A DNA stretch of 64,000 bases from Chloroflexota bacterium (GTDB taxonomy: Bacteria > Chloroflexota > Anaerolineae > Anaerolineales > Villigracilaceae), in the NCBI GenBank assembly GCA_016213105.1, contig JACRBN010000016.1, positions 62,001 to 126,000 on the forward strand, read 5' to 3'. Below are positions 1-64,000 of this stretch, one piece after another. The notes beneath the pieces were generated by a model. The model did no database searches, was not told where the DNA came from, and saw only the letters and a program-made list of their open reading frames with translations. Made by a program: the position numbers and the translations under genes. How positions within the stretch are numbered: the first letter of the stretch is position 1; each line of letters starts with the position of its first letter.

Positions 1-351
1 TATAAAGACGGAAAACTATTTTTTCACTTCGCCAAAGCGGGGCATAAAATTGACAGCCTTGTAAAAAACAACAAGGTGTCGTTTTGCGTCATAAAAACGG
101 ATGATGTTATACAGAAAACCTTTACCACTCATTTCCGTAGCGTAATAGTTTTTGGCACGGCCAGAATTCTCACAGAGGACAGCGGGAAAAGATATGCTCT
201 CGAATGCCTTGTGGAAAAATATTCCCCCGACTACATTACAGAAGGCCAGGCGGAAATGGAGCGTGAATGGAAGTCAGTCCATGTGGCGGAAGTTCTGATT
301 GAACATATGACAGGAAAAGCGGCAATCGAAATTATTAATGGTAAAGCCTGA
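1..351 (+). CDS. Pyridoxamine 5'-phosphate oxidase-like flavin-binding protein, 3' part
   Basis: The reading frame is open from base 1 to a TGA at 349-351, so the N-terminus lies outside the window and about 116 residues remain. The start reads YKDGKLFFHFAKAGHKID and continues with VSFCVI and SVIVFGTARIL. This is the pattern of the FMN-binding split-barrel family related to PNPOx and NimA, common in Clostridia. Members bind flavin and reduce small molecules; the substrate here is unknown. Base composition is much more AT-rich than the rest of the window, with AAA, ATT and TTT codons frequent. That suggests transfer from a Firmicutes-like donor or a contig artefact. Family assignment is fairly sure; the specific function is not. 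Confidence 0.78.
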   Translation, partial: YKDGKLFFHFAKAGHKIDSLVKNNKVSFCVIKTDDVIQKTFTTHFRSVIVFGTARILTEDSGKRYALECLVEKYSPDYITEGQAEMEREWKSVHVAEVLIEHMTGKAAIEIINGKA

Positions 352-597
352 TTGCCTTACACTTTATTTTTGGACGCTGAAAAAGCAGATGGGCGCTGAT
401 AAAACAAGAAAAAGTTTGCGTTTTTCAGCGTTCATCTGCGTCTCCGCGGGGTTTGTACGGTAGAAAGATTCAGGATGCCAATTTTGTGTTGGATGAAACA
501 GGACGACTAACTTTAGCTACCGCAAAATAGGAGGATATATAACTTCCAGCACAATCTCACCATCTTTAGATGGAGATGAACATCTTCCTGAATTCTC
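352..597. repeat. Gene-free spacer with dispersed palindromic repeat
   Basis: No convincing gene is visible. At about 373-455 there is an imperfect inverted arrangement: ACGCTGAAAAAGCAGATG on the left, GCGTTTTTCAGCG followed by TTCATCTGCG on the right. A related fragment (GCGCCGATGAACGCGG) occurs at about 22895-22910, so this looks like a dispersed short repeat. The spacer also marks the change from the AT-rich gene fragment to GC-rich DNA. Confidence 0.5.
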
Positions 598-1356
598 CTA
601 CCTCACATCCAACCCCGTGACCCGCGTCAGCAGGCGGTGGATTCCGTACAGCGGCAGGGAGAGCGCGCCATGCACCAGCGCACTCAGGGCGAAGACCAGC
701 GCCGCGCCGCGCAGGAAGGCGTTCAGCGGCGGGGTGACGGTGGCCAGCATCCACGGGCCAGCGCCTGCAAAGAGGGCCAGCGCCAGCAGGCCAACGATCA
801 ACAGTCCCAGCGGCAGCCAGGCGTGGCGGTCGGACTGGGAGGGCATCATCGTGGAGCTGACCGCGAAGGTCAGGTAGAACCACACCGCAAAGTCGGGCAC
901 CTGCGGCACGAGCGACAGTCCCAGCCAGAACTGGTCGAATTGGGCGCTGGACAGCAGCTCCCATAACGGGAGCAGGTTCAGGCGGAAGATGGCGATCAAC
1001 GCCACGGTCAGGCCGCCCGTCAGCAGCGGGGCGATGCCGATCAGCGAGTCGCGGGCCACGTCGGTCTGGGCCGTTTCCACGTAGCCGAGCTGCAGGCGCC
1101 CGTCGGGCATCGGTTGGGGGATGAGGGAGAATCCGCCCGTGCGCACCAGCAACAATTTCGCCATCAGGAAATGACTCAACTCGTGCAGAAACACGCCCGG
1201 GAAGAATAGAACCGAAAACAACCCCATCGTCAGAGCGGGGTGTCGTGTGATGATGAGAAAGATCGCCTGGATTTCATGATGCAGGATGCGCTGGAGCCAC
1301 AACAGGGTCAGCAGCGCCAGCGCGAACCAGAGCAGGCCGTCGAAGGAATTGAACAT
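598..1356 (-). CDS. M50-like membrane metalloprotease family protein
   Basis: Protein of 252 residues with several hydrophobic segments and a zinc-protease motif HELSH near residue 58 (FLHELSHFLMAKLL) inside a membrane helix. That arrangement is typical of site-2-protease (M50) relatives. The second M50 motif (an Asp in a late helix, usually N/LDG) is not obvious, so proteolytic activity is uncertain. It begins 55 bases downstream of tpiA on the same strand, with a hairpin (1366-1398) between them. A distant M50-like protein of unknown substrate is the best description. Confidence 0.68.
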   Translation of the reverse strand: MFNSFDGLLWFALALLTLLWLQRILHHEIQAIFLIITRHPALTMGLFSVLFFPGVFLHELSHFLMAKLLLVRTGGFSLIPQPMPDGRLQLGYVETAQTDVARDSLIGIAPLLTGGLTVALIAIFRLNLLPLWELLSSAQFDQFWLGLSLVPQVPDFAVWFYLTFAVSSTMMPSQSDRHAWLPLGLLIVGLLALALFAGAGPWMLATVTPPLNAFLRGAALVFALSALVHGALSLPLYGIHRLLTRVTGLDVR

Positions 1357-1365
1357 GGCAAGATA

Positions 1366-1398
1366 AGACCCTAAAGGTTTTGGAGACCTTTAGGGTCT
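1366..1398 (-). terminator. Perfect 13-bp hairpin between tpiA and the M50-like gene
   Basis: Arms AGACCCTAAAGGT and ACCTTTAGGGTCT are perfectly complementary around a 7-base loop. Read on the minus strand the hairpin follows tpiA and ends 10 bases before the next ATG, with only a short T-rich tail (TTAT). It could terminate or attenuate transcription. The CCTAAAGG/CCTTTAGG core recurs in the rpsO terminator, so it may also be a dispersed repeat used as a terminator. Confidence 0.55.
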
Positions 1399-1411
1399 GT
1401 TTGGTATAGGG

Positions 1412-2170
1412 TTACTTCGCCGCGGCCTTGACGATGGCGACGAATTCCTCTTCCTTGAGGCTGGCGCCGCCGACGAGCGCCCCGTCGATGTCGGGCTGGC
1501 CGAAGAACTCGGCCGCGTTGGCCGCCGTGACCGAGCCGCCGTACAACACGCGCACGGCCTGCGCCGTTTCGGTGCCGTACAGGCGCGCCAGCGCCGGGCG
1601 GATGACATCCGCCACCACGGCATTGGCCTCAGGTCCGTTCGAGGCCTTGCCCGTGCCGATGGCCCAGACGGGTTCATAGGCCACCACCATGCGCGGCGCA
1701 AAGGCGGGGTCGAGGTTGGCCAGGCCCTTTTCCACCTGGCGCGTGACCACTTCCGCGGTGCGGCGCGATTCGTATTCTTCGAGCGTCTCGCCCACGCACA
1801 CGATCGGCGTCAGGTCGGCTTTCTGCGCGGCCAGCATCTTGCGGTTGACGGTCTCGTCCGTCTCGCCGAAGTAGGCGCGGCGCTCCGAGTGGCCGAGGAT
1901 CACGAAGCGGCAATATTCGCGGATCATGGCAGGCGAGAGTTCGCCCGTGAAGGCGCCCTTCTCCTCCCAGTGCATGTTCTGCGCGCCCAGGCCCGTGTCG
2001 GTGCCTTCGAGCAGCGCGGAGACGGCCAGCAGCGACATCGCAGGCGGGCACAGCACTTTTTCCACGCCCTTGATCTCGCGCAGCTTCATGTTCATCTTGA
2101 AGACCAGGTCGCGCCCTTCGGCGACGGTCTTGTTCATCTTCCAATTTCCAGCAACAAAAGGTGTACGCAT
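1412..2170 (-). CDS. tpiA: Triosephosphate isomerase
   Basis: Interconverts dihydroxyacetone phosphate and glyceraldehyde 3-phosphate in glycolysis. The 252-residue length is normal. The substrate-binding NWKMN gives Asn9 and Lys11, the catalytic His94 lies in ILGHSERR, and the catalytic Glu166 is in AYEPVWAIGTG. The phosphate-binding YGGSV is also present near residue 210. It lies 10 bases after the Ser/Thr kinase gene on the same strand. Together with gap, pgk and pfkA it forms a glycolytic neighbourhood. Assignment is secure. Confidence 0.98.
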   Translation of the reverse strand: MRTPFVAGNWKMNKTVAEGRDLVFKMNMKLREIKGVEKVLCPPAMSLLAVSALLEGTDTGLGAQNMHWEEKGAFTGELSPAMIREYCRFVILGHSERRAYFGETDETVNRKMLAAQKADLTPIVCVGETLEEYESRRTAEVVTRQVEKGLANLDPAFAPRMVVAYEPVWAIGTGKASNGPEANAVVADVIRPALARLYGTETAQAVRVLYGGSVTAANAAEFFGQPDIDGALVGGASLKEEEFVAIVKAAAK

Positions 2171-2180
2171 GTTTCTCTCT

Positions 2181-3971
2181 CTAGGGTAGGGTTTTCATCA
2201 GGCCTTCGGCCATGATGTGGATCCATTCGGGATTGTTCTGGTCGGCGCCGATGGCCGACAAAGCGGCGCGCGCTTCGTCGATGCGCTTTTCGTGGATGAG
2301 GATTTCGGCCTCCAGCAGGGCCGTCTCGCGCAGGTCAGGCTTCATGCCTCTGGCCTGGTTCAGGTAATTGCGCGCATCTTCGAGTTTACCGACGGTTAGG
2401 GCCGACCGTCCGCGCATGATGATGCCCATGGCCTGGTCGGTGCGCTCGACCATTTCGAACTGTAGAAACAGGGTGAACTCGGGCTCCCCGGCCGACTTGT
2501 AGACCGACTCATGCATGGCGTCGATGATCTCGGTCGGGGCGGGGTCGTTCGGGGGATAGGCGCGCATCAGGCGGATGTACATCGCGCTTGCGGCGGTCCA
2601 GGCCTCCCGCGCGTGGAATTCCTTCGCAGCCCCCAACAGGAAATCCTGGTCCATCGGCGCGAGGTTGGCAGCCGTGGTCAGCGCCTCCAGCGCCTGGCGG
2701 CGCAGGCCTGCATCCCAGTAGGCCACAGCCAGCGCCAAGTGTGCGTTGGGGTCGTCGGGGTTCAACTGGGCGGCATCATAGGCGGCCTTCAACTGCGGTG
2801 AATTCAGGTCGGGCGGCAGGGGCTGGGAGTTGGGTGACAGCATGGTGGCCACGACCTGCGGCTTGGGGTCGCGGGCCGGGCTGGGCAGGGAGGGCGGGAG
2901 CGGGGTGGTGGTCGCATTCAAGCGGCGGAAGATACCGCTGTTGCGGAAGGCGGCCAGCCCGACCAGTCCGCACACCAGCAGGACCATCAACCCGGCGGCA
3001 ATCGCCCACGGAAAGCGCTTCGCCTTCAACTCGACGGCGACCACCGTTTCGACGGGTTCCGCCAGCTTCGGCGCCGTCTCACGCGGGACGGTGCGCGTAC
3101 TCCCATGCGGCAGGGTGATGGCCGTGCCGCGCATCGGGACGCCCGCGGCCACCCAGGCATCCTTGAAGGCCTGGCTCATTTCCTCCACGCTGGCATAGCG
3201 GTCGGCGCGCTCCTTCGACAGCGCCTTGAGCAGCACGCGCTCGACGGTTTCGGGTACCTTGGGGTTGACGGCGCGCGGCATGGGCAGCGGCGTATAGATG
3301 TGATCGTGGATGATCGAGAAGGGTGTATCGGCGTTGAACGGCACCTGCCCCACCACCATCTCATACAGCATGACGCCGAAGGAGTAGATGTCCGTGCCCG
3401 CATCCAGTTCCTTTTTCCCCATGGCCTGCTCGGGCGAGATGTACTGCGGCGTGCCCATGATCGAATCAGACGAAAGCGTGGACTCGCCCATCTGGGCGAT
3501 GCGCGCCAGGCCGAAGTCCGCCAGGTACATGACGCCGTCCGTCGAGATCAATACGTTCGAGGGTTTGATGTCGCGGTGCAGGATGCCCTGCCTGTGGGCG
3601 TACCCCAGCGCCGACCCGACCGAATCGACCACATCCTGGATTTCCTCCGAGGTCAACGGTCCGCGCAGCAGGCGCGCCTTGAGCGTCTCACCCGGGATGA
3701 ACTTCATCACTAGGTACGGACGGTGCTCGTGCTCGGCGTAATCGTAGATGGGCACGATGTGCGGATGTTCGAGCTTCGCCACCACGCGCGCCTCGCGCTG
3801 GAAACGCAGTTCGAAGGATTTGTCCTCGTTGAAGGCGGGATGCAGCACCTTGAGCGCCACATAGCGGTCGAGCGCCGCATGATAGGCCTTGTAGACAGTG
3901 GCCATGCCGCCCTGCCCAAGCTGTTCGGCAATTCGATACGCGCCGACGTTTTCACCGATGCTAAACGACAT
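2181..3971 (-). CDS. Ser/Thr protein kinase with transmembrane segment and TPR-like sensor region
   Basis: Hanks-type kinase of 596 residues from the chosen start. The glycine loop is GQGGMATVYKA, the ATP lysine is Lys41 (VALKVL), the helix-C Glu is Glu60, the catalytic loop is HRDIKPSN (Asp134), DFG is at 152-154 and the activation segment GTPQYISPEQ follows. One membrane helix lies at about 320-342, after which the chain carries tetratricopeptide-like helices (LNPDDPNAHLALAVAYWDAG). I chose ATG at 3971 because AAGGATG lies just upstream; an in-frame ATG at 3989 is less likely. A possible leaderless 14-codon upstream ORF overlaps this start. Targets are unknown, but its place next to tpiA, pgk and gap is suggestive. 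Confidence 0.93.
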   Translation of the reverse strand: MSFSIGENVGAYRIAEQLGQGGMATVYKAYHAALDRYVALKVLHPAFNEDKSFELRFQREARVVAKLEHPHIVPIYDYAEHEHRPYLVMKFIPGETLKARLLRGPLTSEEIQDVVDSVGSALGYAHRQGILHRDIKPSNVLISTDGVMYLADFGLARIAQMGESTLSSDSIMGTPQYISPEQAMGKKELDAGTDIYSFGVMLYEMVVGQVPFNADTPFSIIHDHIYTPLPMPRAVNPKVPETVERVLLKALSKERADRYASVEEMSQAFKDAWVAAGVPMRGTAITLPHGSTRTVPRETAPKLAEPVETVVAVELKAKRFPWAIAAGLMVLLVCGLVGLAAFRNSGIFRRLNATTTPLPPSLPSPARDPKPQVVATMLSPNSQPLPPDLNSPQLKAAYDAAQLNPDDPNAHLALAVAYWDAGLRRQALEALTTAANLAPMDQDFLLGAAKEFHAREAWTAASAMYIRLMRAYPPNDPAPTEIIDAMHESVYKSAGEPEFTLFLQFEMVERTDQAMGIIMRGRSALTVGKLEDARNYLNQARGMKPDLRETALLEAEILIHEKRIDEARAALSAIGADQNNPEWIHIMAEGLMKTLP

Positions 3972-4005
3972 AATCATCCTTACACCCAAAGGCTGGCTGA
4001 GTCAT
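3961..4005 (-). CDS. Candidate 14-codon leaderless upstream ORF overlapping the kinase start
   Basis: A TATAAT box at 4012-4017 (minus) is followed after six bases by ATG at 4005. This opens a frame reading MTQPAFGCKDDYVV and stops with TAG at 3961-3963. The kinase ATG at 3971 lies inside it, so the two frames overlap by 11 bases. The same six-base spacing is seen before four annotated genes in this window, which argues that ribosomes could load here. Translation is an inference; a 15-codon frame can arise by chance. Confidence 0.35.
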   Translation of the reverse strand: MTQPAFGCKDDYVV

Positions 4006-4011
4006 GTCCCG

Positions 4012-4017
4012 ATTATA
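4012..4017 (-). promoter_or_regulatory. -10 box of the kinase-tpiA transcript
   Basis: A perfect TATAAT on the minus strand followed by CGGGAC. Transcription would begin at about 4005, giving a 34-base leader before the kinase ATG at 3971. No good -35 is visible. The sequence after the box matches the TATAATCGRGG style seen before other genes here. Confidence 0.6.
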
Positions 4018-4072
4018 GCCGAGGGATGTGAAATCGGATTAATCTTCCTGTAAACCGCAAGTAAATTGAAAA

Positions 4073-4101
4073 CCCAACGCGGACTTCAGGTCCGCGTTGG
4101 G
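4073..4101 (-). terminator. Rho-independent terminator of the gap-pgk gene group
   Basis: Perfect 12-bp arms CCCAACGCGGAC and GTCCGCGTTGGG around a 5-base loop. On the minus strand the hairpin is followed by TTTTCAATTT. It lies just after the gene ending at 4117 and before the kinase promoter, so it separates the two transcription units. Confidence 0.82.
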
Positions 4102-4116
4102 CGCAGGTTGTCCACT

Positions 4117-4560
4117 CTACTTTACAAAGGTAACCGCAATATCGGTCCCGCCGGAGGTGGGGGTGAAGGAGACCGTATACTGGCGCAGGTCTCCGCAGGC
4201 ATCCACCTGCCACGTCTCCTGCCAGGAGCCGTCTCCCGCCGGGTCGGGGAACACGAGCATCTCCCCGCTCACCAGGGACAGATCGGCGCAGCCCAATTGG
4301 AGCTCCTCATAAATCCCGATCAGGTTCAGAGCATCCGTGCGCAGGAGTTCATCGGCATTACCCGTATACCCATCGGCGTCGTTGTAGACGGGCGGGACAT
4401 CGTCCGACCAATTGGGCAGGAGGCTGCCCGCCAGGAAATAGGCGGCGACCCCCAACACACAGCAACACACCAGGATCCCCGCCACGATCCCAAGGATGAG
4501 CGGAAGGTTGGATTTCTTCTGTGGCGCGGCTTCGGTTTGCACAGGGGTTCGGGTTTCCAT
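4117..4560 (-). CDS. Small membrane-anchored protein, paralogue of its upstream neighbour
   Basis: I do not recognise a named family. From ATG 4560 (GAGGAG upstream) the 147-residue protein has a short polar N-terminus ending in APQKKSNLPLILG, then a membrane helix rich in Cys at about 20-45 (residues CCC). The extracellular part has several Trp and Cys (LGCADLS, WQVDACGD) and ends ISFTPTSGGTDIAVTFVK. The gene encoded at 4667-5164 has the same plan: KKSN-PLI-G before the helix, a WEE/WQE segment, and a terminal I-FTP--GG motif. The two are therefore tandem paralogues. They follow pgk and precede a terminator, so they are probably co-transcribed with gap-pgk. Function unknown. Confidence 0.72.
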   Translation of the reverse strand: METRTPVQTEAAPQKKSNLPLILGIVAGILVCCCVLGVAAYFLAGSLLPNWSDDVPPVYNDADGYTGNADELLRTDALNLIGIYEELQLGCADLSLVSGEMLVFPDPAGDGSWQETWQVDACGDLRQYTVSFTPTSGGTDIAVTFVK

Positions 4561-4666
4561 TCGACAAGGCTCCTCAAGAAAGATTTGTGTCCGGGCTTCC
4601 CGCGCGCCGCGCAACCTTCCATGCCCCGGACGATGCAGGGATGCTGCGCATGACGCAGGGCAACGA

Positions 4667-5164
4667 CTATTTGCTGATCAGGCCGGGCGAAAAATTGATG
4701 ATGCCGCCCGGGTTCGGCGTGAAGATGATACGGAAAACAGGCATCGGGCCGTTTTCACAAAACAGGGTCCAGCGCTCCTCCCACACGCCCGAACCGTCAG
4801 GCTCGACCGACACCTCAATGAAGGTGGCCAGCGGGGTGGGAGTTTGACAATTGGCATCGCGTTCCGCCATCGGCAGGATGAACTTCCAAACCTGTCCGCG
4901 TAATTTATTGTCACCATAGCCGCCCTGGGGCAGGTTGGGATCGTAGGGTTCGGGTGTCTCAAGCGCTTCGAACGGCTCGACAGGCTGGATTGGCTCAACG
5001 TAGATCGGCTGAACGGAGTCCGAAGCCTGGTTCAGGAAAAAGAAACCCGTTCCAACGGTAAGCGCCAAAGTCACACACCCGCACAGACAGGCAACCACCA
5101 GGGCCGCGCCCACGATGAGCGGGATATTTGACTTTTTGGCGGGCTGCACAACAGCATCTTCCAT
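4667..5164 (-). CDS. Small membrane-anchored protein, paralogue of its downstream neighbour
   Basis: Function unrecognised; 165 residues. A strong AGGAGG lies before ATG 5164. Residues 1-12 are polar, with KKSNIPLIVG leading into a Cys-containing membrane helix (about 13-45). A proline-rich linker (EPIQPVEPFEALETPEPY) follows, then a globular part containing CQTPTPLATFIEVSVEPDG, WEERWTLFC and a C-terminal IIFTPNPGGIINFSPG. It shares architecture and end motif with the gene at 4117-4560. It starts 60 bases after pgk and is in the same orientation. The product is probably exported and anchored by its N-terminal helix. Confidence 0.74.
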   Translation of the reverse strand: MEDAVVQPAKKSNIPLIVGAALVVACLCGCVTLALTVGTGFFFLNQASDSVQPIYVEPIQPVEPFEALETPEPYDPNLPQGGYGDNKLRGQVWKFILPMAERDANCQTPTPLATFIEVSVEPDGSGVWEERWTLFCENGPMPVFRIIFTPNPGGIINFSPGLISK

Positions 5165-5224
5165 CTTTCACCTCCTGTGGGGAACAAAAAAGGATGGAGG
5201 ATTGCTCCTCCATCCTTTGGAAAT

Positions 5225-6397
5225 CTATTTCGCGAGCAGGGCCGCCACACCGGGCAGTTCCTTGCCTTCCAGGAACTCCAGCGACGCACCGCCGCCGGTG
5301 GAGACGTGCGTCATCTGCTTGGCGACGCCCGCCTTCTTGACCGCGCTGGCGCTGTCGCCGCCGCCGATGACGGTGGTCGCGCCCGACTCGGCCAGCAGTC
5401 TGGCCAGGGCGAAGGTACCTTCCGCGAACTTCGGCATCTCGAACACGCCCACGGGGCCATTCCAGACGATAAGCTTCGCGCCGCTCAATTCCTGCTTGTA
5501 CAGGTCGAGCGTCCTGGGACCCACATCCATCATGCGCCAGCCTGCGGGGATCTTGTCCGCGTCGACGACCTGGGTGTTGGCCTCAGGAGCGAATGCGTCG
5601 GCGATGACCGCATCCACGGGCAGGATCAGCTTTCCGCCAAATTTGGCGAGCAGGGTCTTGGCCGTATCGATCGAAGCGGCCTCGACCAGGCTGTCCTGCA
5701 TGTTGTAGCCCTTGGCGGCCAGGAAGGTGTTGGCCATGCCGCCGCCAATGATGAGCTTGTCGCATTTGGAGAGCAGCGTCTCGACCACCAGGATCTTGTC
5801 GCTGATCTTCGCGCCGCCGAGGATCGCCACGTAGGGATGCTCGGGATTGGACACGGCGCGGCCGAGGTATTCCAGTTCCTGTTCCATCAGGAAGCCGGAG
5901 ACAGCCGGCAGGAAGCGGGCGATGCCTTCGGTGGAGGAATGCGCGCGATGGGCGGAACCGAAGGCGTCGTTGACGTACACTTCGCCGAGGGAAGCCATCT
6001 GCTTCGCCAGGTCGAGGTCATTCTTTTCCTCGCCCTTGTGGAAGCGGGTATTTTCGAGCATGAGCACATCACCGGGCTGGAGCGCCTTGGCCAATGCTTC
6101 GACTTCGGGCCCGACGCAATCGGGCGCCATCTGCACGGGGCGGCCCAACAGGGCGGCCAGCGCCTCGGAAGCGGCCTTCAGGCTGAACTCAGGATCGGGT
6201 CCACCCTTGGGGCGGCCGAGGTGGCTCATCAGCATCAGGGAAGCGCCCTGCTCCAGCACGTACTGGATGGTCGGCAGGGCGGCCTTGATGCGTTTGTCAT
6301 CCGTCACCTTGCCTTCGGCCATCGGGACGTTGAAGTCCACGCGCATGAGCACGCGCTTGCCCTTGAGATCGATATCTTTGACTGTTTTCTTGTCCAT
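5225..6397 (-). CDS. pgk: Phosphoglycerate kinase
   Basis: Makes ATP from 1,3-bisphosphoglycerate in glycolysis. From ATG 6397 ([20 protein letters not shown]) the protein has 390 residues, a normal size. The substrate motif RVDFNVPM, the hinge region with GPVGVFE, the nucleotide site GGGDSASAV and the C-terminal [14 protein letters not shown] are all present. A longer in-frame start at 6442 would run through a palindromic repeat (6411-6439) and is rejected. Order gap-pgk with a short gap matches many bacteria. Confidence 0.97.
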
Positions 6398-6410
6398 GAT
6401 TTCACCAAAA

Positions 6411-6439
6411 TGTAGGGGCGGGGTAACCCCGCCCCTACA
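6411..6439. repeat. Perfect 14-bp palindrome between gap and pgk
   Basis: TGTAGGGGCGGGGT and its exact complement flank one A. A shorter relative (GGGCGGGG-TTT-CCCCGCCC) lies at 35633-35651 after the ABC ATPase gene. It forms a strong hairpin between gap and pgk and could lower read-through or protect mRNA ends. It looks like a dispersed GC-rich repeat. Confidence 0.75.
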
Positions 6440-6445
6440 CATACA

Positions 6446-7504
6446 TTACAGGGATTTCGCCATCAGGGCGGCCAGGTCAGCCGTGCGGACCGAGTAACCC
6501 CATTCGTTATCGTACCAGGTCACGACCTTGACGAAGTTGCTGGAGCCTTTGCCCAGAACGGAGGTGAAGGGCAGGTCGACCGAGGAGCTGTACGGGCTGC
6601 CCTTGAAGTCCATGCTGACCAGGGGCTCGTCCACGGCTTCGAGGATGCCCTTGAAGCGCGGTTCCTTGGCGGCATCGCGGAAGGCTTGGCGCAGTTCTTC
6701 AGTGGTGGTTTCCTTCTCGAGTTCGGCGGTGAAATCGACCACGGAAACGGTCGGGGTCGGGACGCGCAGGGAATAGCCGTCGAACTTGCCCTTCAGGTCG
6801 GGGATGACCAGGGCGATGGCCTTGGCGGCGCCGGTGGTGGTCGGGATGATGTTCAGGCCTGAGGCGCGGGCGCGGCGCAGGTCCGAGTGCGGCATGTCCA
6901 GCACCTTCTGGTCGTTGGTGTAGGAGTGGATGGTGGTCATGAACGCGCGCTTGATCACGTACTTGTCATGCACGACCTTGGCGGCCGGGGCCAGGCAGTT
7001 GGTGGTGCAGGAAGCGTTCGAGACAACGTGGTGCTTGGCAGCATCGTACTGATCTTCGTTGACGCCCAGCACGACGGTCAGGTCTTCGCCTTCAGCGGGA
7101 GCGGAAATGATGACCTTCTTGGCGCCGCCGGCGGTGATGTGGTTAACTGCGCCCTTGACGGTCTTGCCCTTCTTGTTGACGCCGTCTTCCTTGATGGTGA
7201 ACAGGCCGGTCGACTCGATGACGATGTCGATGCCCAGGTCGCTCCACTTGATGTTGGACGGATCGGTCTCCTTGAAGACCTTGACCTTCTTGCCGTCGAT
7301 CATCAGGCCATCCTCGGAGAATTCGACGGAGCCGTTGAAGCGGCCATAGGTCGAATCGTACTTGAGCAGGTGCGCCATGGTCTTCATGTCGCCGATGTCG
7401 TTGAACGCCACGACTTCGAGTTCCTGCGGGTAATAATCGCGGATCGCCTTGAGGACCTGGCGGCCGATGCGACCAAACCCATTAATGCCAACTTTGACTG
7501 TCAT
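6446..7504 (-). CDS. gap: Glyceraldehyde-3-phosphate dehydrogenase (NAD type)
   Basis: Oxidises glyceraldehyde 3-phosphate to 1,3-bisphosphoglycerate. The 352-residue protein shows the nucleotide fold [10 protein letters not shown], an Asp36 in FNDIGD that usually selects NAD, catalytic Cys166 in [12 protein letters not shown] and His193 in TIHSYTNDQ. The C-terminal WYDNEWGYS is intact. It is slightly longer than the usual 330-340 residues because of extra residues around 105-120 ([10 protein letters not shown] region). GGAGG lies 7 bases before the ATG, and a good promoter lies at 7554-7582. Confidence 0.98.
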
Positions 7505-7553
7505 TGTGTGCCTCCAAAATGGAATAGATTGATTGTGATTTTTATCACTTTAT

Positions 7554-7582
7554 ATTTTACCCTACTTTGGGCAAAATGTCAG
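7554..7582 (-). promoter_or_regulatory. Promoter of gap-pgk
   Basis: On the minus strand CTGACA (7577-7582) is separated by exactly 17 bases from TAAAAT (7554-7559). The predicted start near 7547 gives a leader of about 43 bases to the gap ATG. This is the best sigma-70-like match in the region. Confidence 0.7.
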
Positions 7583-7622
7583 GACGAATGTAATCGATTT
7601 CATAGTACTTATTATTGAATTC

Positions 7623-7643
7623 GTGCCGTCTGGCACTATTATA
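7623..7643 (-). promoter_or_regulatory. TATAAT box abutting a GTGCC/GGCAC inverted repeat upstream of gap
   Basis: TATAAT (7638-7643, minus) is followed one base later by GTGCC-AGAC-GGCAC (7623-7636). An inverted repeat at the expected start site could be an operator for a second gap promoter. No regulator gene is nearby, so the role is inferred. Confidence 0.4.
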
Positions 7644-7770
7644 ATTCACAAGCGGGAAAATGAAGATGTCCAGAAGACTCATCCGCGGGATGTCGGTGCG
7701 AGCGGGTAAAACAATCCAAATTTTGGGAGAGTCCTCCCGTTCCACTTTTACCACGGCCTGCCTGCCAAAA

Positions 7771-9096
7771 TCAACTCAACGGGCCTGTGCGCTCATAGTA
7801 TAGATTCATCAGCACCTGGGCCAGTTTGGCAGAGTCGTGCCGCCAGGGATGGGCTTCGTCCACGAGGTCGGTGGTGTAGAGGCGGCTGTCGCCGAGGGAA
7901 CGCTCATCGGCGCGCACCCACTCCACGTCACGGGCCAGGTGCACATCGTACTTGTCGTTACACAATACCAGATCGAACAGGTCCTCCCCCACGTGTTCCT
8001 CCAGCGCGCGCACGTGGTCGTAACAACTATAGGCGTCGGTCTCGCCCTTCTGGGCGGCGATGTTACACACGAAGACCTTGAGGGCGCGGCTGACCCGCAG
8101 GGCGGCCAGCAGGTCCGTGACGAGCAGGTTGGGCAGCAGGCTGGTATAGAGGCTGCCCGGGCCGACGATGATCAATTCCGCGGAGAGCAGGGCTTGCAGG
8201 ACAGGCGGGAAGGCGGGCGCGTTGTTCGGCTCCAGCCACACGCGGCGGACGCGGCCCGCAATCTCAGGGATGCGGCTCTCCCCTTGCACGCGCACCTCGT
8301 TGAGCAGGTGCGGCATTTGGATGTCGGCAACCAGCCTGACGTCGTGCAACGTGGAGGGCAGCACACGACCATGCACCGACAGCACCCGGCCCGACTCGGC
8401 CACGGCTTCCTCGAAACTGCCGGTGATGTCGCTCAGGGCCGTGATAAACAGGTTGCCAAAGGAGTGGCCGTCCAGGCCAGGCGAGCCGCTGAAGCGGTAT
8501 TGGAATAATTGGGTCAGCAGGGCTTCATCGTTGGAGAGCGCGGCCAGACAGTTGCGAATGTCACCCGGGGGCAGGATGCCGAACGTTTCGCGCAGCCGGC
8601 CCGAGGAGCCGCCATCGTCGGCCACCGTGACCACAGCCGTCAGATTGCGGGTGTGCTCCTTGAGTCCGCGCAGCAGAGAGGCCAGTCCGTGCCCGCCGCC
8701 GATAGCGACCACCCGCGGACCGCGTTCGAGACGGCGGTAGGAGGTCAATTCATCCACCACGGCACGGCCGGGGCGCATGAAGGGTCGCAGGAGCGAGCGG
8801 TTCAACTCCCAGATGCCAAAGACCACCAGGCTGACACCCAATCCGCCGAAAATGAGCACGCGCAGTTCACGCGGTAAAAATCGCAAGGAGGCATACGATA
8901 ACAGGGTAAGGATCAGTTCACTCCCCCACTCGGTGCGATACAGATCGAGCAGGAAGATGGCGAAGCCCACACCCAGCAGGGTAATGCCCAACAGGATCAT
9001 CGCCAGCCAGCGCTTGACTCCCAACCCAGGCTTGAACCAGCGGATGAATTGACGCAGGTTCTCCTGCAAGTTTACGCGCCACGATCTGGATTTCAT
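7771..9096 (-). CDS. yvcK: CofD/YvcK-family protein with N-terminal membrane domain
   Basis: YvcK-type proteins bind UDP-sugars and tune central carbon flow and cell-wall synthesis in Bacillus. The core starts near residue 118 with AIGGGHGLASLLRGLK, then VTVADDGGSSGRLR and PPGDIRNCLAALS, the family's hallmark. About 100 extra N-terminal residues hold two hydrophobic helices (about 30-50 and 78-98), unlike the soluble Bacillus protein. I used ATG 9096; a TTG 36 bases earlier is possible, and neither has a clear Shine-Dalgarno. Its position directly upstream of gap-pgk fits a link to glycolysis or gluconeogenesis. Confidence 0.9.
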   Translation of the reverse strand: MKSRSWRVNLQENLRQFIRWFKPGLGVKRWLAMILLGITLLGVGFAIFLLDLYRTEWGSELILTLLSYASLRFLPRELRVLIFGGLGVSLVVFGIWELNRSLLRPFMRPGRAVVDELTSYRRLERGPRVVAIGGGHGLASLLRGLKEHTRNLTAVVTVADDGGSSGRLRETFGILPPGDIRNCLAALSNDEALLTQLFQYRFSGSPGLDGHSFGNLFITALSDITGSFEEAVAESGRVLSVHGRVLPSTLHDVRLVADIQMPHLLNEVRVQGESRIPEIAGRVRRVWLEPNNAPAFPPVLQALLSAELIIVGPGSLYTSLLPNLLVTDLLAALRVSRALKVFVCNIAAQKGETDAYSCYDHVRALEEHVGEDLFDLVLCNDKYDVHLARDVEWVRADERSLGDSRLYTTDLVDEAHPWRHDSAKLAQVLMNLYYERTGPLS

Positions 9097-9276
9097 GTTA
9101 ATGAGTGTAGCAGTGATTGAAAGGGGAGTCAATTCGGGAAAAATTCATGTCGATATGTTTCTCGGGTCTCCCGTAATTAACGGGAAAGAGCCTCACTACA
9201 AAGTACACAAAGGCTTGGGGCCCTGTCCTTGGGTATGGTCGAATGCGTCCCCATTGAAACAACTTTTTAAATAACC

Positions 9277-9321
9277 GTCCCGAAGATCGAAAGAGGGCCA
9301 GCCTCTCGCAACCTTCGGGAC
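9277..9321 (-). terminator. Long hairpin after pfkA
   Basis: Outer arms GTCCCGAAG/CTTCGGGAC (9 bp) enclose an inner stem AGAGG/CCTCT. It begins 11 bases after the pfkA stop. Only a weak TTATTT tail follows on the minus strand, so it may terminate or stabilise the transcript. Confidence 0.6.
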
Positions 9322-9331
9322 GTTGTTGATC

Positions 9332-10447
9332 TTATCCGAACGAAATTCCCAGGTCCTGAGCGGTGCGGACGATATCCGAATCCATCGGCACCATTTTCAT
9401 CTGTCCCATGGCTTCTTCGATGGGCACGTACTTGACCTGCGGCGGGTCGAGGGCCACCATGACGCCCGCCTGGCCTTCCTCCAGGCCGCGGACGGCGGCG
9501 GCGCCAAAGCGCAGGGCCGTCAGACGGTCGAAGGAGGTGGGGGAACCGCCGCGCAGCAGGTGTCCCAGCACGACCACGCGGGTCTCCTTGCCCGAAATGG
9601 CATGGATATCAGCCGCCACTTTCTCACCGACGCCGCCCAGGCGTTCGGCGCGGCCCGCTTCATGTTCCACCACGGACACCCCGCCGCCCATGGGAATCGC
9701 CCCTTCCGCCACCACCACGATGGTGAATTTACTGCCCAGCCTGTCGCGCTCCTTGATCTTCTCGACAACCTTGTGGATGTCGTAGGGATGCTCCGGGATC
9801 AGGATCACGTCGGCAGAGCCGGCCACGCCTGCATGCAGGGCGATCCAGCCCGCATAGCGTCCCATCACCTCCACCACCATGACGCGGCCATGCGAAGCCG
9901 CGGTCGAGTGCAGGCGGTCGAGCGCCTCAGTGGCAAAACCGACGGCGGTATCGAAACCGAACGTGACCTGCGTTTTGTCCAGGTCGTTGTCGATGGTTTT
10001 TGGGACCGAGATCAGACGCAGGCCCTTTTTGGCCAGGACGCTGGCAATCGCCAGCGAGCCGTCGCCGCCGACCGTGATGAGCGCGTCGATGTGGTGCAGG
10101 CGGAAGCTGCGCACGATCTCGTCGCTGCGGTCGACTTCCTCGATGGTGCCATCATCCCGCAGGATCGGGTACTTGAGCGGATTGTTGCGGTTGCTGGTGC
10201 CCAGAATCGTCCCGCCCAGGTGGGTGATGCCGCGCACTCGGTCGCGGGTCAACGGGATCAAGCCGCCGTCGGGATACTCTTCGGGCAGCAACAATCCATG
10301 AAAGCCATCGCGGACGCCGTACACTTCCCAGCCACGCTGGATCGCTGAGAGCGCCGCGGCGCGAATGACCGCGTTCAAGCCGGGAGCGTCTCCGCCGCCG
10401 GTGCTGATCGCTATTTTTCGAATGGGTGTGTTTATGAATGGGGGCAT
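9332..10447 (-). CDS. pfkA: 6-phosphofructokinase
   Basis: Phosphorylates fructose 6-phosphate, the committed step of glycolysis. The 371-residue protein has the phosphate loop STGGGDAPGLNAVIRA, GGTILGTSN, the donor-site VGGDGS near residue 106 and the active-site PKTIDND near 126. Gly in GGDGS points to ATP, whereas Lys in PKTIDND is typical of pyrophosphate and clade-III enzymes. The donor is therefore not certain. GGAGA lies before ATG 10447. A TATAAT at 10555-10560 could drive it with a leader of about 100 bases. Confidence 0.95.
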   Translation of the reverse strand: MPPFINTPIRKIAISTGGGDAPGLNAVIRAAALSAIQRGWEVYGVRDGFHGLLLPEEYPDGGLIPLTRDRVRGITHLGGTILGTSNRNNPLKYPILRDDGTIEEVDRSDEIVRSFRLHHIDALITVGGDGSLAIASVLAKKGLRLISVPKTIDNDLDKTQVTFGFDTAVGFATEALDRLHSTAASHGRVMVVEVMGRYAGWIALHAGVAGSADVILIPEHPYDIHKVVEKIKERDRLGSKFTIVVVAEGAIPMGGGVSVVEHEAGRAERLGGVGEKVAADIHAISGKETRVVVLGHLLRGGSPTSFDRLTALRFGAAAVRGLEEGQAGVMVALDPPQVKYVPIEEAMGQMKMVPMDSDIVRTAQDLGISFG

Positions 10448-10554
10448 ACAAGTTCTCCGTGAAATTATTTATACCGCACTCGAGTGAAAATTACGCTCTT
10501 TTAGAGGGCAGAAAGCGCAACTTTCACCCGTGGGCATTATGCAAACAATCGTCT

Positions 10555-10560
10555 ATTATA
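10555..10560 (-). promoter_or_regulatory. -10 box upstream of pfkA
   Basis: TATAAT on the minus strand, 108 bases before the pfkA ATG. It lies in the AT-rich gap between pfkA and the zinc-ribbon gene. No consensus -35 stands out. Confidence 0.45.
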
Positions 10561-10619
10561 GTCCCAAGATTGATTTTTGAAGGAATGAAGAGACAAGTCG
10601 AAAGGTTAAGAATCGGTTA

Positions 10620-11156
10620 TCATTCCCCGCCGAAGAAGCGCTCCAGCAGCCGCAGGAACTCGGGGTCGAATCCGTTGCCGCCCAGGAAGTGCGGGGCCAG
10701 GGTCAGCCCGCCCAGGGCATAGCCCAGCGAAATCGCCAGCCCGCCCAATGCCAGGAGTCCGCCCACGGCCCCACCGCCCACAGCGGTCAACAGACCCACG
10801 GCCAACCCGCCGAACGAAAAGACTCCCAAGCTCAGGCCGCCGAAGGAGACCAGACCCAGCGACAATCCGCCCAGGGCAAAACCGCCGATGGCAATGCTAC
10901 CCACGGCGATCACGCCCCTGGCAATGCGCGGCGCGCCCGTCTGAGGGTCATAGCCCTGCGCAATGTGAATCAGCGGCAGACCGAAAATTTCCATTTCCGA
11001 TTTGTACTCGTAATTGGGATACCCGTAATAGCCCATGCGAGGAGCGAATTTCACCGCATTCCCCGCCCGCAGACGGCCATCCAGCCACTCGCCGCAGTAA
11101 CGGCACTTAACCGCATCCTCCTGAATCTGCTCAGCGCAATAGGGACAGGTCTTCAT
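10620..11156 (-). CDS. Zinc-ribbon protein with glycine-rich hydrophobic repeat
   Basis: 178 residues. The N-terminus carries a zinc-ribbon: CPYC at residues 4-7 and CRYC at 18-21, followed by GEWLDG. Residues about 80-160 are a run of short hydrophobic repeats built on GG(L/F)SLG and GGLA-, such as IAIGGFALGG, LSLGLVSFGG and LSLGVFSFGG. These would form membrane-spanning or solenoid strands. No enzymatic motif is visible. AAAGGAG lies before the ATG. It follows rsmD by 30 bases and may share its transcript. Function unknown. Confidence 0.82.
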   Translation of the reverse strand: MKTCPYCAEQIQEDAVKCRYCGEWLDGRLRAGNAVKFAPRMGYYGYPNYEYKSEMEIFGLPLIHIAQGYDPQTGAPRIARGVIAVGSIAIGGFALGGLSLGLVSFGGLSLGVFSFGGLAVGLLTAVGGGAVGGLLALGGLAISLGYALGGLTLAPHFLGGNGFDPEFLRLLERFFGGE

Positions 11157-11186
11157 GGCTTGACTCCTTTCGAGAACATCCGCTGC

Positions 11187-11756
11187 TTATTCCTGCGGTC
11201 TGATCTTGCGCTCGTAGAACACCAGCAGGGTCGTGCCGTATTTGCGCTGATCGAACTCGACCAGGTTGAACAGTTCCATGGCCTGATATTCGCGCGGGGC
11301 GATCTGCACGATGACTTCACAGTCCACGCCCAGCCAGCCCGGGTTTTCGTCCAGCAGGCTGAGGGCCTGCGTCCACATATCCTTGTACTGCGGCGGCGCG
11401 ATGTAGACATAATCGAAGGCGCGGTCGGGCGTGCCGGTCAACAGGCCGAAGGCATCCCCGCGGCGCACCTCGGCGCGCGACTCGAAGCGGCAATGTGCCA
11501 GGTTGAATTGGATGGTCTCCACCGCCAGCCGTTCGCGGTCGCTGAAACGCACGAAGGTCGCGCCGCGGCTGAGGGCCTCGATGCCCACTGCGCCCGTGCC
11601 GCCGAACAGGTCCCACCAGGTCGAGTCGACCACGTCGCCGGCCAAAATGTTGAAGAGCGACTCCTTGGCGCGGTCGGTGATGGGACGAGTCGTATCGCCA
11701 GGCACGGACTTGAGCTTGCGTCCGCGCGCTTCACCGGAAATGACGCGTAAGGTCAT
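11187..11756 (-). CDS. rsmD: RsmD-like 16S rRNA guanine-N2 methyltransferase
   Basis: RsmD methylates G966 of 16S rRNA. The 189-residue protein matches in length and order: RVISGEARGRKLK, RPITDRAKESLFNIL, then the SAM-binding DLFGGTGAVGIEALSRGA. The catalytic motif, normally (D/N)PPY/F, reads IAPPQY here, so the acidic or amide residue is replaced by Ala. That may alter activity or shift the residue used. It overlaps the URO-D-like gene by ATGA at 11753-11756, so translation is coupled. It could act on a different base. Confidence 0.87.
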   Translation of the reverse strand: MTLRVISGEARGRKLKSVPGDTTRPITDRAKESLFNILAGDVVDSTWWDLFGGTGAVGIEALSRGATFVRFSDRERLAVETIQFNLAHCRFESRAEVRRGDAFGLLTGTPDRAFDYVYIAPPQYKDMWTQALSLLDENPGWLGVDCEVIVQIAPREYQAMELFNLVEFDQRKYGTTLLVFYERKIRPQE

Positions 11757-12754
11757 GAGTTCTCCTTGTTGCGCAAATTGCCAATCTGCGCAACTGTATT
11801 CAAGTTTCCATGCGGAGCCATGATCGGAACCACACAGCCCGTGCTGAGGATGAAGCGGCGGCCGCCCGTCTGCGCGAGGGCGTCATCAGCTTCTTGCTGA
11901 ACCTCGGCCTGGTCCCGATACACCAGCGTGTCCTGTCTCAGGCCGCCACAGCGCACGCCCTTGAAGGTCTGCTGCGCTTCAGAGAGCGCGGGCGGAGTCT
12001 CGCGGTCGTGCCAGTTGACGATCTGGAACTCGAAGGCGTTCACCAATGAAAAGTGAACGTGATGTCCGTGCAGGTGCAGCATGTTGCACCACAGGTCACC
12101 GGTCGGAGCCAGCACGCGCTGATCGAAGGGCAGGCCGAAGTGTCGATACTCGTCCAGGCTGAGTAAATGCGCCTGTCCGTGCTGAATGGCGTAGAACACG
12201 CCGTCGATGCCCGTCTGCATGGACGCTTCCACGAAGCGGCGGGTGATCTCGGCGATGGTCTCCAGTCCCTGCATCACGGCCTCGGGATACAGGCGCAGGT
12301 GGGCCAGCAGCGTATCCGCTCCCGCCAGGTTGCGCGCCTGGGCCAGCGGACTGAACACGGTCTGGAGCATGGGCGTCCCGGGGCCCAGCTCCGCGCGGAT
12401 TAAACGGAGGCAGGCCAATTGCGCGGAGAGATGCGGCGCGGAAACGGGATCCAGCGCGGGCAGGGATTCCCAGTCGCGCGGATCGTGGATCACGCGCCGC
12501 GTGTAGGTGCGCGTCCCCTCGGGGTTGCCTTGCCATTCATCCTCCACGCCCCAATCGCGCAGGCAGAAGGAGGAGGAAGGCGTGACCTTGACGAGGTCGA
12601 AATCATAGGTGCGCTGAAAATTCAGCGTGGATGCGGCCAGGCCTTCGGGGGTCTGGTCTTCGACGGGGAAATGCCGCCACAAGGCAACGGGTGGACGGTC
12701 GGGCTGTTCGCCCTGGATGCAGGTTTGGATTCGTTCGCGGTGTGTGATCATCAT
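11753..12754 (-). CDS. Uroporphyrinogen decarboxylase family protein
   Basis: Protein of 333 residues starting MMITHRERIQTCIQGEQPDR, a typical opening for the URO-D/methylcobamide methyltransferase superfamily. It continues with PPVALWRHFP, LVKVTPSS and VNWHDRET, and a late GGLRQ segment. It lacks the canonical R-PvW-MRQAGR heme-pathway motif, so it is more likely a MtaA/CmuA-like or unassigned member than HemE. ATG 12754 overlaps the stop of the preceding glycosyltransferase as ATGA. The last residues (AQIGNLRNKENS) are encoded by a palindromic repeat at 11768-11794, which seems to have replaced or extended the natural C-terminus. Confidence 0.8.
   Translation of the reverse strand: MMITHRERIQTCIQGEQPDRPPVALWRHFPVEDQTPEGLAASTLNFQRTYDFDLVKVTPSSSFCLRDWGVEDEWQGNPEGTRTYTRRVIHDPRDWESLPALDPVSAPHLSAQLACLRLIRAELGPGTPMLQTVFSPLAQARNLAGADTLLAHLRLYPEAVMQGLETIAEITRRFVEASMQTGIDGVFYAIQHGQAHLLSLDEYRHFGLPFDQRVLAPTGDLWCNMLHLHGHHVHFSLVNAFEFQIVNWHDRETPPALSEAQQTFKGVRCGGLRQDTLVYRDQAEVQQEADDALAQTGGRRFILSTGCVVPIMAPHGNLNTVAQIGNLRNKENS
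11768..11794. repeat. In-frame palindromic repeat at the end of the URO-D-like gene
   Basis: Arms GTTGCGCAAATT and AATCTGCGCAAC (one mismatch) flank GCC. Read with the gene it encodes VAQIGNLRN. The core is shared with the repeat inside murE at 47370-47396. Confidence 0.72.
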
Positions 12755-14325
12755 GGGTAGGGTCGGATGGCACAAAAGATGGCGCCCTGGCGCTGGATCA
12801 GGATCGCTTCGGGGTCGGTGCGGACTTTGCGAATGCCCGGGTCGGCGCGCGAGGTCTGGAGCATATAATCGCCCGCCCGGGCCTGCACTGTGGCTTGGCG
12901 GCTCATATCGATCACCTCCACGCCCCCCCTGGCATAGTAGGCGGCGATATAGCCTTCGCGATTGACGAACACCCGCTGGCCGTCCTGCGCGTTTTGATTG
13001 ACCCATCCCATGGCATCCTTGTAACAGGTCAGCCAGTAATCGGTCTCATAACGGTAGGCGGCTCCGTGGGTGCTGCCCGCATATAGATTGTAATAGGTAT
13101 ATTGATATGGATGCAGGCGTATATTTGCGAACAGGGCAGGCCCCAGCAGCAGCAGGACCAGCAACCCGCGCAGCCAGGTAAACCTCGACCAGCGCAGGAG
13201 CGCCTCGGCACCCAGGCCGGCGAACACGAAAAGCGGCGGGACGATGAACAGAAAATGGCGGAAGCCGTCGTACATCGGCGGGCGCATCCACAACACATAG
13301 ACCATTGGCACCGCCAGCCACAGGAAGGTGACCAGCAGACTCTTCCACTCGAGGTCGCGTTTGCGCGCCCGCCGCACGGCCACGATCCCGCCCAGCAAGG
13401 CTAGCGGCCAGACGAACTCTGTCAGCGTGAGCAGCATCATCGTCGGCAGGTAACGGGCGGGCAATTGATCCGCACGATACAGGTCACCATTGAAGAGTAC
13501 CCGCAGGGTGGTCGGATTGTCGGCCATGAAGGTCAGCGTGCCAATGAAGTTCTGGATGGGATTCTGCCACAGATATGGCCACGAGACATACATGGCAAGC
13601 AGCGCGATCAGCCCATACGGGATGAACCAGGCGATGCGCTTGGGTTTCTTCAGCAGAAGAAAATACAGGCCGACAAGCACCGCGACCAACGGTCCCAGGA
13701 TGCGGATGCTGGTGGTCAATCCCAGCAGAACCCCGGGCAGAATGACATGTTTGAAAGTCTGGAGGGGCTTTTCTTCGGCGGGGGCATCCGCAAGCCGGTC
13801 GGCCATGCGCAGACCAAATTCCAGCGAGACCAGGAAGAAGAGCAAAAAGGACGGGTCCTTCGGGTTGATAAAGGCGTGCTCCCAGATCACAGGCTGGGTA
13901 CTGAAGAAGGCGGTGGCGAACAATGCCGCCCAGTTCCCCGTCCAGCGGCGGGCCAGAATATAGAAGAAATATACCGCCACCTGAAAGGCCAGGAAATTGA
14001 CCAAGTGCCAGGCCGAGGCCTGATCCACGCCCAGGGACTGGAGCAGGTGGGCAGGACCGCGGGTAAAAAGCAGGTAGGCGGGGCCGCGGTTGGCGTGATC
14101 CCACGGACTGGGGCCGTAGGCATTGGCCTCCAGGTCGAAATCCCCGCCGAACCAGTTGACAGGATTATAGGCATACCCAATGGCGTCCGCATATCCGTAA
14201 AACAGCGGCTCGTCAATCGAATATCCATAATCGCGGAAGGTGCGCAGGCCAAAGTAAATATTGACCAGGATCAGCAACAGCACGGGCAGGGTTTTGAAGC
14301 GTCGAAACAGGGTGGATGGGTTCAT
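12751..14325 (-). CDS. GT39-type membrane glycosyltransferase
   Basis: Integral membrane protein of 524 residues from ATG 14325 with about ten hydrophobic helices. The N-terminal loop contains the acidic motif YSIDEPLFYGY, as in dolichyl- or polyprenyl-phosphate sugar transferases (PMT/ArnT superfamily). Further on, HAFINPKDPSFLLF and MRPPMYDGFRHFLF are typical loop motifs. It probably moves a sugar from a lipid carrier to a protein or polysaccharide outside the membrane. A longer frame to 14487 would overlap the divergent MBOAT gene and pass through the -10 box, so it is rejected. It is coupled to the URO-D-like gene downstream. Confidence 0.87.
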   Translation of the reverse strand: MNPSTLFRRFKTLPVLLLILVNIYFGLRTFRDYGYSIDEPLFYGYADAIGYAYNPVNWFGGDFDLEANAYGPSPWDHANRGPAYLLFTRGPAHLLQSLGVDQASAWHLVNFLAFQVAVYFFYILARRWTGNWAALFATAFFSTQPVIWEHAFINPKDPSFLLFFLVSLEFGLRMADRLADAPAEEKPLQTFKHVILPGVLLGLTTSIRILGPLVAVLVGLYFLLLKKPKRIAWFIPYGLIALLAMYVSWPYLWQNPIQNFIGTLTFMADNPTTLRVLFNGDLYRADQLPARYLPTMMLLTLTEFVWPLALLGGIVAVRRARKRDLEWKSLLVTFLWLAVPMVYVLWMRPPMYDGFRHFLFIVPPLFVFAGLGAEALLRWSRFTWLRGLLVLLLLGPALFANIRLHPYQYTYYNLYAGSTHGAAYRYETDYWLTCYKDAMGWVNQNAQDGQRVFVNREGYIAAYYARGGVEVIDMSRQATVQARAGDYMLQTSRADPGIRKVRTDPEAILIQRQGAIFCAIRPYP

Positions 14326-14341
14326 GGGCAATCGCCCGTCC

Positions 14342-14422
14342 ATTATACCCAGCGCGGTCACAAATTGCGCTTCTTTTTCGAAGCGGGGAAAACACGATTT
14401 GTGAGCGTGGGTATTATATAAT
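14342..14422. promoter_or_regulatory. Divergent promoter region with inverted-repeat design
   Basis: TATAAT boxes face outward at 14342-14347 (minus) and 14417-14422 (plus; TATTAT at 14412 is an alternative). Upstream of the minus box is CGCAATTTGTGACCGCG (14353-14369). Upstream of the plus box is CACGATTTGTGAGCG. The region is thus an imperfect inverted repeat. The same design lies at 25060-25138. Confidence 0.6.
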
Positions 14423-14440
14423 TGCGTTCGAGACCGCGCC

Positions 14441-15874
14441 ATGAATTTCAACACTGCCCTGTTCCTGTTCCTGTTTTTGCCGTTCATCCTCCTGACATAC
14501 TTCTTCGCCCAACCGCGCTGGCGGCCTGTCGTGGGGATTTTGGGGAGTCTGCTGTTCTACACCTGGGGCAGCGCCGCCAACCTGGTCTGGATGGTCGGCA
14601 TGATCCTGGTCAACTACGGGCTGGGACTGCGCCTGAAGGACAAGCCCGCCAAATGGCTGCTGCCCCTGGGCCTGATCCTGAACGTGGGCCTGCTGGCCGC
14701 CTTCAAACTGTTCGCCGCCCATGGCATGGACCTGTTCCTCGGGCTGGACAGTTTCCTTCCTGAACGGGTCAACGGCTGGCTGGGATCGCTCACCTTTCCA
14801 CTGGGACTGTCCTACATCAGCTTTCAATTAATTTCCTACCTGCTGGATGTGAACAAGGGCACGGTCAAAGCCGAACGGAATCTGGTCAGCTTTGCCTTCT
14901 ACGTGTTGATGTTCCCCAAGCTGCTGGTCGGACCGATCGTCCGCTACCGCAGCCTGGCCGAGTCCCTGCCCGCGCCGACCCTCGACCCAGACCAAATCGC
15001 GGACGGCGTCCGCCGTTTCCTGCGCGGCTTTGTCAAAAAAGTGTTGATCGCGGACGTGTTGGCCAAGGTGGTCAATGTCATCTTCAGCCTGCCCGTGGAA
15101 GCCTCCACGCCCGCGTATGCCTGGCTGGCGCTGGTCGGGTACGCCCTGCAAATCTTCTTCGACTTCTCGGGCTACACCGACATGGCCATCGGCCTGGCCG
15201 CGATGATGGGCCTGCGTTTCAGCGAGAATTTCAACTATCCCTACATCGCGCAAAGCATCGGGGATTTCTGGCGGCGCTGGCACATCTCGCTTTCCTCTTG
15301 GTTCCGCGATTACGTCTTCTATCCGCTCGAACGCAAGCGACTGCCCATCGTGGGTCAATCGCTCAACATCCTGATCGTCTTTCTTCTCACGGGTCTGTGG
15401 CACGGCGTGACGGCTGGCTTCATCGTCTGGGGCCTGCTGCATGGCTTCTTCCTGGTGATCGAGGGCCTGTTCCTCAACCGCTGGCTGAAAGCCGCATGGC
15501 TGCAACCCGTCCGCCACCTCTACACCTTGTCTGCACTGCTGCTGACCTGGCTGTTCTTCCGTGCGCCCAGCCTGGAATACGCGCTGGATTTTCTGCGCCT
15601 GTTGGTTGGAAACATCCAACAGACCGTTCGACTGCCATTCAGCGAGACGACCCCGCTGCCGTTCATCGAGCCGTCGTTCGCGCTGGCCTTCGTCGCAGCG
15701 AGCCTGTTGTCCCTGCCCATCGGCCCGTGGCTGCAAAAACGACTCGACGCGTATCCACGCCTGGTCTTCCCGCTGACCGTGGCGGGCGACCTGCTGCTGC
15801 TGGCGCTCTTCGTGCTTGCGGTCGGCATGATGACCAGCAGTAAATTCCTGCCAGGCATCTATGGAAATTTCTGA
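14441..15874 (+). CDS. MBOAT-family O-acyltransferase (AlgI/DltB-like)
   Basis: Membrane-bound O-acyltransferase of 477 residues with about 10-12 helices. Diagnostic motifs are LPLGLSYISFQLISYLLDV, MFPKLLVGPIVRYR, DFSGYTDMAIGLAAMMG, IGDFWRRWHISLSSWFRDYVF and LTGLWHGVTAGFIVWGLLHG, the last with the catalytic His. Such proteins carry acetyl groups across the membrane to exopolysaccharides or cell-wall polymers. The next gene encodes an AlgX/AlgJ-like partner, so the pair probably O-acetylates an extracellular glycan. The ATG lies 18 bases after the -10 box, with little room for a leader. Confidence 0.94.
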   Translation: MNFNTALFLFLFLPFILLTYFFAQPRWRPVVGILGSLLFYTWGSAANLVWMVGMILVNYGLGLRLKDKPAKWLLPLGLILNVGLLAAFKLFAAHGMDLFLGLDSFLPERVNGWLGSLTFPLGLSYISFQLISYLLDVNKGTVKAERNLVSFAFYVLMFPKLLVGPIVRYRSLAESLPAPTLDPDQIADGVRRFLRGFVKKVLIADVLAKVVNVIFSLPVEASTPAYAWLALVGYALQIFFDFSGYTDMAIGLAAMMGLRFSENFNYPYIAQSIGDFWRRWHISLSSWFRDYVFYPLERKRLPIVGQSLNILIVFLLTGLWHGVTAGFIVWGLLHGFFLVIEGLFLNRWLKAAWLQPVRHLYTLSALLLTWLFFRAPSLEYALDFLRLLVGNIQQTVRLPFSETTPLPFIEPSFALAFVAASLLSLPIGPWLQKRLDAYPRLVFPLTVAGDLLLLALFVLAVGMMTSSKFLPGIYGNF

Positions 15875-15882
15875 TGATTCAG

Positions 15883-15976
15883 CCTTGCGAAGGTTTATCC
15901 ACAAACGCAGGTTGGATATTGAACGTGTTATTTCCTGTACAACGGGCATTTCATTCCCGTCTGAACCTTTGCAAGG
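15883..15976. repeat. Inverted repeat between the MBOAT and AlgX-like genes
   Basis: CCTTGCGAAGGTT (15883-15895) and AACCTTTGCAAGG (15964-15976) are complementary with one mismatch and enclose about 68 bases. It may be a small dispersed element or an mRNA structure tuning the second gene. Confidence 0.5.
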
Positions 15977-15990
15977 TTAACTGAGTTGTG

Positions 15991-17010
15991 ATGAAAAAAT
16001 ACTATCCATTCCTACTCATCGTCGTCTTCCTCGGGATGCTCCTCGTCCCGCTGCGGACTCTGGCCCTCGACCCGAAGGCCATCGAGGAGTCCTTCTATCC
16101 GCGCGGACGGCTGATCGACTGGACTGCGCGCGTGCGCCTGTGGCTCGGCGACCGTGTCTTCCCGAAGGTGATCGTGGGCGACGAGGGTTGGCTGGTCTAC
16201 ACCTCCGAAAGCGACATCGAGGATTACCAGAAAGCCGACCTGTTCAGCGACGAGGAACTGGCGCGCATCCAGAAGAGTCTCGATAAACTCTCGGCGCGTT
16301 ACGCGGAGCAGGGCATCACGCTGGTGGTGGTCGTGCCGCCCAACAAGAACAGCATCTACCCCGAGCGCGTGCCCGCGCGGGTGCCCGTCCTCGGGGAGCA
16401 ATCCAAGCTGGAGCAGTTGGTGGAGTATCTGGGTCAACACGGGCAGACGCAACTGCTCGACCTGCGTCCCGCACTGATTGCCGCCAAGGCCGAGCGCGAG
16501 ATCTACTACGCCACCGACACCCATTGGAATGATTACGGCGCATACATCGCTTATGCCGTCATCATGACCGAATTGCAAAAGACGCATCCGAACCTGGCCC
16601 CGCATCCCATCTCCGATTTCAAAGTCGTGACGCGCGCGCCCGAACAGCTCGACCTGGCTGAGAACATCGGCACGACCCTGTACGAGGAAGCCAGGATCCA
16701 ATTCGCGCCGCAGTACGAGAGTCACACCACCTACAAAAATGTGACCGTCGGCGGGCGCAAGCTGATGTTCTCGTACAACCCCGATCCCAGCCTGCCCCGC
16801 ATGGTGCTCTACCACGACTCGTTCTTCTTCCGCGTCATTCCGCTGCTGGGCGAGCATTTCAGCAACGGCACCTATGTCCAGAATTACATCGCGGGCGGAC
16901 TGTGGAGTCTCTCCTGGGTCGACGAGCAAAAGCCCGATGTGGTCATCATCGAGATGTCCGAGCGCTATTTGAAAGACTTGATCTTGTTGATCGATCCGGA
17001 GACGAAATAG
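15991..17010 (+). CDS. AlgX/AlgJ-like SGNH acetyltransferase partner protein
   Basis: 339 residues with an N-terminal signal anchor (KYYPFLLIVVFLGMLLVPLR). The core has GDEGWLVY, VVVVPPNKNSIYPERVP and the DTHWNDYGAY motif holding the Asp-x-His pair of the AlgX/AlgJ/DHHW family. A likely Ser nucleophile lies in LYHDSFFFR. These proteins sit outside the membrane and pass the acetyl group from the MBOAT partner to a polysaccharide. ATG 15991 is preferred over the GTG directly before it. The pairing with the MBOAT gene is the main functional clue; the glycan is unknown. Confidence 0.87.
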   Translation: MKKYYPFLLIVVFLGMLLVPLRTLALDPKAIEESFYPRGRLIDWTARVRLWLGDRVFPKVIVGDEGWLVYTSESDIEDYQKADLFSDEELARIQKSLDKLSARYAEQGITLVVVVPPNKNSIYPERVPARVPVLGEQSKLEQLVEYLGQHGQTQLLDLRPALIAAKAEREIYYATDTHWNDYGAYIAYAVIMTELQKTHPNLAPHPISDFKVVTRAPEQLDLAENIGTTLYEEARIQFAPQYESHTTYKNVTVGGRKLMFSYNPDPSLPRMVLYHDSFFFRVIPLLGEHFSNGTYVQNYIAGGLWSLSWVDEQKPDVVIIEMSERYLKDLILLIDPETK

Positions 17011-17084
17011 ATAATCCGATTCCTATCTCAAAATCGTGAGATTCAGCACGTCCGCCGCGTGATACGGGGGCATGCCGCGTCGGT

Positions 17085-17090
17085 TATAAT
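17085..17090 (+). promoter_or_regulatory. -10 box of a predicted leaderless ROK kinase mRNA
   Basis: TATAAT followed by CGAGGC and then the ATG at 17097. A six-base gap places the transcription start at or next to the A of ATG. No Shine-Dalgarno is possible. Confidence 0.65.
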
Positions 17091-17096
17091 CGAGGC

Positions 17097-18041
17097 ATGA
17101 GCCTCGATATTGCCGTTGACATTGGTGGAACGCACATCCGCGTGGCTGCCTTTGAGCCCGATCAAACCACCCCGAGCAAACATCACCGCGTCGCCTCACA
17201 GGGATTGAAACCAGGGGTATTCGACCGTCTCGTCCAGGCCGTGGAAGCGGTCTGGCCCGCCGACGGGGATGTGAGCGCCATTGGCATGGCTGTACCGGGC
17301 GCGCTTGACATGCGCCAGGGCGTGATTCTCCAGACCCCCAACATTCTCGAATGGCAGAATTTCCCCGTCGGGCCGAAACTGGCCGAGCGCTTCGGCGTAC
17401 CCGTCTACATCAACAACGACGCCAACCTGGCGGCGCTGGGCGAGTGGAAATACGGCGCGGGCCGCGGTCACGACGACCTGCTCTACCTGACCATCAGCAC
17501 AGGCATCGGCGGCGGCGTGATCTGCAACGGACACCTGCTGGAAGGCTATCACGGCCTGGCCGCGGAATTGGGCCACGTCACGGTCGACCCGAACGGGCCG
17601 CCCTGCTCTTGCGGCGCCCCGGGGCACATCGAGGCGCTTTCGTCGGGACGCGCCATTGCGCGCTATGTCAACGAACAACTCCAGGCGGGCGTGAAATCGA
17701 GCCTGACAGCCGACCCGTCGCTTTCGACCTATCAGATCGCGGAAGCCGCCCGCCAGGGCGACGCGCTGGCGATCTCGGCCTTCGAGCGCGCGGGCGATTA
17801 CCTCGGCATTGCGGTGGTCAATTTCCTGCACACCTTCGACCCGTCGGCGCTGATCTTCGGCGGCGGGGTTTCGCAGGTGGGCGACCTGCTGTTCGTGCCG
17901 TTCGAGCGCAGCCTGCGCAAACGAGTCTTCCATCCGCGCTACCTGGAGGGACTGGTCATCACGCGCGCGGCGCTGGGCGATGACGCGGGCCTGCTGGGGG
18001 CGCTGGCCCTGGCGCGCATCTCCGAAGAAGACCCACCCTGA
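17097..18041 (+). CDS. ROK-family sugar kinase (glucokinase-like)
   Basis: Phosphorylates a hexose, probably glucose, with ATP. The 314-residue protein has the ATP motif DIGGTHIRVAAF, the sugar-binding INNDANLAALGEWKYGAG and ISTGIGGGVI, the zinc site and a C-terminal IFGGGVSQ. The ROK zinc signature is normally C-x-C-G-x-x-G-C-x-E; here it reads CSCGAPGHIE, with His in place of the last Cys. Zinc could still bind through His. The start has no ribosome site but a TATAAT six bases upstream. It would feed the glycolytic genes on the other strand. Confidence 0.92.
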   Translation: MSLDIAVDIGGTHIRVAAFEPDQTTPSKHHRVASQGLKPGVFDRLVQAVEAVWPADGDVSAIGMAVPGALDMRQGVILQTPNILEWQNFPVGPKLAERFGVPVYINNDANLAALGEWKYGAGRGHDDLLYLTISTGIGGGVICNGHLLEGYHGLAAELGHVTVDPNGPPCSCGAPGHIEALSSGRAIARYVNEQLQAGVKSSLTADPSLSTYQIAEAARQGDALAISAFERAGDYLGIAVVNFLHTFDPSALIFGGGVSQVGDLLFVPFERSLRKRVFHPRYLEGLVITRAALGDDAGLLGALALARISEEDPP

Positions 18042-18051
18042 CGGGGCTACC

Positions 18052-18184
18052 CGAACCGCTTGAGGGGAGAATCCGCTTCTGAAACGGGAGCAGGTTCGAA
18101 GTCCAATTAAATAATTTTTGCGAGACGGGGACACTTCTTCGCGAAGTTCGACTCCTTAACGGGAGCATCCTCCGTCCCTCGCAA
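18052..18184 (+). ncRNA. Candidate tandem structured leader RNA before the aminotransferase gene
   Basis: Two hairpin domains lie in the 176-base gap. Domain 1 (18052-18098) is closed by CGAACC/GGTTCG. Domain 2 (18118-18184) is closed by TTGCGAG/CTCGCAA with an extra ACGG/CCGT stem, and contains the palindrome CTTCGCGAAG. Both contain the same AACGGGAGCA segment (18083-18092 and 18158-18167) shortly before the closing 3' strand. Repeated motifs in equivalent positions suggest two related aptamer-like units. I could not match this to a known riboswitch class. The ribosome site of the next gene starts about 20 bases downstream. Confidence 0.45.
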
Positions 18185-18217
18185 TCCAAGCCAACAGACA
18201 ATTCAAGGAGTTATTTC

Positions 18218-19549
18218 ATGGAACCAATGAAGTTACCAGGTCCCAAGACCCGTGCGCTGATCAAGCGCGATTCCGCCGTCATTTCCCCGTCGTATCCGCG
18301 CGGCTATCCGTTCGCGATGGACCACGGCAAGGGCACCGAAGTGTGGGACGTGGACGGCAACCGCTTCCTCGATTTCATGGCGGGCATCGCCGTCAATTCG
18401 ACGGGACACGCCCATCCCAAGGTGGTCAAGGCCATCCAGGATCAGGCCGAGAAGTTCATCCACATCTCGTCCGATTTCTATCACGAGAAGTGGATTCAGC
18501 TCGGCGAGAAGCTGGCCGAGATCGCGCCGTTCGATGATTACGGTGTGTCGTTCATGACCAACTCGGGCACCGAGGCGGTCGAGACGGCCATCAAGCTGGC
18601 GCGCTACCACACGGGCCGCAGCAATTTCATCGGATTCACGGGCGCCTTCCACGGACGCACGATGGGCGCGGTGACCTTCACCGCCAGCAAGCCGAAATAT
18701 CACAAGGGCTTTTATCCGCTGATGAACGGCGTGCTGCATGCGCCATTCCCGAATCCCTACCGCCCGATGCTCGAACGCCGCAAGGGCGAAGATGAGGGCG
18801 AGACCGTGGTGCGCTACATCGAGGAGCAGATCCTTGGGCACATCCTGCCAGCCGAGGAAGTGGCGGGCATCCTGGTGGAAAGCATCCAGGGCGAGGGCGG
18901 ATACATCGTGCCGCCGGCGGGCTTCTACCCCGCCCTGCGCGAACTGTGCGACAAGTACGATATCCTGATGATCGTGGACGAAGTCCAGTCGGGCATGGGG
19001 CGCACGGGCAAGTGGTGGGCCATCGAGCACTTCGGCGTGGAGCCTGACATCGTCACCGCAGCCAAGGGCATCGCCTCGGGCATGCCGCTGGGCGCGTGCA
19101 TCGCCCGCCGCGAGATCATGGACTGGGAGAAGGGGTCGCACGGCAACACCTACGGCGGCAACCCGATCTCCTGCGCCGCCGCCCTGGCGACCATCGAACT
19201 GATCGAAACCGAGTACATGCAGAACGCCGCCGAGGTGGGACAGTACACCCTCGACGCGCTGACCGAGATCCAGAGCCGCCACCCGTCCATCGGCGACGTG
19301 CGCGGCATCGGCCTGATGATCGGCGTGGAATTCGTCAAGGACCGCAACTCGAAGGAACCCGCGGGCGACCTGACCGAGCGCGTGGTCGACCTGGCCTTCG
19401 AGCGCGGCCTGCTGATGCTCTCGTGCGGCAAGTCCGTCATCCGCATCGCGCCGCCGCTCTCCATCTCGAGGTCCGAGGTGGACGAGGGCCTGGCCATCTT
19501 CGAAGAGGCTGTGACCCTGGCCGAGAAGGAAGCCAAGGCTGGAAAGTAA
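18218..19549 (+). CDS. Class III (pyridoxal phosphate) aminotransferase, GabT/ArgD-like
   Basis: 443 residues. Contains TNSGTEAVETAIKLAR, AFHGRTMGAVTFTASKPKYH, the cofactor Asp in LMIVDEVQSGMGRTGKWWA and the cofactor lysine in TAAKGIASGMPLG. Likely substrates are 4-aminobutyrate, ornithine, acetylornithine or another omega-amino acid; length and motifs lean to the GabT-like group. AAGGAG lies ten bases before the ATG. A candidate structured RNA precedes it and a clear terminator follows, so it is a single-gene unit. The exact substrate cannot be read from sequence. Confidence 0.93.
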   Translation: MEPMKLPGPKTRALIKRDSAVISPSYPRGYPFAMDHGKGTEVWDVDGNRFLDFMAGIAVNSTGHAHPKVVKAIQDQAEKFIHISSDFYHEKWIQLGEKLAEIAPFDDYGVSFMTNSGTEAVETAIKLARYHTGRSNFIGFTGAFHGRTMGAVTFTASKPKYHKGFYPLMNGVLHAPFPNPYRPMLERRKGEDEGETVVRYIEEQILGHILPAEEVAGILVESIQGEGGYIVPPAGFYPALRELCDKYDILMIVDEVQSGMGRTGKWWAIEHFGVEPDIVTAAKGIASGMPLGACIARREIMDWEKGSHGNTYGGNPISCAAALATIELIETEYMQNAAEVGQYTLDALTEIQSRHPSIGDVRGIGLMIGVEFVKDRNSKEPAGDLTERVVDLAFERGLLMLSCGKSVIRIAPPLSISRSEVDEGLAIFEEAVTLAEKEAKAGK

Positions 19550-19584
19550 AATAATCGGAAGCAGAGATTCCGACTCCAAAAATG

Positions 19585-19618
19585 AAACGAGCGGACCCAC
19601 ACAGGTCCGCTCGTTTTT
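19585..19618 (+). terminator. Terminator after the aminotransferase gene
   Basis: Arms AAACGAGCGGACC and GGTCCGCTCGTTT (13 bp) with a six-base loop, ending in a T-run. It lies about 36 bases after the stop codon and is a standard Rho-independent terminator. Confidence 0.9.
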
Positions 19619-19650
19619 GATTTCGAGTTCAACGACTCCCGTCGCTGACT

Positions 19651-21420
19651 TTATTCCTTCATCTCACATTTATCGTTCTTGTCGTCCCACACGCAGGCGT
19701 AGGAGTTGCGGCGGCAGACGGGTTCGTAGACGATCTTCGAGCAGATGTCCACCGGCTCGCTGCATTTGAGGGTGGTGGCCTGCACGGTGACGCAGCCCGG
19801 TCCGCTCAAGCGCACCTGGCTGGACAGACAGGCCTTCTGTTCCACGCTGTACGTGGTGCCCGCGGGGCAGGCAGGATAGGCCGTGGCGCTGGCCGCCTGG
19901 CAGCATTGGAAGGACGAGTCATAGGTGTAGCCCGGCGCGCAGCCTGCATAGGTGGACTGGGCGATCTCGGGGTTGCTGATGCCGTAGGGAATCTCCGCCA
20001 TGCCGGTGGGCGAGATGCAGGCGCCGTACAGCGTGTCGAAATACATTCCCGCAGAACACAGGCCATCGTTGCCCGCCGCCAGGGCGCAGGATTTGACTCC
20101 GCCGCGGTCGGTCAACACGTAGCCAATGGGACAGCCCGCCACCCCCACCTGCGAGGCGATGGGCGAATAGATGCACATGCCCGTGGTCGCATCGAGGACA
20201 TAGCCCGGGTCACAGACCGCCGAGGAGGCAGCAGGAGAAGAAGACGTGGTGCACGAGGCATTGCAGATCGTCACCTCCACCGTGTTCTCGTAACTGCGCG
20301 GACCCATGCAGGTGAGCAGGCGTTTGCCGTCCACGATGGTCTCCATGCAGGAGTAGTCGTCGCGGTTCAATTCGTAGACCGCGCCCTCCGAGATGTTCAT
20401 TGTCACGAAGCCGTCGCCCTTGGAGCAGTACTGACCGCGCAGGTCCACCACGGGCAGGGCGCACTCGCCCTGCGGCAGGGAGGACACACCGGGCACGTAG
20501 GGCGTCACCTGGCAGATGGGAGCCAGCGGCTTGGGCTGGGGCACCGCACAACGGAAGCCCACGTCGCGACGGGTGTTGCCAGCGCCCATGAAGTGACGCA
20601 GCGCCGCATCCGCCTGGTCAATATCCGTCTCGAAGCTGGAGCCGCGGATGACGCGGTAATCGCCCGACTCGGGTCCCGTGGGATTCTGCGCGGGCGATTC
20701 GTTGTAGTAGGTCTCGCCATAAAAATCGTTAACCCACTCGAAGACGTTGCCCGCCATGTCATACAATCCGTACGGGCTGCGGCCCTCGGCATAATCGGTG
20801 ACGTCGGAGGTGTGCTTGATACAGTTGGCAAAATTCAGGAAGTCGCAGGCCGCGCCGTCATTGCCCCACGGGAAGATCCCCGCCTGGGTGCCGCGCGCGG
20901 ATTTTTCCCATTCGGCCTCGGTCGGCAGGCGGCCGCCAACCCACTGGCAGTAGCCGTTGGCCTGATCCCAGGAAACACCCACCACGGGGTGGCTGTTGTA
21001 CTCCGGGTTGGTGTATTGCGGCGCGCCCAATTCCTGGGTTGGAGGCGTGCACGCTCCCGCGGCCACACATTGCTTGTACATGCCGTTGGTCACCTTGGTT
21101 TGCTGGATCCAGAACGCATCCAGGTAGACGGTGTGCTGGGGCGTGGTGCCTGCGGCATTGCCCATCAGAAATTCTCCCGCAGGGACGAAGGCTAGCACGG
21201 AGGTATCCATCCACTTCATCGCGGTGCCAGCCTGCGGACCCGCCAGCGAAACGGGCGCCAGCGTCGGGGCGGCCGTGGGCGGGATGACGGCTGTCGGCGG
21301 CTCGGTGGCGGGAGGAAGCGTGGGCGCGCTCGTCGCGGTGGCTGTCACCGCAGGGGCGCAGGCCGCCAGCAGCAACGCGGCCAGCACGACCAGAAGCGTC
21401 CAATTCGATGCTCTTTTCAT
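19651..21420 (-). CDS. SUMF1/FGE-type lipoprotein with long Cys-rich C-terminal region
   Basis: 589 residues. A lipoprotein signal ends LLLAAC (Cys21), then a Pro/Thr-rich linker. Residues about 75-300 form a formylglycine-generating-enzyme-like fold: FVPAGEFLMGN, VGVSWDQANGYCQWVGG, LPTEAEWEKSARG, MAGNVFEWVNDFY, VIRGSSFE and RDVGFRCA. The rest is rich in paired Cys with repeats of the form AGCxPGYxxD/CPxGYVL, resembling extracellular binding modules. Most such bacterial proteins are not true sulfatase activators, and the two catalytic Cys of FGE are not evident. AAGGAG precedes the ATG. It is probably an anchored surface protein of unknown role. Confidence 0.85.
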   Translation of the reverse strand: MKRASNWTLLVVLAALLLAACAPAVTATATSAPTLPPATEPPTAVIPPTAAPTLAPVSLAGPQAGTAMKWMDTSVLAFVPAGEFLMGNAAGTTPQHTVYLDAFWIQQTKVTNGMYKQCVAAGACTPPTQELGAPQYTNPEYNSHPVVGVSWDQANGYCQWVGGRLPTEAEWEKSARGTQAGIFPWGNDGAACDFLNFANCIKHTSDVTDYAEGRSPYGLYDMAGNVFEWVNDFYGETYYNESPAQNPTGPESGDYRVIRGSSFETDIDQADAALRHFMGAGNTRRDVGFRCAVPQPKPLAPICQVTPYVPGVSSLPQGECALPVVDLRGQYCSKGDGFVTMNISEGAVYELNRDDYSCMETIVDGKRLLTCMGPRSYENTVEVTICNASCTTSSSPAASSAVCDPGYVLDATTGMCIYSPIASQVGVAGCPIGYVLTDRGGVKSCALAAGNDGLCSAGMYFDTLYGACISPTGMAEIPYGISNPEIAQSTYAGCAPGYTYDSSFQCCQAASATAYPACPAGTTYSVEQKACLSSQVRLSGPGCVTVQATTLKCSEPVDICSKIVYEPVCRRNSYACVWDDKNDKCEMKE

Positions 21421-21443
21421 TCAGTCTCCTTTTGACGCCCGTA

Positions 21444-21449
21444 ATTATA
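21444..21449 (-). promoter_or_regulatory. -10 box of the SUMF1-like gene
   Basis: TATAAT on the minus strand 23 bases before the ATG at 21420, leaving space for the AAGGAG site. It is divergent from the amidase -10 at 21501. Confidence 0.5.
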
Positions 21450-21500
21450 ATGCAAGCCGCCAGGGGCCGATTTCGCAACCCGCCAGATATGGGGGCGGGA

Positions 21501-21506
21501 TATAAT
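21501..21506 (+). promoter_or_regulatory. -10 box of a predicted leaderless amidase mRNA
   Basis: TATAAT, then CGGGGC, then ATG at 21513. The six-base spacing equals that before the ROK kinase gene, implying transcription starts at the ATG. Confidence 0.65.
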
Positions 21507-21512
21507 CGGGGC

Positions 21513-22877
21513 ATGGATATAGCCTCCCTGACCTTGACCCAAGCCCAAAATGCCCTCGCCCGAGGGGATTTTTCCGCGCAAGACCTGACCGAGGCCTGCC
21601 TCCGTCAAATCGAGCGCCTCAACCCGACGATCAACGCCTTCCTCACCGTGCTCCGCCCTGAGCGGAGCGGCGAAGCCGCGAAGTCGCAGGGCGCATTATC
21701 ACACATGCCCGTCGCCGTGAAGGATTTGTACTACACGGCAGGCATCCGCACCACTGCGGGCACGCGCTTCTTCGCCGACTTCATCCCCGACGAAGACGCC
21801 GCGGCTGTGCAGAGACTCAAGCAGGCGGGCGCGGTCCTGCTCGGCAAGACCAACACGCACGAGATCGCGCTGGGCGTGACCAACGTCAATGCGGCCTTTG
21901 GGAACTGTCATAACCCCTGGGACCTGCATCGCATCACAGGCGGCTCCTCGGGCGGGAGCGCGGCGGCGGTGGCCAGCGGCATGGCCCTGGCGGCGCTCGG
22001 CACCGACACGGGCGGCTCGATCCGCATCCCGGCCTCGCTGTGCGGCGTGGTGGGACTCAAGCCCACCTATGGACGGGTCAGCCTGCGCGGGGTCTTCCCC
22101 CTCTCGTGGAACCTCGATCACGCGGGGCCGCTGGCCCGATCCGCGCGGGATGCAGCCCTGCTGCTGCAAGTGCTGGCAGGCTACGATGAACTTGACCCGG
22201 GCTGCGCCAACCAGCCCGTCGACGATTACCTGGCCCACATTGACGAAGGCGTGCGCGGCTGGAAAATCGCGTTCGCCGTCGGCGACTTCATCGATGCCTC
22301 GGACACCGAGGTGCTGGCCTCGGTGCGCGCCGCGGCGGATGTCTTTCAATCCCTGGGCGCACAGGTGGAGGAAGTTGATGTTCAGTGGCTACGCGAAGCC
22401 GCACTGGCGAACTCCCTCATGACCCAGGCCGACGGCGCCGCCTTCCACCGCGAGAGATTGAAGGAACATCCCGAACTGTTCGGCGAGGACATCCGTCAGC
22501 GGCTGGAGATGGGCGCGGCCTACACCGCCAGCGAGTATGCCCTCGCGCGGCGGAAACAGGCCGAGACACGCAGGCAAGCCGAAATCCTCTTCCAAAGCTA
22601 TGACGCCCTGCTGCTGCCCTCCACGCCGATCACGGCGCCGTTCATCGAGGGCAATGACGCGCTCGAACAGGCCCGCCGGTTGACGCGCTTCACCGCCCCC
22701 TTCAACCTGACGGGGCTGCCCGCCTTGTCCATGCCGTGCGGATTTTCGTCGGCGGGGCTGCCCATCGGCTTGCAGATCGTCGGCGGACATTGGCAGGAGG
22801 CAAAGGTATTACGCGCGGCGCAGGCGTATGAAACTGTCATGCGGCCTGACGGGAAGTTTCCCCACCCCAATTTATAA
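21513..22877 (+). CDS. Amidase signature-family hydrolase (GatA-like)
   Basis: 454 residues. The Ser-cisSer-Lys triad is visible: Lys70 (MPVAVKDLYY), the cis-Ser in TGGSSGGSAAAVASG (about 144-145) and the nucleophile Ser168 in DTGGSIRIPASLCGVVGLKP. It hydrolyses an amide; it could be a GatA (Glu-tRNA amidotransferase) homologue, but no gatB or gatC is adjacent, so a stand-alone amidase is as likely. Residues 48-60 (RPERSGEAAKSQG) are encoded by a palindromic repeat and form an apparent insertion between the first helix and the Lys motif. Start chosen by the leaderless -10 spacing. Confidence 0.88.
   Translation: MDIASLTLTQAQNALARGDFSAQDLTEACLRQIERLNPTINAFLTVLRPERSGEAAKSQGALSHMPVAVKDLYYTAGIRTTAGTRFFADFIPDEDAAAVQRLKQAGAVLLGKTNTHEIALGVTNVNAAFGNCHNPWDLHRITGGSSGGSAAAVASGMALAALGTDTGGSIRIPASLCGVVGLKPTYGRVSLRGVFPLSWNLDHAGPLARSARDAALLLQVLAGYDELDPGCANQPVDDYLAHIDEGVRGWKIAFAVGDFIDASDTEVLASVRAAADVFQSLGAQVEEVDVQWLREAALANSLMTQADGAAFHRERLKEHPELFGEDIRQRLEMGAAYTASEYALARRKQAETRRQAEILFQSYDALLLPSTPITAPFIEGNDALEQARRLTRFTAPFNLTGLPALSMPCGFSSAGLPIGLQIVGGHWQEAKVLRAAQAYETVMRPDGKFPHPNL
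21655..21692. repeat. In-frame palindromic repeat in the amidase gene
   Basis: GCCCTG at 21655-21660 pairs with CAGGGC at 21687-21692, with GGCGAAGCC-type pairing inside. The CTGAGCG...GAAGTCG core also appears at 24941-24963, 34492-34577 and 36541-36660. Confidence 0.65.
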
Positions 22878-22916
22878 AAATCAGGCGCCGACGAGCGCCG
22901 ATGAACGCGGAAAACA

Positions 22917-22957
22917 AAGGCCGCAAAGTCCAAAAACCATTGCGACTTTGCGGCCTT
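22917..22957. terminator. Bidirectional hairpin between two convergent genes
   Basis: Perfect 14-bp arms AAGGCCGCAAAGTC/GACTTTGCGGCCTT around a 13-base loop. It lies between the amidase (plus) and acyl-CoA synthetase (minus) stops. T-runs are weak on both sides, but its position suits shared termination. Confidence 0.65.
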
Positions 22958-22998
22958 GCGCTTAAGTTTGAACCTCTCCGCGCCTCTGCGGTGAATCT

Positions 22999-24978
<1,980 letters not shown>

Positions 24979-25059
24979 GATCTCTCCTTTGGCTGGGAGT
25001 GAATAAGGTTTAAACGCGCCTGCGATAGCTAAAACGGGCGCGGAAAGATTCGATTGGCT

Positions 25060-25138
25060 ATTATATAACACCCGCGGTTACGAATTGCGTTTCTGTTAAT
25101 TCGGAAAAAGCACAATTCATGGCTGCACTGGGTATAAT
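25060..25138. promoter_or_regulatory. Divergent promoter region, related to that at 14342-14422
   Basis: TATAAT faces left at 25060-25065 (acyl-CoA ligase) and right at 25133-25138 (glycosyltransferase). CGCAATTCGTAACCGCG (25073-25089, read leftward) differs at only two of 17 positions from the element before the other GT39 gene. CACAATTCATGGCTGCA precedes the right-hand box. The whole is an imperfect inverted repeat. Confidence 0.58.
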
Positions 25139-25187
25139 TCCCCCGCGCATGATCGCTCAAACACAACCCGCCTGCACAGGGTGTCAC

Positions 25188-27497
25188 ATGAGTTTCAATT
25201 CGTTCTCTTCGTCGCTGTCAAAAAATCCACGTCAGTCCCTATTCCTTGGCCTGCTGTGTGTCCTGCTGGGACAGCACATGCTCTCGCGCCCGCCCGTGGA
25301 GACCGCTCCCTCCACGGCCCTGGGGATCTGGCTCAACGGGACCCTCAAGCTGCGCCTGCCCGACCCCGATGGAACCTTGTGGGGCCTGGCGTTCCTGCTG
25401 CTGGGCGGTCTGCTGTTAATCCTGGCTTTCACTGCCTGGCGCTCCCAGCCCGCAGAGAAGCTGGGACATCTACACACCATTGGCGCTCCCCGCTTGAGGT
25501 TGACCGAGTGGCTGCCATTGACCCTGGTCGGCAGCGCCACGTTCGGCATTCTGCTCCTGCAACTGCGCAACGGGGAATATTATGCTTATTCCGCCTGGCT
25601 CTGGCTGCTGGCGCCGCTGTGCTTCGGCATTCTCCTCGGACTCTGGGACCGCCAGCGCGGCATCCGCTGGTCGATGGACATCACCCGCCAGGATGCGTTA
25701 TGGATGCTCGGCTTGTTGATCTTCGGGCTGCTGTTCACCACCTACCGCCTGCAAGGCTGGCCCGACCAGCTCATGGGCGATGAAGGCCTCAACGGGTCAG
25801 TCGCGCGCGACCTTGCCAAAGGGACATTCCTGCCGCCCCTACTTGCCCAGGGCGTGGATACCTTTCCGATCCTGGCCACCTACTGGCAGGGCTGGGTCAT
25901 GCGCTATTTCGGGATCGACATCTGGGGCTGGCGCATGGCGTCCGTTCTGCCGGGTGTTTTTACCATCGTGCCCCTGTACCTGCTCGCGCGGGACGCCTTC
26001 AACCGCAGGCTGGCCATCCTGGCCGCGCTCGCCATGCTCGGACTGCCTTTTTTCCTGGTCTTTTCACGGCTGGGATACATGATCAGCCAGCCCATCTTCA
26101 TCCTCACCCTGACCCTGTATCTGCTGCAACACGGCCTGCGTAAAGAGAGTGCCTTGTATTTGTACCTGGCTGGGCTCGCAGCGGGCCTGGGATTTTATTC
26201 GTATTTCGCCAGCCGCAGCGCCATCGTGATTGCAATCGCCTATGTGTTCCTGCTCTGGCTGACCAGGCAGATGGATTTTCGGTCGACGGCCCGGACGGTC
26301 GGGCTGCTCCTGTTCGGCGTCCTGCTCATCGCTGCCCCCTACTCTGCCTATGCTGGCGCCGCGCCAGGCAGCGCCGAGTCGATGCAATACCGCATCTTCC
26401 TCAGCCTTTTCAACTCGGTCATATACGGCGGCACGTTTTACCCCATGGAGGAGCTGACCCGCTACGCCCCCCTCTACACAACGGGCGATATCCAACTCTT
26501 CTATAATCCGCAGATATTCCTGGTGCTGATCGTGCGCGGCTATATTCTGACTTTTTTGAACTTCCACATGCCCGGGCTGATGTGGGAGGATCATTACATG
26601 GCCATCCCCCTGGCGGGCACGGTCGGCGCGGTCTTCATTTTCCTCGGCCTGCTCGTGGCGCTGCGGAACATCCGCCAGGCGCGTTTCCAACTGGTGCTGC
26701 TTTGGGGCTTCATCGTCGTCACCACCCTGAGCGCATTGAACACCTTCCCGCCCCGTGATTCGCACATGACCGCTCTCATTCCCGCCCTGGCCCTGCTGGC
26801 CGCCTTCGGCCTGGAGGCAGCGGCGACGATCCTGACCACCCTCATCAGCGGCCTGGAACGATATCAAAAGGCGTTGTTTGCGTTCCTCCTGATTTTGCTG
26901 ATAGGCGGCGGAATCCGCGATTACTTCGTGACGGGGCCAAAATATTTTCCACAGCGGGCCGAGGACGTCATGTCGTGGGCCGCGCTGGATTACAAGGATG
27001 AAACCTTCCTGTACGTGTACGAGACGCCCATTCGATACGAGTTCGTGCCGTGGGTTGTCTACGAGCTCCGCCAGGATGTCCCCTTTCGATCCATCCAGAT
27101 CGAGGAATTCATGCAGGACAGTGCGCTTCTCGAAAAGCCACGGACGGTCATCTTCTATCCGCCCGAGTTGGACTCGCGGCTTGCCCCCCTGCTGGGCACA
27201 GCCTGGGGCGATCAACTCCGCCCGCGGACTTTCCTAAACGAGTACGAGGTTCCCATCCTCATGGCGGGAATGAACGCCGACTTTTCCTTCGAACGCGACC
27301 GCCCCTTCCCCTCGACCCTGCTGGATGCGTTCCAGCGCCCGCCGTTCGTGCTGCTCCTCTCGGCGTTGGTGACGCTGTTCCTGCTGGCGGCTTTCTTCCC
27401 CTTCCGCCACGCCATGGACGCCGCAGCCCGTCAATGGCCGCAATTCGTCTCAGGCCTTTTCGGCCGCAAGCCGCCCGGTCAATCCACTGACGTATAG
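25188..27497 (+). CDS. GT39-type membrane glycosyltransferase
   Basis: 769 residues from ATG 25188 (AGGGTG upstream). An ATG at 25149, ten bases after the -10, would add 13 residues and is possible. There are about twelve hydrophobic helices. The first large loop holds the acidic motif WPDQLMGDEGLNGSVARDL expected of polyprenyl-phosphate sugar transferases. The ANTFPPRDSHMTALIPAL-like region and a long extracytoplasmic C-terminus follow. The acceptor is unknown. It is divergent from the acyl-CoA ligase. Its last 48 bases overlap the end of the convergent MFS gene. Confidence 0.83.
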   Translation: MSFNSFSSSLSKNPRQSLFLGLLCVLLGQHMLSRPPVETAPSTALGIWLNGTLKLRLPDPDGTLWGLAFLLLGGLLLILAFTAWRSQPAEKLGHLHTIGAPRLRLTEWLPLTLVGSATFGILLLQLRNGEYYAYSAWLWLLAPLCFGILLGLWDRQRGIRWSMDITRQDALWMLGLLIFGLLFTTYRLQGWPDQLMGDEGLNGSVARDLAKGTFLPPLLAQGVDTFPILATYWQGWVMRYFGIDIWGWRMASVLPGVFTIVPLYLLARDAFNRRLAILAALAMLGLPFFLVFSRLGYMISQPIFILTLTLYLLQHGLRKESALYLYLAGLAAGLGFYSYFASRSAIVIAIAYVFLLWLTRQMDFRSTARTVGLLLFGVLLIAAPYSAYAGAAPGSAESMQYRIFLSLFNSVIYGGTFYPMEELTRYAPLYTTGDIQLFYNPQIFLVLIVRGYILTFLNFHMPGLMWEDHYMAIPLAGTVGAVFIFLGLLVALRNIRQARFQLVLLWGFIVVTTLSALNTFPPRDSHMTALIPALALLAAFGLEAAATILTTLISGLERYQKALFAFLLILLIGGGIRDYFVTGPKYFPQRAEDVMSWAALDYKDETFLYVYETPIRYEFVPWVVYELRQDVPFRSIQIEEFMQDSALLEKPRTVIFYPPELDSRLAPLLGTAWGDQLRPRTFLNEYEVPILMAGMNADFSFERDRPFPSTLLDAFQRPPFVLLLSALVTLFLLAAFFPFRHAMDAAARQWPQFVSGLFGRKPPGQSTDV

Positions 27498-28475
27498 GAT
27501 CGCGCTGACCGTCATAGCGGGGATCAGCACGCCCAGACCAAACCAGCCGCGCGGCAGGAAGAAGAAGGCGACGCCGCCCATCATCACGCCCAGGCCGTTG
27601 GCCAGCGAGGAAGCCAGCGCAGGCGAATTGGGCATGTGTCGGGCCATGGCCGCCATCGAAAGCGGCGTGAGGGATTGCAACAACGCCACGCCCACCAGCA
27701 CCGCCATCCCTGCGGAACCCCCAAACGCCAACAACGTCAACGCCCCCGCCAGCGAGGCCGCGGCCCAAACGCGCCAGCCCAGGCGGTCGGCAAGGAAGCC
27801 ACCCAGCAGTTTCCCCGTGCCCGCCGCGAAGGCAAGCTGCAAGGCCGTGACCGCATGCTGACTGGTCTGGACTCCCGTCCAGGCCAGGGAGCGCAGGGCG
27901 ACTGCCGCCAGCAGGATAAAGGCCATCGTCCACGCTGCGTGGGATAGCGGATCGTGCGCCGCCGCGTGAGACGCCGCATACAGGCGCGGATTCCACAGCC
28001 AGACCAGGGTTGCGATCACCAGCAAGCCTGCCGCAAACAATGTCACCGTCTTGAGGGAAAACACCGCCGAGGCCAGCGTCCCCAGCGACAGGCCGATCAC
28101 GCCAAAGGCGGCGAACAAACCGATCTGGGAAGCGCGCCCAGGCTGGGCCTGGATCGCCACGGCGCCCCCACCCGCGTGCAGAAAAGCCGACCCAATCCCA
28201 ACCAGGGCCACTCCAACCGCCAACCATTGCAGGCTCACGATCAGGCCCAACGCCGTGCAGACCAGGCCCAGGGCGGCGCCCCGTCGGGGTTGATTCCATC
28301 GGTCGAGGGCCAGGCCCGCCACGGGCTGGAAGCCGAAGGCGATCCCGTTGTAGAGCAGGATCAGGGCGGCGCTGTTCGGCAGGTTCGATCTCCACAGCAG
28401 GCCCACCAGCAATCCAGCCGAGGCATCCGAGACGCCGTGCGCCAGGCCAAGCAGCAGCGGCAGGAGGAAGGTCAA
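27450..28475 (-). CDS. MFS-type transporter
   Basis: 341 residues and about ten to eleven membrane helices. The start is taken as TTG at 28475, which overlaps the stop of the preceding small gene (TTGA), so translation is probably coupled. The open frame extends further upstream but is only a shadow of that gene. Segments such as GLALDRWNQPRRGA and GFLADRLGWRVW match the MFS loop motif D-x-x-x-R. The family is shorter than the usual 400 residues. Substrate unknown. It overlaps the end of the convergent glycosyltransferase by 48 bases. Confidence 0.75.
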   Translation of the reverse strand: MTFLLPLLLGLAHGVSDASAGLLVGLLWRSNLPNSAALILLYNGIAFGFQPVAGLALDRWNQPRRGAALGLVCTALGLIVSLQWLAVGVALVGIGSAFLHAGGGAVAIQAQPGRASQIGLFAAFGVIGLSLGTLASAVFSLKTVTLFAAGLLVIATLVWLWNPRLYAASHAAAHDPLSHAAWTMAFILLAAVALRSLAWTGVQTSQHAVTALQLAFAAGTGKLLGGFLADRLGWRVWAAASLAGALTLLAFGGSAGMAVLVGVALLQSLTPLSMAAMARHMPNSPALASSLANGLGVMMGGVAFFFLPRGWFGLGVLIPAMTVSAILYVSGLTGRLAAEKA

Positions 28476-28876
28476 GGCAACCCGAAAATGAACAGTGGCA
28501 GGATGATGATCAGGTAGCTGGCCGCGTTGGCAGCCAGGGCCGCCACCCAGTTGGCGCGCGGCGCGCCGCGCTTGAAGAGCATCAGCACCCCGCCCTCGAT
28601 CAGGATCGAAAGGAGGAAATCCAGCAGCAGGCCGAGGTAAACGGCGTCTCCCTTCATGAAGACCAGCATCCCAAAGCCGATCATCGTTGTGACCAGGTTC
28701 ATCACCAGCGCGGCCGCCAGGGAGCGCCCGAAGGTGCCCCACTTTAACAGCAGCAATACGATGGCTTCCAGCAGCGTAATCACAAGCGTCAGGATGCACA
28801 GGCCGCCCAAACCAGCTCCCACCATGAAGAGCACAACTCCCGGCCCAGCCACATCGAAAACAGGCATTGCAAACAT
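28472..28876 (-). CDS. Small polytopic membrane protein
   Basis: 134 residues with four hydrophobic helices (about 13-43, 54-72, 80-96, 108-131). The ATG has AAGGAGGAAGC before it. No named family is recognised. It lies between a binding lipoprotein and the MFS transporter and overlaps the latter at TTGA, so the two may work together in export or uptake. Confidence 0.72.
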   Translation of the reverse strand: MFAMPVFDVAGPGVVLFMVGAGLGGLCILTLVITLLEAIVLLLLKWGTFGRSLAAALVMNLVTTMIGFGMLVFMKGDAVYLGLLLDFLLSILIEGGVLMLFKRGAPRANWVAALAANAASYLIIILPLFIFGLP

Positions 28877-28885
28877 GCTTCCTCC

Positions 28886-29527
28886 TTATTTCTGCAAACA
28901 GGCGATCAAATCTTTCAAGGCACCTTGCGGCTCAACTTCCATTATAGCCAGCACAGGCACGCTTCCCAACGAGTAAATGGAGCGCAGGTTACTGTTGACC
29001 CAGTCCCCTGGCAGGATACCGACCGCCCCGGGAGCGTTCAGCGCCTCAGCCATGACCTGCGGATTGGGGGCCACCCGCGCGAAGGAAGTGACCGGCCGCC
29101 CCGCCATCACAAGCTGGTCGAACAGCCCCTGCAATTCCCCGCCTGAAGCGTACACCCACACCTGCACTGACGGGTCATCGCCAGCGAACAGGGCGCGCGC
29201 CTGCTCCAGGCTCAGGTCTTCGAGCGGACTCTCGCGGAAGACGGCCACCAGGATTTCCTCACTGCCGATCTGAAAGGCGGGCGAGGTCAGGGCTACGGGC
29301 TCCCCGAGGCGCAGGGAAAAGTCAGCCTGCTGCATGTCGGGGACCACGTTCAGGGCCACGTTCACGTCCGCCGCACACGCGAAGGCCTCGTCCAGCCAGG
29401 GACGGCTGTCGGGCGTGACGAAGACACTCAACAGCGTGGGCGACGCGACAGGCGTGGGAGTCGGCGCGCAGGAGACGCCCACCAGAAGCAACAAAACAGC
29501 CAGGGTCCGTCGCAGGCGCACGGTCAC
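28886..29527 (-). CDS. Periplasmic-binding-like lipoprotein
   Basis: 213 residues. The signal peptide ends LLLLVGVSC (lipobox, Cys20) and is followed by PTPTPVASPT. The mature part has LTSPAFQIGSEEILVAVFRES and EQARALFAGDDPSVQVWVYASGGELQGLFD, the pattern of PstS/ModA-type small-ligand binding folds. It starts with GTG overlapping the M20 gene stop (GTGA). No ABC permease or ATPase is next to it, so the ligand and partner are unknown. Confidence 0.75.
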   Translation of the reverse strand: MTVRLRRTLAVLLLLVGVSCAPTPTPVASPTLLSVFVTPDSRPWLDEAFACAADVNVALNVVPDMQQADFSLRLGEPVALTSPAFQIGSEEILVAVFRESPLEDLSLEQARALFAGDDPSVQVWVYASGGELQGLFDQLVMAGRPVTSFARVAPNPQVMAEALNAPGAVGILPGDWVNSNLRSIYSLGSVPVLAIMEVEPQGALKDLIACLQK

Positions 29528-30618
29528 CAGTTCTGGAGCAGGGCTGCCAGCAATTTCGCGCGCTGTTCGAGGCTGTCGGCTAGGATGAACTCGCGCTCGG
29601 AATGGTAGCCCTCGCCAATCGCGCCCATCCCATCGATCACAGGCCTGCCGATGGCAGCCACGAAGTTCGCATCCGAGACGCCGCCCGTGCCGCCCGATTG
29701 AACCTCCATGCCGATGGACGCCGCAATGGATTGAACCTTCGCATACGTGGCGCGCATGGTGTCATCGACGGGCATCGGGCCGCGGTTGAGCGCACCCGTC
29801 ACGCGGATGGAGGTGCCGTCCAGCACGGGGCGCAGGGACTGCATGGCCGTCTCCAGGCGGCCCCACTCTTCGGGCTGCAGGATGCGCACATCCACTTCGA
29901 TGAAGGCCTCCTCGGGCACCACGTTCGAGACCGTGCCACCCTGGATGATACCCACACTGACGGTCGTGCCCTTTTCGTAATCGGTCAACTTCTGGATGGA
30001 CAGTACGTGATGCGCCATCTCCTCGATGGCGTTGCGTCCGTTCTGATGATCGCCGCCCGCATGCGCCGCGCGGCCCTTGACGTAGACTTTGAATCCGCCT
30101 GAACCTTTGCGCCAGATCTTGAGCGCGCCGTTGGGCATGGCGCCCTCCAGCACGAAGATCATGGCTGCTTCGCGCGCCAGACCTTCGATCAAGTTACGCG
30201 AGGTATAGCTGCCCGTCTCCTCGTCGGAGGTGCATAGCAGGGTGATGGGACGGGTCAGGCCGCGTTCGCGCGCCGCCTGGATGGCTGCCAGTGAGATGAC
30301 GATGCCCGCCTTCATGTCGAGCACGCCCGGGCCAAAGATCTTCCCATCGGCTTCGCGGTAGGGCATGGCTTCGAGCGTACCCAGGGGGAAGACGGTGTCC
30401 ATGTGGCAAAGCAGCAGCAGGCCGCCATCCGTCCTGCCATCCGCGGGCAGGAAGCGCGAGATGACGTGATCACCCATCTCCGCATTGGGGACGAGCTCGA
30501 CCTGCGCGCCCAGGCTGCGCGCCTCTGCGGCGACCCGCGCGCCGACTCGATCCACAGCGGCCTTGTCGCTGGAAGGGGATTCGATTTCAACAAGTTCCTT
30601 GAGCAGGGATTTCATGTC
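29524..30618 (-). CDS. M20-family metallopeptidase
   Basis: 364 residues. Zinc-binding residues are clear: His in LLLCHMDTVFPLG, bridging Asp in FGPGVLDMKAG and catalytic Glu-Glu in CTSDEETGSY. A dimerisation domain follows (KGRAAHAGGDHQNGRNA). It resembles carboxypeptidase G2 and related glutamyl or aminoacyl hydrolases. ATG 30618 starts the conserved MDMKSLLKELVEIESPSS; the frame open before it is not conserved. It sits between uppP and the lipoprotein gene. Confidence 0.92.
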   Translation of the reverse strand, partial: DMKSLLKELVEIESPSSDKAAVDRVGARVAAEARSLGAQVELVPNAEMGDHVISRFLPADGRTDGGLLLLCHMDTVFPLGTLEAMPYREADGKIFGPGVLDMKAGIVISLAAIQAARERGLTRPITLLCTSDEETGSYTSRNLIEGLAREAAMIFVLEGAMPNGALKIWRKGSGGFKVYVKGRAAHAGGDHQNGRNAIEEMAHHVLSIQKLTDYEKGTTVSVGIIQGGTVSNVVPEEAFIEVDVRILQPEEWGRLETAMQSLRPVLDGTSIRVTGALNRGPMPVDDTMRATYAKVQSIAASIGMEVQSGGTGGVSDANFVAAIGRPVIDGMGAIGEGYHSEREFILADSLEQRAKLLAALLQNW

Positions 30619-30658
30619 CATGGGTTGAATTCTCACAATACGATTGAAAAGAAGGAGA

Positions 30659-31477
30659 TCAGATAAACTGGTTGGCCACAAAACAAAGTACGCCCAGCAC
30701 GAAACAATAGATCACGAAGGGATAGAGGGAGCGTCGGCTGACGTAATGCACCAGCCAGCGGATCGAGTACCAACCCGAGACCGCCGCCGCGATGAGACCG
30801 ACCATGATCAGCGGCAGGAAGTCGAGCGTCCCATTGGTGAGCACGTCGTAGGCCTGGTAGACGCCCGCCACGAGCATGATCGGCAGGGACATCAGGAAGG
30901 CAAAGCGCGTCGCGGAGGAACGGTCGAGGCCGCGCAGCATACCGCCCGTGATGGCGGCGCCCGAGCGCGACGAGCCTGGGAAGATGGTCAGAACCTGCAC
31001 CAGCCCGATCCAGAAGGCATCCAGCCAGGTCATGGCAGCCAGGGAGCGTTCATGCCTGCCCAACAATTCGGAGGCGGTCAAAATGGCGGCCGTCACCAGC
31101 AGGCGCAGTCCCGCCCCAGCCAGCGGTTCGGAGAAGATTTCCTTGACCAGGTTATGGATCAGGTACCCGACCAGCAGGGTCGGGAGACTGGCCAGTCCCA
31201 CCATCCAGGCCAGCCTGGAATCGGCCTGCTCGAACGGCTTACGGGAAGCAAGCCCCTTGAAGAAAGCCTGGGCCAGGTTCCAAAAATCGCTCCAAAAATA
31301 CACCGCCAGGGCAAAGATGGCCCCCAATTGCACCAGCACGGTAAAGGAAAAAGCCGTGGCATCAACAGCGATCCCCAGCAACTCCTGTGTGATCAATAAA
31401 TGGGCCGTGCTGGAAACAGGAAGAAATTCGGTCAACCCCTCCACAATACCCAAAAGCAACGCCTGCCAAATCGTCAT
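30659..31477 (-). CDS. uppP: Undecaprenyl-diphosphatase
   Basis: Recycles the C55 lipid carrier for cell-wall synthesis and can give bacitracin tolerance. The 272-residue membrane protein has EGLTEFLPVSSTAHL near the start and FPGSSRSGAAITGGMLRGL, the two active-site motifs of UppP/BacA. ATG 31477 has AAAGGAA upstream; the ATG six bases earlier is too close to that site. A TATAAT at 31510-31515 gives a leader of about 25-30 bases. Confidence 0.96.
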   Translation of the reverse strand: MTIWQALLLGIVEGLTEFLPVSSTAHLLITQELLGIAVDATAFSFTVLVQLGAIFALAVYFWSDFWNLAQAFFKGLASRKPFEQADSRLAWMVGLASLPTLLVGYLIHNLVKEIFSEPLAGAGLRLLVTAAILTASELLGRHERSLAAMTWLDAFWIGLVQVLTIFPGSSRSGAAITGGMLRGLDRSSATRFAFLMSLPIMLVAGVYQAYDVLTNGTLDFLPLIMVGLIAAAVSGWYSIRWLVHYVSRRSLYPFVIYCFVLGVLCFVANQFI

Positions 31478-31509
31478 GTCCATTCCTTTATTTCGCTTGA
31501 TGTTCCCCG

Positions 31510-31515
31510 ATTATA
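31510..31515 (-). promoter_or_regulatory. -10 box of uppP
   Basis: TATAAT followed by CGGGGAAC on the minus strand, 32 bases before the chosen ATG. It has the same TATAATCGGGG style as others in the window but with a normal leader and ribosome site. Confidence 0.55.
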
Positions 31516-31632
31516 CACAGGTGCCAACCAATTTTCGAACGCCCTCCGTCTGTCGCAGCGCCACAGACGGAAGCAGAGTCTGCCGATCAGGCCAAATGAA
31601 CTGCAACACCTGCCCTGCCGTCCCAGCCGGCG

Positions 31633-32799
<1,167 letters not shown>

Positions 32800-32805
32800 C
32801 TATTT

Positions 32806-33778
32806 ATGATAGACTTCCTCACATGATTTCACTGTCTATATATTGAACATAACTGAAAGGGTGAAAATGTATTACCTACAAACAAGAAAGAAAAAAAGCA
32901 TCTTATCTATTGCTGGCGGTTGTATTGTCATTTTAGGAATTTTCTTAATTGGGCAATTCCTTGCAATCAAGCCCTGCATTACCAGCAGATATTTTCCTTC
33001 CATCAAAGATCTCGGAACAAACTCTGCGACTTTGAGAGTGGACCACGAAGTACGTATCCTGCCTTTGGAAACTTATAAAGCCGAATTTACACATGAGAAA
33101 ATAGATATCAGACTTCTTTGGATAGGCCAGCAGACTGCAACATTTTTGTACCGCGAACAATACACTGGACTTGGGGAGGCTTTACCGCAGGCAACCCAGA
33201 AGATTCTTTGTAAGAAAACAATAAATGTAACAGATGCAAGTTATCGGTCACCTGAGAAGGCTGTCTGGCTGCGCCCAGAGGATTTTATTGGATGGAATAT
33301 CTATACATACATGGAAATCCCCAATTGGAAGTCAGGTTATCCATTTAACACAGAGGAAAGCTGGCATATACAGGCTAAATTAGACCAAGTCTCATCATCA
33401 TTGAAAGTTCCTTACGAAGTGTGGATTGATGTCGAAGTGTATGAAAATGAGACAATAGCACGAGAAGATTTTGAAAATTTCTCGGCCTGGAATTATGGGT
33501 ATGGGCCTTTGCCTGACAAGATCGAACTGAACTCACGGCTTTTCGATCAGCATGTGGCTCACTCTCGTATCGATTGGGGTACTATCGGTAGATATATTGG
33601 GAAATACCAAAGGTATGTATTCATCCTTAATCTCGATCACCCTGAAGATCATACTATTCCTGATAAGCAGAGAATAGATACTTTGCAGGCCTTGATCTTA
33701 TTGTTGGAAGAAAAAGCTACGACCTTACATTGACTTGCTTTAAAACCAGTATGCCATATGATAGACTTTCCCCCATGA
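32806..33778. repeat. Imperfect 21-bp direct repeats flanking an AT-rich island
   Basis: The segment at 32806-32826 (ATGATAGACTTCCTCACATG plus A) matches 33758-33778 (ATGATAGACTTTCCCCCATG plus A) at 18 of 21 positions. The copies bracket the AT-rich gene. The right copy ends in the start codon of the YgjP-like gene, as if insertion duplicated that gene's start region. Confidence 0.6.
32867..33733 (+). CDS. AT-rich orphan gene, membrane-anchored protein of unknown function
   Basis: 288 residues from ATG 32867 (AAAGGGTG upstream); a TTG 24 bases earlier is possible. Residues about 11-32 form a membrane helix (SILSIAGGCIVILGIFLIG), and the remainder is predicted outside, with Trp-, Tyr- and Asn-rich stretches (GWNIYTYMEIPNWKSGYPFN). 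No family is recognised. Codon use is AT-rich and unlike all neighbours. The gene is alone between tgt and a broken gene and is flanked by imperfect direct repeats. Acquisition by transfer is likely. Confidence 0.72.
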   Translation: MYYLQTRKKKSILSIAGGCIVILGIFLIGQFLAIKPCITSRYFPSIKDLGTNSATLRVDHEVRILPLETYKAEFTHEKIDIRLLWIGQQTATFLYREQYTGLGEALPQATQKILCKKTINVTDASYRSPEKAVWLRPEDFIGWNIYTYMEIPNWKSGYPFNTEESWHIQAKLDQVSSSLKVPYEVWIDVEVYENETIAREDFENFSAWNYGYGPLPDKIELNSRLFDQHVAHSRIDWGTIGRYIGKYQRYVFILNLDHPEDHTIPDKQRIDTLQALILLLEEKATTLH

Positions 33779-34458
33779 CCGCTCCCCTCCCCGAATACCG
33801 TCTGGTCCGCTCCCGCCGCCGCACGCTGGCGCTGGTCATCGAAGCGGACGGCTCGTTGACCGTCCGCGCGCCGTTGTAGCTGGCCGATACCGCCATTCGC
33901 GAGTTCCTCGCCCAAAAAGCGGACTGGGTGCGCAAGACGCAGGCCAAACTCCAGGCGCGGGCGGCGCAGCGCGGCTCGCACACCTTCGAGACGGGCGATT
34001 CCTTTCCGCTGCTCGGACAATCCATCCCGTTGACCCTCGTCCCCGCCCAGCGTCCCGTCCTGCGCTTCGACGGGACGCGCTTCACCCTGGCCCAGTCGGC
34101 TCAGGCGGAAGCGCGCGCCCACTTCGAAGCCTGGTACAAGGGACAGGCCCGCGCCCATCTGCATGCCCGCCTCGATCACTTCGCCCGCCTGCACCGCTTC
34201 ACCTATAGCGGACTGCGCATCACCTCCGCCCGCACACGCTGGGGATCGTGCAACGCCAGGAATCAGATCGCCTTTGCCTGGCGGCTGGTCATGGCCCCGC
34301 CCGAGGTGGTCGACTACGTCATCGTCCACGAACTGGCGCATACCGTCCACCACAACCACGGGCCGAAGTTCTGGAGGCTGGTGGCGGAGATCGTCCCCGA
34401 ATACAAACATCACGTCCGCTGGTTGAAGGAGCATGGGAACAAGTTACACCTTGAGTAA
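33775..34458 (+). pseudogene. YgjP-like (DUF45) metallopeptidase interrupted by in-frame TAG
   Basis: From ATG 33775 the frame reads MTAPLPEYRLVRSRRRTLAL and on to LTVRAPL, then TAG at 33877-33879, then continues in the same frame with LADTAIREFLAQKADWVRK to a stop at 34458. The zinc motif HELAHTVHHNH and the RTRWGSC signature are intact in the second part. The two parts form one YgjP/WLM-type protein of about 227 residues broken at codon 35. A shorter protein could start at codon 52 (33928) but would lose the conserved N-terminal domain. Possible explanations are a nonsense mutation, a sequencing error or stop read-through. Confidence 0.8.
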
Positions 34459-34491
34459 GTCAGGCTTACAGCGTGACCTACAAAAATAGTC

Positions 34492-34577
34492 CGCGCTGAG
34501 CGTAGCGAAGTCGAAGCGCACCGTTTGCTAAATACATGCGCTTCGACTTCGCCGCTATCGCGGCTCCGCTCAGCGCG
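34492..34577. repeat. Large inverted repeat upstream of the ABC-2 operon
   Basis: CGCGCTGAGCG and CGCTCAGCGCG form the outer arms; GAAGTCGAAGCGCA and TGCGCTTCGACTTC the inner arms. This is a complete two-armed copy of the CTGAGCG...GAAGTCGAAG family seen inside two genes. Confidence 0.72.
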
Positions 34578-34636
34578 AATCTCCTGTACAATAAACACAA
34601 TCACTACTCTCTAATCACTATTCACTGATAACTGAA

Positions 34637-35626
34637 ATGTCCTCCATCACCGTCACCCACCTCCAAAAGACCTTCAAAGCCAAGCGCAAAGCCGCGGGAT
34701 TGGGCGGTTCCCTGCGCGCGCTCGTCCGTCCCGTGTATGTCTCCGTCGAGGCGGTACGCGGCCTCTCGTTCGAGATGGAGACGGGCGAACTGCTCGGCTT
34801 CATCGGTCCCAACGGCGCGGGCAAATCCACCACCATCAAGATACTGACCGGCATCCTGCATCCCAGCAGCGGTGAAGCCAGCGTGCTCGGCTTCACCCCG
34901 TGGAAGGATCGCCAGAAACTGGCTTATCACATCGGCACCGTCTTCGGACAGCGCCAGCAGTTGTGGGTGCATCTGCCCGCCGTCGACACCTTCCGCCTGT
35001 TCGGCCGCATCTACGAACTCGACGACCGGGACGTGGAGCGCCGCATCGCCTTCCTCTCGGAAGCCTTCGAGATCGGCGACCTGCTCGAAACGCCCGTGCG
35101 CAAGCTCTCACTCGGACAGCGCATGCGCTGCGAGGTGGCCGCCTCCCTGCTCCACCGCCCCAAGCTGCTGCTGCTCGACGAGCCGTCCATCGGCCTGGAC
35201 GTGGTCGCCAAACAGCACATCCGCGACGCCATCCGCCGCATGAACCAGGAGGAGGGCGTGGGCGTCCTGCTCACCTCGCACGACGCGGGCGACCTGGAAG
35301 CCATGTGCAAACGCGTCATCATTATCAACCACGGGCAGATCGTCTACGAGGACAAGGTCTCGAACCTCAAACGCAAGCATCTGTCCAGCAAAATGGTCGA
35401 GGTGCGCTACGCCGAGACGGTATCCAGCGACTTCCACCTCGACGGCGTGGAGATGCTCAAGGTTGGCCATTACGGCGTCAAGCTGCGCTTCGACACGCAG
35501 CGCACCCCCGTGCAGCAAGTGCTCGCCCGCCTGACCGAAGCCGGCGACGTGGTCGACATCACCATCTCCGACCCGCCGCTGGAAGAAGTCATCGCCCGTA
35601 TCTACCAAGAGGCCAATCCATCATAA
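34637..35626 (+). CDS. ABC-2 exporter ATPase (NatA/COG4586-like)
   Basis: 329 residues. Walker A is GPNGAGKSTTIKILTG, the signature is KLSLGQRMRCEVAASLL, Walker B is LLLLDEPSIGLD and the switch His is in LTSHDAGD. The C-terminal 90 residues (from RKHLSSKMVEVRY) form the regulatory tail of this exporter group. With the two permeases downstream it makes a complete exporter, probably for lipid, polysaccharide or drug. No Shine-Dalgarno stands out before the ATG; a TACAAT lies about 45 bases upstream. Confidence 0.93.
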   Translation: MSSITVTHLQKTFKAKRKAAGLGGSLRALVRPVYVSVEAVRGLSFEMETGELLGFIGPNGAGKSTTIKILTGILHPSSGEASVLGFTPWKDRQKLAYHIGTVFGQRQQLWVHLPAVDTFRLFGRIYELDDRDVERRIAFLSEAFEIGDLLETPVRKLSLGQRMRCEVAASLLHRPKLLLLDEPSIGLDVVAKQHIRDAIRRMNQEEGVGVLLTSHDAGDLEAMCKRVIIINHGQIVYEDKVSNLKRKHLSSKMVEVRYAETVSSDFHLDGVEMLKVGHYGVKLRFDTQRTPVQQVLARLTEAGDVVDITISDPPLEEVIARIYQEANPS

Positions 35627-35632
35627 TCGTAG

Positions 35633-35651
35633 GGGCGGGGTTTCCCCGCCC
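35633..35651. repeat. GC-rich palindrome after the ABC ATPase gene
   Basis: GGGCGGGG-TTT-CCCCGCCC, a shortened relative of the perfect palindrome at 6411-6439. A second GC-rich inverted stretch (GGGCGCGGGG/CCGCGCCCC) follows within 50 bases. Confidence 0.6.
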
Positions 35652-35704
35652 GTGTCCGCAAAAACCGAATGGGCGCGGGGACCGCGCCCCAACAGGAAAA
35701 TCCC

Positions 35705-36541
35705 ATGGAAAAACAATTCTGGTTCGACATTTGCAACAACGAGTTCGCCGTGCCCGCAGGACAGGACATTCTCACCCTGACCGAGGAACTGTTCATCTAC
35801 CTCGGCAGTCCCGACCCCGAACTGCGCGACAGCATCGCCTATGAAATCTTCGCCAACTGGATAGATCAGGGACAGTATCCGCCCGAATTGCTCCGTTCCT
35901 ACATCCTGCGCCTGTCCGCCAACCTGAACGAAGGCCTGGGCGGGGCCGGGGACGACAGCCTCTTCCTGCGCGCTTTCTCGGTGCTGTGCCTGGCCGAGAT
36001 CGTCCAGCACGACAACCAGCATCCCTTCCTGGATCGGGACGAAGTCCACAACCTGCTCTCGCGCGGACTGGCCTACCTGGAATCCGAGGCCGACCCGCGC
36101 GGATACACCGGCGAGAAAGGCTGGGGTCACGCCCTGGCGCACACCGCCGACCTGCTGTATGTGCTGGCACGCAGTCCGCATCTGCACGCTGAAGACCTGC
36201 TCAAACTCCTCCACGGGGTGTCGGCCAAACTGGTGAGTTCCACGAACTGGATTTACGTCCACGGCGAGGATGACCGTCTGGTGCGCGCCGCCCTGACCGC
36301 CCTCGACCGCGACCTGCTCGACGAAGCCGCCGTGCAAAGCTGGCTGGCCTCGCTCACCCCCCCCATCCCCGGCGGCTGGAAGCAGGCCTGGGCCGACGAA
36401 GGCCGCAGCCACGCCTACTTCAACACCCGCAACTTCCTGCGCAGCCTGGCCCTGCGGGTTGTTTCCGCAGAAGATTTGAAGCACAAGGACAAACTGCAAA
36501 GCCTCCTGCTGGAGGCGAATGCCAATTTGAAGCCATATTAA
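35705..36541 (+). CDS. DUF2785-family protein
   Basis: 278 residues from ATG 35705 (AGGAAAA upstream). Motifs DPELRDSIAYEIFANWI, RGYTGEKGWGHALAHTADLLYVLARS and VHGEDDRLVRAAL match the DUF2785 helical family, whose function is not known. It probably adopts an alpha-solenoid fold. It is in the same direction as, and between, the ATPase and permeases of an ABC-2 exporter, which hints at a role linked to that transporter. Confidence 0.82.
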   Translation: MEKQFWFDICNNEFAVPAGQDILTLTEELFIYLGSPDPELRDSIAYEIFANWIDQGQYPPELLRSYILRLSANLNEGLGGAGDDSLFLRAFSVLCLAEIVQHDNQHPFLDRDEVHNLLSRGLAYLESEADPRGYTGEKGWGHALAHTADLLYVLARSPHLHAEDLLKLLHGVSAKLVSSTNWIYVHGEDDRLVRAALTALDRDLLDEAAVQSWLASLTPPIPGGWKQAWADEGRSHAYFNTRNFLRSLALRVVSAEDLKHKDKLQSLLLEANANLKPY

Positions 36542-36660
36542 TCCGCGCTGAGCGGAGAGAGGATGCGCTCTTCGCATCCGAACGCAGTCGAAGCGCTTGT
36601 CCGCAAGATACCTTGCCCTTCGACTACAGGCCTCGACGTACACTCGGCCCTCCGCTCAGG
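36541..36660. repeat. Two degraded copies of the CTGAGCG...GTCGAAG repeat
   Basis: CGCGCTGAGCGGAG with GCAGTCGAAGCGC (about 36544-36597), then GCCCTTCGAC with CCGCTCAGGGC (about 36613-36662). They fill the gap between the DUF2785 gene and the first permease. Confidence 0.6.
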
Positions 36661-36676
36661 GCGAAAAACAGAAACT

Positions 36677-37462
36677 ATGAAAAAATACTGGTCGATCCTC
36701 ACCACCCAGGTCGTCAACTCACTCGCCTACCCGGGCGATTTCCTCGGGCGCTCCTTCAGCATCATCGTCTTCATGCTGATCTTCGCCGGGCTGTGGCGCG
36801 CCACCTTCGCCGCCGCAGGGACAGAGTCCATCAACGGGCTGACCTTCCCGAACATGCTGTGGTACCTGTTGATGTGCGAGGTGATCGAGTTGGGACGCCC
36901 GCGCGTCAACCGCGTCATCTCCGAGCAGGTCAAGAGCGGCGAGGTGGCCTACATCCTCAGCAAGCCCTACAATTTCCTCGGCTATCATTTCTCCCACGGC
37001 CTGGGCGATGGCGGCGTGCGCGTGATACTCAACCTGCTGGTCGGCATCCCTGCCGTGTGGGTGCTGGCTGGACCGCCCCCTCCGCCCCTGGGCTGGGTCA
37101 TGGCCCTGACGCTGGCCTTCGGCGCCTGGGTGCTGCACTTCTGCATGATGTCGCTGATCGGACTGCTGGCCTTTTTGGTCGAGGAAACCAACTCCTTCGA
37201 GCTGATCTACCAGAAGGCGGTCTTCGTCCTGGGCGGCATGTTGATCCCGCTGGATATGTTCCCGCTCTGGCTGCAGCCGCTCGCCAAATCCCTGCCCTTT
37301 GCCTACATGATGTACGCGCCCGCGCGTCTGTTCGTCAAACCCGACCTGGCCACCTTCTGGCAATTCCTGGCCGTGCAATGGCTGTGGATCGCTGTGCTGA
37401 TTGGCGTGCTGGCGCTGGTTTATCAGCGCAGCGTCCGCTCCCTGACCGTGAATGGAGGCTGA
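36677..37462 (+). CDS. ABC-2 exporter permease (COG4587-like)
   Basis: 261 residues with six membrane helices. Starts MKKYWSILTTQVVNSLAYPG and includes LLMCEVIELGRPRVNRVISEQVKSGEVAYILSKPYN-type cytoplasmic loop features, typical of the DUF990-like permeases. An in-frame start further upstream would run through repeat DNA and is rejected. It is followed by the second permease after three bases. Confidence 0.88.
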   Translation: MKKYWSILTTQVVNSLAYPGDFLGRSFSIIVFMLIFAGLWRATFAAAGTESINGLTFPNMLWYLLMCEVIELGRPRVNRVISEQVKSGEVAYILSKPYNFLGYHFSHGLGDGGVRVILNLLVGIPAVWVLAGPPPPPLGWVMALTLAFGAWVLHFCMMSLIGLLAFLVEETNSFELIYQKAVFVLGGMLIPLDMFPLWLQPLAKSLPFAYMMYAPARLFVKPDLATFWQFLAVQWLWIAVLIGVLALVYQRSVRSLTVNGG

Positions 37463-37465
37463 GAG

Positions 37466-38248
37466 ATGCGCAACCTGCAACTGCTGTCTGCCCTCTGGAA
37501 GGCCAACCTGCAAAGCGCCATGGAATACCGCGCCGCGTTTCTGACGCAGGTGATCTTCATGATGCTCAACAACCTGGCCTACTTCATGTTCTGGGTGCTG
37601 TACTTCGACAAGTTCAACTCGGTGCGCGGCTGGACATTGCAAGACATGATGTTGTTGTTCGCGGTCGCGGCCACGGCCTGGGGCATCGCCGCCTACTTCT
37701 TCGGAAACTTTACCACCCTGTCCGAGATCATCTCACTGGGGCGGCTGGACTATTATTTATCCCTGCCGCGGCCGGTGCTGCTCCACGCGCTGGCCTCGCG
37801 CAGCCTGGGCAGCGGCATGGGCGACCTGATCTACGGCGTGGGCAGTTATTTCCTCTCGGGCTACGTCAGCGTGGATGGCTTCCTGCGTTTTCTGGTCGGC
37901 GTGGCCGTGGGTGTGGCCATCTTCCTCTCGTTCCTGACCCTGGTGCAAAGCCTGTCCTTCTGGCTGGGCAACTCCACCGCCATCAGCCAGTTGGCCCTGA
38001 GCGCCCTGTTGACCTTCTCCCTGTATCCGCGCTCCCTGTTCGACGGCGCGGCCAAATTCATCCTGCTGACCATCATCCCCGCCTCGCTGATCGGGTCGAT
38101 ACCGGCAGAATTCGTCAAGTCCTTCTCATGGCCTGTGCTGCTGCAACTGCTGGCCAGCTCCGCCTTCCTGCTGACGGCTTCGACCTGGGTCTTTTATCGG
38201 GGCCTGCGCCGCTACGAAAGCGGAAACAGTATGCAGGTCGAGGTCTGA
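37466..38248 (+). CDS. ABC-2 exporter permease (COG3694-like)
   Basis: 260 residues and six membrane helices. The N-terminus (ANLQSAMEYRAAFLTQVIFM) and the loop ISLGRLDYYLSLPRPVLLHAL are typical of this permease family. GGAGG lies nine bases before the ATG. It pairs with the preceding permease to form a heterodimeric channel driven by the ATPase at 34637. Confidence 0.9.
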   Translation: MRNLQLLSALWKANLQSAMEYRAAFLTQVIFMMLNNLAYFMFWVLYFDKFNSVRGWTLQDMMLLFAVAATAWGIAAYFFGNFTTLSEIISLGRLDYYLSLPRPVLLHALASRSLGSGMGDLIYGVGSYFLSGYVSVDGFLRFLVGVAVGVAIFLSFLTLVQSLSFWLGNSTAISQLALSALLTFSLYPRSLFDGAAKFILLTIIPASLIGSIPAEFVKSFSWPVLLQLLASSAFLLTASTWVFYRGLRRYESGNSMQVEV

Positions 38249-38276
38249 CGTCACCCTAGGCGCGTCGCAAAACGGG

Positions 38277-38304
38277 TTGCCGCCTGACCTTTTTCTGGTA
38301 TAAT
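38277..38304 (+). promoter_or_regulatory. Promoter of rpsO
   Basis: TTGCCG (38277-38282), a 16-base spacer, then TATAAT (38299-38304). Transcription would begin near 38311, giving a leader of about 90 bases. Confidence 0.75.
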
Positions 38305-38318
38305 CCCCGCCCGTGACT

Positions 38319-38371
38319 GGTCCTGTCCTGCGGTATCACAGTTTCATGGGTGCGCTGCGGACATGGAGACC
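38319..38371 (+). promoter_or_regulatory. Candidate S15 autoregulatory leader structure
   Basis: In the rpsO leader GGTC (38319) pairs with GACC (38368) and TGTCC (38324) with GGACA (38359), with further pairing inside. Ribosomal protein S15 represses its own mRNA in several phyla through unrelated leader structures. This is a plausible site, but no known class is matched. Confidence 0.4.
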
Positions 38372-38400
38372 TGCAATTCTAAAGAAAGGAAGCAAATGTC

Positions 38401-38673
38401 ATGCCACTCGCTAAGGAAGTCAAGACCCAGGCGATCCAGGATTTTCACCGACACGAGACCGACACCGGTTCTCCCGAAGTCCAGATTGCCATTCTGACCA
38501 ACCGCATCCAGCAGTTGACCGAGCACCTGCGCGCAAACAAGCACGATGAGTCCTGCCGCCGCGGTTTGCTCAAACTGGTTGGCCAGCGCCGCAGAATGCT
38601 GGCCTACCTGCGCCAGACAGGCTATGCGCGTTACATCGAAGTAACCGACCGCCTGAAGCTGCGCCGCAAGTAA
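38401..38673 (+). CDS. rpsO: 30S ribosomal protein S15
   Basis: Binds 16S rRNA early in small-subunit assembly. The 90-residue protein is canonical in length. Visible motifs are [49 protein letters not shown] and the final [21 protein letters not shown] region. AAGGAAG precedes the ATG. It is followed by a terminator and then pnp, the same order as in many bacteria. Confidence 0.98.
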
Positions 38674-38675
38674 TT

Positions 38676-38715
38676 GAAAGGGCCCTAAAGGTCTCGTGGC
38701 CTTTAGGGCTTTCTT
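38676..38715 (+). terminator. Terminator after rpsO
   Basis: CCCTAAAGG/CCTTTAGGG (9 bp) extended by GAAAG/CTTTC with a two-base bulge, ending CTTTCTT. Partial read-through into pnp is likely. The stem shares its core with the 1366-1398 hairpin. Confidence 0.78.
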
Positions 38716-38799
38716 ATCCACCCGCCGTCAGGAATTGAATAGCGCGAACAACCGTTCGTTGTGCCCGCTCTTCAGTCCCTGACACAGGCGGAGTAATTT

Positions 38800-38825
38800 G
38801 TTGCGCAGACGAGGGTCTGCGCAAC
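38800..38825 (+). promoter_or_regulatory. Hairpin next to the pnp ribosome site
   Basis: Perfect 11-bp arms GTTGCGCAGAC and GTCTGCGCAAC with loop GAGG. It ends one base before the AGGAG site of pnp. In E. coli, a pnp leader hairpin is cut by RNase III and mediates PNPase self-control. The outer arm also resembles the GTTGCGCA repeat at 11768. Confidence 0.6.
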
Positions 38826-38836
38826 CAGGAGACAAA

Positions 38837-41077
38837 ATGAAACCCGAAACCAAACGTTATTCAGCCGTTGTTGGATCACGCACCCTGACCTTCGAGACCG
38901 GCAAACTGGCCGCTCAAGCCGGCGGCGCGGTCACCTTCGGCACCGAAGATGCCATCGTATTCGCGGCCGCCACCATGGGTGGTGTACGCGAAGGCATCGA
39001 TTTCTTCCCGCTCTCGGTCGATTTCGAAGAGCGCATGTACGCCGGCGGCAAGATCCCCGGCTCATTCTTCCGCCGTGAAGGCCGCGCCTCCACCGATTCG
39101 ATTCTCGTGTCGCGCCTGACCGACCGCCCCCTGCGCCCGCTCTTCCAGCATGGGATGCGCAATGAAGTCCAGGTGATCATGTACTCGCTCTCCGCGGACG
39201 GCATCTATCCGCTCGACATCCTGGCCATCAACGCTGCCTCGGCTGCGATCATGATCTCGGACATCCCCTGGGGCGGACCCGTCGGCGCGGTGCGCGTGGG
39301 CCGCGTCAACGGCGAATTCGTCATCAACCCGACCTTCCCCGAAATGGAAGAATCGGACCTCGACCTGCGCCTGGCAGGCACCCGCGACGCCATCCTGATG
39401 GTCGAGTGCGGCGCCAACGAAGTCCCCGAAGATGTGATGGTCGAGGCGCTCGAACTGGGCCACAAGTCCATCCAGCCGATCATCGACATGCAGATCAAGA
39501 TGGCTGCCGAAGTCGGCAAGACCAAGCGCCAGCCGACCATCGCCCTCGCCAACGAGGAACTGCAGAAAGTCGTTTTCGAGCGTGTCAACGGCCCGATGAA
39601 TGAACTGCTCGACAAGCCGCTCAACAAATCCGAGTTCTACGGCGGCATGGATGAGCTGCAGGCCGCCCTGGTGGCTGAAATGTGCGCCGCCGGCGCCGAG
39701 AACGCTCCCACCGAAAAGGACGTCAAGTCCGCTTTCAGCGAGGCCGAACACAAGATTGTGCGCGAACGCATCCTTGGCATGGGCAAGCGCCCCGACGGCC
39801 GCACCCCCACCGAGATCCGCCCGATCTGGTGCGAGGTGGGACTCTCCCCGCGCGCGCACGGCACCGGCCTGTTCACCCGCGGCGAGACGCAGGTGCTGTC
39901 CTTCGCCACGCTGGGCACCCTCGGTGATGCGCAGGAACTGGACAACCTGTCCCCGATCAATTCCAAGCGTTACATGCACCACTACAACTTCCCGCCCTTC
40001 TCCACGGGCGAGGTCAAGCCCCTTCGCGGCCAAAGCAGGCGCGAGGTCGGGCATGGGGCTTTGGCGGAACGCGCGCTGGAACCCGTCCTGCCCGCCCAGG
40101 AATCCTTCCCGTACACCATCCGCGTCGTGTCCGAGGCCCTGTCCTCGAACGGCTCGACCTCGATGGGCTCCGTCTGCGGCTCGACCCTGGCGCTGATGGA
40201 TGCGGGTGTGCCGATCAAGGCGCCCGTCTCCGGCGTGGCCATGGGCTTGATCACCGATGAGACCGGCCGCTACCAGATCCTGACCGACATCCAGGGCACC
40301 GAGGATCACCTCGGCGACATGGACTTCAAGGTGGCTGGCACCGCGGCGGGCATCACCGCCCTGCAAATGGACATCAAGATCACCGGCCTGAGCGCCCAGA
40401 TGATGAAGGAAGCGCTGGCGCAGGCTCACACGGCGCGCATGTCCATCATGGACAAGATGCTGGAAGCCATCGACCAGCCGCGCCCCGACCTGAAGCCGCA
40501 CGCTCCGCGCATCATCACCGTCAAGATCCCGGTGGACAAGATCGGCGCGCTGATCGGCCCGGGCGGCAAGAACATCCGCGCCCTGCAGGAAGAGACCAAG
40601 ACCAAGATCGACATCGAAGAGGACGGCACCGTTTACATCGCCTCTGTCGAAGGCGCCGGCGCGGAAATCGCCCGCCAGCGCGTCGAGTCGCTCGGCGAGA
40701 ACGCCGAGATCGGCCGCATCTACACCGGCAAGGTTGTGCGCATCGAGGCCTTCGGCGCTTTCGTGGAAATCCTGCCCGGCATGGACGGACTTGTCCACAT
40801 CTCACAGCTCGACAGCGAACGCGTCAACAAGGTCGAGGATATTGCCAACCTGGGCGACGAGATCACCGTCATGGTGACCGACATCGACCCGCAGGGCAAG
40901 ATACGTCTCTCGCGCCAGGCCGTGCTCGAAGGCTGGACGGCCGAGGAAGCCCGCGAAAAGGACCAGCGCAAGAGCGGTCCACGCCCGGGCGGCGACCGCG
41001 GTGGACGCGGGGGTGACCGTGGCGGGCGCAGCGGCGGCGGAGATCGCCGCGGCGGTGGCGACCGCAATCGTCGCTAA
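38837..41077 (+). CDS. pnp: Polyribonucleotide nucleotidyltransferase
   Basis: 3'-5' phosphorolytic RNase of the RNA degradation machinery. 746 residues from ATG 38837 (AGGAG upstream). Two RNase PH domains, the FFRREGR and NFPPFSTGEV motifs, a KH domain at about 555-615 (IGALIGPGGKNIRALQEE) and an S1 domain at about 620-690 (GKVVRIEAFGAFVEILPG) are in order. The C-terminal tail is rich in RGG repeats (GGDRGGRGGDRGGRSGGG), likely an RNA- or protein-binding extension beyond the usual length. A strong terminator follows. Confidence 0.98.
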   Translation: MKPETKRYSAVVGSRTLTFETGKLAAQAGGAVTFGTEDAIVFAAATMGGVREGIDFFPLSVDFEERMYAGGKIPGSFFRREGRASTDSILVSRLTDRPLRPLFQHGMRNEVQVIMYSLSADGIYPLDILAINAASAAIMISDIPWGGPVGAVRVGRVNGEFVINPTFPEMEESDLDLRLAGTRDAILMVECGANEVPEDVMVEALELGHKSIQPIIDMQIKMAAEVGKTKRQPTIALANEELQKVVFERVNGPMNELLDKPLNKSEFYGGMDELQAALVAEMCAAGAENAPTEKDVKSAFSEAEHKIVRERILGMGKRPDGRTPTEIRPIWCEVGLSPRAHGTGLFTRGETQVLSFATLGTLGDAQELDNLSPINSKRYMHHYNFPPFSTGEVKPLRGQSRREVGHGALAERALEPVLPAQESFPYTIRVVSEALSSNGSTSMGSVCGSTLALMDAGVPIKAPVSGVAMGLITDETGRYQILTDIQGTEDHLGDMDFKVAGTAAGITALQMDIKITGLSAQMMKEALAQAHTARMSIMDKMLEAIDQPRPDLKPHAPRIITVKIPVDKIGALIGPGGKNIRALQEETKTKIDIEEDGTVYIASVEGAGAEIARQRVESLGENAEIGRIYTGKVVRIEAFGAFVEILPGMDGLVHISQLDSERVNKVEDIANLGDEITVMVTDIDPQGKIRLSRQAVLEGWTAEEAREKDQRKSGPRPGGDRGGRGGDRGGRSGGGDRRGGGDRNRR

Positions 41078-41094
41078 ACCGTAACAGCCATTCG

Positions 41095-41127
41095 AAGGAC
41101 GGATCCTGTACGGGGTCCGTCCTTTTT
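41095..41127 (+). terminator. Terminator after pnp
   Basis: AAGGACGGATCC and GGGGTCCGTCCTT form an 11-12 bp stem followed by TTTTTT. Typical Rho-independent form 17 bases after the stop. Confidence 0.9.
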
Positions 41128-41164
41128 TGTTCTCCCGGGAAAGCCCGGCACGGAAATAATCAGC

Positions 41165-42403
41165 ATGCAACCTTCGAACCTCCACACAGACCATACGCCC
41201 TTCACCTATCCGCGCCAGTACTGGCTGATGATCGTCGGCATCGTGCTCGCCACCGCGGGCGGCAGCATGATCTGGCCCTTCCTGTTGATCTACGCCAGCG
41301 GCAAGCTGAACCTGCCGCTCAGCACGGTGGCCACGTTGATCTCGATCAACGCAGGCACGGGGCTGGTCTCTTCCTTCCTGGCAGGCTGGGTGGCCGACAA
41401 GTTCGGGCGCAAACTGGTGATGAACCTGAGCCTGACCATCACGGGACTTTCCTATTTCTTCCTGATGAACGCCAGTACCTATCCCGAGTTTGCGCTGTTG
41501 ATGTTCGTCATCGGCCTGTCGAACCCGCTGTATCAGGTCGGCGCGGATGCCATGCTGGCCGACATGATCCCCTCGGAGCATCGCACTGACGCATATGCCA
41601 TCAACCGCATCGCCAACAACGCAGCCTTCGCGCTGGGTCCAGCCGTGGGCGGTTTCCTGGCGGCGCGTTCGTACAACCTGGCCTTCTACGGAGCCGCCAC
41701 AGGATTCCTGCTGTACAGCTTGCTGTTGTTCCTCCTTGCGCACGAGACGCTTCCAAAAGAAGCGCTCCGTGCCGATAAAGAGTTTTCTCTGGCCGCCATC
41801 AGCCAGGGCTATCTGGAAGTCTTCCGCGACCGCGGCTACTCCAGCTTTGTGCTGACCATGGGCCTGGGCCTGGTTGCCCCAACTCTGTTGTGGATTCTGA
41901 TGCCCGTCTACGCCAAGACCAATTTCAACATCTCCGAGGCGCTGTATGGCTGGATACCCACCACCAATGCGCTGATGTGCGTCTTCATTCAATATCCCGT
42001 CACGTTGCTGACACGCCGCTACAAGACCCTGCCCGTGGTGGCAGTTGGGATGCTCATCTACGCCATCGGCGCGGGCAGCGTGGCGTTGATGTCCGGCTTC
42101 TGGGGCTTCTGGATCAGCATGGTGATTCTGACCTTTGGAGAGCTGACCCTGGTGCCGACCGCCAGCAAATATGTGGCCGACCGCGCGCCCGTGGATCTAC
42201 GGGGTCGATATATGTCCGTTTACTGGGTTGGATGGGGCCTGGCCCGAACGCTGGCTCCGTTAATTGGCGGTTTCCTGAATGACGCCATCGCCCCGCGCGC
42301 GATCTGGGTCGGCGGACTTCTGATCGGCCTGGCCAGCGTCTTCGGGCTGGTCCTGCTCTCGCGACGGGATTCCGCCCCACGCCCCGTCGAAATCGAGGCC
42401 TGA
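41165..42403 (+). CDS. MFS drug/metabolite exporter (MdtH-like)
   Basis: 412 residues, twelve membrane helices. The MFS signature between helices 2 and 3 is GWVADKFGRKLVM, and a second ADRAPVDLRGRYMSVYWVGWG lies before helix 11. Helix 5 contains NRIANNAAFALGPAVGGFL, resembling the antiporter motif C of exporters. It is probably a proton-driven exporter; substrate unknown. No partner genes are obvious. Confidence 0.9.
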   Translation: MQPSNLHTDHTPFTYPRQYWLMIVGIVLATAGGSMIWPFLLIYASGKLNLPLSTVATLISINAGTGLVSSFLAGWVADKFGRKLVMNLSLTITGLSYFFLMNASTYPEFALLMFVIGLSNPLYQVGADAMLADMIPSEHRTDAYAINRIANNAAFALGPAVGGFLAARSYNLAFYGAATGFLLYSLLLFLLAHETLPKEALRADKEFSLAAISQGYLEVFRDRGYSSFVLTMGLGLVAPTLLWILMPVYAKTNFNISEALYGWIPTTNALMCVFIQYPVTLLTRRYKTLPVVAVGMLIYAIGAGSVALMSGFWGFWISMVILTFGELTLVPTASKYVADRAPVDLRGRYMSVYWVGWGLARTLAPLIGGFLNDAIAPRAIWVGGLLIGLASVFGLVLLSRRDSAPRPVEIEA

Positions 42404-42460
42404 TTCCGTTGTTTTGGAGTATCATCGACCCAAATATTCCCGTCGAGGTAGTTGAACTCC

Positions 42461-42997
42461 ATGAGAATCATCATCCTGCCCTATGATCGAAACTGGCCAA
42501 GATTATATGAAGAGGAGAAAGTCCGCCTGCAACAAGCCCTGATGGGGCATGCGACCAGCGTCCAGCACATCGGGTCGACCTCGGTGCCCGGGCTGGCCGC
42601 CAAACCGATCATCGACATCCTGGTCGGCGCCCCTTCGCTGGCGGAGGTGGACGGGTTCTGCATTCAGCCGATGATCGGGCTGGGGTACGATTACCACCCG
42701 GAGTTCGAGGCCCAAACGCCCGAACGTCGCTTCTTCCGCCGCGAGACGCCCGAGGGCGTGCGCACGCATCACGTCCACCTGGTCGAAATCAACAGTCAGT
42801 GGTGGCTGGATCACCTGCTCTTCCGCGATTACCTGCGCGGCAACGCGGAGATGCGCCGCGCCTACGAGGCGCTCAAACGCCGCCTGGCCGAACGCGAGTG
42901 GGAAACCAGCCAGGACTACACCGAAGCCAAGACCGAGTTCATCCTGGCGGCGCTCCAGGAGGCGCGCGCCTGGAAACAGGGGATCTGTTACTGCTGA
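42461..42997 (+). CDS. GrpB/UPF0157-family protein
   Basis: 178 residues. The family pattern is clear: LPYDRNWPRLYEEEK, then SVQHIGSTSVPGLAAKPIIDILVG and HHVHLVEINSQWWLDHLLFRDYLR. These proteins resemble nucleotidyltransferases, but no reaction is well established. ATG 42461 begins MRIIILPYDRNW. It overlaps nothing and is followed within 40 bases by the phosphoesterase gene. Confidence 0.9.
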   Translation: MRIIILPYDRNWPRLYEEEKVRLQQALMGHATSVQHIGSTSVPGLAAKPIIDILVGAPSLAEVDGFCIQPMIGLGYDYHPEFEAQTPERRFFRRETPEGVRTHHVHLVEINSQWWLDHLLFRDYLRGNAEMRRAYEALKRRLAEREWETSQDYTEAKTEFILAALQEARAWKQGICYC

Positions 42998-43033
42998 ACC
43001 GCCCAAACACACGGCCCCGTGCGAAAGGTTTCC

Positions 43034-43891
43034 ATGTCATCCCCAAAAGTCGCTCTTATATCCGACATCCACGGAAATTCCCCCGCCCTCGAGGCAGTGC
43101 TGGATGAGATCCAGCGTGAAGGATGCACGCGGGTATTCATGCTGGGCGACATCATCAACGGCTTCGACCCGCACGGCTGCGTCCAAGCGCTGCGCACCTG
43201 GAGCGACGCCGCAAGCGTGGAACTGGCCGCCATCAAGGGCAACGCCGAGGCGTACCTGACCACGCCCGAGCGCTCCGCCCTGCCCCATCAGGACAAAGCC
43301 TGGAACGCGGACATGATATGCCTGGTACAGTGGTTCCAGGATCAGTTATCGGCATCGGATTTGGAATGGATCCATTCCCTGCCCGATACGCTGCGCTGGA
43401 ATGACGCCCTGCTCGTGCATGACTCACCCATGGATCGCCTGGCCGTTCAAACCCAAAGCGACCCCGCAATCCAGCCACATCACCGCGAATGGTTTTTTCA
43501 TGGCCGCGGCCTCCTGCCTGACATGGATGGGGAACGCTGGCAGGAATTGATCGAATATATGCAGGAGGAAAACCTGGAGCAGGTCTTCTGCGGGCATACG
43601 CACGTTCCCTTCCACAGGCAGGTTGACTCCAGATCGATCTGCAACGTCGGCAGCGTTGGAGCGCCGCTCGATGGGGATGCCCGCGCCGCCTGGGTCCTGT
43701 TGGAAGGCAACCCGGACAAGGAGCAGACCCTCTCGATCCGACGGGTGGAGTACGACATTCCTGCCACGCTGCGCCTGATCGATGCCACCCCCGATTATCC
43801 CGATCTTAAAATCCCCGGCTATCATGAAGCCTACAAAAAGTGGATCCAGACGGGCATTCACTGGAGGGCGCACATCCCGAAGGGTGGATGA
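43034..43891 (+). CDS. Calcineurin-like metallophosphoesterase
   Basis: 285 residues. Metal ligands are visible: SDIHGNSPALEAVLD, LGDIINGFDPHG, AIKGNAE (in place of GNHD), LLVHDSP and FCGHTHVPFHR. This matches the YfcE/predicted phosphodiesterase group acting on small phosphate esters or nucleotides. ATG 43034 is chosen because of the GAAAGG upstream. It lies in a loose plus-strand run with GrpB-like, HIT and membrane protein genes. Confidence 0.92.
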   Translation: MSSPKVALISDIHGNSPALEAVLDEIQREGCTRVFMLGDIINGFDPHGCVQALRTWSDAASVELAAIKGNAEAYLTTPERSALPHQDKAWNADMICLVQWFQDQLSASDLEWIHSLPDTLRWNDALLVHDSPMDRLAVQTQSDPAIQPHHREWFFHGRGLLPDMDGERWQELIEYMQEENLEQVFCGHTHVPFHRQVDSRSICNVGSVGAPLDGDARAAWVLLEGNPDKEQTLSIRRVEYDIPATLRLIDATPDYPDLKIPGYHEAYKKWIQTGIHWRAHIPKGG

Positions 43892-43937
43892 TAAATCAAA
43901 GCGCGTTGGCTAAAGTTTGAGGAAATGGAGCGACACC

Positions 43938-44435
43938 GTGAATACCCACAAACCCTTCAACCTGGACGCTTACATCGATGGAATACAAAACAACCCGTGC
44001 TTCATCTGCGAAATGATCGTCGGGCGTCTCAATGGCAATCACATCATTTATCAAAACGACCTGTTCATTGCCTTCCTCAATAAATATCCCGTTTTGTATG
44101 GATATGTGCTGGTCGCGCCGCTGGAACACAAGGAACAGGTGACAGGGGATTTCTCACTGGACGAATATCTCGCCCTTCAGCGCGGGGTGTACCAGGTTGC
44201 CGAGGCACTCAGGCACAGTGTGGAAACTGAACGGGTCTACATCCTGTCGCTGGGAAGCCAGCAGGGAAATCGCCACGTTCACTGGCACATCGCTCCCCTT
44301 CCATATGGCGTGCCCTTCAAACAGCAACAGTTGGAGGCGCTGCGCGTTGAAAACGAAATCATGGATATACCTGAGCATGAAAGCGCGGATTTAGCCAGGC
44401 GTATCCGTGAAAACATGCGCCTGCATGGTGAATAA
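43938..44435 (+). CDS. HIT-family hydrolase
   Basis: 165 residues starting with GTG (GGAG seven bases upstream). The histidine triad is GNRHVHWHIAPLP, with the middle His as nucleophile. CFICEMIVGR near residue 21 could bind zinc. HIT proteins hydrolyse nucleotidyl bonds such as AMP-lysine or dinucleoside polyphosphates. The substrate here is not known. Confidence 0.92.
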   Translation: MNTHKPFNLDAYIDGIQNNPCFICEMIVGRLNGNHIIYQNDLFIAFLNKYPVLYGYVLVAPLEHKEQVTGDFSLDEYLALQRGVYQVAEALRHSVETERVYILSLGSQQGNRHVHWHIAPLPYGVPFKQQQLEALRVENEIMDIPEHESADLARRIRENMRLHGE

Positions 44436-44522
44436 GAAAATGCCGCTCGTGAATGCCGACCGACCCGGCACAACCGGCTAATGATCCCTTCCGGGCTCCC
44501 GTCTTGTTGAATGGAGGAAGTC

Positions 44523-44972
44523 ATGCCTGGCTTGAACACCCTGGACAGCCTATACGTGGTGACCGCATTCCTTTTCCATGCGGTGCTGGTCTTTCATTTT
44601 GCAATGCGCAAGTGGCGCTTCGAAAGCGCGCTTAAATATGGATACCTTGTGTACGCGCTGGGCCTCCCGGCTGCGGGGGTGAGCCTTCTTCTGCTCCTGG
44701 GTGGTGTCACCTGGTCACTCTGGTTGGGCGGATTCCTCTACCTCGCCTGGGCGATTTTCGGTTACATCATCGAATACAGGCTGAAGATCGAGTGGCGCAG
44801 CCCCATCCGCTGGACGGTCTTCGGTCCGTATATCACCCTGTACCTCGGGACCGTCATGTTTTACTGGTGGCCGCTGAACCTGCTCTGGAAACCGCTCTGG
44901 TATGCAGCCGCGTTCCTGTTCGTCATCGAAACCATTCTCAACGTCACGTCGCACGAGCCGACTCCATCCTAA
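44523..44972 (+). CDS. Small membrane protein of unknown function
   Basis: 149 residues from ATG 44523 (GGAGGAAGTC upstream). Four hydrophobic helices lie at about 14-30, 43-65, 68-88 and 100-138; aromatic residues are frequent (VMFYWWPLNLLWKPLWYAAAFLF). No family is recognised. Its last codon overlaps the end of the convergent GNAT gene by three bases. Confidence 0.7.
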   Translation: MPGLNTLDSLYVVTAFLFHAVLVFHFAMRKWRFESALKYGYLVYALGLPAAGVSLLLLLGGVTWSLWLGGFLYLAWAIFGYIIEYRLKIEWRSPIRWTVFGPYITLYLGTVMFYWWPLNLLWKPLWYAAAFLFVIETILNVTSHEPTPS

Positions 44973-45565
44973 CGAGACGATTTGAGCCAGCCTTCCAGGC
45001 GGGATTTGACGGCAGGCCACTCCGAATCCAAAATACTATAGAACACCGAATGACGGATGGTGCCATCGGGCAGGATCATGTGATTGCGCAGCACGCCCTC
45101 CCGCACCGCGCCCAACCGTTCGATGGCGCGCTGGGAGCGTTCGTTGCGCAGGTCGGTCTTCAATTGCACACGGATCGCGCCCAGCGTCTCGAAGGCGTGT
45201 TTCAGCAGCAGGTATTTACACTCCGTGTTGACGGCCGTGCGCTGAAAATCCAGTCCATACCACGTGCCGCCAATCTCCAGGCCGCGATCCCTGGGCATGA
45301 TGTTCAGGTAACGGGTCGCGCCTGCCACCCGCCCCGAGGCGAGATGCACGGCCACGAAAGGCTGGTCGGTGCCCTTCTCCGCGCGGGACAGAATATCGCG
45401 CACCCAATTCTGCATATCTTCCGCTGTTTTCATGTCGCCGTACAGCATGAAATGCCAGAAGTCCTGACCCGCGCCGATCTCCGTCAGCGCCGGAACGTGG
45501 GCTTCGGTCATCGGCTCCAGGCGCACATATTGACCTGTCAGGATGACAGGGTTGACCCAACTCAT
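44969..45565 (-). CDS. GNAT N-acetyltransferase (RimJ/RimL type)
   Basis: 198 residues. The fold is shown by LTGQYVRLEPMTEAH, FVAVHLASGRVAGATRYLNI, EIGGTWYG and the acetyl-CoA site region NTECKYLLLKHAFETLGAIRVQLKTDLRNERSQRAIERLGA-like helix. It resembles acetylases of amino acids or protein N-termini, as in the RimL group. The start overlaps the SRPBCC gene stop as ATGA (45562-45565), so it is third in a coupled unit with murE. Confidence 0.9.
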   Translation of the reverse strand: MSWVNPVILTGQYVRLEPMTEAHVPALTEIGAGQDFWHFMLYGDMKTAEDMQNWVRDILSRAEKGTDQPFVAVHLASGRVAGATRYLNIMPRDRGLEIGGTWYGLDFQRTAVNTECKYLLLKHAFETLGAIRVQLKTDLRNERSQRAIERLGAVREGVLRNHMILPDGTIRHSVFYSILDSEWPAVKSRLEGWLKSSR

Positions 45566-46023
45566 GGCTTGCCTCCAAACAATTCCGCGATCTTAACGGC
45601 GCGATACTTGAAAATACCTTCCAACCTGGCGCGGATCCAAAGCGCGTTGACGGCATCGCCCAGCACGCCAAACGGCGCAGCGTAAGTCACCTGGTCGGTC
45701 ATGGTCACGCCGCCCGCCGCAGGGACAAAGCGGTGCTCGTGGTACCAAAAGCGATACGGCCCCACGCGCTGTTCGTCCACAAAATACTCACCCTCCCTGA
45801 CGTGAGCGATCTCGGTCAACCACAGGGAGCGCAGTCCGCGCACAAACTCCACGCGATACTCGATGATCTGGCCCTCGTACATCGCTTTGTCGCCGCCTGC
45901 CACGATCTCGAAATTCATATCGGGCGGCGTGATCTCGTTCAGATTCTTCGGGTCGGCAAAATACGCCCATACCCTTTCCAGCGGTGCGGGAATGAATTGC
46001 CCGCTTCGCAAATAGTGGATCAT
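45562..46023 (-). CDS. SRPBCC/START-like ligand-binding protein
   Basis: 153 residues. MIHYLRSGQFIPAPLERVWAYF, then DPKNLNEITPPDMNFEIV and VTMTDQVTYAAPFGVLGDAVNALWIRARLEGIF are typical of the cyclase/dehydrase-like SRPBCC family often found as small cell-division or lipid-binding proteins. It starts within the murE stop (ATGA, 46020-46023). The ligand is unknown. Confidence 0.88.
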   Translation of the reverse strand: MIHYLRSGQFIPAPLERVWAYFADPKNLNEITPPDMNFEIVAGGDKAMYEGQIIEYRVEFVRGLRSLWLTEIAHVREGEYFVDEQRVGPYRFWYHEHRFVPAAGGVTMTDQVTYAAPFGVLGDAVNALWIRARLEGIFKYRAVKIAELFGGKP

Positions 46024-47621
46024 CCCTTCAGCCACTCCGCTTCGGGTCGATCCTGCGAGGGCAGGTAGGGCATCCGCGGCCCCTCCACACCCAGCAGCTC
46101 GGACAACGCCGCGCGCATCGCCGTGCGATCATCCCACAGGAATTCGGTCTTCCCGAAGCACATGGATTGTTCGTGGCCCTTGCCGCAGGCGAGGACGATG
46201 TCACCTGGGCGCGCCAACCTGAGCGCAAAGCGGATGGCTTCGCCCCGGTCTGCGACCCGCCAAAAAGTCTCCCCCTCCACCCCGCCCCTGGACTCGGCGC
46301 CTGCCGCCATCTCGACGAGGATCCCGTCGAGGGACTCGCTGCGCGGGTCCTCGGCGGTCAGCACGGTCAGGTCGGCCAACTCGGCGGAAGTCTCGGCCAT
46401 CATGCGGCGCTTCTCGCGGTCGCGCAGTCCCGCCGAGCCGAAGACGGAAATCACGCGGCCCGTTGTCATCGGGCGGGCGGCCTCCAGCGCAACCTTCAAG
46501 GCGTTGGGCGTGTGGGCAAAGTCCACGATGGCGGTGAAATCCTGGCCCAGGTCGATGCGCTCCATGCGGCCAGGAACACCCTCCAGCGCGGCGAGGCCCT
46601 GCGCGGCCACCTCGGGCGCGATGCCCAGTCCAACCACAGCAACGGTAAACGCGGCCAGACAATTGGAAACGTTGAATGCGCCCACCAGCTTGCTAGAAAT
46701 GACTACGCGAAATTCACTGGAGGCCGCCGTAAAGTGAATCCCGGTCGGATCATAGACAACCTGCTCCGCGCGGATATCGGCTCCCTGCGCCAAGCCGTAG
46801 CTGACCTGGCGTGTGAACGGCTGGTCTTGAACGGTGGCCGCCAAAAAGTCGTAGGAGCGGTCATCGCGGTTGAGCACCGCCAGGCGCGGATTGCCCTGCG
46901 GCTTGGGCAGGGTGCGCTCCAGGCTTTGGAAGAGTCTGGCCTTGGCAGCGCGATAATTCTCGTAGGAACCATGCTGATCGAGATGCTCGTGCGTAATGTT
47001 GGTGACCACGCCGATGTCGAACTCGCAGGCATCCACGCGGAATTGCGCCCAGCCATGCGAGGTGGTTTCGAGCACCACATGGGTCAGGCCAGCCTCGACC
47101 ATGCGCGCGAGGTAACGCTGCACGTCGGGCGCATCCGGCGTGGTAACGTGGAAGCCCGTGTCGAGCGTCTCGTCGCCGATAACCGCGTTGACCGTGGAGA
47201 TCATGCCCGCCTTGAGTCCCGCCGCAACCAGGATGCGGTACAGCAGGTTGCTGGTGGTGGTCTTGCCGTCCGTGCCCGTCACGCCGACCACCGTCAGCTT
47301 GCGGCCGGGCCAGTCGTAAAAGGCGGCCGCCAGCCAGGTCAGGGACTGGCGGGCATTCTCGACCTGGATGTAGGGCAAATTGCCAATTTGCCCCACCTGT
47401 CCTACAGCCTTCTCCCCCACCACGGCAACGGCTCCGTTCGCGATGGCCTTTGGAATGTAGTCGTGACCGTCGGTCATGCCGCCGCGCATGGCCACGAAGA
47501 GGTCGCCAGGCTTCACGGCGCGGCTGTCGAGCGTGATGCCCGTGACGGGTCGCTCCAGGTTGCCGCTGGCCGAATACGGAAAGGGAAATTGGGAGAGGAG
47601 GGTTCGCAGTGTAATGGTCAT
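46020..47621 (-). CDS. murE: MurE-type UDP-MurNAc-tripeptide ligase
   Basis: Adds the third amino acid to the cell-wall precursor. 533 residues from ATG 47621. Present: LDSRAVKPGDLFVAMRG, ATP-binding GVTGTDGKTTTSNLL, ETTSHGWAQFRVDACEFD, NITHEHLDQHGSYENY and VDFAHTPNALKVALEAAR. The position that is DNPR in diaminopimelate-adding enzymes reads EDPRSES, so the amino acid used is uncertain. Residues VGQVGQIGNLPY near 80-90 are encoded by a palindromic repeat (47370-47396) and look like an in-frame insertion. It heads a coupled unit with SRPBCC and GNAT genes. Confidence 0.93.
   Translation of the reverse strand: MTITLRTLLSQFPFPYSASGNLERPVTGITLDSRAVKPGDLFVAMRGGMTDGHDYIPKAIANGAVAVVGEKAVGQVGQIGNLPYIQVENARQSLTWLAAAFYDWPGRKLTVVGVTGTDGKTTTSNLLYRILVAAGLKAGMISTVNAVIGDETLDTGFHVTTPDAPDVQRYLARMVEAGLTHVVLETTSHGWAQFRVDACEFDIGVVTNITHEHLDQHGSYENYRAAKARLFQSLERTLPKPQGNPRLAVLNRDDRSYDFLAATVQDQPFTRQVSYGLAQGADIRAEQVVYDPTGIHFTAASSEFRVVISSKLVGAFNVSNCLAAFTVAVVGLGIAPEVAAQGLAALEGVPGRMERIDLGQDFTAIVDFAHTPNALKVALEAARPMTTGRVISVFGSAGLRDREKRRMMAETSAELADLTVLTAEDPRSESLDGILVEMAAGAESRGGVEGETFWRVADRGEAIRFALRLARPGDIVLACGKGHEQSMCFGKTEFLWDDRTAMRAALSELLGVEGPRMPYLPSQDRPEAEWLKG
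47370..47396. repeat. In-frame palindromic repeat within murE
   Basis: GGGCAAATT-GCC-AATTTGCCC, perfect 9-bp arms with two further outer pairs. Read with murE it encodes VGQIGNLPY. The core is shared with the repeat ending the URO-D-like gene at 11768-11794. Confidence 0.75.
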
Positions 47622-47678
47622 GGCTGAATAACAATTCACAGTTGGAGTGCAGACTTCAGTCTGCGCTTCGAGTTAATC

Positions 47679-47714
47679 AAAAAAGAGGTTTTGACGATTC
47701 TCCGTCAAAACCTC
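47679..47714 (-). terminator. Terminator of the atp operon
   Basis: Perfect 12-bp arms GAGGTTTTGACG/CGTCAAAACCTC with a 6-base loop, followed on the minus strand by TTTTTTGATT. It lies just after the b/delta fusion gene, so the operon ends before any F1 genes. Confidence 0.9.
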
Positions 47715-47731
47715 CTTCACGTCAAGCAAAC

Positions 47732-48466
47732 TTACTTGAGGGTCTGGCGCAAGCCATCGAGCTTGCCAGCGACAGAACCATCGAGAACCTTGTCGCCGAC
47801 CTTGATGACGACGCCGCCCAGGATGGACGGGTCGACGCGGAAGGTGACGGCCTGGGCGCCGACCTTGGAGAGGATATCCTTCTTGACGGTGGATTCCTCG
47901 TCCGCGGTGAGCGGGAGGGCGCTGGTGACTTCGGCGGATTCGCCCTTGAAGTTGGCGCCGTCGAGCACAACAACCTTGCCGCCCCGAACGCCCGAGAAGA
48001 ACTCGTCGATCAGGATGTGTTGGCGCTTCTCATCCAGCGCTTCGCCGACCAGTTTCTGGGCGGCAGCGATGGAGAGGGCAGCCACCTGGCCGCGCAGGTC
48101 GCCGAGGATGCGGTTGCGCTCGACTTCAGCGTCGGCGATGGCGGCATCGCGGGCCTTGGCGGCTTCCGCTTCAGCGGCGGACTTCACACCCTTGGCGGCT
48201 TCGGTGGCGCGGTCGGTGGCTTCACGCACGACCTTGCCGGCTTCGGCCTGGGCTTCGGCGACTACCTTGGCGGCTTCCTTTTCCGCGTTGGCGCGGGCTT
48301 CGGCAGCCACACGGGCATCTTCGAGGCCCTGGGCAATTTTCTGTTTGCGGGTCTCCATCATGTTCATCATCGGGCCATAGACCCAGGAGTTCAACGTCAA
48401 AAAGACGATGGTGAACGCGATGATTTGAACGATGAGCAGACCAAGATTAATACCAAGTGCTTCCAT
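47732..48466 (-). CDS. atpF: ATP synthase b subunit fused to a delta-subunit C-terminal domain
   Basis: Forms the peripheral stalk of F-type ATP synthase. 244 residues. One membrane helix at about 8-27 (LGLLIVQIIAFTIVFLTLN) is followed by the b-type coiled coil rich in Ala, Glu and Lys (about 35-140). The last 70 residues (EVTSALPLTADEESTVKKD to VDPSILGGVVIKVGDKVLDG) match the C-terminal domain of the delta subunit. The helical N-terminal delta domain is missing. A b-delta fusion is known in mycobacteria, but there the full delta is kept. It is the last gene of atpI-B-E-F and is followed by a terminator. Confidence 0.9.
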   Translation of the reverse strand: MEALGINLGLLIVQIIAFTIVFLTLNSWVYGPMMNMMETRKQKIAQGLEDARVAAEARANAEKEAAKVVAEAQAEAGKVVREATDRATEAAKGVKSAAEAEAAKARDAAIADAEVERNRILGDLRGQVAALSIAAAQKLVGEALDEKRQHILIDEFFSGVRGGKVVVLDGANFKGESAEVTSALPLTADEESTVKKDILSKVGAQAVTFRVDPSILGGVVIKVGDKVLDGSVAGKLDGLRQTLK

Positions 48467-48484
48467 GCGATGCTCCTATTGAAA

Positions 48485-48727
48485 CTACACGACTTTGAAG
48501 AGCATCAGGAACGCGATGACCAGACAGTAGATCGCAATGGCTTCGGAGAACGCGATGCCCAGGATCATGTTGGTCAGCAGGTTGCCGTAGGTGTCGGGGT
48601 TGCGGGCCATGCCCGTCAGCGCGCCCTGCACCGACAGACCAATACCAATACCCGCGCCTGCCGCACCGATCATCGCCAAGCCTGCGCCAACGTAGCGCAT
48701 CGCATCCAAAAGAAATTGTCCATCCAT
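48485..48727 (-). CDS. atpE: ATP synthase c subunit
   Basis: 80 residues forming a two-helix hairpin. The polar loop ARNPDT and the ion-binding Glu in ILGIAFSEAIAIYCLV (about residue 62) are clear. The residues following Glu are Ala-Ile-Ala, not Ser-Thr as in sodium-binding rings, so proton coupling is more likely. It lies between atpB and the b/delta gene. Confidence 0.96.
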   Translation of the reverse strand: MDGQFLLDAMRYVGAGLAMIGAAGAGIGIGLSVQGALTGMARNPDTYGNLLTNMILGIAFSEAIAIYCLVIAFLMLFKVV

Positions 48728-48762
48728 GATTCAGCCTCCTTAGGTTGATTCCAGTAGAATTT

Positions 48763-49740
48763 TTAGTGAGATTCAGCGTGCTCGTCGCCATGACCCTGGG
48801 TGGCCTGGGCCATGAAAACCATGGTCAACATGCCAAACACAAAGGCCTGGATGACGCCGACGAAGAGTTCGAACATCATGACCATCGCGGGCAGGATACT
48901 GATCTTGCCCAACAGCCCCGCCACGATGGCGACCAACACGATGCCTGCGAACATGTTACCGAACAGACGGAAGGCAAACGAGAGGATCTTGGAGAGTTCC
49001 GAGATCAACTCCAGCAGGCCGACCAGGAAGTCCATCGCGCCAAAGAACGGCACCTTGAACATGCGCCTGGTGTTGAAGAACTTGCTCAGGTAGCCCCAGC
49101 CTTGCGCGCGAAAGCCGATGACCTGGATCATGACCACCGAGATGAGCGCCAGGGAGGCTGTGAAGTTCAAGTCCACAGAGATGCCGCGGAAGAAGGGGGC
49201 CAGGATGTAGTCATTGCTCAACTCGGGGGTGTAAATAACCCAGCCGTGCATCTCGCTGGCGTGATGTTCGCCGCCGTGCGGGTGCAGCACACCAATCGAC
49301 TCGAAGCCTGGGATCAGCTTGAGCAGGTTGGCAAGCAGCACGTAGATCATGATGGTGGCAAACCACGGGAAGATGGCCTTCGCCCATTTGCCTGCCGAAC
49401 CTTCAGTCAGGTTATAGAGCATCTCCAAAATGGCTTCCATGGCGTTGCCCACGCCGCGCGGCACCAGGTCCGTTTCGGCGCTCTTTTTGAGCGAACGATT
49501 GGTCGCCCAAGCCAGCCAAACCAGCAAAATAATGGTCACAACCAGCGTGGGGAGGGTGTTCACCAGGTAAAACGGGCCGAGGCCGAGGAAATTCTCGACA
49601 ATCGGCTCCTCGATCAATTTTTCTGCCGCCACCGTGATCTCGGGCTGGACGGGCACAAAGATGCCGCCCAAAATGAAGCCCACGATCATGAGTACTAGCA
49701 CGACCCAGCGGCGCCAGGGTCTGCGTTTTTGGTGTTCCAA
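48763..49740 (-). CDS. atpB: ATP synthase a subunit
   Basis: 325 residues with about six helices. The essential Arg is in ILSFAFRLFGNMFAG, and the final helix contains LFVGVIQAFVFGMLTMVF. It starts with TTG at 49740, placed by an AAAGGAGG site seven bases upstream. A hydrophilic loop with several His (HPHGGEHHASEMHG) lies at about 155-170 and the last residues are also His-rich. Confidence 0.96.
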   Translation of the reverse strand: MEHQKRRPWRRWVVLVLMIVGFILGGIFVPVQPEITVAAEKLIEEPIVENFLGLGPFYLVNTLPTLVVTIILLVWLAWATNRSLKKSAETDLVPRGVGNAMEAILEMLYNLTEGSAGKWAKAIFPWFATIMIYVLLANLLKLIPGFESIGVLHPHGGEHHASEMHGWVIYTPELSNDYILAPFFRGISVDLNFTASLALISVVMIQVIGFRAQGWGYLSKFFNTRRMFKVPFFGAMDFLVGLLELISELSKILSFAFRLFGNMFAGIVLVAIVAGLLGKISILPAMVMMFELFVGVIQAFVFGMLTMVFMAQATQGHGDEHAESH

Positions 49741-49752
49741 AGTCCGCCTCCT

Positions 49753-50025
49753 TTAATCAGAGTTCGAATCACTTGATTCGGATTGAGATTTCAACCTCGC
49801 CAGGGTCCTGCGTGCCACAGTCAGCATCAGGAGCACAGAGAGGGGAATTCCAGCGAATAACAAAACCAGTGTGATAACTGGTTTTGTTCCAAACATATTA
49901 TCGAGCCACAAACCGCCAAAGACCGAGGCCAGGATTACGACCAGAGTCAAGCACCCCACCTGGCCGATCAGTACGACCAGGAGGGTGCTGAGAATGCTTT
50001 GGCCTTTCTTCTCCGTTTGTGCCAT
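49753..50025 (-). CDS. AtpI/AtpZ-like ATP synthase assembly protein
   Basis: 90 residues with two helices (about 12-38 and 48-70) and a Ser/Asp-rich tail. First in the atp operon, 12 bases before atpB. Such small proteins help c-ring assembly or magnesium handling. A TATAAT lies eight bases before its ATG, so the operon mRNA would have almost no leader. Confidence 0.85.
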   Translation of the reverse strand: MAQTEKKGQSILSTLLVVLIGQVGCLTLVVILASVFGGLWLDNMFGTKPVITLVLLFAGIPLSVLLMLTVARRTLARLKSQSESSDSNSD

Positions 50026-50033
50026 GCGGCGCG

Positions 50034-50062
50034 ATTATAACTGACAGGTCAAATGCGGTCAA
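50034..50062 (-). promoter_or_regulatory. Promoter of the atp operon
   Basis: On the minus strand TTGACC (50057-50062), a 17-base spacer, then TATAAT (50034-50039). This is a strong consensus match located between nuoN and atpI. Transcription would start within one or two bases of the atpI ATG. Confidence 0.82.
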
Positions 50063-50070
50063 TAAAGTGG

Positions 50071-51519
50071 CTAAAAGAGATTTAGCGCACCCAGGGTCGA
50101 CCAGTCGAACCACGGCCCGAAGGCGGTGCCCAGCAGGATGACGGCAAAACCCAGCACCAGCAGCGCGATGGTGTACGGACGGGTCAGCGCGATGGGATGC
50201 GCTTCCTCGTTTTCGCCATCCATGCGATAGAGGTAGACGTACTTGAGCACGTTCAGGTAGTAGTACACGCCCACGATGGAGTTCAGGATGCCGACGATGA
50301 CCAGCCAGATCAGGGCGGGATTTTGCACCGCGGCGGCAAAAACGATCACCTTGGCCACAAAACCGCCGAAGGGCGGCATGCCCGCCAGGGACAGGAAGGC
50401 CACCAGCATGGCGATGCCCAGCCAGGGCGCGCGGCGGCTGAGGCCGGCGTAATCCTTGATCTCATCCGAGCCGGCGATGCGGCTGAAGGCCATGACGATG
50501 CCGAAGGCCAGCAGGTTGGTCGCGACGTAGGCCACCAGGTAGAAGATCACGCTGGCAGCGCCCAGGTCAGAGAAGGCCACCAGGCCGATCATGGCATAAC
50601 CCGCATGGGCAATCGAGGAGTAGGCCAGCAGGCGCTTGATGTTGGTCTGCGGCAGGGCCAGCAGGTTGCCGACGGTCATGGTGATGGCGGCCAGCACGGC
50701 CAGGATGGTGGTCCAGTCCGCGAAACCGGGGAAGACCTCGATGAACAGGCGCAAAAGCACGGCAAAGCCCGCAGCCTTGGAGGCCGTCGAGAGGAAGCCT
50801 GCGACGGGAGTGGGCGCACCCTGGTACACGTCGGGCGCCCAGAAGTGGAACGGGACCGCCGAAACCTTGAAGCCCAATCCCACCAGCAGCAGGAAGATCA
50901 CGCCAAAGACCATCAGGGACATGTTCCTGTCGGGGCCCAGGTTGTCAGCCAGCTTGTACAGGTCGGTGGTGCCGGTGAAGCCGAAGAGCAGGCTGAAGCC
51001 GTAGAGCATGACGGCCGAAGTCAACGCGCCGAAGAGCAGGTACTTGAAACCCGCCTCGGTGGAGGCCTTGTCGTCGAGCATGAACCCGGCCAGGACGTAG
51101 AGCGGAATGGAGGTCGTCTCGATGGCCAAGTAGAGCATGACCAAGTCGGCGGAGGAGGCCATCAGGCCCATCCCCATGGTCGTGGCCAGCAGCAACAGGT
51201 AGGACTCGCCGCGGCGGCCGAGTTTCTCGTGATCCATCATGAAGAGCGAAGTGGCGGCGGCCCCAAAGATGAAGATCATCTTGAAGAAGAAGCCGAACCA
51301 GTCGAAGCGCAGCATCCCGCCGAAGACGGCCTGCGGATCGCCGGGGCGGCCAAAGAGCAGGCTGATCGCCATGGTCGCGAGCAGGCCGCCAAAGGTCAGC
51401 CAGCCGGCTTTGCGGCGGTCCTCGACCTTCCAAAACGGTTCGACCACCAGCAGGATGACGGCGAGGGTCAGCAAAAGGAGTTCAGGCAAAATCGCCAGGA
51501 GCATGGTTGGAGTGTACAC
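50071..51519 (-). CDS. nuoN: NADH-quinone oxidoreductase subunit N
   Basis: Antiporter-like proton-pumping subunit of complex I. 482 residues and about fourteen helices. The GTG start at 51519 has GGGAGG upstream and directly follows the TAA of the preceding nuoM. The pump helices contain FKVSAVPFHFWAPDVYQGAP and GFLSTASKAAGFAVLLRL, with the conserved Lys residues. It is the last gene of the nuo group and is followed by the atp promoter. Confidence 0.95.
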   Translation of the reverse strand: MYTPTMLLAILPELLLLTLAVILLVVEPFWKVEDRRKAGWLTFGGLLATMAISLLFGRPGDPQAVFGGMLRFDWFGFFFKMIFIFGAAATSLFMMDHEKLGRRGESYLLLLATTMGMGLMASSADLVMLYLAIETTSIPLYVLAGFMLDDKASTEAGFKYLLFGALTSAVMLYGFSLLFGFTGTTDLYKLADNLGPDRNMSLMVFGVIFLLLVGLGFKVSAVPFHFWAPDVYQGAPTPVAGFLSTASKAAGFAVLLRLFIEVFPGFADWTTILAVLAAITMTVGNLLALPQTNIKRLLAYSSIAHAGYAMIGLVAFSDLGAASVIFYLVAYVATNLLAFGIVMAFSRIAGSDEIKDYAGLSRRAPWLGIAMLVAFLSLAGMPPFGGFVAKVIVFAAAVQNPALIWLVIVGILNSIVGVYYYLNVLKYVYLYRMDGENEEAHPIALTRPYTIALLVLGFAVILLGTAFGPWFDWSTLGALNLF

Positions 51520-53040
51520 TTATGCACCTCCCAGGAGACGCAGGATATTGTCCACGCCGGTTTGCACCATCGGCGCCATCAGCCCGGGGAACAGGCCGAG
51601 GGCGATCATCAACAGACATAGGGTGACGATGGCGACCTTGTCGAGCGCGGTGAGCGGACTGATGTGTCCTTCGAATTGGGCGGGCATCTCGCCGAAGAAC
51701 ACCTGGCGGATGTTTCTCATGATGTAGGCCGCGGTGATGACGATCGAGATGGAGGCAATGATGGCCGCCAGCGGCGCAACCTGCCAGACACCCATGAAGA
51801 TGGGGAATTCGGCCACGAAGCCCGAGAAGCCCGGCATACCCATCGAGACCAGACCGCCGATGATGAAGCCAATTCCCGCCCAGGGCAGGGGTTTCATCAT
51901 GCCGCCCAGTTCGGGGATCTGACGCGTGTGGGAGCGGTCATAGATCATGCCGGTCACGGCAAAGAAGAGGGCCGTCATGACGCCGTGCGAGAACATCTGC
52001 AGGCCCGCGCCCGTCAGACCATCGCGGTTGAGGGTGGAGAGGCCGAACATGACCAAGCCCATGTGCGAAACAGACGAGAATCCGATCATGTATTTCAGGT
52101 CGGGCTGGACGAAGGCGATGTATGCGCCGTATACGACCGCGATAGCCGCAAAGAGCATGATCAGCCATGACCAGGTTTTGGCGCCCTCGGGCAGGAGCAT
52201 GATACCGACGCGCAGGGCCGCAAACGCACCCAGTTTCATCAGCACGCCGGCGTGGAACATGGAGACGGCGGTCGGCGCGGCCACGTGACCGTCAGGCGAC
52301 CAGTTATGGAAGGGCCAGATGCCGCCCAGCACCGCAAAGCCGAAGAAGACCGGCAGAAACCAGGCATTTTGGAAGGCCGTGGAAAAGCCCGCCTTTTCGA
52401 GTTCGAGCATATCGAAGGTAAACACGCCCGTCTGCTGCCCGGCCGTCCAGTACATGGCCAGCGCGCCGACCAGGGCGACCACCGAGCCGATGAACAGGTA
52501 CAGGGTCAGCTTCATGGCGGCGTACTCGCGGGTCTTGACCCAGCCCCAGATGACAATCAGCAGGTACATTGGGAAGACCGCGATCTCGTAGAAGAAAAAC
52601 AGCAGGAACAGGTCGAGCGAGACGAACACGCCAAACACGCCGCCCGCCAGCAGGAACAGGAAGGCGAAGAATTCGCGCGGGCGGTCCTGAATGCCGGTCG
52701 GGGCATGGAGGTCTTCACGACCCCAGGAGATGAGCACGCCCGTGAACATGACGATGCCCGTCAACAGAACCAGCGGGGCGCTCATGCCGTCCACGCCGAC
52801 ATGGTAGTCGAAGGCCAACTGCCCGACCTTCAGCCAGGAGACCTTCTCGACGAATTGATAATCCGTGTACCCATTCAGGGCATACTGGGCGTACACCCAG
52901 ATGGACAGGAGCAAGGCGAAGACCGCCGCGGCCAGGGCCGTGGCGCGCGCCTCGTTCTTGCGGTCCGCGGGGATCAGCAGGAGCAGCACTGCCGCCACGA
53001 GGGGAGTAAAAACGATCAAACTCAATACAGGAAAATTCAT
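51520..53040 (-). CDS. nuoM: NADH-quinone oxidoreductase subunit M, second copy
   Basis: 506 residues. Pump-unit motifs are present: FFFYEIAVFPMYLLIVIWG (conserved Glu), FHNWSPDGHVAAPTAVSMFHAGVLMKLGAF and SSVSHMGLVMFGLSTLNRDG. It stands next to another nuoM with which it shares only the family core, so they are not recent duplicates. A second M subunit could add a fourth proton channel to complex I. Confidence 0.93.
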   Translation of the reverse strand: MNFPVLSLIVFTPLVAAVLLLLIPADRKNEARATALAAAVFALLLSIWVYAQYALNGYTDYQFVEKVSWLKVGQLAFDYHVGVDGMSAPLVLLTGIVMFTGVLISWGREDLHAPTGIQDRPREFFAFLFLLAGGVFGVFVSLDLFLLFFFYEIAVFPMYLLIVIWGWVKTREYAAMKLTLYLFIGSVVALVGALAMYWTAGQQTGVFTFDMLELEKAGFSTAFQNAWFLPVFFGFAVLGGIWPFHNWSPDGHVAAPTAVSMFHAGVLMKLGAFAALRVGIMLLPEGAKTWSWLIMLFAAIAVVYGAYIAFVQPDLKYMIGFSSVSHMGLVMFGLSTLNRDGLTGAGLQMFSHGVMTALFFAVTGMIYDRSHTRQIPELGGMMKPLPWAGIGFIIGGLVSMGMPGFSGFVAEFPIFMGVWQVAPLAAIIASISIVITAAYIMRNIRQVFFGEMPAQFEGHISPLTALDKVAIVTLCLLMIALGLFPGLMAPMVQTGVDNILRLLGGA

Positions 53041-53053
53041 TGATCCACCTCGA

Positions 53054-54577
53054 TTAGAACAGCATCATCACGGCTTTGTTGATCACGTCCAGAATCCAGG
53101 CCGGCCAGATGCCGATTACCAGGATGAGAACCATGAGCGGAGCCATGATCAGGATCTCGCGGGTGTTGATCTCAGTCAGCTTGTGTTCGCCATGTGCCCA
53201 ATGTTCGTTGAGCGGGCCATGCAGCACCTTCTTGATGCCTTTGAGAATGTAGGCGCCCGTCATCAACAAGCCCAACATGCTGACGGCTGTGTAGACCGGC
53301 AGGAGCGGCAGGGAACCCCGCACCACCAGGAATTCGGAGATGAAGCCGTTGAGCCCGGGCAGGCCGAGGGAGGCCATGCTGGTGAAGATCAGGATGCCGC
53401 CGTAGACCGGCACAAGCGGGAACAGGCCGCCGAATTCCTCCAGGTTGCGGGTATGGGTGCGTTCGTAGATCACACCGACCAGGAAGAACATGCCAGCCGC
53501 GGAAAGTCCGTGGTTGAACATTTGCAGGATGGCGCCGTTCAGCGCGATAGTGGCGTCCGGCGTGCCGATCGCGGAGGCAGCCGCGGCGATGCCGAGCACC
53601 ACGAAGCCCATGTGATTGACCGATGAGTAGGCCACCAAGCGTTTGAAGTCGGTCTGGCCGAAGGAGCCAAACGCGCCGAAGACGATGGCTGCCGTGGCCA
53701 GGAAGGCCAGCGCGCCCGCGAAATATTTTGCTTCATCGGGATAGAGCGGCAGCACCAGGCGCAGGAAACCGTACGCGCCCAATTTGAGCAGCACGCCCGC
53801 CAGGATCATCGAGCCTGCGGTGGGCGCTTCGGTGTGGGCATCGGGCAGCCAGGTGTGGAAGGGCCACAGCGGCACTTTGACCGCGAAGGCGATCACGAAG
53901 GCCCAGAAGGCAATCGTCTTCACCGTGCCGACAGGGATGCCCATGATACCGTTGGCGCTGGTATAGGTCGACCAGTTGGCGGTGATTTCCTGGAGGTCAT
54001 ATGTTTGGAAGAGCACACCCAGCATCTGGATGGCCAGCAGCAGGCCGAGCGAGCCGCCCATGGTGTAGATCATGAACTTGAGCGATGCGTAGTTGCGGTT
54101 GGCGCTGCCCCACTGGTTGATCAGGAAGTACATCGGCACCAGGCCGATCTCCCAGAAGACGAAGAAGATCAGCAGGTCGATGGACATGAACACGCCCAAC
54201 ATGCCCATCTCCAGGAAGAGGAACAGCATCATGTAAGCCTTGACGCGTTCCTTGATGCTGAAGGAGGCCAGGATGGCCAGCGGGGTCAGGAAGGTGGTCA
54301 GCATGACCATCGTCAGCGAGAGGCCGTCCACGCCCAGGTGCAGGGAGGAATGCAGGGCCTCGTACCAGGGGTAATTCGCCTCGAACTGATAACCCGCCGC
54401 ATTGGGATCGAAGCCGATCCACAAGCCAATCGACAGGATGAAGGGCACCAGGCTCGCGCCCAGTGCAAACCAGCGAAACAGCTTGTTCTCGTCCGCGGGC
54501 AGGAAGAGCAGTACCAGCGCCGCCAGTGCGGGGAAGAACAGGATGACGAGAAGGAGATTATCGTTAATGAAATTCAT
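53054..54577 (-). CDS. nuoM: NADH-quinone oxidoreductase subunit M, first copy
   Basis: 507 residues. Contains FFVFWEIGLVPMYFLINQWGS (conserved Glu), FHTWLPDAHTEAPTAGSMILAGVLLKLGAYGFLR and YSSVNHMGFVVLGIAA. This copy matches the canonical NuoM motifs more closely than the next one. It lies 10 bases after nuoL and 13 before the second nuoM, a compact operon. Confidence 0.95.
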   Translation of the reverse strand: MNFINDNLLLVILFFPALAALVLLFLPADENKLFRWFALGASLVPFILSIGLWIGFDPNAAGYQFEANYPWYEALHSSLHLGVDGLSLTMVMLTTFLTPLAILASFSIKERVKAYMMLFLFLEMGMLGVFMSIDLLIFFVFWEIGLVPMYFLINQWGSANRNYASLKFMIYTMGGSLGLLLAIQMLGVLFQTYDLQEITANWSTYTSANGIMGIPVGTVKTIAFWAFVIAFAVKVPLWPFHTWLPDAHTEAPTAGSMILAGVLLKLGAYGFLRLVLPLYPDEAKYFAGALAFLATAAIVFGAFGSFGQTDFKRLVAYSSVNHMGFVVLGIAAAASAIGTPDATIALNGAILQMFNHGLSAAGMFFLVGVIYERTHTRNLEEFGGLFPLVPVYGGILIFTSMASLGLPGLNGFISEFLVVRGSLPLLPVYTAVSMLGLLMTGAYILKGIKKVLHGPLNEHWAHGEHKLTEINTREILIMAPLMVLILVIGIWPAWILDVINKAVMMLF

Positions 54578-54587
54578 CGCTCACTCC

Positions 54588-56732
54588 TTACAGGCCCAGC
54601 AGGAAGTACAGCAGGGCGCCGCCGATGACGACCAGCACCACCAGCGAGAGCATCATATATTGCTGAATGCGGCCCGACTGGATCGGACGCAGGCTGCGGC
54701 CCACCCATTGAACGACATCCGCCGAGCCATCCCCAATGAACTTGTTGATGACCGGCAGGTCGATGTAATTGCGGATGAAACCGCCAATCCCGCCCGTGGT
54801 CGGGCCAAAGATGTGCAGGAAGCCGTCGATGGCGCCCTTATCCATCCATTGATAGGTGAAGACCTCAGACAGCCAGATGGCGGGCTTGACGAAGACAAAG
54901 TCGTAGGCCTCATCGAAGTAATACTTGTTCTTGAGCAGGGCGATCTGGAAGAAATCCTCTTTGGCCGAGTTGACATTGCGATAATAGAACCAGCCGAGGA
55001 ACAGGCCGCCCAGGGCGACGCCCAGCGAGGTCAACAGCGGCGCCCAACTGAACTCAACCGCTTCGGGAACCTCGTGCAGGGTATGGCCGACGAAATCGTG
55101 GAACCAGTTCGGGACGAGTCCGCCCAGGACGGGGAAATCTTCAGGGATGCCGACCCAGCCGTAGCCGACGGCAAAAATCGAAAGCACCATCAGCGGGACG
55201 GTCATCGTCCAGGGAGTCTCCTGGGCGTGTTCAGCTTCCTTCGTGCGCGGTTCGCCCAGGAAGGTCAGGGTGATCTGGCGCATGGTGTAGAAGGCGGTCA
55301 TGAAGGCGGCCAGGGCCAGGGTGAGGAAGACAACCAGATGGCCGTGTCCCCAGGCATCCGCCAGGATCTCATCCTTCGACCAGAAGCCTGCGGTGATGAG
55401 CGGGAAACCCGAGAGGGCAAAGCCGCCGATCACGAAGGTCCAGAAGGTGATGGGCATTTTGTTGCGCAGGCCGCCCATGTTGAACATGTCCTGCGGGTCG
55501 ACGCTGTGGTTACCCGTATGCAGGACGCCGTGCTCCATGCCGTGGATGACCGAGCCCGAGCCGAGGAAGAGCAACGCCTTGAAGAAGGCGTGGGTGATCA
55601 GGTGGAAGGCGGCCGCCACGTAGGCGCCGATGCCGAGCGCGGCGATCATGAAGCCAAGCTGTGAGATGGTCGAGTAAGCCAGCACGCGCTTGATGTCGTT
55701 CTGGGCCACCGCGATGGTCGCGGCGAAGATGGCCGTGAAGGTGCCGATGAAAGCCACCACGCCCATCGTGTTGTGGTCGAGGCTGAGCAGCGGGAACATG
55801 CGGATGACCGCATGCACGCCCGCAGACACCATCGTGGCCGCATGGATCATCGCGCTGACGGGGGTCGGGCCTTCCATCGCGTCGGGCAGCCAGACGTGCA
55901 GCGGCCACTGCGCCGATTTGCCGACCGTGCCGATGAAGAGCAGCAGCGCAATCAGGCCCGCCAGGGAGAGACCGAAGAGGGTCGCGCCGGGAACGGCCAG
56001 GGTGTGCATGAGTTCCTCGTTGCCGAAGATCTCGCGAAAGTTCAGGGTGCCCGCCACCGAGTACAGCAGTCCGATGCCAAGAAGCATGAACACGTCGCCG
56101 ATGCGGGTGGTCATGAAGGCTTTGATGGCCGCCGCGCGCGCCGAGGGCTTGCCGTACCAGAAGCCGATCAGCAGGTACGAGCACAGGCCCATGATCTCCC
56201 AGCCGACGAACATGGTCAGCAGGTTGTCTGAGACCACCAGCGTGTACATACCGAAAGCGAACAGGCCCAGGAAGGCGAAGAAGCGCGAGTACATCGGCTC
56301 GACAGACGGGACGACATGCTTGTGTCCGTGCTCCTCGACGGTCGCGCCGTGCGGGGGCAGGCCCTTGCGGTCATGGTCGCCCGCGGGCTGGCCGAAGTTG
56401 TGATAACCGACGCTGTACAGGAAGATCATGAAGATCGTGATCGAGACGAAGAACAACACCGCCGCGCCGAGCGGATCGATCAGCACGCCGATGTTGAACC
56501 AGGTGTCGCCCGTCGGCATCCACGGGATCGAGGACTCGAAGGGATGCTCGCCCAGGTGCTCCACGCTTACCGCACGGAAGAACACGACCATGCTGCCCAG
56601 GAAGGAGAGGATGGCCGCGCCGACACCGACGCTGTGGCTGAGCGCCTTGCTCTTGTTGGTGAACAACACGATCAGGAAGAACGCAAGGGCAGGCGGGAGA
56701 GGAATTAACCAGATCAAAGTTTCAGTTGTCAT
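54588..56732 (-). CDS. nuoL: NADH-quinone oxidoreductase subunit L
   Basis: 714 residues, about 100 longer than the E. coli subunit. Core pump motifs are FVGWEIMGLCSYLLIGFWY, WPLHVWLPDAMEGPTPVSAMIHAATMVSAG and YSTISQLGFMIAALG. The C-terminal part carries the lateral amphipathic helix region (YYFDEAYDFVFVKPAIWLSE) and ends with RPIQSGRIQQYMMLSLV. A His-rich loop (HDRKGLPPHGATVEEHGHKH) lies near residue 125-145. Extra length could reflect accommodation of two M subunits. Confidence 0.96.
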   Translation of the reverse strand: MTTETLIWLIPLPPALAFFLIVLFTNKSKALSHSVGVGAAILSFLGSMVVFFRAVSVEHLGEHPFESSIPWMPTGDTWFNIGVLIDPLGAAVLFFVSITIFMIFLYSVGYHNFGQPAGDHDRKGLPPHGATVEEHGHKHVVPSVEPMYSRFFAFLGLFAFGMYTLVVSDNLLTMFVGWEIMGLCSYLLIGFWYGKPSARAAAIKAFMTTRIGDVFMLLGIGLLYSVAGTLNFREIFGNEELMHTLAVPGATLFGLSLAGLIALLLFIGTVGKSAQWPLHVWLPDAMEGPTPVSAMIHAATMVSAGVHAVIRMFPLLSLDHNTMGVVAFIGTFTAIFAATIAVAQNDIKRVLAYSTISQLGFMIAALGIGAYVAAAFHLITHAFFKALLFLGSGSVIHGMEHGVLHTGNHSVDPQDMFNMGGLRNKMPITFWTFVIGGFALSGFPLITAGFWSKDEILADAWGHGHLVVFLTLALAAFMTAFYTMRQITLTFLGEPRTKEAEHAQETPWTMTVPLMVLSIFAVGYGWVGIPEDFPVLGGLVPNWFHDFVGHTLHEVPEAVEFSWAPLLTSLGVALGGLFLGWFYYRNVNSAKEDFFQIALLKNKYYFDEAYDFVFVKPAIWLSEVFTYQWMDKGAIDGFLHIFGPTTGGIGGFIRNYIDLPVINKFIGDGSADVVQWVGRSLRPIQSGRIQQYMMLSLVVLVVIGGALLYFLLGL

Positions 56733-56739
56733 AACTGCC

Positions 56740-57048
56740 CTACCACTTCAACATGTCGATCTCGTCTGCCACCACCGTGTTATGGCGGCGGTAGACGGAA
56801 ATTACGAGCGCGAGGCCCACGGCCACTTCGGCGGCGGCCACGGCAAAGACGATGATGGCGAAAACCTGTCCCGCCATGTTCGTAATGGTGCCGTAGCGCC
56901 AGAAGGCCGCCAGGTTGATATTGACGGCGTTGAGCATCAACTCGACGCCGAGCAGGATGGCGACCGCGTTGCGGCGCGCCAGCACACCAAACAGGCCCAG
57001 GCTGAACAATCCAGCCGCGAAGATCAAATACCAGGAAAGCGGAACCAT
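56740..57048 (-). CDS. nuoK: NADH-quinone oxidoreductase subunit K
   Basis: 102 residues, three helices. The two key Glu residues lie in LLGVELMLNAVNINL and AVAAAEVAVGLAL. ATG 57048 has AGGAGG upstream; the frame open before it is a shadow of nuoJ. It lies 7 bases before nuoL. Confidence 0.96.
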   Translation of the reverse strand: MVPLSWYLIFAAGLFSLGLFGVLARRNAVAILLGVELMLNAVNINLAAFWRYGTITNMAGQVFAIIVFAVAAAEVAVGLALVISVYRRHNTVVADEIDMLKW

Positions 57049-57058
57049 GTCGGGCCTC

Positions 57059-57568
57059 CTATTTGCGATTGAACGCGACGTAAACCGCGCCGACCAGCGC
57101 CGCCAGCAGCAGGATGGACGCCACTTCGAACGGCAGGACGAAGGCATCCGGCGAGACCAGGGCGTCGCCCAGGGCGCTGATCGAGTCGAAGCCGGGCGGA
57201 ATATCGGGAACCGTATGGGCCATATCCTTCCAGCCCCACAACATGCCCACCAGCCCGCCGAAGGTGACCACCGACAGGGTGGCGCTGAGCCACCAGGACG
57301 AATTCAACTGCGGGCCCTGGTCGCGGATCTCCTTGCGGGTCAGCATGACGGCAAAGATGAACAGGATCGCGATGGCGCCGATGTACACCACCACCTGCAC
57401 CACGGCCAGGAAGCCGGCGTTGAGCAGCGCATACTGGACTGCCACACCGAAGAGCGTCGCCACCAGCCACAGCGCGGCATGGATCAGGTTACGGGAGGTC
57501 ACCACCATGAAGGCCGAGCCCAGGGTGGCTCCCGCAACAACGAGGAAAATGATTTGAGCAATAGTCAT
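57059..57568 (-). CDS. nuoJ: NADH-quinone oxidoreductase subunit J
   Basis: 169 residues and five helices. The conserved third helix reads LAVVQVVVYIGAIAILFIFAVML, as in NuoJ. The C-terminus (EVASILLLAALVGAVYVAF) is intact. It follows nuoH by nine bases; no nuoI lies between H and J. Confidence 0.95.
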   Translation of the reverse strand: MTIAQIIFLVVAGATLGSAFMVVTSRNLIHAALWLVATLFGVAVQYALLNAGFLAVVQVVVYIGAIAILFIFAVMLTRKEIRDQGPQLNSSWWLSATLSVVTFGGLVGMLWGWKDMAHTVPDIPPGFDSISALGDALVSPDAFVLPFEVASILLLAALVGAVYVAFNRK

Positions 57569-57577
57569 GAAATACTC

Positions 57578-58777
57578 CTAGTGGCCTGCCGCTTCCATGG
57601 CGGGCTTCGCATGGCCTTCCAGCTTCTCACGTTCCGCGCGGCTGAAGCGGCGCAGGAACTCGATCACGACCCAGCCGAGGATCAGGTTCGAGCCCAGCAT
57701 GCTCAGGCCGTACAGCCAGGGCGAGGTGTCTTTGAAGAGCACGTGCACCAATGCGGTCACCATCAGCAGCACGAAGGACAGCGGGGTCAGGAATTTCCAG
57801 TTGAAGGCCAGCATGTGGTCGATGCGGATGCGCATCATGGTGTACTTGACCCACATGATGATCCAGTAGCCAATCACCGCCTTGGTCAGCAGGATCGGAA
57901 TGGCCAGGAAGGGACTGACGTCCTCCAGGCCGAAGAAGCTATAGCCGCCGAAGAACAGGATGCCCCAGAAGCCGCCGAAGGTGAAGGCGTGCAGCAGCTC
58001 GCCCGCGTAGAACATGCCGAACTTCATGCCCGAGTATTCCACGTTGTACCCCGAGATCAACTCAGACTCGGCTTCGCCCATATCGAAGGGGGAACGCCCC
58101 AACTCGGCGATGGCGGCGATCATGAAGATCAACGCGCCCAGCGGCGAAAGGACAACAAACCAGATATTTTGCGCCTCGATGATTTTGTTCATACCCATCG
58201 ATCCCGCCAGCACAGTCGGGATCAGCAGCGAGGCCACCATCGGGATTTCGAAGGAGACCATCACAGCCACCTGGCGGAAGGCACCCAGCAGGGCGAATTT
58301 GTTATTCGATGACCAGCCCGCCATGATGATGGAGAGCGTGCCGATCGCGCCCGTGGCGATGATGTACAGCGCTGCCACGTTCAGGTCGATGCCCAGGATC
58401 TGGGGAGCCAGCGGTACGATGGCCCACAGGATCAGCACCGACATCATCGAGAGGATCGGGGCCAGGTTGTACACCACCTTGTCCGCGTTGGCGGGGGTGA
58501 TGTCTTCCTTGATGAGCAGCTTGACGATGTCCGCGAAGGGTTGGATCAGGCCGAATGGGCCGAGGCGGTTGGGGCCGATGCGGTCCTGGAAGCGCGCGAC
58601 CACCTTGCGCTCCAGCCAGACGAGGAAGATATCGATCACCATCAGGATGGCAATCAACACAAAAATGCCCAGGAAGGCAGCCAGTCCCACGGCCACGCCT
58701 TCGGGCATGCCCCACCCCGTCAACAGGCCGGTCAACCAGTCCGCGGCCATTTTGAGAGGATCAGTCCAAAAATTCAT
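57578..58777 (-). CDS. nuoH: NADH-quinone oxidoreductase subunit H
   Basis: Forms part of the quinone site. 399 residues, eight or nine helices. Hallmarks are ERKVVARFQDRIGPNRLGPFG, LIQPFADIVKLLIKEDITP, and the quinone-loop SPFDMGEAESELISGYNVEYS. GGAGCG lies before the ATG. The C-terminus is longer than usual by about 60 residues with a helix and a polar tail. Confidence 0.96.
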   Translation of the reverse strand: MNFWTDPLKMAADWLTGLLTGWGMPEGVAVGLAAFLGIFVLIAILMVIDIFLVWLERKVVARFQDRIGPNRLGPFGLIQPFADIVKLLIKEDITPANADKVVYNLAPILSMMSVLILWAIVPLAPQILGIDLNVAALYIIATGAIGTLSIIMAGWSSNNKFALLGAFRQVAVMVSFEIPMVASLLIPTVLAGSMGMNKIIEAQNIWFVVLSPLGALIFMIAAIAELGRSPFDMGEAESELISGYNVEYSGMKFGMFYAGELLHAFTFGGFWGILFFGGYSFFGLEDVSPFLAIPILLTKAVIGYWIIMWVKYTMMRIRIDHMLAFNWKFLTPLSFVLLMVTALVHVLFKDTSPWLYGLSMLGSNLILGWVVIEFLRRFSRAEREKLEGHAKPAMEAAGH

Positions 58778-58850
58778 GAGTCGCTCCTGTACACAAAGAA
58801 AAGGCTGAAAGGAAAGCTCCTGTCAGCCTTTTCCTAATTTGAGATAAGAG

Positions 58851-59207
58851 TTACGCCCACTCCAGCATTCCTTTTCGCCAGGTGTAAACCAGCCCGACGA
58901 CAAGGATGGTGATGAAAATGATGCCTTCCACGACGGCGAACAGGCCCAACTGACCCAGCTTGACCGCCCAGGGAAAGAGAAAAACGGTCTCGACATCGAA
59001 GATCAGAAATACCAGGGCGAAGATGTAGTACTGGGCTTTGAACTGCACCCAACTGTCGCCAACGGTTTCGAGGCCGCATTCATAGGTTTCCTGCTTGACG
59101 GGATTGGGTTTCTTGGGTCCCAGGATCAAGGCCACCCCGATCGCACCCACTGGGATGATCAAGCCAACGACAAAGAAGAAGGCTACATATAGCCACTCGT
59201 TGTGCAT
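58851..59207 (-). CDS. nuoA: NADH-quinone oxidoreductase subunit A
   Basis: 118 residues and three helices. Conserved loop QETYECGLETVGDSWVQF and the acidic FDVETVFLFPWAVKLG are present. ATG 59207 has GGAGACG upstream; the longer open frame is not conserved. It is first in the group, directly followed by nuoH, with no B, C, D, E, F, G or I genes. Confidence 0.95.
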   Translation of the reverse strand: MHNEWLYVAFFFVVGLIIPVGAIGVALILGPKKPNPVKQETYECGLETVGDSWVQFKAQYYIFALVFLIFDVETVFLFPWAVKLGQLGLFAVVEGIIFITILVVGLVYTWRKGMLEWA

Positions 59208-59235
59208 AGCGTCTCCAAGGCGAAAAATGATGCAA

Positions 59236-59256
59236 AACCGCGTTTTTTTCGCGGTT
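59236..59256 (-). promoter_or_regulatory. Hairpin in the nuo leader, possible attenuator
   Basis: AACCGCG and CGCGGTT flank seven A (minus strand) and are followed by TTTTG. A TACAAT lies at 59267-59272 just upstream. A stem-loop with T tail between promoter and nuoA could limit read-through. Confidence 0.45.
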
Positions 59257-59392
59257 CTGTGAATAAATTGTACCATGAAGAACAAAGTACCCGAATGTAA
59301 GCATGTCAATTTTTTAGGTGATATTCGTCATATATTCTCGCAACTTTCAACGTTCCCCCCCATTCTCCACGGTGCCTTATACCTGACGCCTC

Positions 59393-60220
59393 TCAGGCGG
59401 GTTTTCTGCGTCTCTTCCAGAAAAATTTCAGGATGTCCTGCAAAAACGGGATGCCTGTCACCGTGCCCACGACGGAGCCGATGACGCCAAACGTGCGGGC
59501 AAAATTACCCGAGAAACCGAACAGGTTCGCGCCCTCGATTTCGAGGGTCTGAGCAGAGACCGCCCTGCGGCTTTCCTCACCGCTGACCTTGTCCACGAAG
59601 AGCAGGTGCAGCCAGACCGTGCCGCGGAAGGTGCCCGCCTCGCGCGGACTCACGCTCCAGTAGAACGTGACTGATTGCCCGGGCAGCAGCGGCGAACTGA
59701 TCGTCTCGGCAGGAGTGACCTCCACGCCCGCCAGGTCGAGGCGCGCTTCAGCCGTGACGCGATGTGTTTCATATAAGTTGGGGATTTCCACCACTTCCCC
59801 GCTGACCTGATTGCCGCCGAACATGGCGGTCGGAGTGAGATTTCCCAGGTCGTCCACTTCGAGGGTCAGGCGGATGATGTCCGCATCGCCCGCGCGGATG
59901 ACAGGTGGGAATTCGAGGGTCAGGCGCCGCCGCTCGGGGATGGCGGGTACAGACTGGGTGGGCTGGACAGGCGGCGGGGGCACAACAGGTTCATCTACTA
60001 CCGCAGTAGGCTGCGCAACAGGAGGGACGTCCACGGAGGATGTGGGCTGTATGGGAGGCTCGCCCGGGTTATCCTCCGGCGGCGCGGACTGGGTCGGCGC
60101 TTCCACGGGCTGCATGGTCGGCTGGGGCACAGTCGAACCCGTGCCGGGCGAACAAGCCAGGCTGGCTGCCAGCAACACCAACGCGGTGCAAAACAGGACC
60201 AGGCTCAGGCGCTGGCTCAT
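59393..60220 (-). CDS. Proline-rich lipoprotein with C-terminal membrane helix
   Basis: 275 residues from ATG 60220. The signal peptide ends LVLLAASLAC (lipobox). About 70 residues of Pro/Thr/Val-rich linker follow (VPPVAQPTAVVDEPVVPPPP). A beta-rich domain (RLTLEFPPVIRAGDADIIRLTLEV) and a C-terminal hydrophobic stretch with a basic end (FFWKRRRKPA) complete it. No family is recognised. Its ATG overlaps the stop of the small gene upstream (ATGA), so the two are coupled. Confidence 0.78.
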   Translation of the reverse strand: MSQRLSLVLFCTALVLLAASLACSPGTGSTVPQPTMQPVEAPTQSAPPEDNPGEPPIQPTSSVDVPPVAQPTAVVDEPVVPPPPVQPTQSVPAIPERRRLTLEFPPVIRAGDADIIRLTLEVDDLGNLTPTAMFGGNQVSGEVVEIPNLYETHRVTAEARLDLAGVEVTPAETISSPLLPGQSVTFYWSVSPREAGTFRGTVWLHLLFVDKVSGEESRRAVSAQTLEIEGANLFGFSGNFARTFGVIGSVVGTVTGIPFLQDILKFFWKRRRKPA

Positions 60221-60405
60221 GCCAGGCTCCACAGATCAGTCCCAGGGTCCGGGAAGAAGGAGGACGGGGTGGGCAGGGTCAGGTTGGAGGGCTGAATGGG
60301 CGTCACCAGGGTCTCACGGCGCGTCGGCCAAAATCCCCACACGAGCAAGGTCAACGAGACAGCCAGAATCAACACGGCGGCCAGCAGGCGCAGTTTGTTT
60401 TTCAT
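60217..60405 (-). CDS. Small membrane-anchored protein
   Basis: 62 residues: a basic start (MKNKLRLL), one hydrophobic helix (about 8-28) and a short Pro-rich outside tail. It overlaps the following lipoprotein gene by ATGA. A TATAAT six bases before its ATG predicts a leaderless mRNA for the two-gene unit. Function unknown. Confidence 0.65.
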   Translation of the reverse strand: MKNKLRLLAAVLILAVSLTLLVWGFWPTRRETLVTPIQPSNLTLPTPSSFFPDPGTDLWSLA

Positions 60406-60411
60406 GCAACC

Positions 60412-60417
60412 ATTATA
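60412..60417 (-). promoter_or_regulatory. -10 box of a predicted leaderless two-gene mRNA
   Basis: TATAAT on the minus strand, then GGTTGC, then ATG at 60405. The same six-base spacing occurs before the ROK kinase, amidase and tgt genes. Confidence 0.62.
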
Positions 60418-60434
60418 CACACTCTGTGGGTATG

Positions 60435-60461
60435 AAAAAAGCCCGCCTTTGGCGGGCTTTT
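60435..60461 (-). terminator. Terminator of the ABC importer operon
   Basis: AAAAGCCCGCC and GGCGGGCTTTT with loop TTT. On the minus strand it ends in a six-T run and lies 16 bases after the ATPase stop. It also separates this operon from the leaderless unit. Confidence 0.9.
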
Positions 60462-60476
60462 GGACGGCAAGGAGAA

Positions 60477-61535
60477 CTACATAATCCAGCAGGCATGCGC
60501 TGGGAAGTTGACAGTCACATCGTCGCCGACGCGCGGCAAGATCATGGTGCGCTCGTTGAACAGGTCGACCGAGACGAGCGCCTCGCCGATGCGCACGCGC
60601 AGGCGCACAACCGCGCCGAGGAACATGACCACTTCCACGCGGCCCAGCACCACGTTACGCGCTTCCGCCTGACCGAACTGGAACTCCTCGGGGCGGATGG
60701 CCAGGCGTGGCTTCGCGCTGATCTGGCGCTGCTCGCTTTGCTCGGAATGATCGAAGCGCACCAACTGGCCGTTGAGCTTGCAGGTGCCGTTCTGAACGTT
60801 GACCTCGGTGACGGGCAGCAGGTTCAACTGGCCCACGAAGGAGGCCACGAACTCGGTGGTGGGATGGTTGTAGATTTCGGAAGGCGTGCCCACCTGTTCC
60901 ATGTGCCCCTGGCTCATCACCACGATGCGGTCGGAAAGCGAGAGCGCCTCCTCCTGGTCGTGCGTAACGTAGATGGTGGTAATGCCCATCGTCTGTTGGA
61001 TGCGGCGGATCTCCTGGCGCAGTTCCACGCGGATCTTGGCATCCAGCGCGGAGAGCGGCTCATCGAGCAGCAGCACACGCGGATTGATAGCCAGCGCGCG
61101 CGCCAGCGCCACACGCTGCTGCTGTCCGCCTGAGAGCTGGAAGGGATACTTCTCGGCGTGTTTTTCGAGATGAATCAGGCCCAGCATTTCGTCCACGGTC
61201 TTCCTGATCTCCTCGGCGGGCGTCTTGCGCACCTGCAAACCGAAACCGATATTCTGGGCAACGGTCATGTTGGGGAACAAGGCATACGACTGGAAGACCA
61301 TGCCCACGTTGCGCTGGTTCGGCGATTTGTAGGTGATATTCTCGCCGTCCAGAACCACCTCCCCCGAGGTGGGCAGCTCGAAGCCCGCCACCATGCGCAG
61401 GGTGGTCGTCTTGCCGCAGCCGCTGGGCCCCAGGAAGGAGACGAATTCTCCCTTTTCGATCTCGAGGTTGAAATCCTCCACGGCAACCACGCCGCCAAAA
61501 ATCTTTGATACGTTGGAAATGGATAGGAAAGACAT
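60477..61535 (-). CDS. ABC importer ATPase (PotA/FbpC-like)
   Basis: 352 residues. Walker A GPSGCGKTTTLRMVAGFE, Q-loop FQSYALFPNMTVAQN, signature LSGGQQQRVALARALA, Walker B LLLDEPLSALDAKIR and switch YVTHDQEEALSLSDR are all present. The C-terminal 110 residues form a TOBE domain (AIRPEEFQFG, VVMFLGAVVRLRVRIG). This architecture energises uptake of ferric iron, polyamines or phosphonates. It is last in the operon after two permeases. Confidence 0.95.
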   Translation of the reverse strand: MSFLSISNVSKIFGGVVAVEDFNLEIEKGEFVSFLGPSGCGKTTTLRMVAGFELPTSGEVVLDGENITYKSPNQRNVGMVFQSYALFPNMTVAQNIGFGLQVRKTPAEEIRKTVDEMLGLIHLEKHAEKYPFQLSGGQQQRVALARALAINPRVLLLDEPLSALDAKIRVELRQEIRRIQQTMGITTIYVTHDQEEALSLSDRIVVMSQGHMEQVGTPSEIYNHPTTEFVASFVGQLNLLPVTEVNVQNGTCKLNGQLVRFDHSEQSEQRQISAKPRLAIRPEEFQFGQAEARNVVLGRVEVVMFLGAVVRLRVRIGEALVSVDLFNERTMILPRVGDDVTVNFPAHACWIM

Positions 61536-61549
61536 AAATCAGCCTCGAA

Positions 61550-62344
61550 TTAGTGTGCCCCGGCCAGCGCGCTGTCCGATTTGCCGCGGTTGAAGAGTTG
61601 GATCAGCCCCATGAAGGCCCAGGTGAGCAGGAAGCTGATGATCGTCAGGGAGGAAGCCTCGTAGGTCTTGTTCTGCCCCGTCAGGGAGAGATACGGACCG
61701 AAGGCCTTGATGCCGACCAGGAAACTGGCGATGGTGAACTCGCCGATGACCGTGGCCAGGGTGAGAAAGGCGCCGCTCAAAATGGCTACGCGCAAATTGG
61801 GGAAAATCACCCGAAAGAGGATCGTCGCCCAGTTCGCGCCCAGGCTTTGGGCGGCTTCCGTTAAACTGCGCACGTCAATCGCCCCCAAGCCCGCGTCCAC
61901 CGAGCGAAACATGTATGGCAGGGTCAGCACCGCGTAGGCCGCCACCAGCAGGGCATTCGTCCCAGCGTAGGTGTTGGTCAGGAAGAAGGGCGCTCCGCTG
62001 AATACGCGAATGAGGCCAAAAACCAGCACGATGGCGGGGATGACGAAGGGCAGCATGGTCATGAACTCGATCATCGCGCGCAACTGCGGCAGGCGCAGGC
62101 GAATCCAATAGGCGGTCGGAACCACCAGCAGGATGCTGACCAGGATGGTAAAGACCGCCACGACCAGCGAAAAGCCAAGCGTCCTCGTAAAGTTCACGTC
62201 GGTGAAGATGCGCTCGTAGGATAGAAAACTAAGCACATCCTTCTTGGCGCGCAGGGAAAAGAGGAAGGTGGAAATCAGCGGCAGGAGGAAATACAGCGTG
62301 CCGAGAAATATCCAAAACCAGGACCAGAATGTATTGCGCCTCAT
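61550..62344 (-). CDS. ABC importer permease, second
   Basis: 264 residues and six helices. The coupling loop is EAAQSLGANWATILFRVIFPNLRVAI, matching the EAA motif. ATG 62344 overlaps the stop of the first permease as ATGA. It pairs with that permease in a PotC/FbpB-like transporter. Confidence 0.93.
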   Translation of the reverse strand: MRRNTFWSWFWIFLGTLYFLLPLISTFLFSLRAKKDVLSFLSYERIFTDVNFTRTLGFSLVVAVFTILVSILLVVPTAYWIRLRLPQLRAMIEFMTMLPFVIPAIVLVFGLIRVFSGAPFFLTNTYAGTNALLVAAYAVLTLPYMFRSVDAGLGAIDVRSLTEAAQSLGANWATILFRVIFPNLRVAILSGAFLTLATVIGEFTIASFLVGIKAFGPYLSLTGQNKTYEASSLTIISFLLTWAFMGLIQLFNRGKSDSALAGAH

Positions 62345-63252
62345 TGCTTCAACCACCTCTCGCTCCTGCGGCGCAGGAAGTAATAAAGGGTCATCATCAC
62401 GCCCATCACCACCACCATGCCGAAGGCCAGGGCATAACCCAGCCCGACATTGTGGAGCACGTCACCCTTGATCTGCGAGCCGATCAGGATCGTGATCAGG
62501 TTGATGAAGCCGCCCGTCAGCGAAAGCGCCGTGGCGTACGCGCCAAAGGCATTCCCGAAGAGCAGGATCATCGTCCCCAAAATGGACGGGGTCAGGATCG
62601 GCAGGGCCACCTTGACCCAATACTCGAAGGGAGTGGCGCCCAAATTCTCGGCCGCCTCGCGCCATTCGCGGCGCAATCCGTCCAGGGCGGGTGTGATCGT
62701 CAGTACCATCAAAGGAAATTGAAAATACATGTAGGTCAGGGACAACCCCCAGAAGCTGTACAGGCTGAAGCCCTTGTCGTACAAATCCACCCCAATAAGT
62801 TTCAAAAACACGGTGACCATACCCACACGCCCAAGAGTGGTAATGAAGGCAAAGGCCAGCGGCACACCTGCGAAGTTCGAAGCCACGCCCGAAAACGTCA
62901 GCAGGGCCGAGCGTACCCAGCGCGGCAGGCCGCCCACCGTCACGGCATAGGCCATCAAAAATCCCAGCAGGCCGCCGCCGAAGGCGGTTGCCAGGCTGAT
63001 GCGGATCGTGACCCAGTAAGCGCCCAGGATGGAGGGATCCATCAGGTCGGCGAAATTCTTCAGCGTGAAATTTCCGTCCACATCCTGGAAGCTGCCGATC
63101 AACAGGCGGAAGGAAGGCAGCACGATGAACAGGAAAACGAACAGGAAGAATGGCGCCACCCCCAGCCAATCCCGCCACCCCGATAGGGCGGGACGCGCTT
63201 TTGGCGCGTCCCGTTTGGTGTCTACAGGTTTGGAAAAGGAATTACTTGACAT
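62341..63252 (-). CDS. ABC importer permease, first
   Basis: 303 residues, six helices, with the EAA loop EAAENLGATPFEYWVKVALPIL. The start (ATG 63252) lies within the last codons of the binding-protein gene. The cytoplasmic N-terminus contains KRDAPKARPALSG, encoded by a palindromic repeat (63190-63212), before the first helix; it is probably an in-frame insertion. Confidence 0.92.
   Translation of the reverse strand: MSSNSFSKPVDTKRDAPKARPALSGWRDWLGVAPFFLFVFLFIVLPSFRLLIGSFQDVDGNFTLKNFADLMDPSILGAYWVTIRISLATAFGGGLLGFLMAYAVTVGGLPRWVRSALLTFSGVASNFAGVPLAFAFITTLGRVGMVTVFLKLIGVDLYDKGFSLYSFWGLSLTYMYFQFPLMVLTITPALDGLRREWREAAENLGATPFEYWVKVALPILTPSILGTMILLFGNAFGAYATALSLTGGFINLITILIGSQIKGDVLHNVGLGYALAFGMVVVMGVMMTLYYFLRRRSERWLKQ
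63190..63212. repeat. In-frame palindromic repeat in the permease gene
   Basis: GGGACGCGC and GCGCGTCCC, perfect 9-bp arms with a 5-base loop. It encodes RDAPKAR in the unstructured N-terminus of the permease. It belongs to a different sequence family from the murE and amidase repeats. Confidence 0.65.
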
Positions 63253-64000
63253 CCGCGCCAACGACGTTCATCCACTGTTCGGTGATCAGTGTCTTGGCGG
63301 CGGCAATCTGGTCGATGCTCGGGAAGGCGATCGGGGCATCGGTCGCGGGCAGTTTGGCTGCCAGGTCGGCGGGGATCACATTGCGGGACTTCATGTCATT
63401 GTAGCGGATCGGGTGGCAATAGCCCTTGAGCCAAATGTTCTGGCCTTCGTCGCTGTAGAGGAATTCCATCCACAACTTGGCGGCGTTCGGGTGCGGGGCG
63501 TAGGCGGAGATGGCCTGGATGTAGATGCCGGCGATGGAGCCGCTCTTGGGGATGACAACCTCGATGTTGGGGTTGCCGGCCAGGGCGTCGCGGTCAGACA
63601 GGGCGCTGTAGTCCCAGCGCAGGATGACGGGGGTCTCGCCGGAGGCCACGGTGGCCTGCTTGGCGATGACGGGGACGAAGTTACCGGCGTCATTGACCTG
63701 TTTGAAGAAGTCGAGGCCAGCCTGGACGTCATCGAGCGAGCCGCCGTTCGCGAGGGCAGCAGCCATGACGCTCATCTGGGCCTGGGCCGAAGCGCGCGGG
63801 TCGCCAGCCAGGGCGAACTTGCCCTTGTATTCGGGCTTGAGCAGGTCGGCCCAGTCTTGCGGGGCGGCAACCTGGTCGGTGTTGACTTCGAAGGCCAGCA
63901 CGCCGTAATAGTCGCCGTACCAGTAGCCATCGGGGTCCTTGGAGTCGGCGGGGATGCTGTCCCAGGTGGAAACTTTGTAGGGCTGGACGAGGCCTTCGGA
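63242..64000 (-). CDS. ABC importer extracellular substrate-binding protein, C-terminal part
   Basis: The frame is open to the window edge, so the signal peptide and N-terminal lobe are missing and 252 residues remain. Segments DGYWYGDYYGVLAFEVNTD, WADLLKPEYKGKFALAGDPRAS and YIQAISAYAPHPNAAKLWMEFLYSDEGQ are typical of type-2 binding proteins for iron(III), polyamines or 2-aminoethylphosphonate. The stop overlaps the permease start. Ligand class cannot be decided from this part. Confidence 0.9.
   Translation of the reverse strand, partial: SEGLVQPYKVSTWDSIPADSKDPDGYWYGDYYGVLAFEVNTDQVAAPQDWADLLKPEYKGKFALAGDPRASAQAQMSVMAAALANGGSLDDVQAGLDFFKQVNDAGNFVPVIAKQATVASGETPVILRWDYSALSDRDALAGNPNIEVVIPKSGSIAGIYIQAISAYAPHPNAAKLWMEFLYSDEGQNIWLKGYCHPIRYNDMKSRNVIPADLAAKLPATDAPIAFPSIDQIAAAKTLITEQWMNVVGADVK

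Follow-up and report, generated by a model that had tools for sequence, protein, structure and literature searches.

The closest described elements are the GTAG REPs, short palindromes ending in GTAG that occur in single and dimer forms, lie mostly between genes and provide TAG stop codons with their ends (Di Nocera et al. 2013, PMC3733652). In the available parts of that account, some copies are intragenic, many in genes for replication and repair, and in recB of two Xanthomonas species the repeat occupies about the same site. RAYT genes flanked by the repeats form REPtrons, Chloroflexi are among the reported phyla, and RPE-4 and RPE-6 are counted with the CGTC repeats, which lack association with a transposase. 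Because intragenic copies, Chloroflexi, the supply of TAG and REPtrons all appear in those parts, the kind of element described below is already known.

We analyzed a palindrome inside murE in a 64,000-nucleotide stretch of an Anaerolineales genome (the window). The nearest known kind of this element is the intragenic GTAG-tagged REP, though it behaves like the Rickettsia palindromic elements. As with the GTAG REPs, its family is a many-copy short palindrome, mostly intergenic (53 of 69 classified copies), with stops supplied by 12 of 42 single copies. The GTAG of the GTAG REPs, however, is unpaired and stands at one end, whereas that of the murE family pairs with CTAC at the opposite end, making the two ends alike. 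A RAYT gene flanked by repeats was seen here for a sister 27-bp family but not, at six Y1 loci, for the CAAATTG family to which the murE copy belongs. Occupation of one loop across genera by different stem types, with replacement of residues, was found here and is not part of the available text of PMC3733652. About 26 classified copies in the host genome hold two palindromes, like a REPIN; none of the six Y1 genes was found flanked by this compound form.

Like the Rickettsia palindromic elements, the palindromes studied here sit in frame within conserved genes. They differ in taking the place of residues in MurE and RsmI, in lying mostly between genes (among the copies classified) and in the GTAG/CTAC ends of the murE family. 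As for added peptide, the change is +4 to +6 residues in MutY, PheT and a TPR protein, 0 in RsmI and, relative to the common length, −1 to +4 in MurE. The first-pass annotation had proposed a Chloroflexota counterpart of the Rickettsia elements. The in-frame position in conserved genes agrees with that proposal, but the nearest kind is the GTAG REPs with their RAYT genes, already reported in Chloroflexi and inside genes. A literature search, conducted mostly without full texts, returned no description of the Anaerolineales family and none of MurE loops being occupied repeatedly.

The murE copy and its dispersed family

Read directly from the window, the murE palindrome (GTAGGGCAAATTGCCAATTTGCCCCAC) spans 27 nt in frame, with a perfect part, GGGCAAATTG-C-CAATTTGCCC, and pairing at 12 of 13 positions over its whole length (Table 1). 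It codes for (V)GQIGNLPY, as the first-pass annotation had read it, inside the peptide AVGQVGQIGNLPYIQVEN. The gene was identified from its relatives and from solved structures; the MurE of the congener (G001) is 86% identical, and solved MurE chains align across the element stretch with no large gaps. Residues 73–84 form a predicted short helix and loop between strands 66–69 and 84–87, in the N-terminal part of the protein, according to an AlphaFold model of the MurE encoded in the window (mean pLDDT 87.7; 15 sequences).

Table 1. Positions of the two palindrome copies in the window and of the reading frames that contain them.
Feature	Position	Strand	Basis
Second copy, GTTGCGCAAATTGCCAATCTGCGCAAC, coding VAQIGNLRN	11768..11794		Mismatch search of the window
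ORF with URO-D domain, C terminus formed by the second copy	11756..13006	-	Pfam
murE reading frame with the element	46020..47639	-	ORF, relatives, structures
27-nt palindromic REP-type element in murE	47370..47396		Perfect core 47373-47393; repeat counts and shuffles
Segment coding VGQVGQIGNLPY: the element, extended on the 5′ side by another half unit (GTAGGACAG)	47370..47405	-	Sequence

The murE palindrome is a member of a REP-type family in this Anaerolineales (Chloroflexota) genome. With up to two mismatches, its 15-nt core, CAAATTGNCAATTTG, has 127 matches in the host genome (G000; 5.39 Mb, 28 contigs), against 7 for a reversed control, so the core is repeated genome-wide, as the proposal in the first-pass annotation requires. 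The 27-nt form, searched with up to three mismatches, gave 74 matches against 0 for the control. It was present in 20 of the 61 genomes searched, the host included (51 copies in G007, 23 in G039 and 18 in G034), while controls were zero in all 61; the same search found none in the congener. Other genomes carry compensated stem variants, for example GCGAATTG/CAATTCGC in G039, and since changes in the stem are compensated, the hairpin looks like the conserved entity. MurE relatives in named records come from Anaerolineales or Chloroflexi MAGs. That the window belongs to one draft assembly might suggest a chance palindrome or an assembly artefact, but the control counts refute this for the family, and public MAGs from other groups have similar palindromes in the same MurE loop, which leaves the idea a negligible probability.

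Within the window, a 19-nt core with up to three mismatches matched twice, compared with a mean of 0.07 over 100 shuffles, none of which held two matches. The second copy has diverged from the murE copy and closes the URO-D ORF, bearing out an earlier remark that a related palindrome ends a URO-D-like gene. At this site, the congener already has an element-like sequence (VAQFG).

We classified 69 copies with at most one mismatch, all from 71 loci fetched around the listed places. Bare single palindromes account for 42 and are thus abundant beside the 27 scored as compound; one of the latter (L093) is really two closely spaced copies within an SdhA-like gene, leaving about 26 that are truly compound. 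The consensus of the compound form (23 aligned rows) reads CTAGTACC...GTTGTAGCGCAATTTGCTAAATTGCGCCTGGCAAATTGGCAATTTGCCCTACA...GATACTAG, a REPIN-like double palindrome.

Copies inside genes and on stop codons

A codon model placed 53 of the classified copies outside ORFs and 16 inside. It had been trained partly on MurE, MutS, PheT, SdhA-like, MutY, RsmI, GH4 and other genes, for which its in-ORF calls are therefore not independent, and Pfam and relatives carry those genes. Nine of the 16 copies lie in recognized genes: MurE, MutS, PheT, MutY, RsmI, SdhA-like (two copies), a TPR protein and GH4, all assigned by Pfam except MurE. A tenth genic copy is the C terminus of the URO-D ORF (Pfam), although the codon model counted it among the 53. 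The other seven (L006, L009, L064, L066, the second copy of L073, L087 and L089) are doubtful, being near N termini or in low-scoring ORFs; the GNAT copies in L064 and L089, for instance, are no more than about 13 residues away from the first start codon.

All ten genic copies are read in one frame, as xQI(G/A/D/S)NL. Pfam matched 11 of 27 candidate ORFs; VxQI is the reading in every one of the 11, three being doubtful, with the copy close to the N terminus. As host genes, the ORFs of the other open frame (ANWQFAL or ANCQFAL) were rejected, Pfam having matched none of the seven tested from 15 listed. The third frame contains the TAG of GTAG. The first-pass annotation had envisaged a mobile protein-coding repeat: this stands for the in-frame copies in conserved genes but not for the family, which is not mainly coding, with over three-quarters of its classified copies outside ORFs and 7 of the remaining 16 doubtful.

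Several genic candidates were set aside or qualified on comparison with relatives. A copy at the N terminus of an acyl-CoA dehydrogenase was rejected as coding on account of stops in the aligned upstream part of G001. The GH4 copy was rejected as an insertion, as G001, G008 and G009 share GQI(A/S)NLP with no difference in length, and the motif is native. For the SdhA-like gene, those three genomes gave only weak matches (28–29% identity), so the putative insertion there is placed by Pfam boundaries alone.

Twelve of the 42 bare copies supply the stop of a neighboring gene by position, at 13 gene ends, one of which (L056) has the codon TAA. Comparison of 7 of the 12 with G001 found the stop at the same codon in six (L003, L056, L064, L066, L070 and L078) and one codon later in L054; in five of the six same-codon cases, the native stop is preceded by G (GTAA or GTAG). 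The intergenic copy in L077, which has an extra G, ends its gene at a stop that does not match the congener’s, with a net insertion of ∼25 nt. The search for G001 counterparts scored 150 of 275 candidates, with repeated S-layer-like matches dominant, and among those 150 the pieces from L005, L053, L058 and L073 had no good match. As a separate observation, two convergent genes at L056:1501 stop on opposite ends of one copy, the palindrome filling the gap between the stops.

The same loops in related genomes

We aligned 102 distinct MurE genes from 115 loci. At the position of the element, the peptide is missing from the congener and from most relatives, and in this respect the insertion proposed in the first-pass annotation holds; what does not hold is a loop nine residues longer. 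The loop has 14–19 residues where the element is present, 14–17 in eight look-alikes and 15 in 69 of 83 genes with neither (one truncated row dropped), a change of −1 to +4 from the common length. For the window MurE, it is one residue longer than in the congener and four longer than the common length, which rules out a clean nine-codon insertion.

A clear element, a class that we assigned on palindrome plus peptide, is present in 10 of the 102 genes (G000, G039, L236, L238, L241, L253, L288, L289, L295 and L296). On a quick LG+G4 tree, built with the columns of both variable loops left out, these ten cases require at least 8 changes, and 11 with the look-alikes added, gain and loss not being told apart. 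Stem sequences of the MurE palindromes differ between lineages and genera, and the G039 copy differs from the commonest stem type of its own genome among the matches listed. Eighty MurE loci contained 17 strong palindromes. Six fall in the element loop, two of them (L232 and L256) without the family peptide; another six fall near codon 380, in a second loop, and the remaining five lie in neither loop. In L221, the murE locus of G052, sister of G039, a CCCTCTCCC-type palindrome occupies the loop where G039 has GQIANLSY.

The second loop is variable in its own right. In 67 of the 102 genes it has 8 residues; the remaining 35, with L239, L251, L259, L267, L272 and L301 among them, have between 4 and 35 more. 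Fifteen of the longer ones match a loose in-frame CCCTCTCCC...GGGAGAGGG pattern (NPSPxGRGxGV), and some others resemble AKNAKNAK...LRELRGS repeats.

The RsmI segment is palindromic and element-like in G000, G001, G009 and G041, and less perfectly so in G015 and G007 (6 of 24 rows), with no difference in length over the 24 rows. Each genome has its own stem or arm, G000 reading GCGCAAATTGCCAATTTGCGC and G001 GGCAGGTTGGCAACCTGCC. A search through 121,668 bases of G001, in 36 overlapping loci, turned up two GTRG...CYAC palindromes, and both differ in stem type from the one in its RsmI (CAGGTTG). At a position where P is found in 17 of 24 rows, the G000 segment has R, which fits the genome’s GCGC sub-type and not a conserved local arm. 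An alternative account needs no mobile element: coding sequence for G-Q-I-x-N-L-P, being nearly self-complementary, would be perfected on the spot by template switching. The unchanged length of RsmI, the single CAGGTTG-type copy in the fetched G001 loci, the GH4 motif shared by four genomes and the partial resemblance of the congener’s URO-D and MutS sites to the element all fit such local correction. It would not, however, account for the dozens of intergenic copies that have the same sequence and GTAG/CTAC ends, nor would it put R into the G000 RsmI from a conserved local arm, and we regard it as improbable. Given the congener’s MutS and URO-D sites, part of the set may nevertheless consist of native quasi-palindromes made perfect.

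In MutS, the copy occurs only in G000 among 24 rows (one a paralogue), at the same length as in the congener, whose site already reads IGQNSALP. The mutS of G003 (L109) has a tandem expansion of NIELSNIELSNTELSNTELS at the linker where that of G000 has the palindrome. Element-like peptides were found in MutY of G000, G008 and G005 (3 of the 22 rows with the site), where they add 4 residues relative to the congener, which lacks the peptide, and to most others; the DNA of G008 and G005 is weakly palindromic. PheT, judged mainly from the protein alignment, has such peptides in G000, G003, G005, G007 and G015 (5 of 23 genomes, twice in G015), 5 residues longer, while the congener has a RAGGK-like sequence at the site. 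The TPR protein copy adds 6 residues. Given these gains of +4, +5 and +6, replacement is not general.

A small repeat thus seems to rewrite the same segments of conserved proteins again and again. An older origin would have the element entering murE, rsmI and pheT early in the order; most lineages would since have lost it or let it decay, and local conversion would maintain the palindromes of the rest. Degraded look-alikes (VGRASSPAYIG and the like) do stand near clear copies on the MurE tree, and RsmI look-alikes are spread across families. Against this are the number of changes that the clear MurE copies require, the different stem sequences of the lineages, the lack of such a peptide in the congener’s MurE and the sister pair G039/G052 with its two unrelated palindromes in one loop; we consider ancestral insertion followed by drift unlikely, if slightly less so than local correction. 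About ten MurE genes and the smaller RsmI, PheT and MutY series make up a natural series of one loop rewritten by related palindromes. With it, one can test how REP elements select their sites and get into them, and whether protein sequence truly arises from short mobile repeats. The series also urges caution: VGQIGNLPY-like peptides in Chloroflexota proteins may be derived from repeats rather than being functional motifs.

Origin of the copies and transposase genes

Our preferred reading, to which we give a probability of about 0.7, is that the murE sequence is a copy of a dispersed 27-bp GTAG...CTAC REP-type palindrome, probably moved by a RAYT, that survives where it does little harm and in murE and rsmI replaces native loop residues. 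Movement, now or formerly, would probably have depended on a RAYT-type single-strand transposase with the hairpin as its substrate, and copies would persist where harm is small: between genes, on stop codons and in loops that tolerate them. GTAG would supply TAG when a copy sits exactly on a stop codon, and inside genes only the VGQI(G/A)NLPY frame would persist. In murE and rsmI, the copies would have taken the place of native loop residues, anchored perhaps by short matches between their ends and native sequence (GTA or GGG at one end, CCCTAC at the other). The exchange would have come about either in the course of replication-coupled insertion or through template switching. A stronger form of this proposal is tentative and, in our judgment, rather less likely to be right than wrong: the mini-element would home in a codon-phase-bound manner, replacing native sequences that match its ends (GTAR, CCCTAC), and the same essential-gene loops and native stops would for that reason be hit again, with stem types swapping across the order.

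Transposase genes of the appropriate kind are present. Six Y1_Tnp matches were found in G000, five of them over the Pfam cut-off, and four of five short Y1 ORFs pass the NCBIfam cut-off for REP-associated tyrosine transposase (L225 scores 70.8 against 80); we count five RAYT-like transposase genes in the genome. Neither the CAAATTG family nor its compound form was seen to flank any of the six Y1 loci. L225 and L226 each hold a RAYT-like gene between copies of its own unrelated palindrome. At L223:1386-2102, a RAYT gene is flanked on both sides by the sister 27-bp GTAG palindrome (GTAGGGCGAGATAGTATCTCGCCCTAC and GTAGAGCGAGATACTATCTCGCTCTAC), constituting a REPtron. This sister family, GTAGNGCGAGATANTATCTCGCNCTAC, has 34 copies in the genome versus 0 for the control; one lies in frame in a 341-aa ORF, where it reads VGRDNISPY, and another ends mutY. 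At that gene (L090:1160-1186), one palindrome family sits inside the coding sequence, and the stop codon comes from another.
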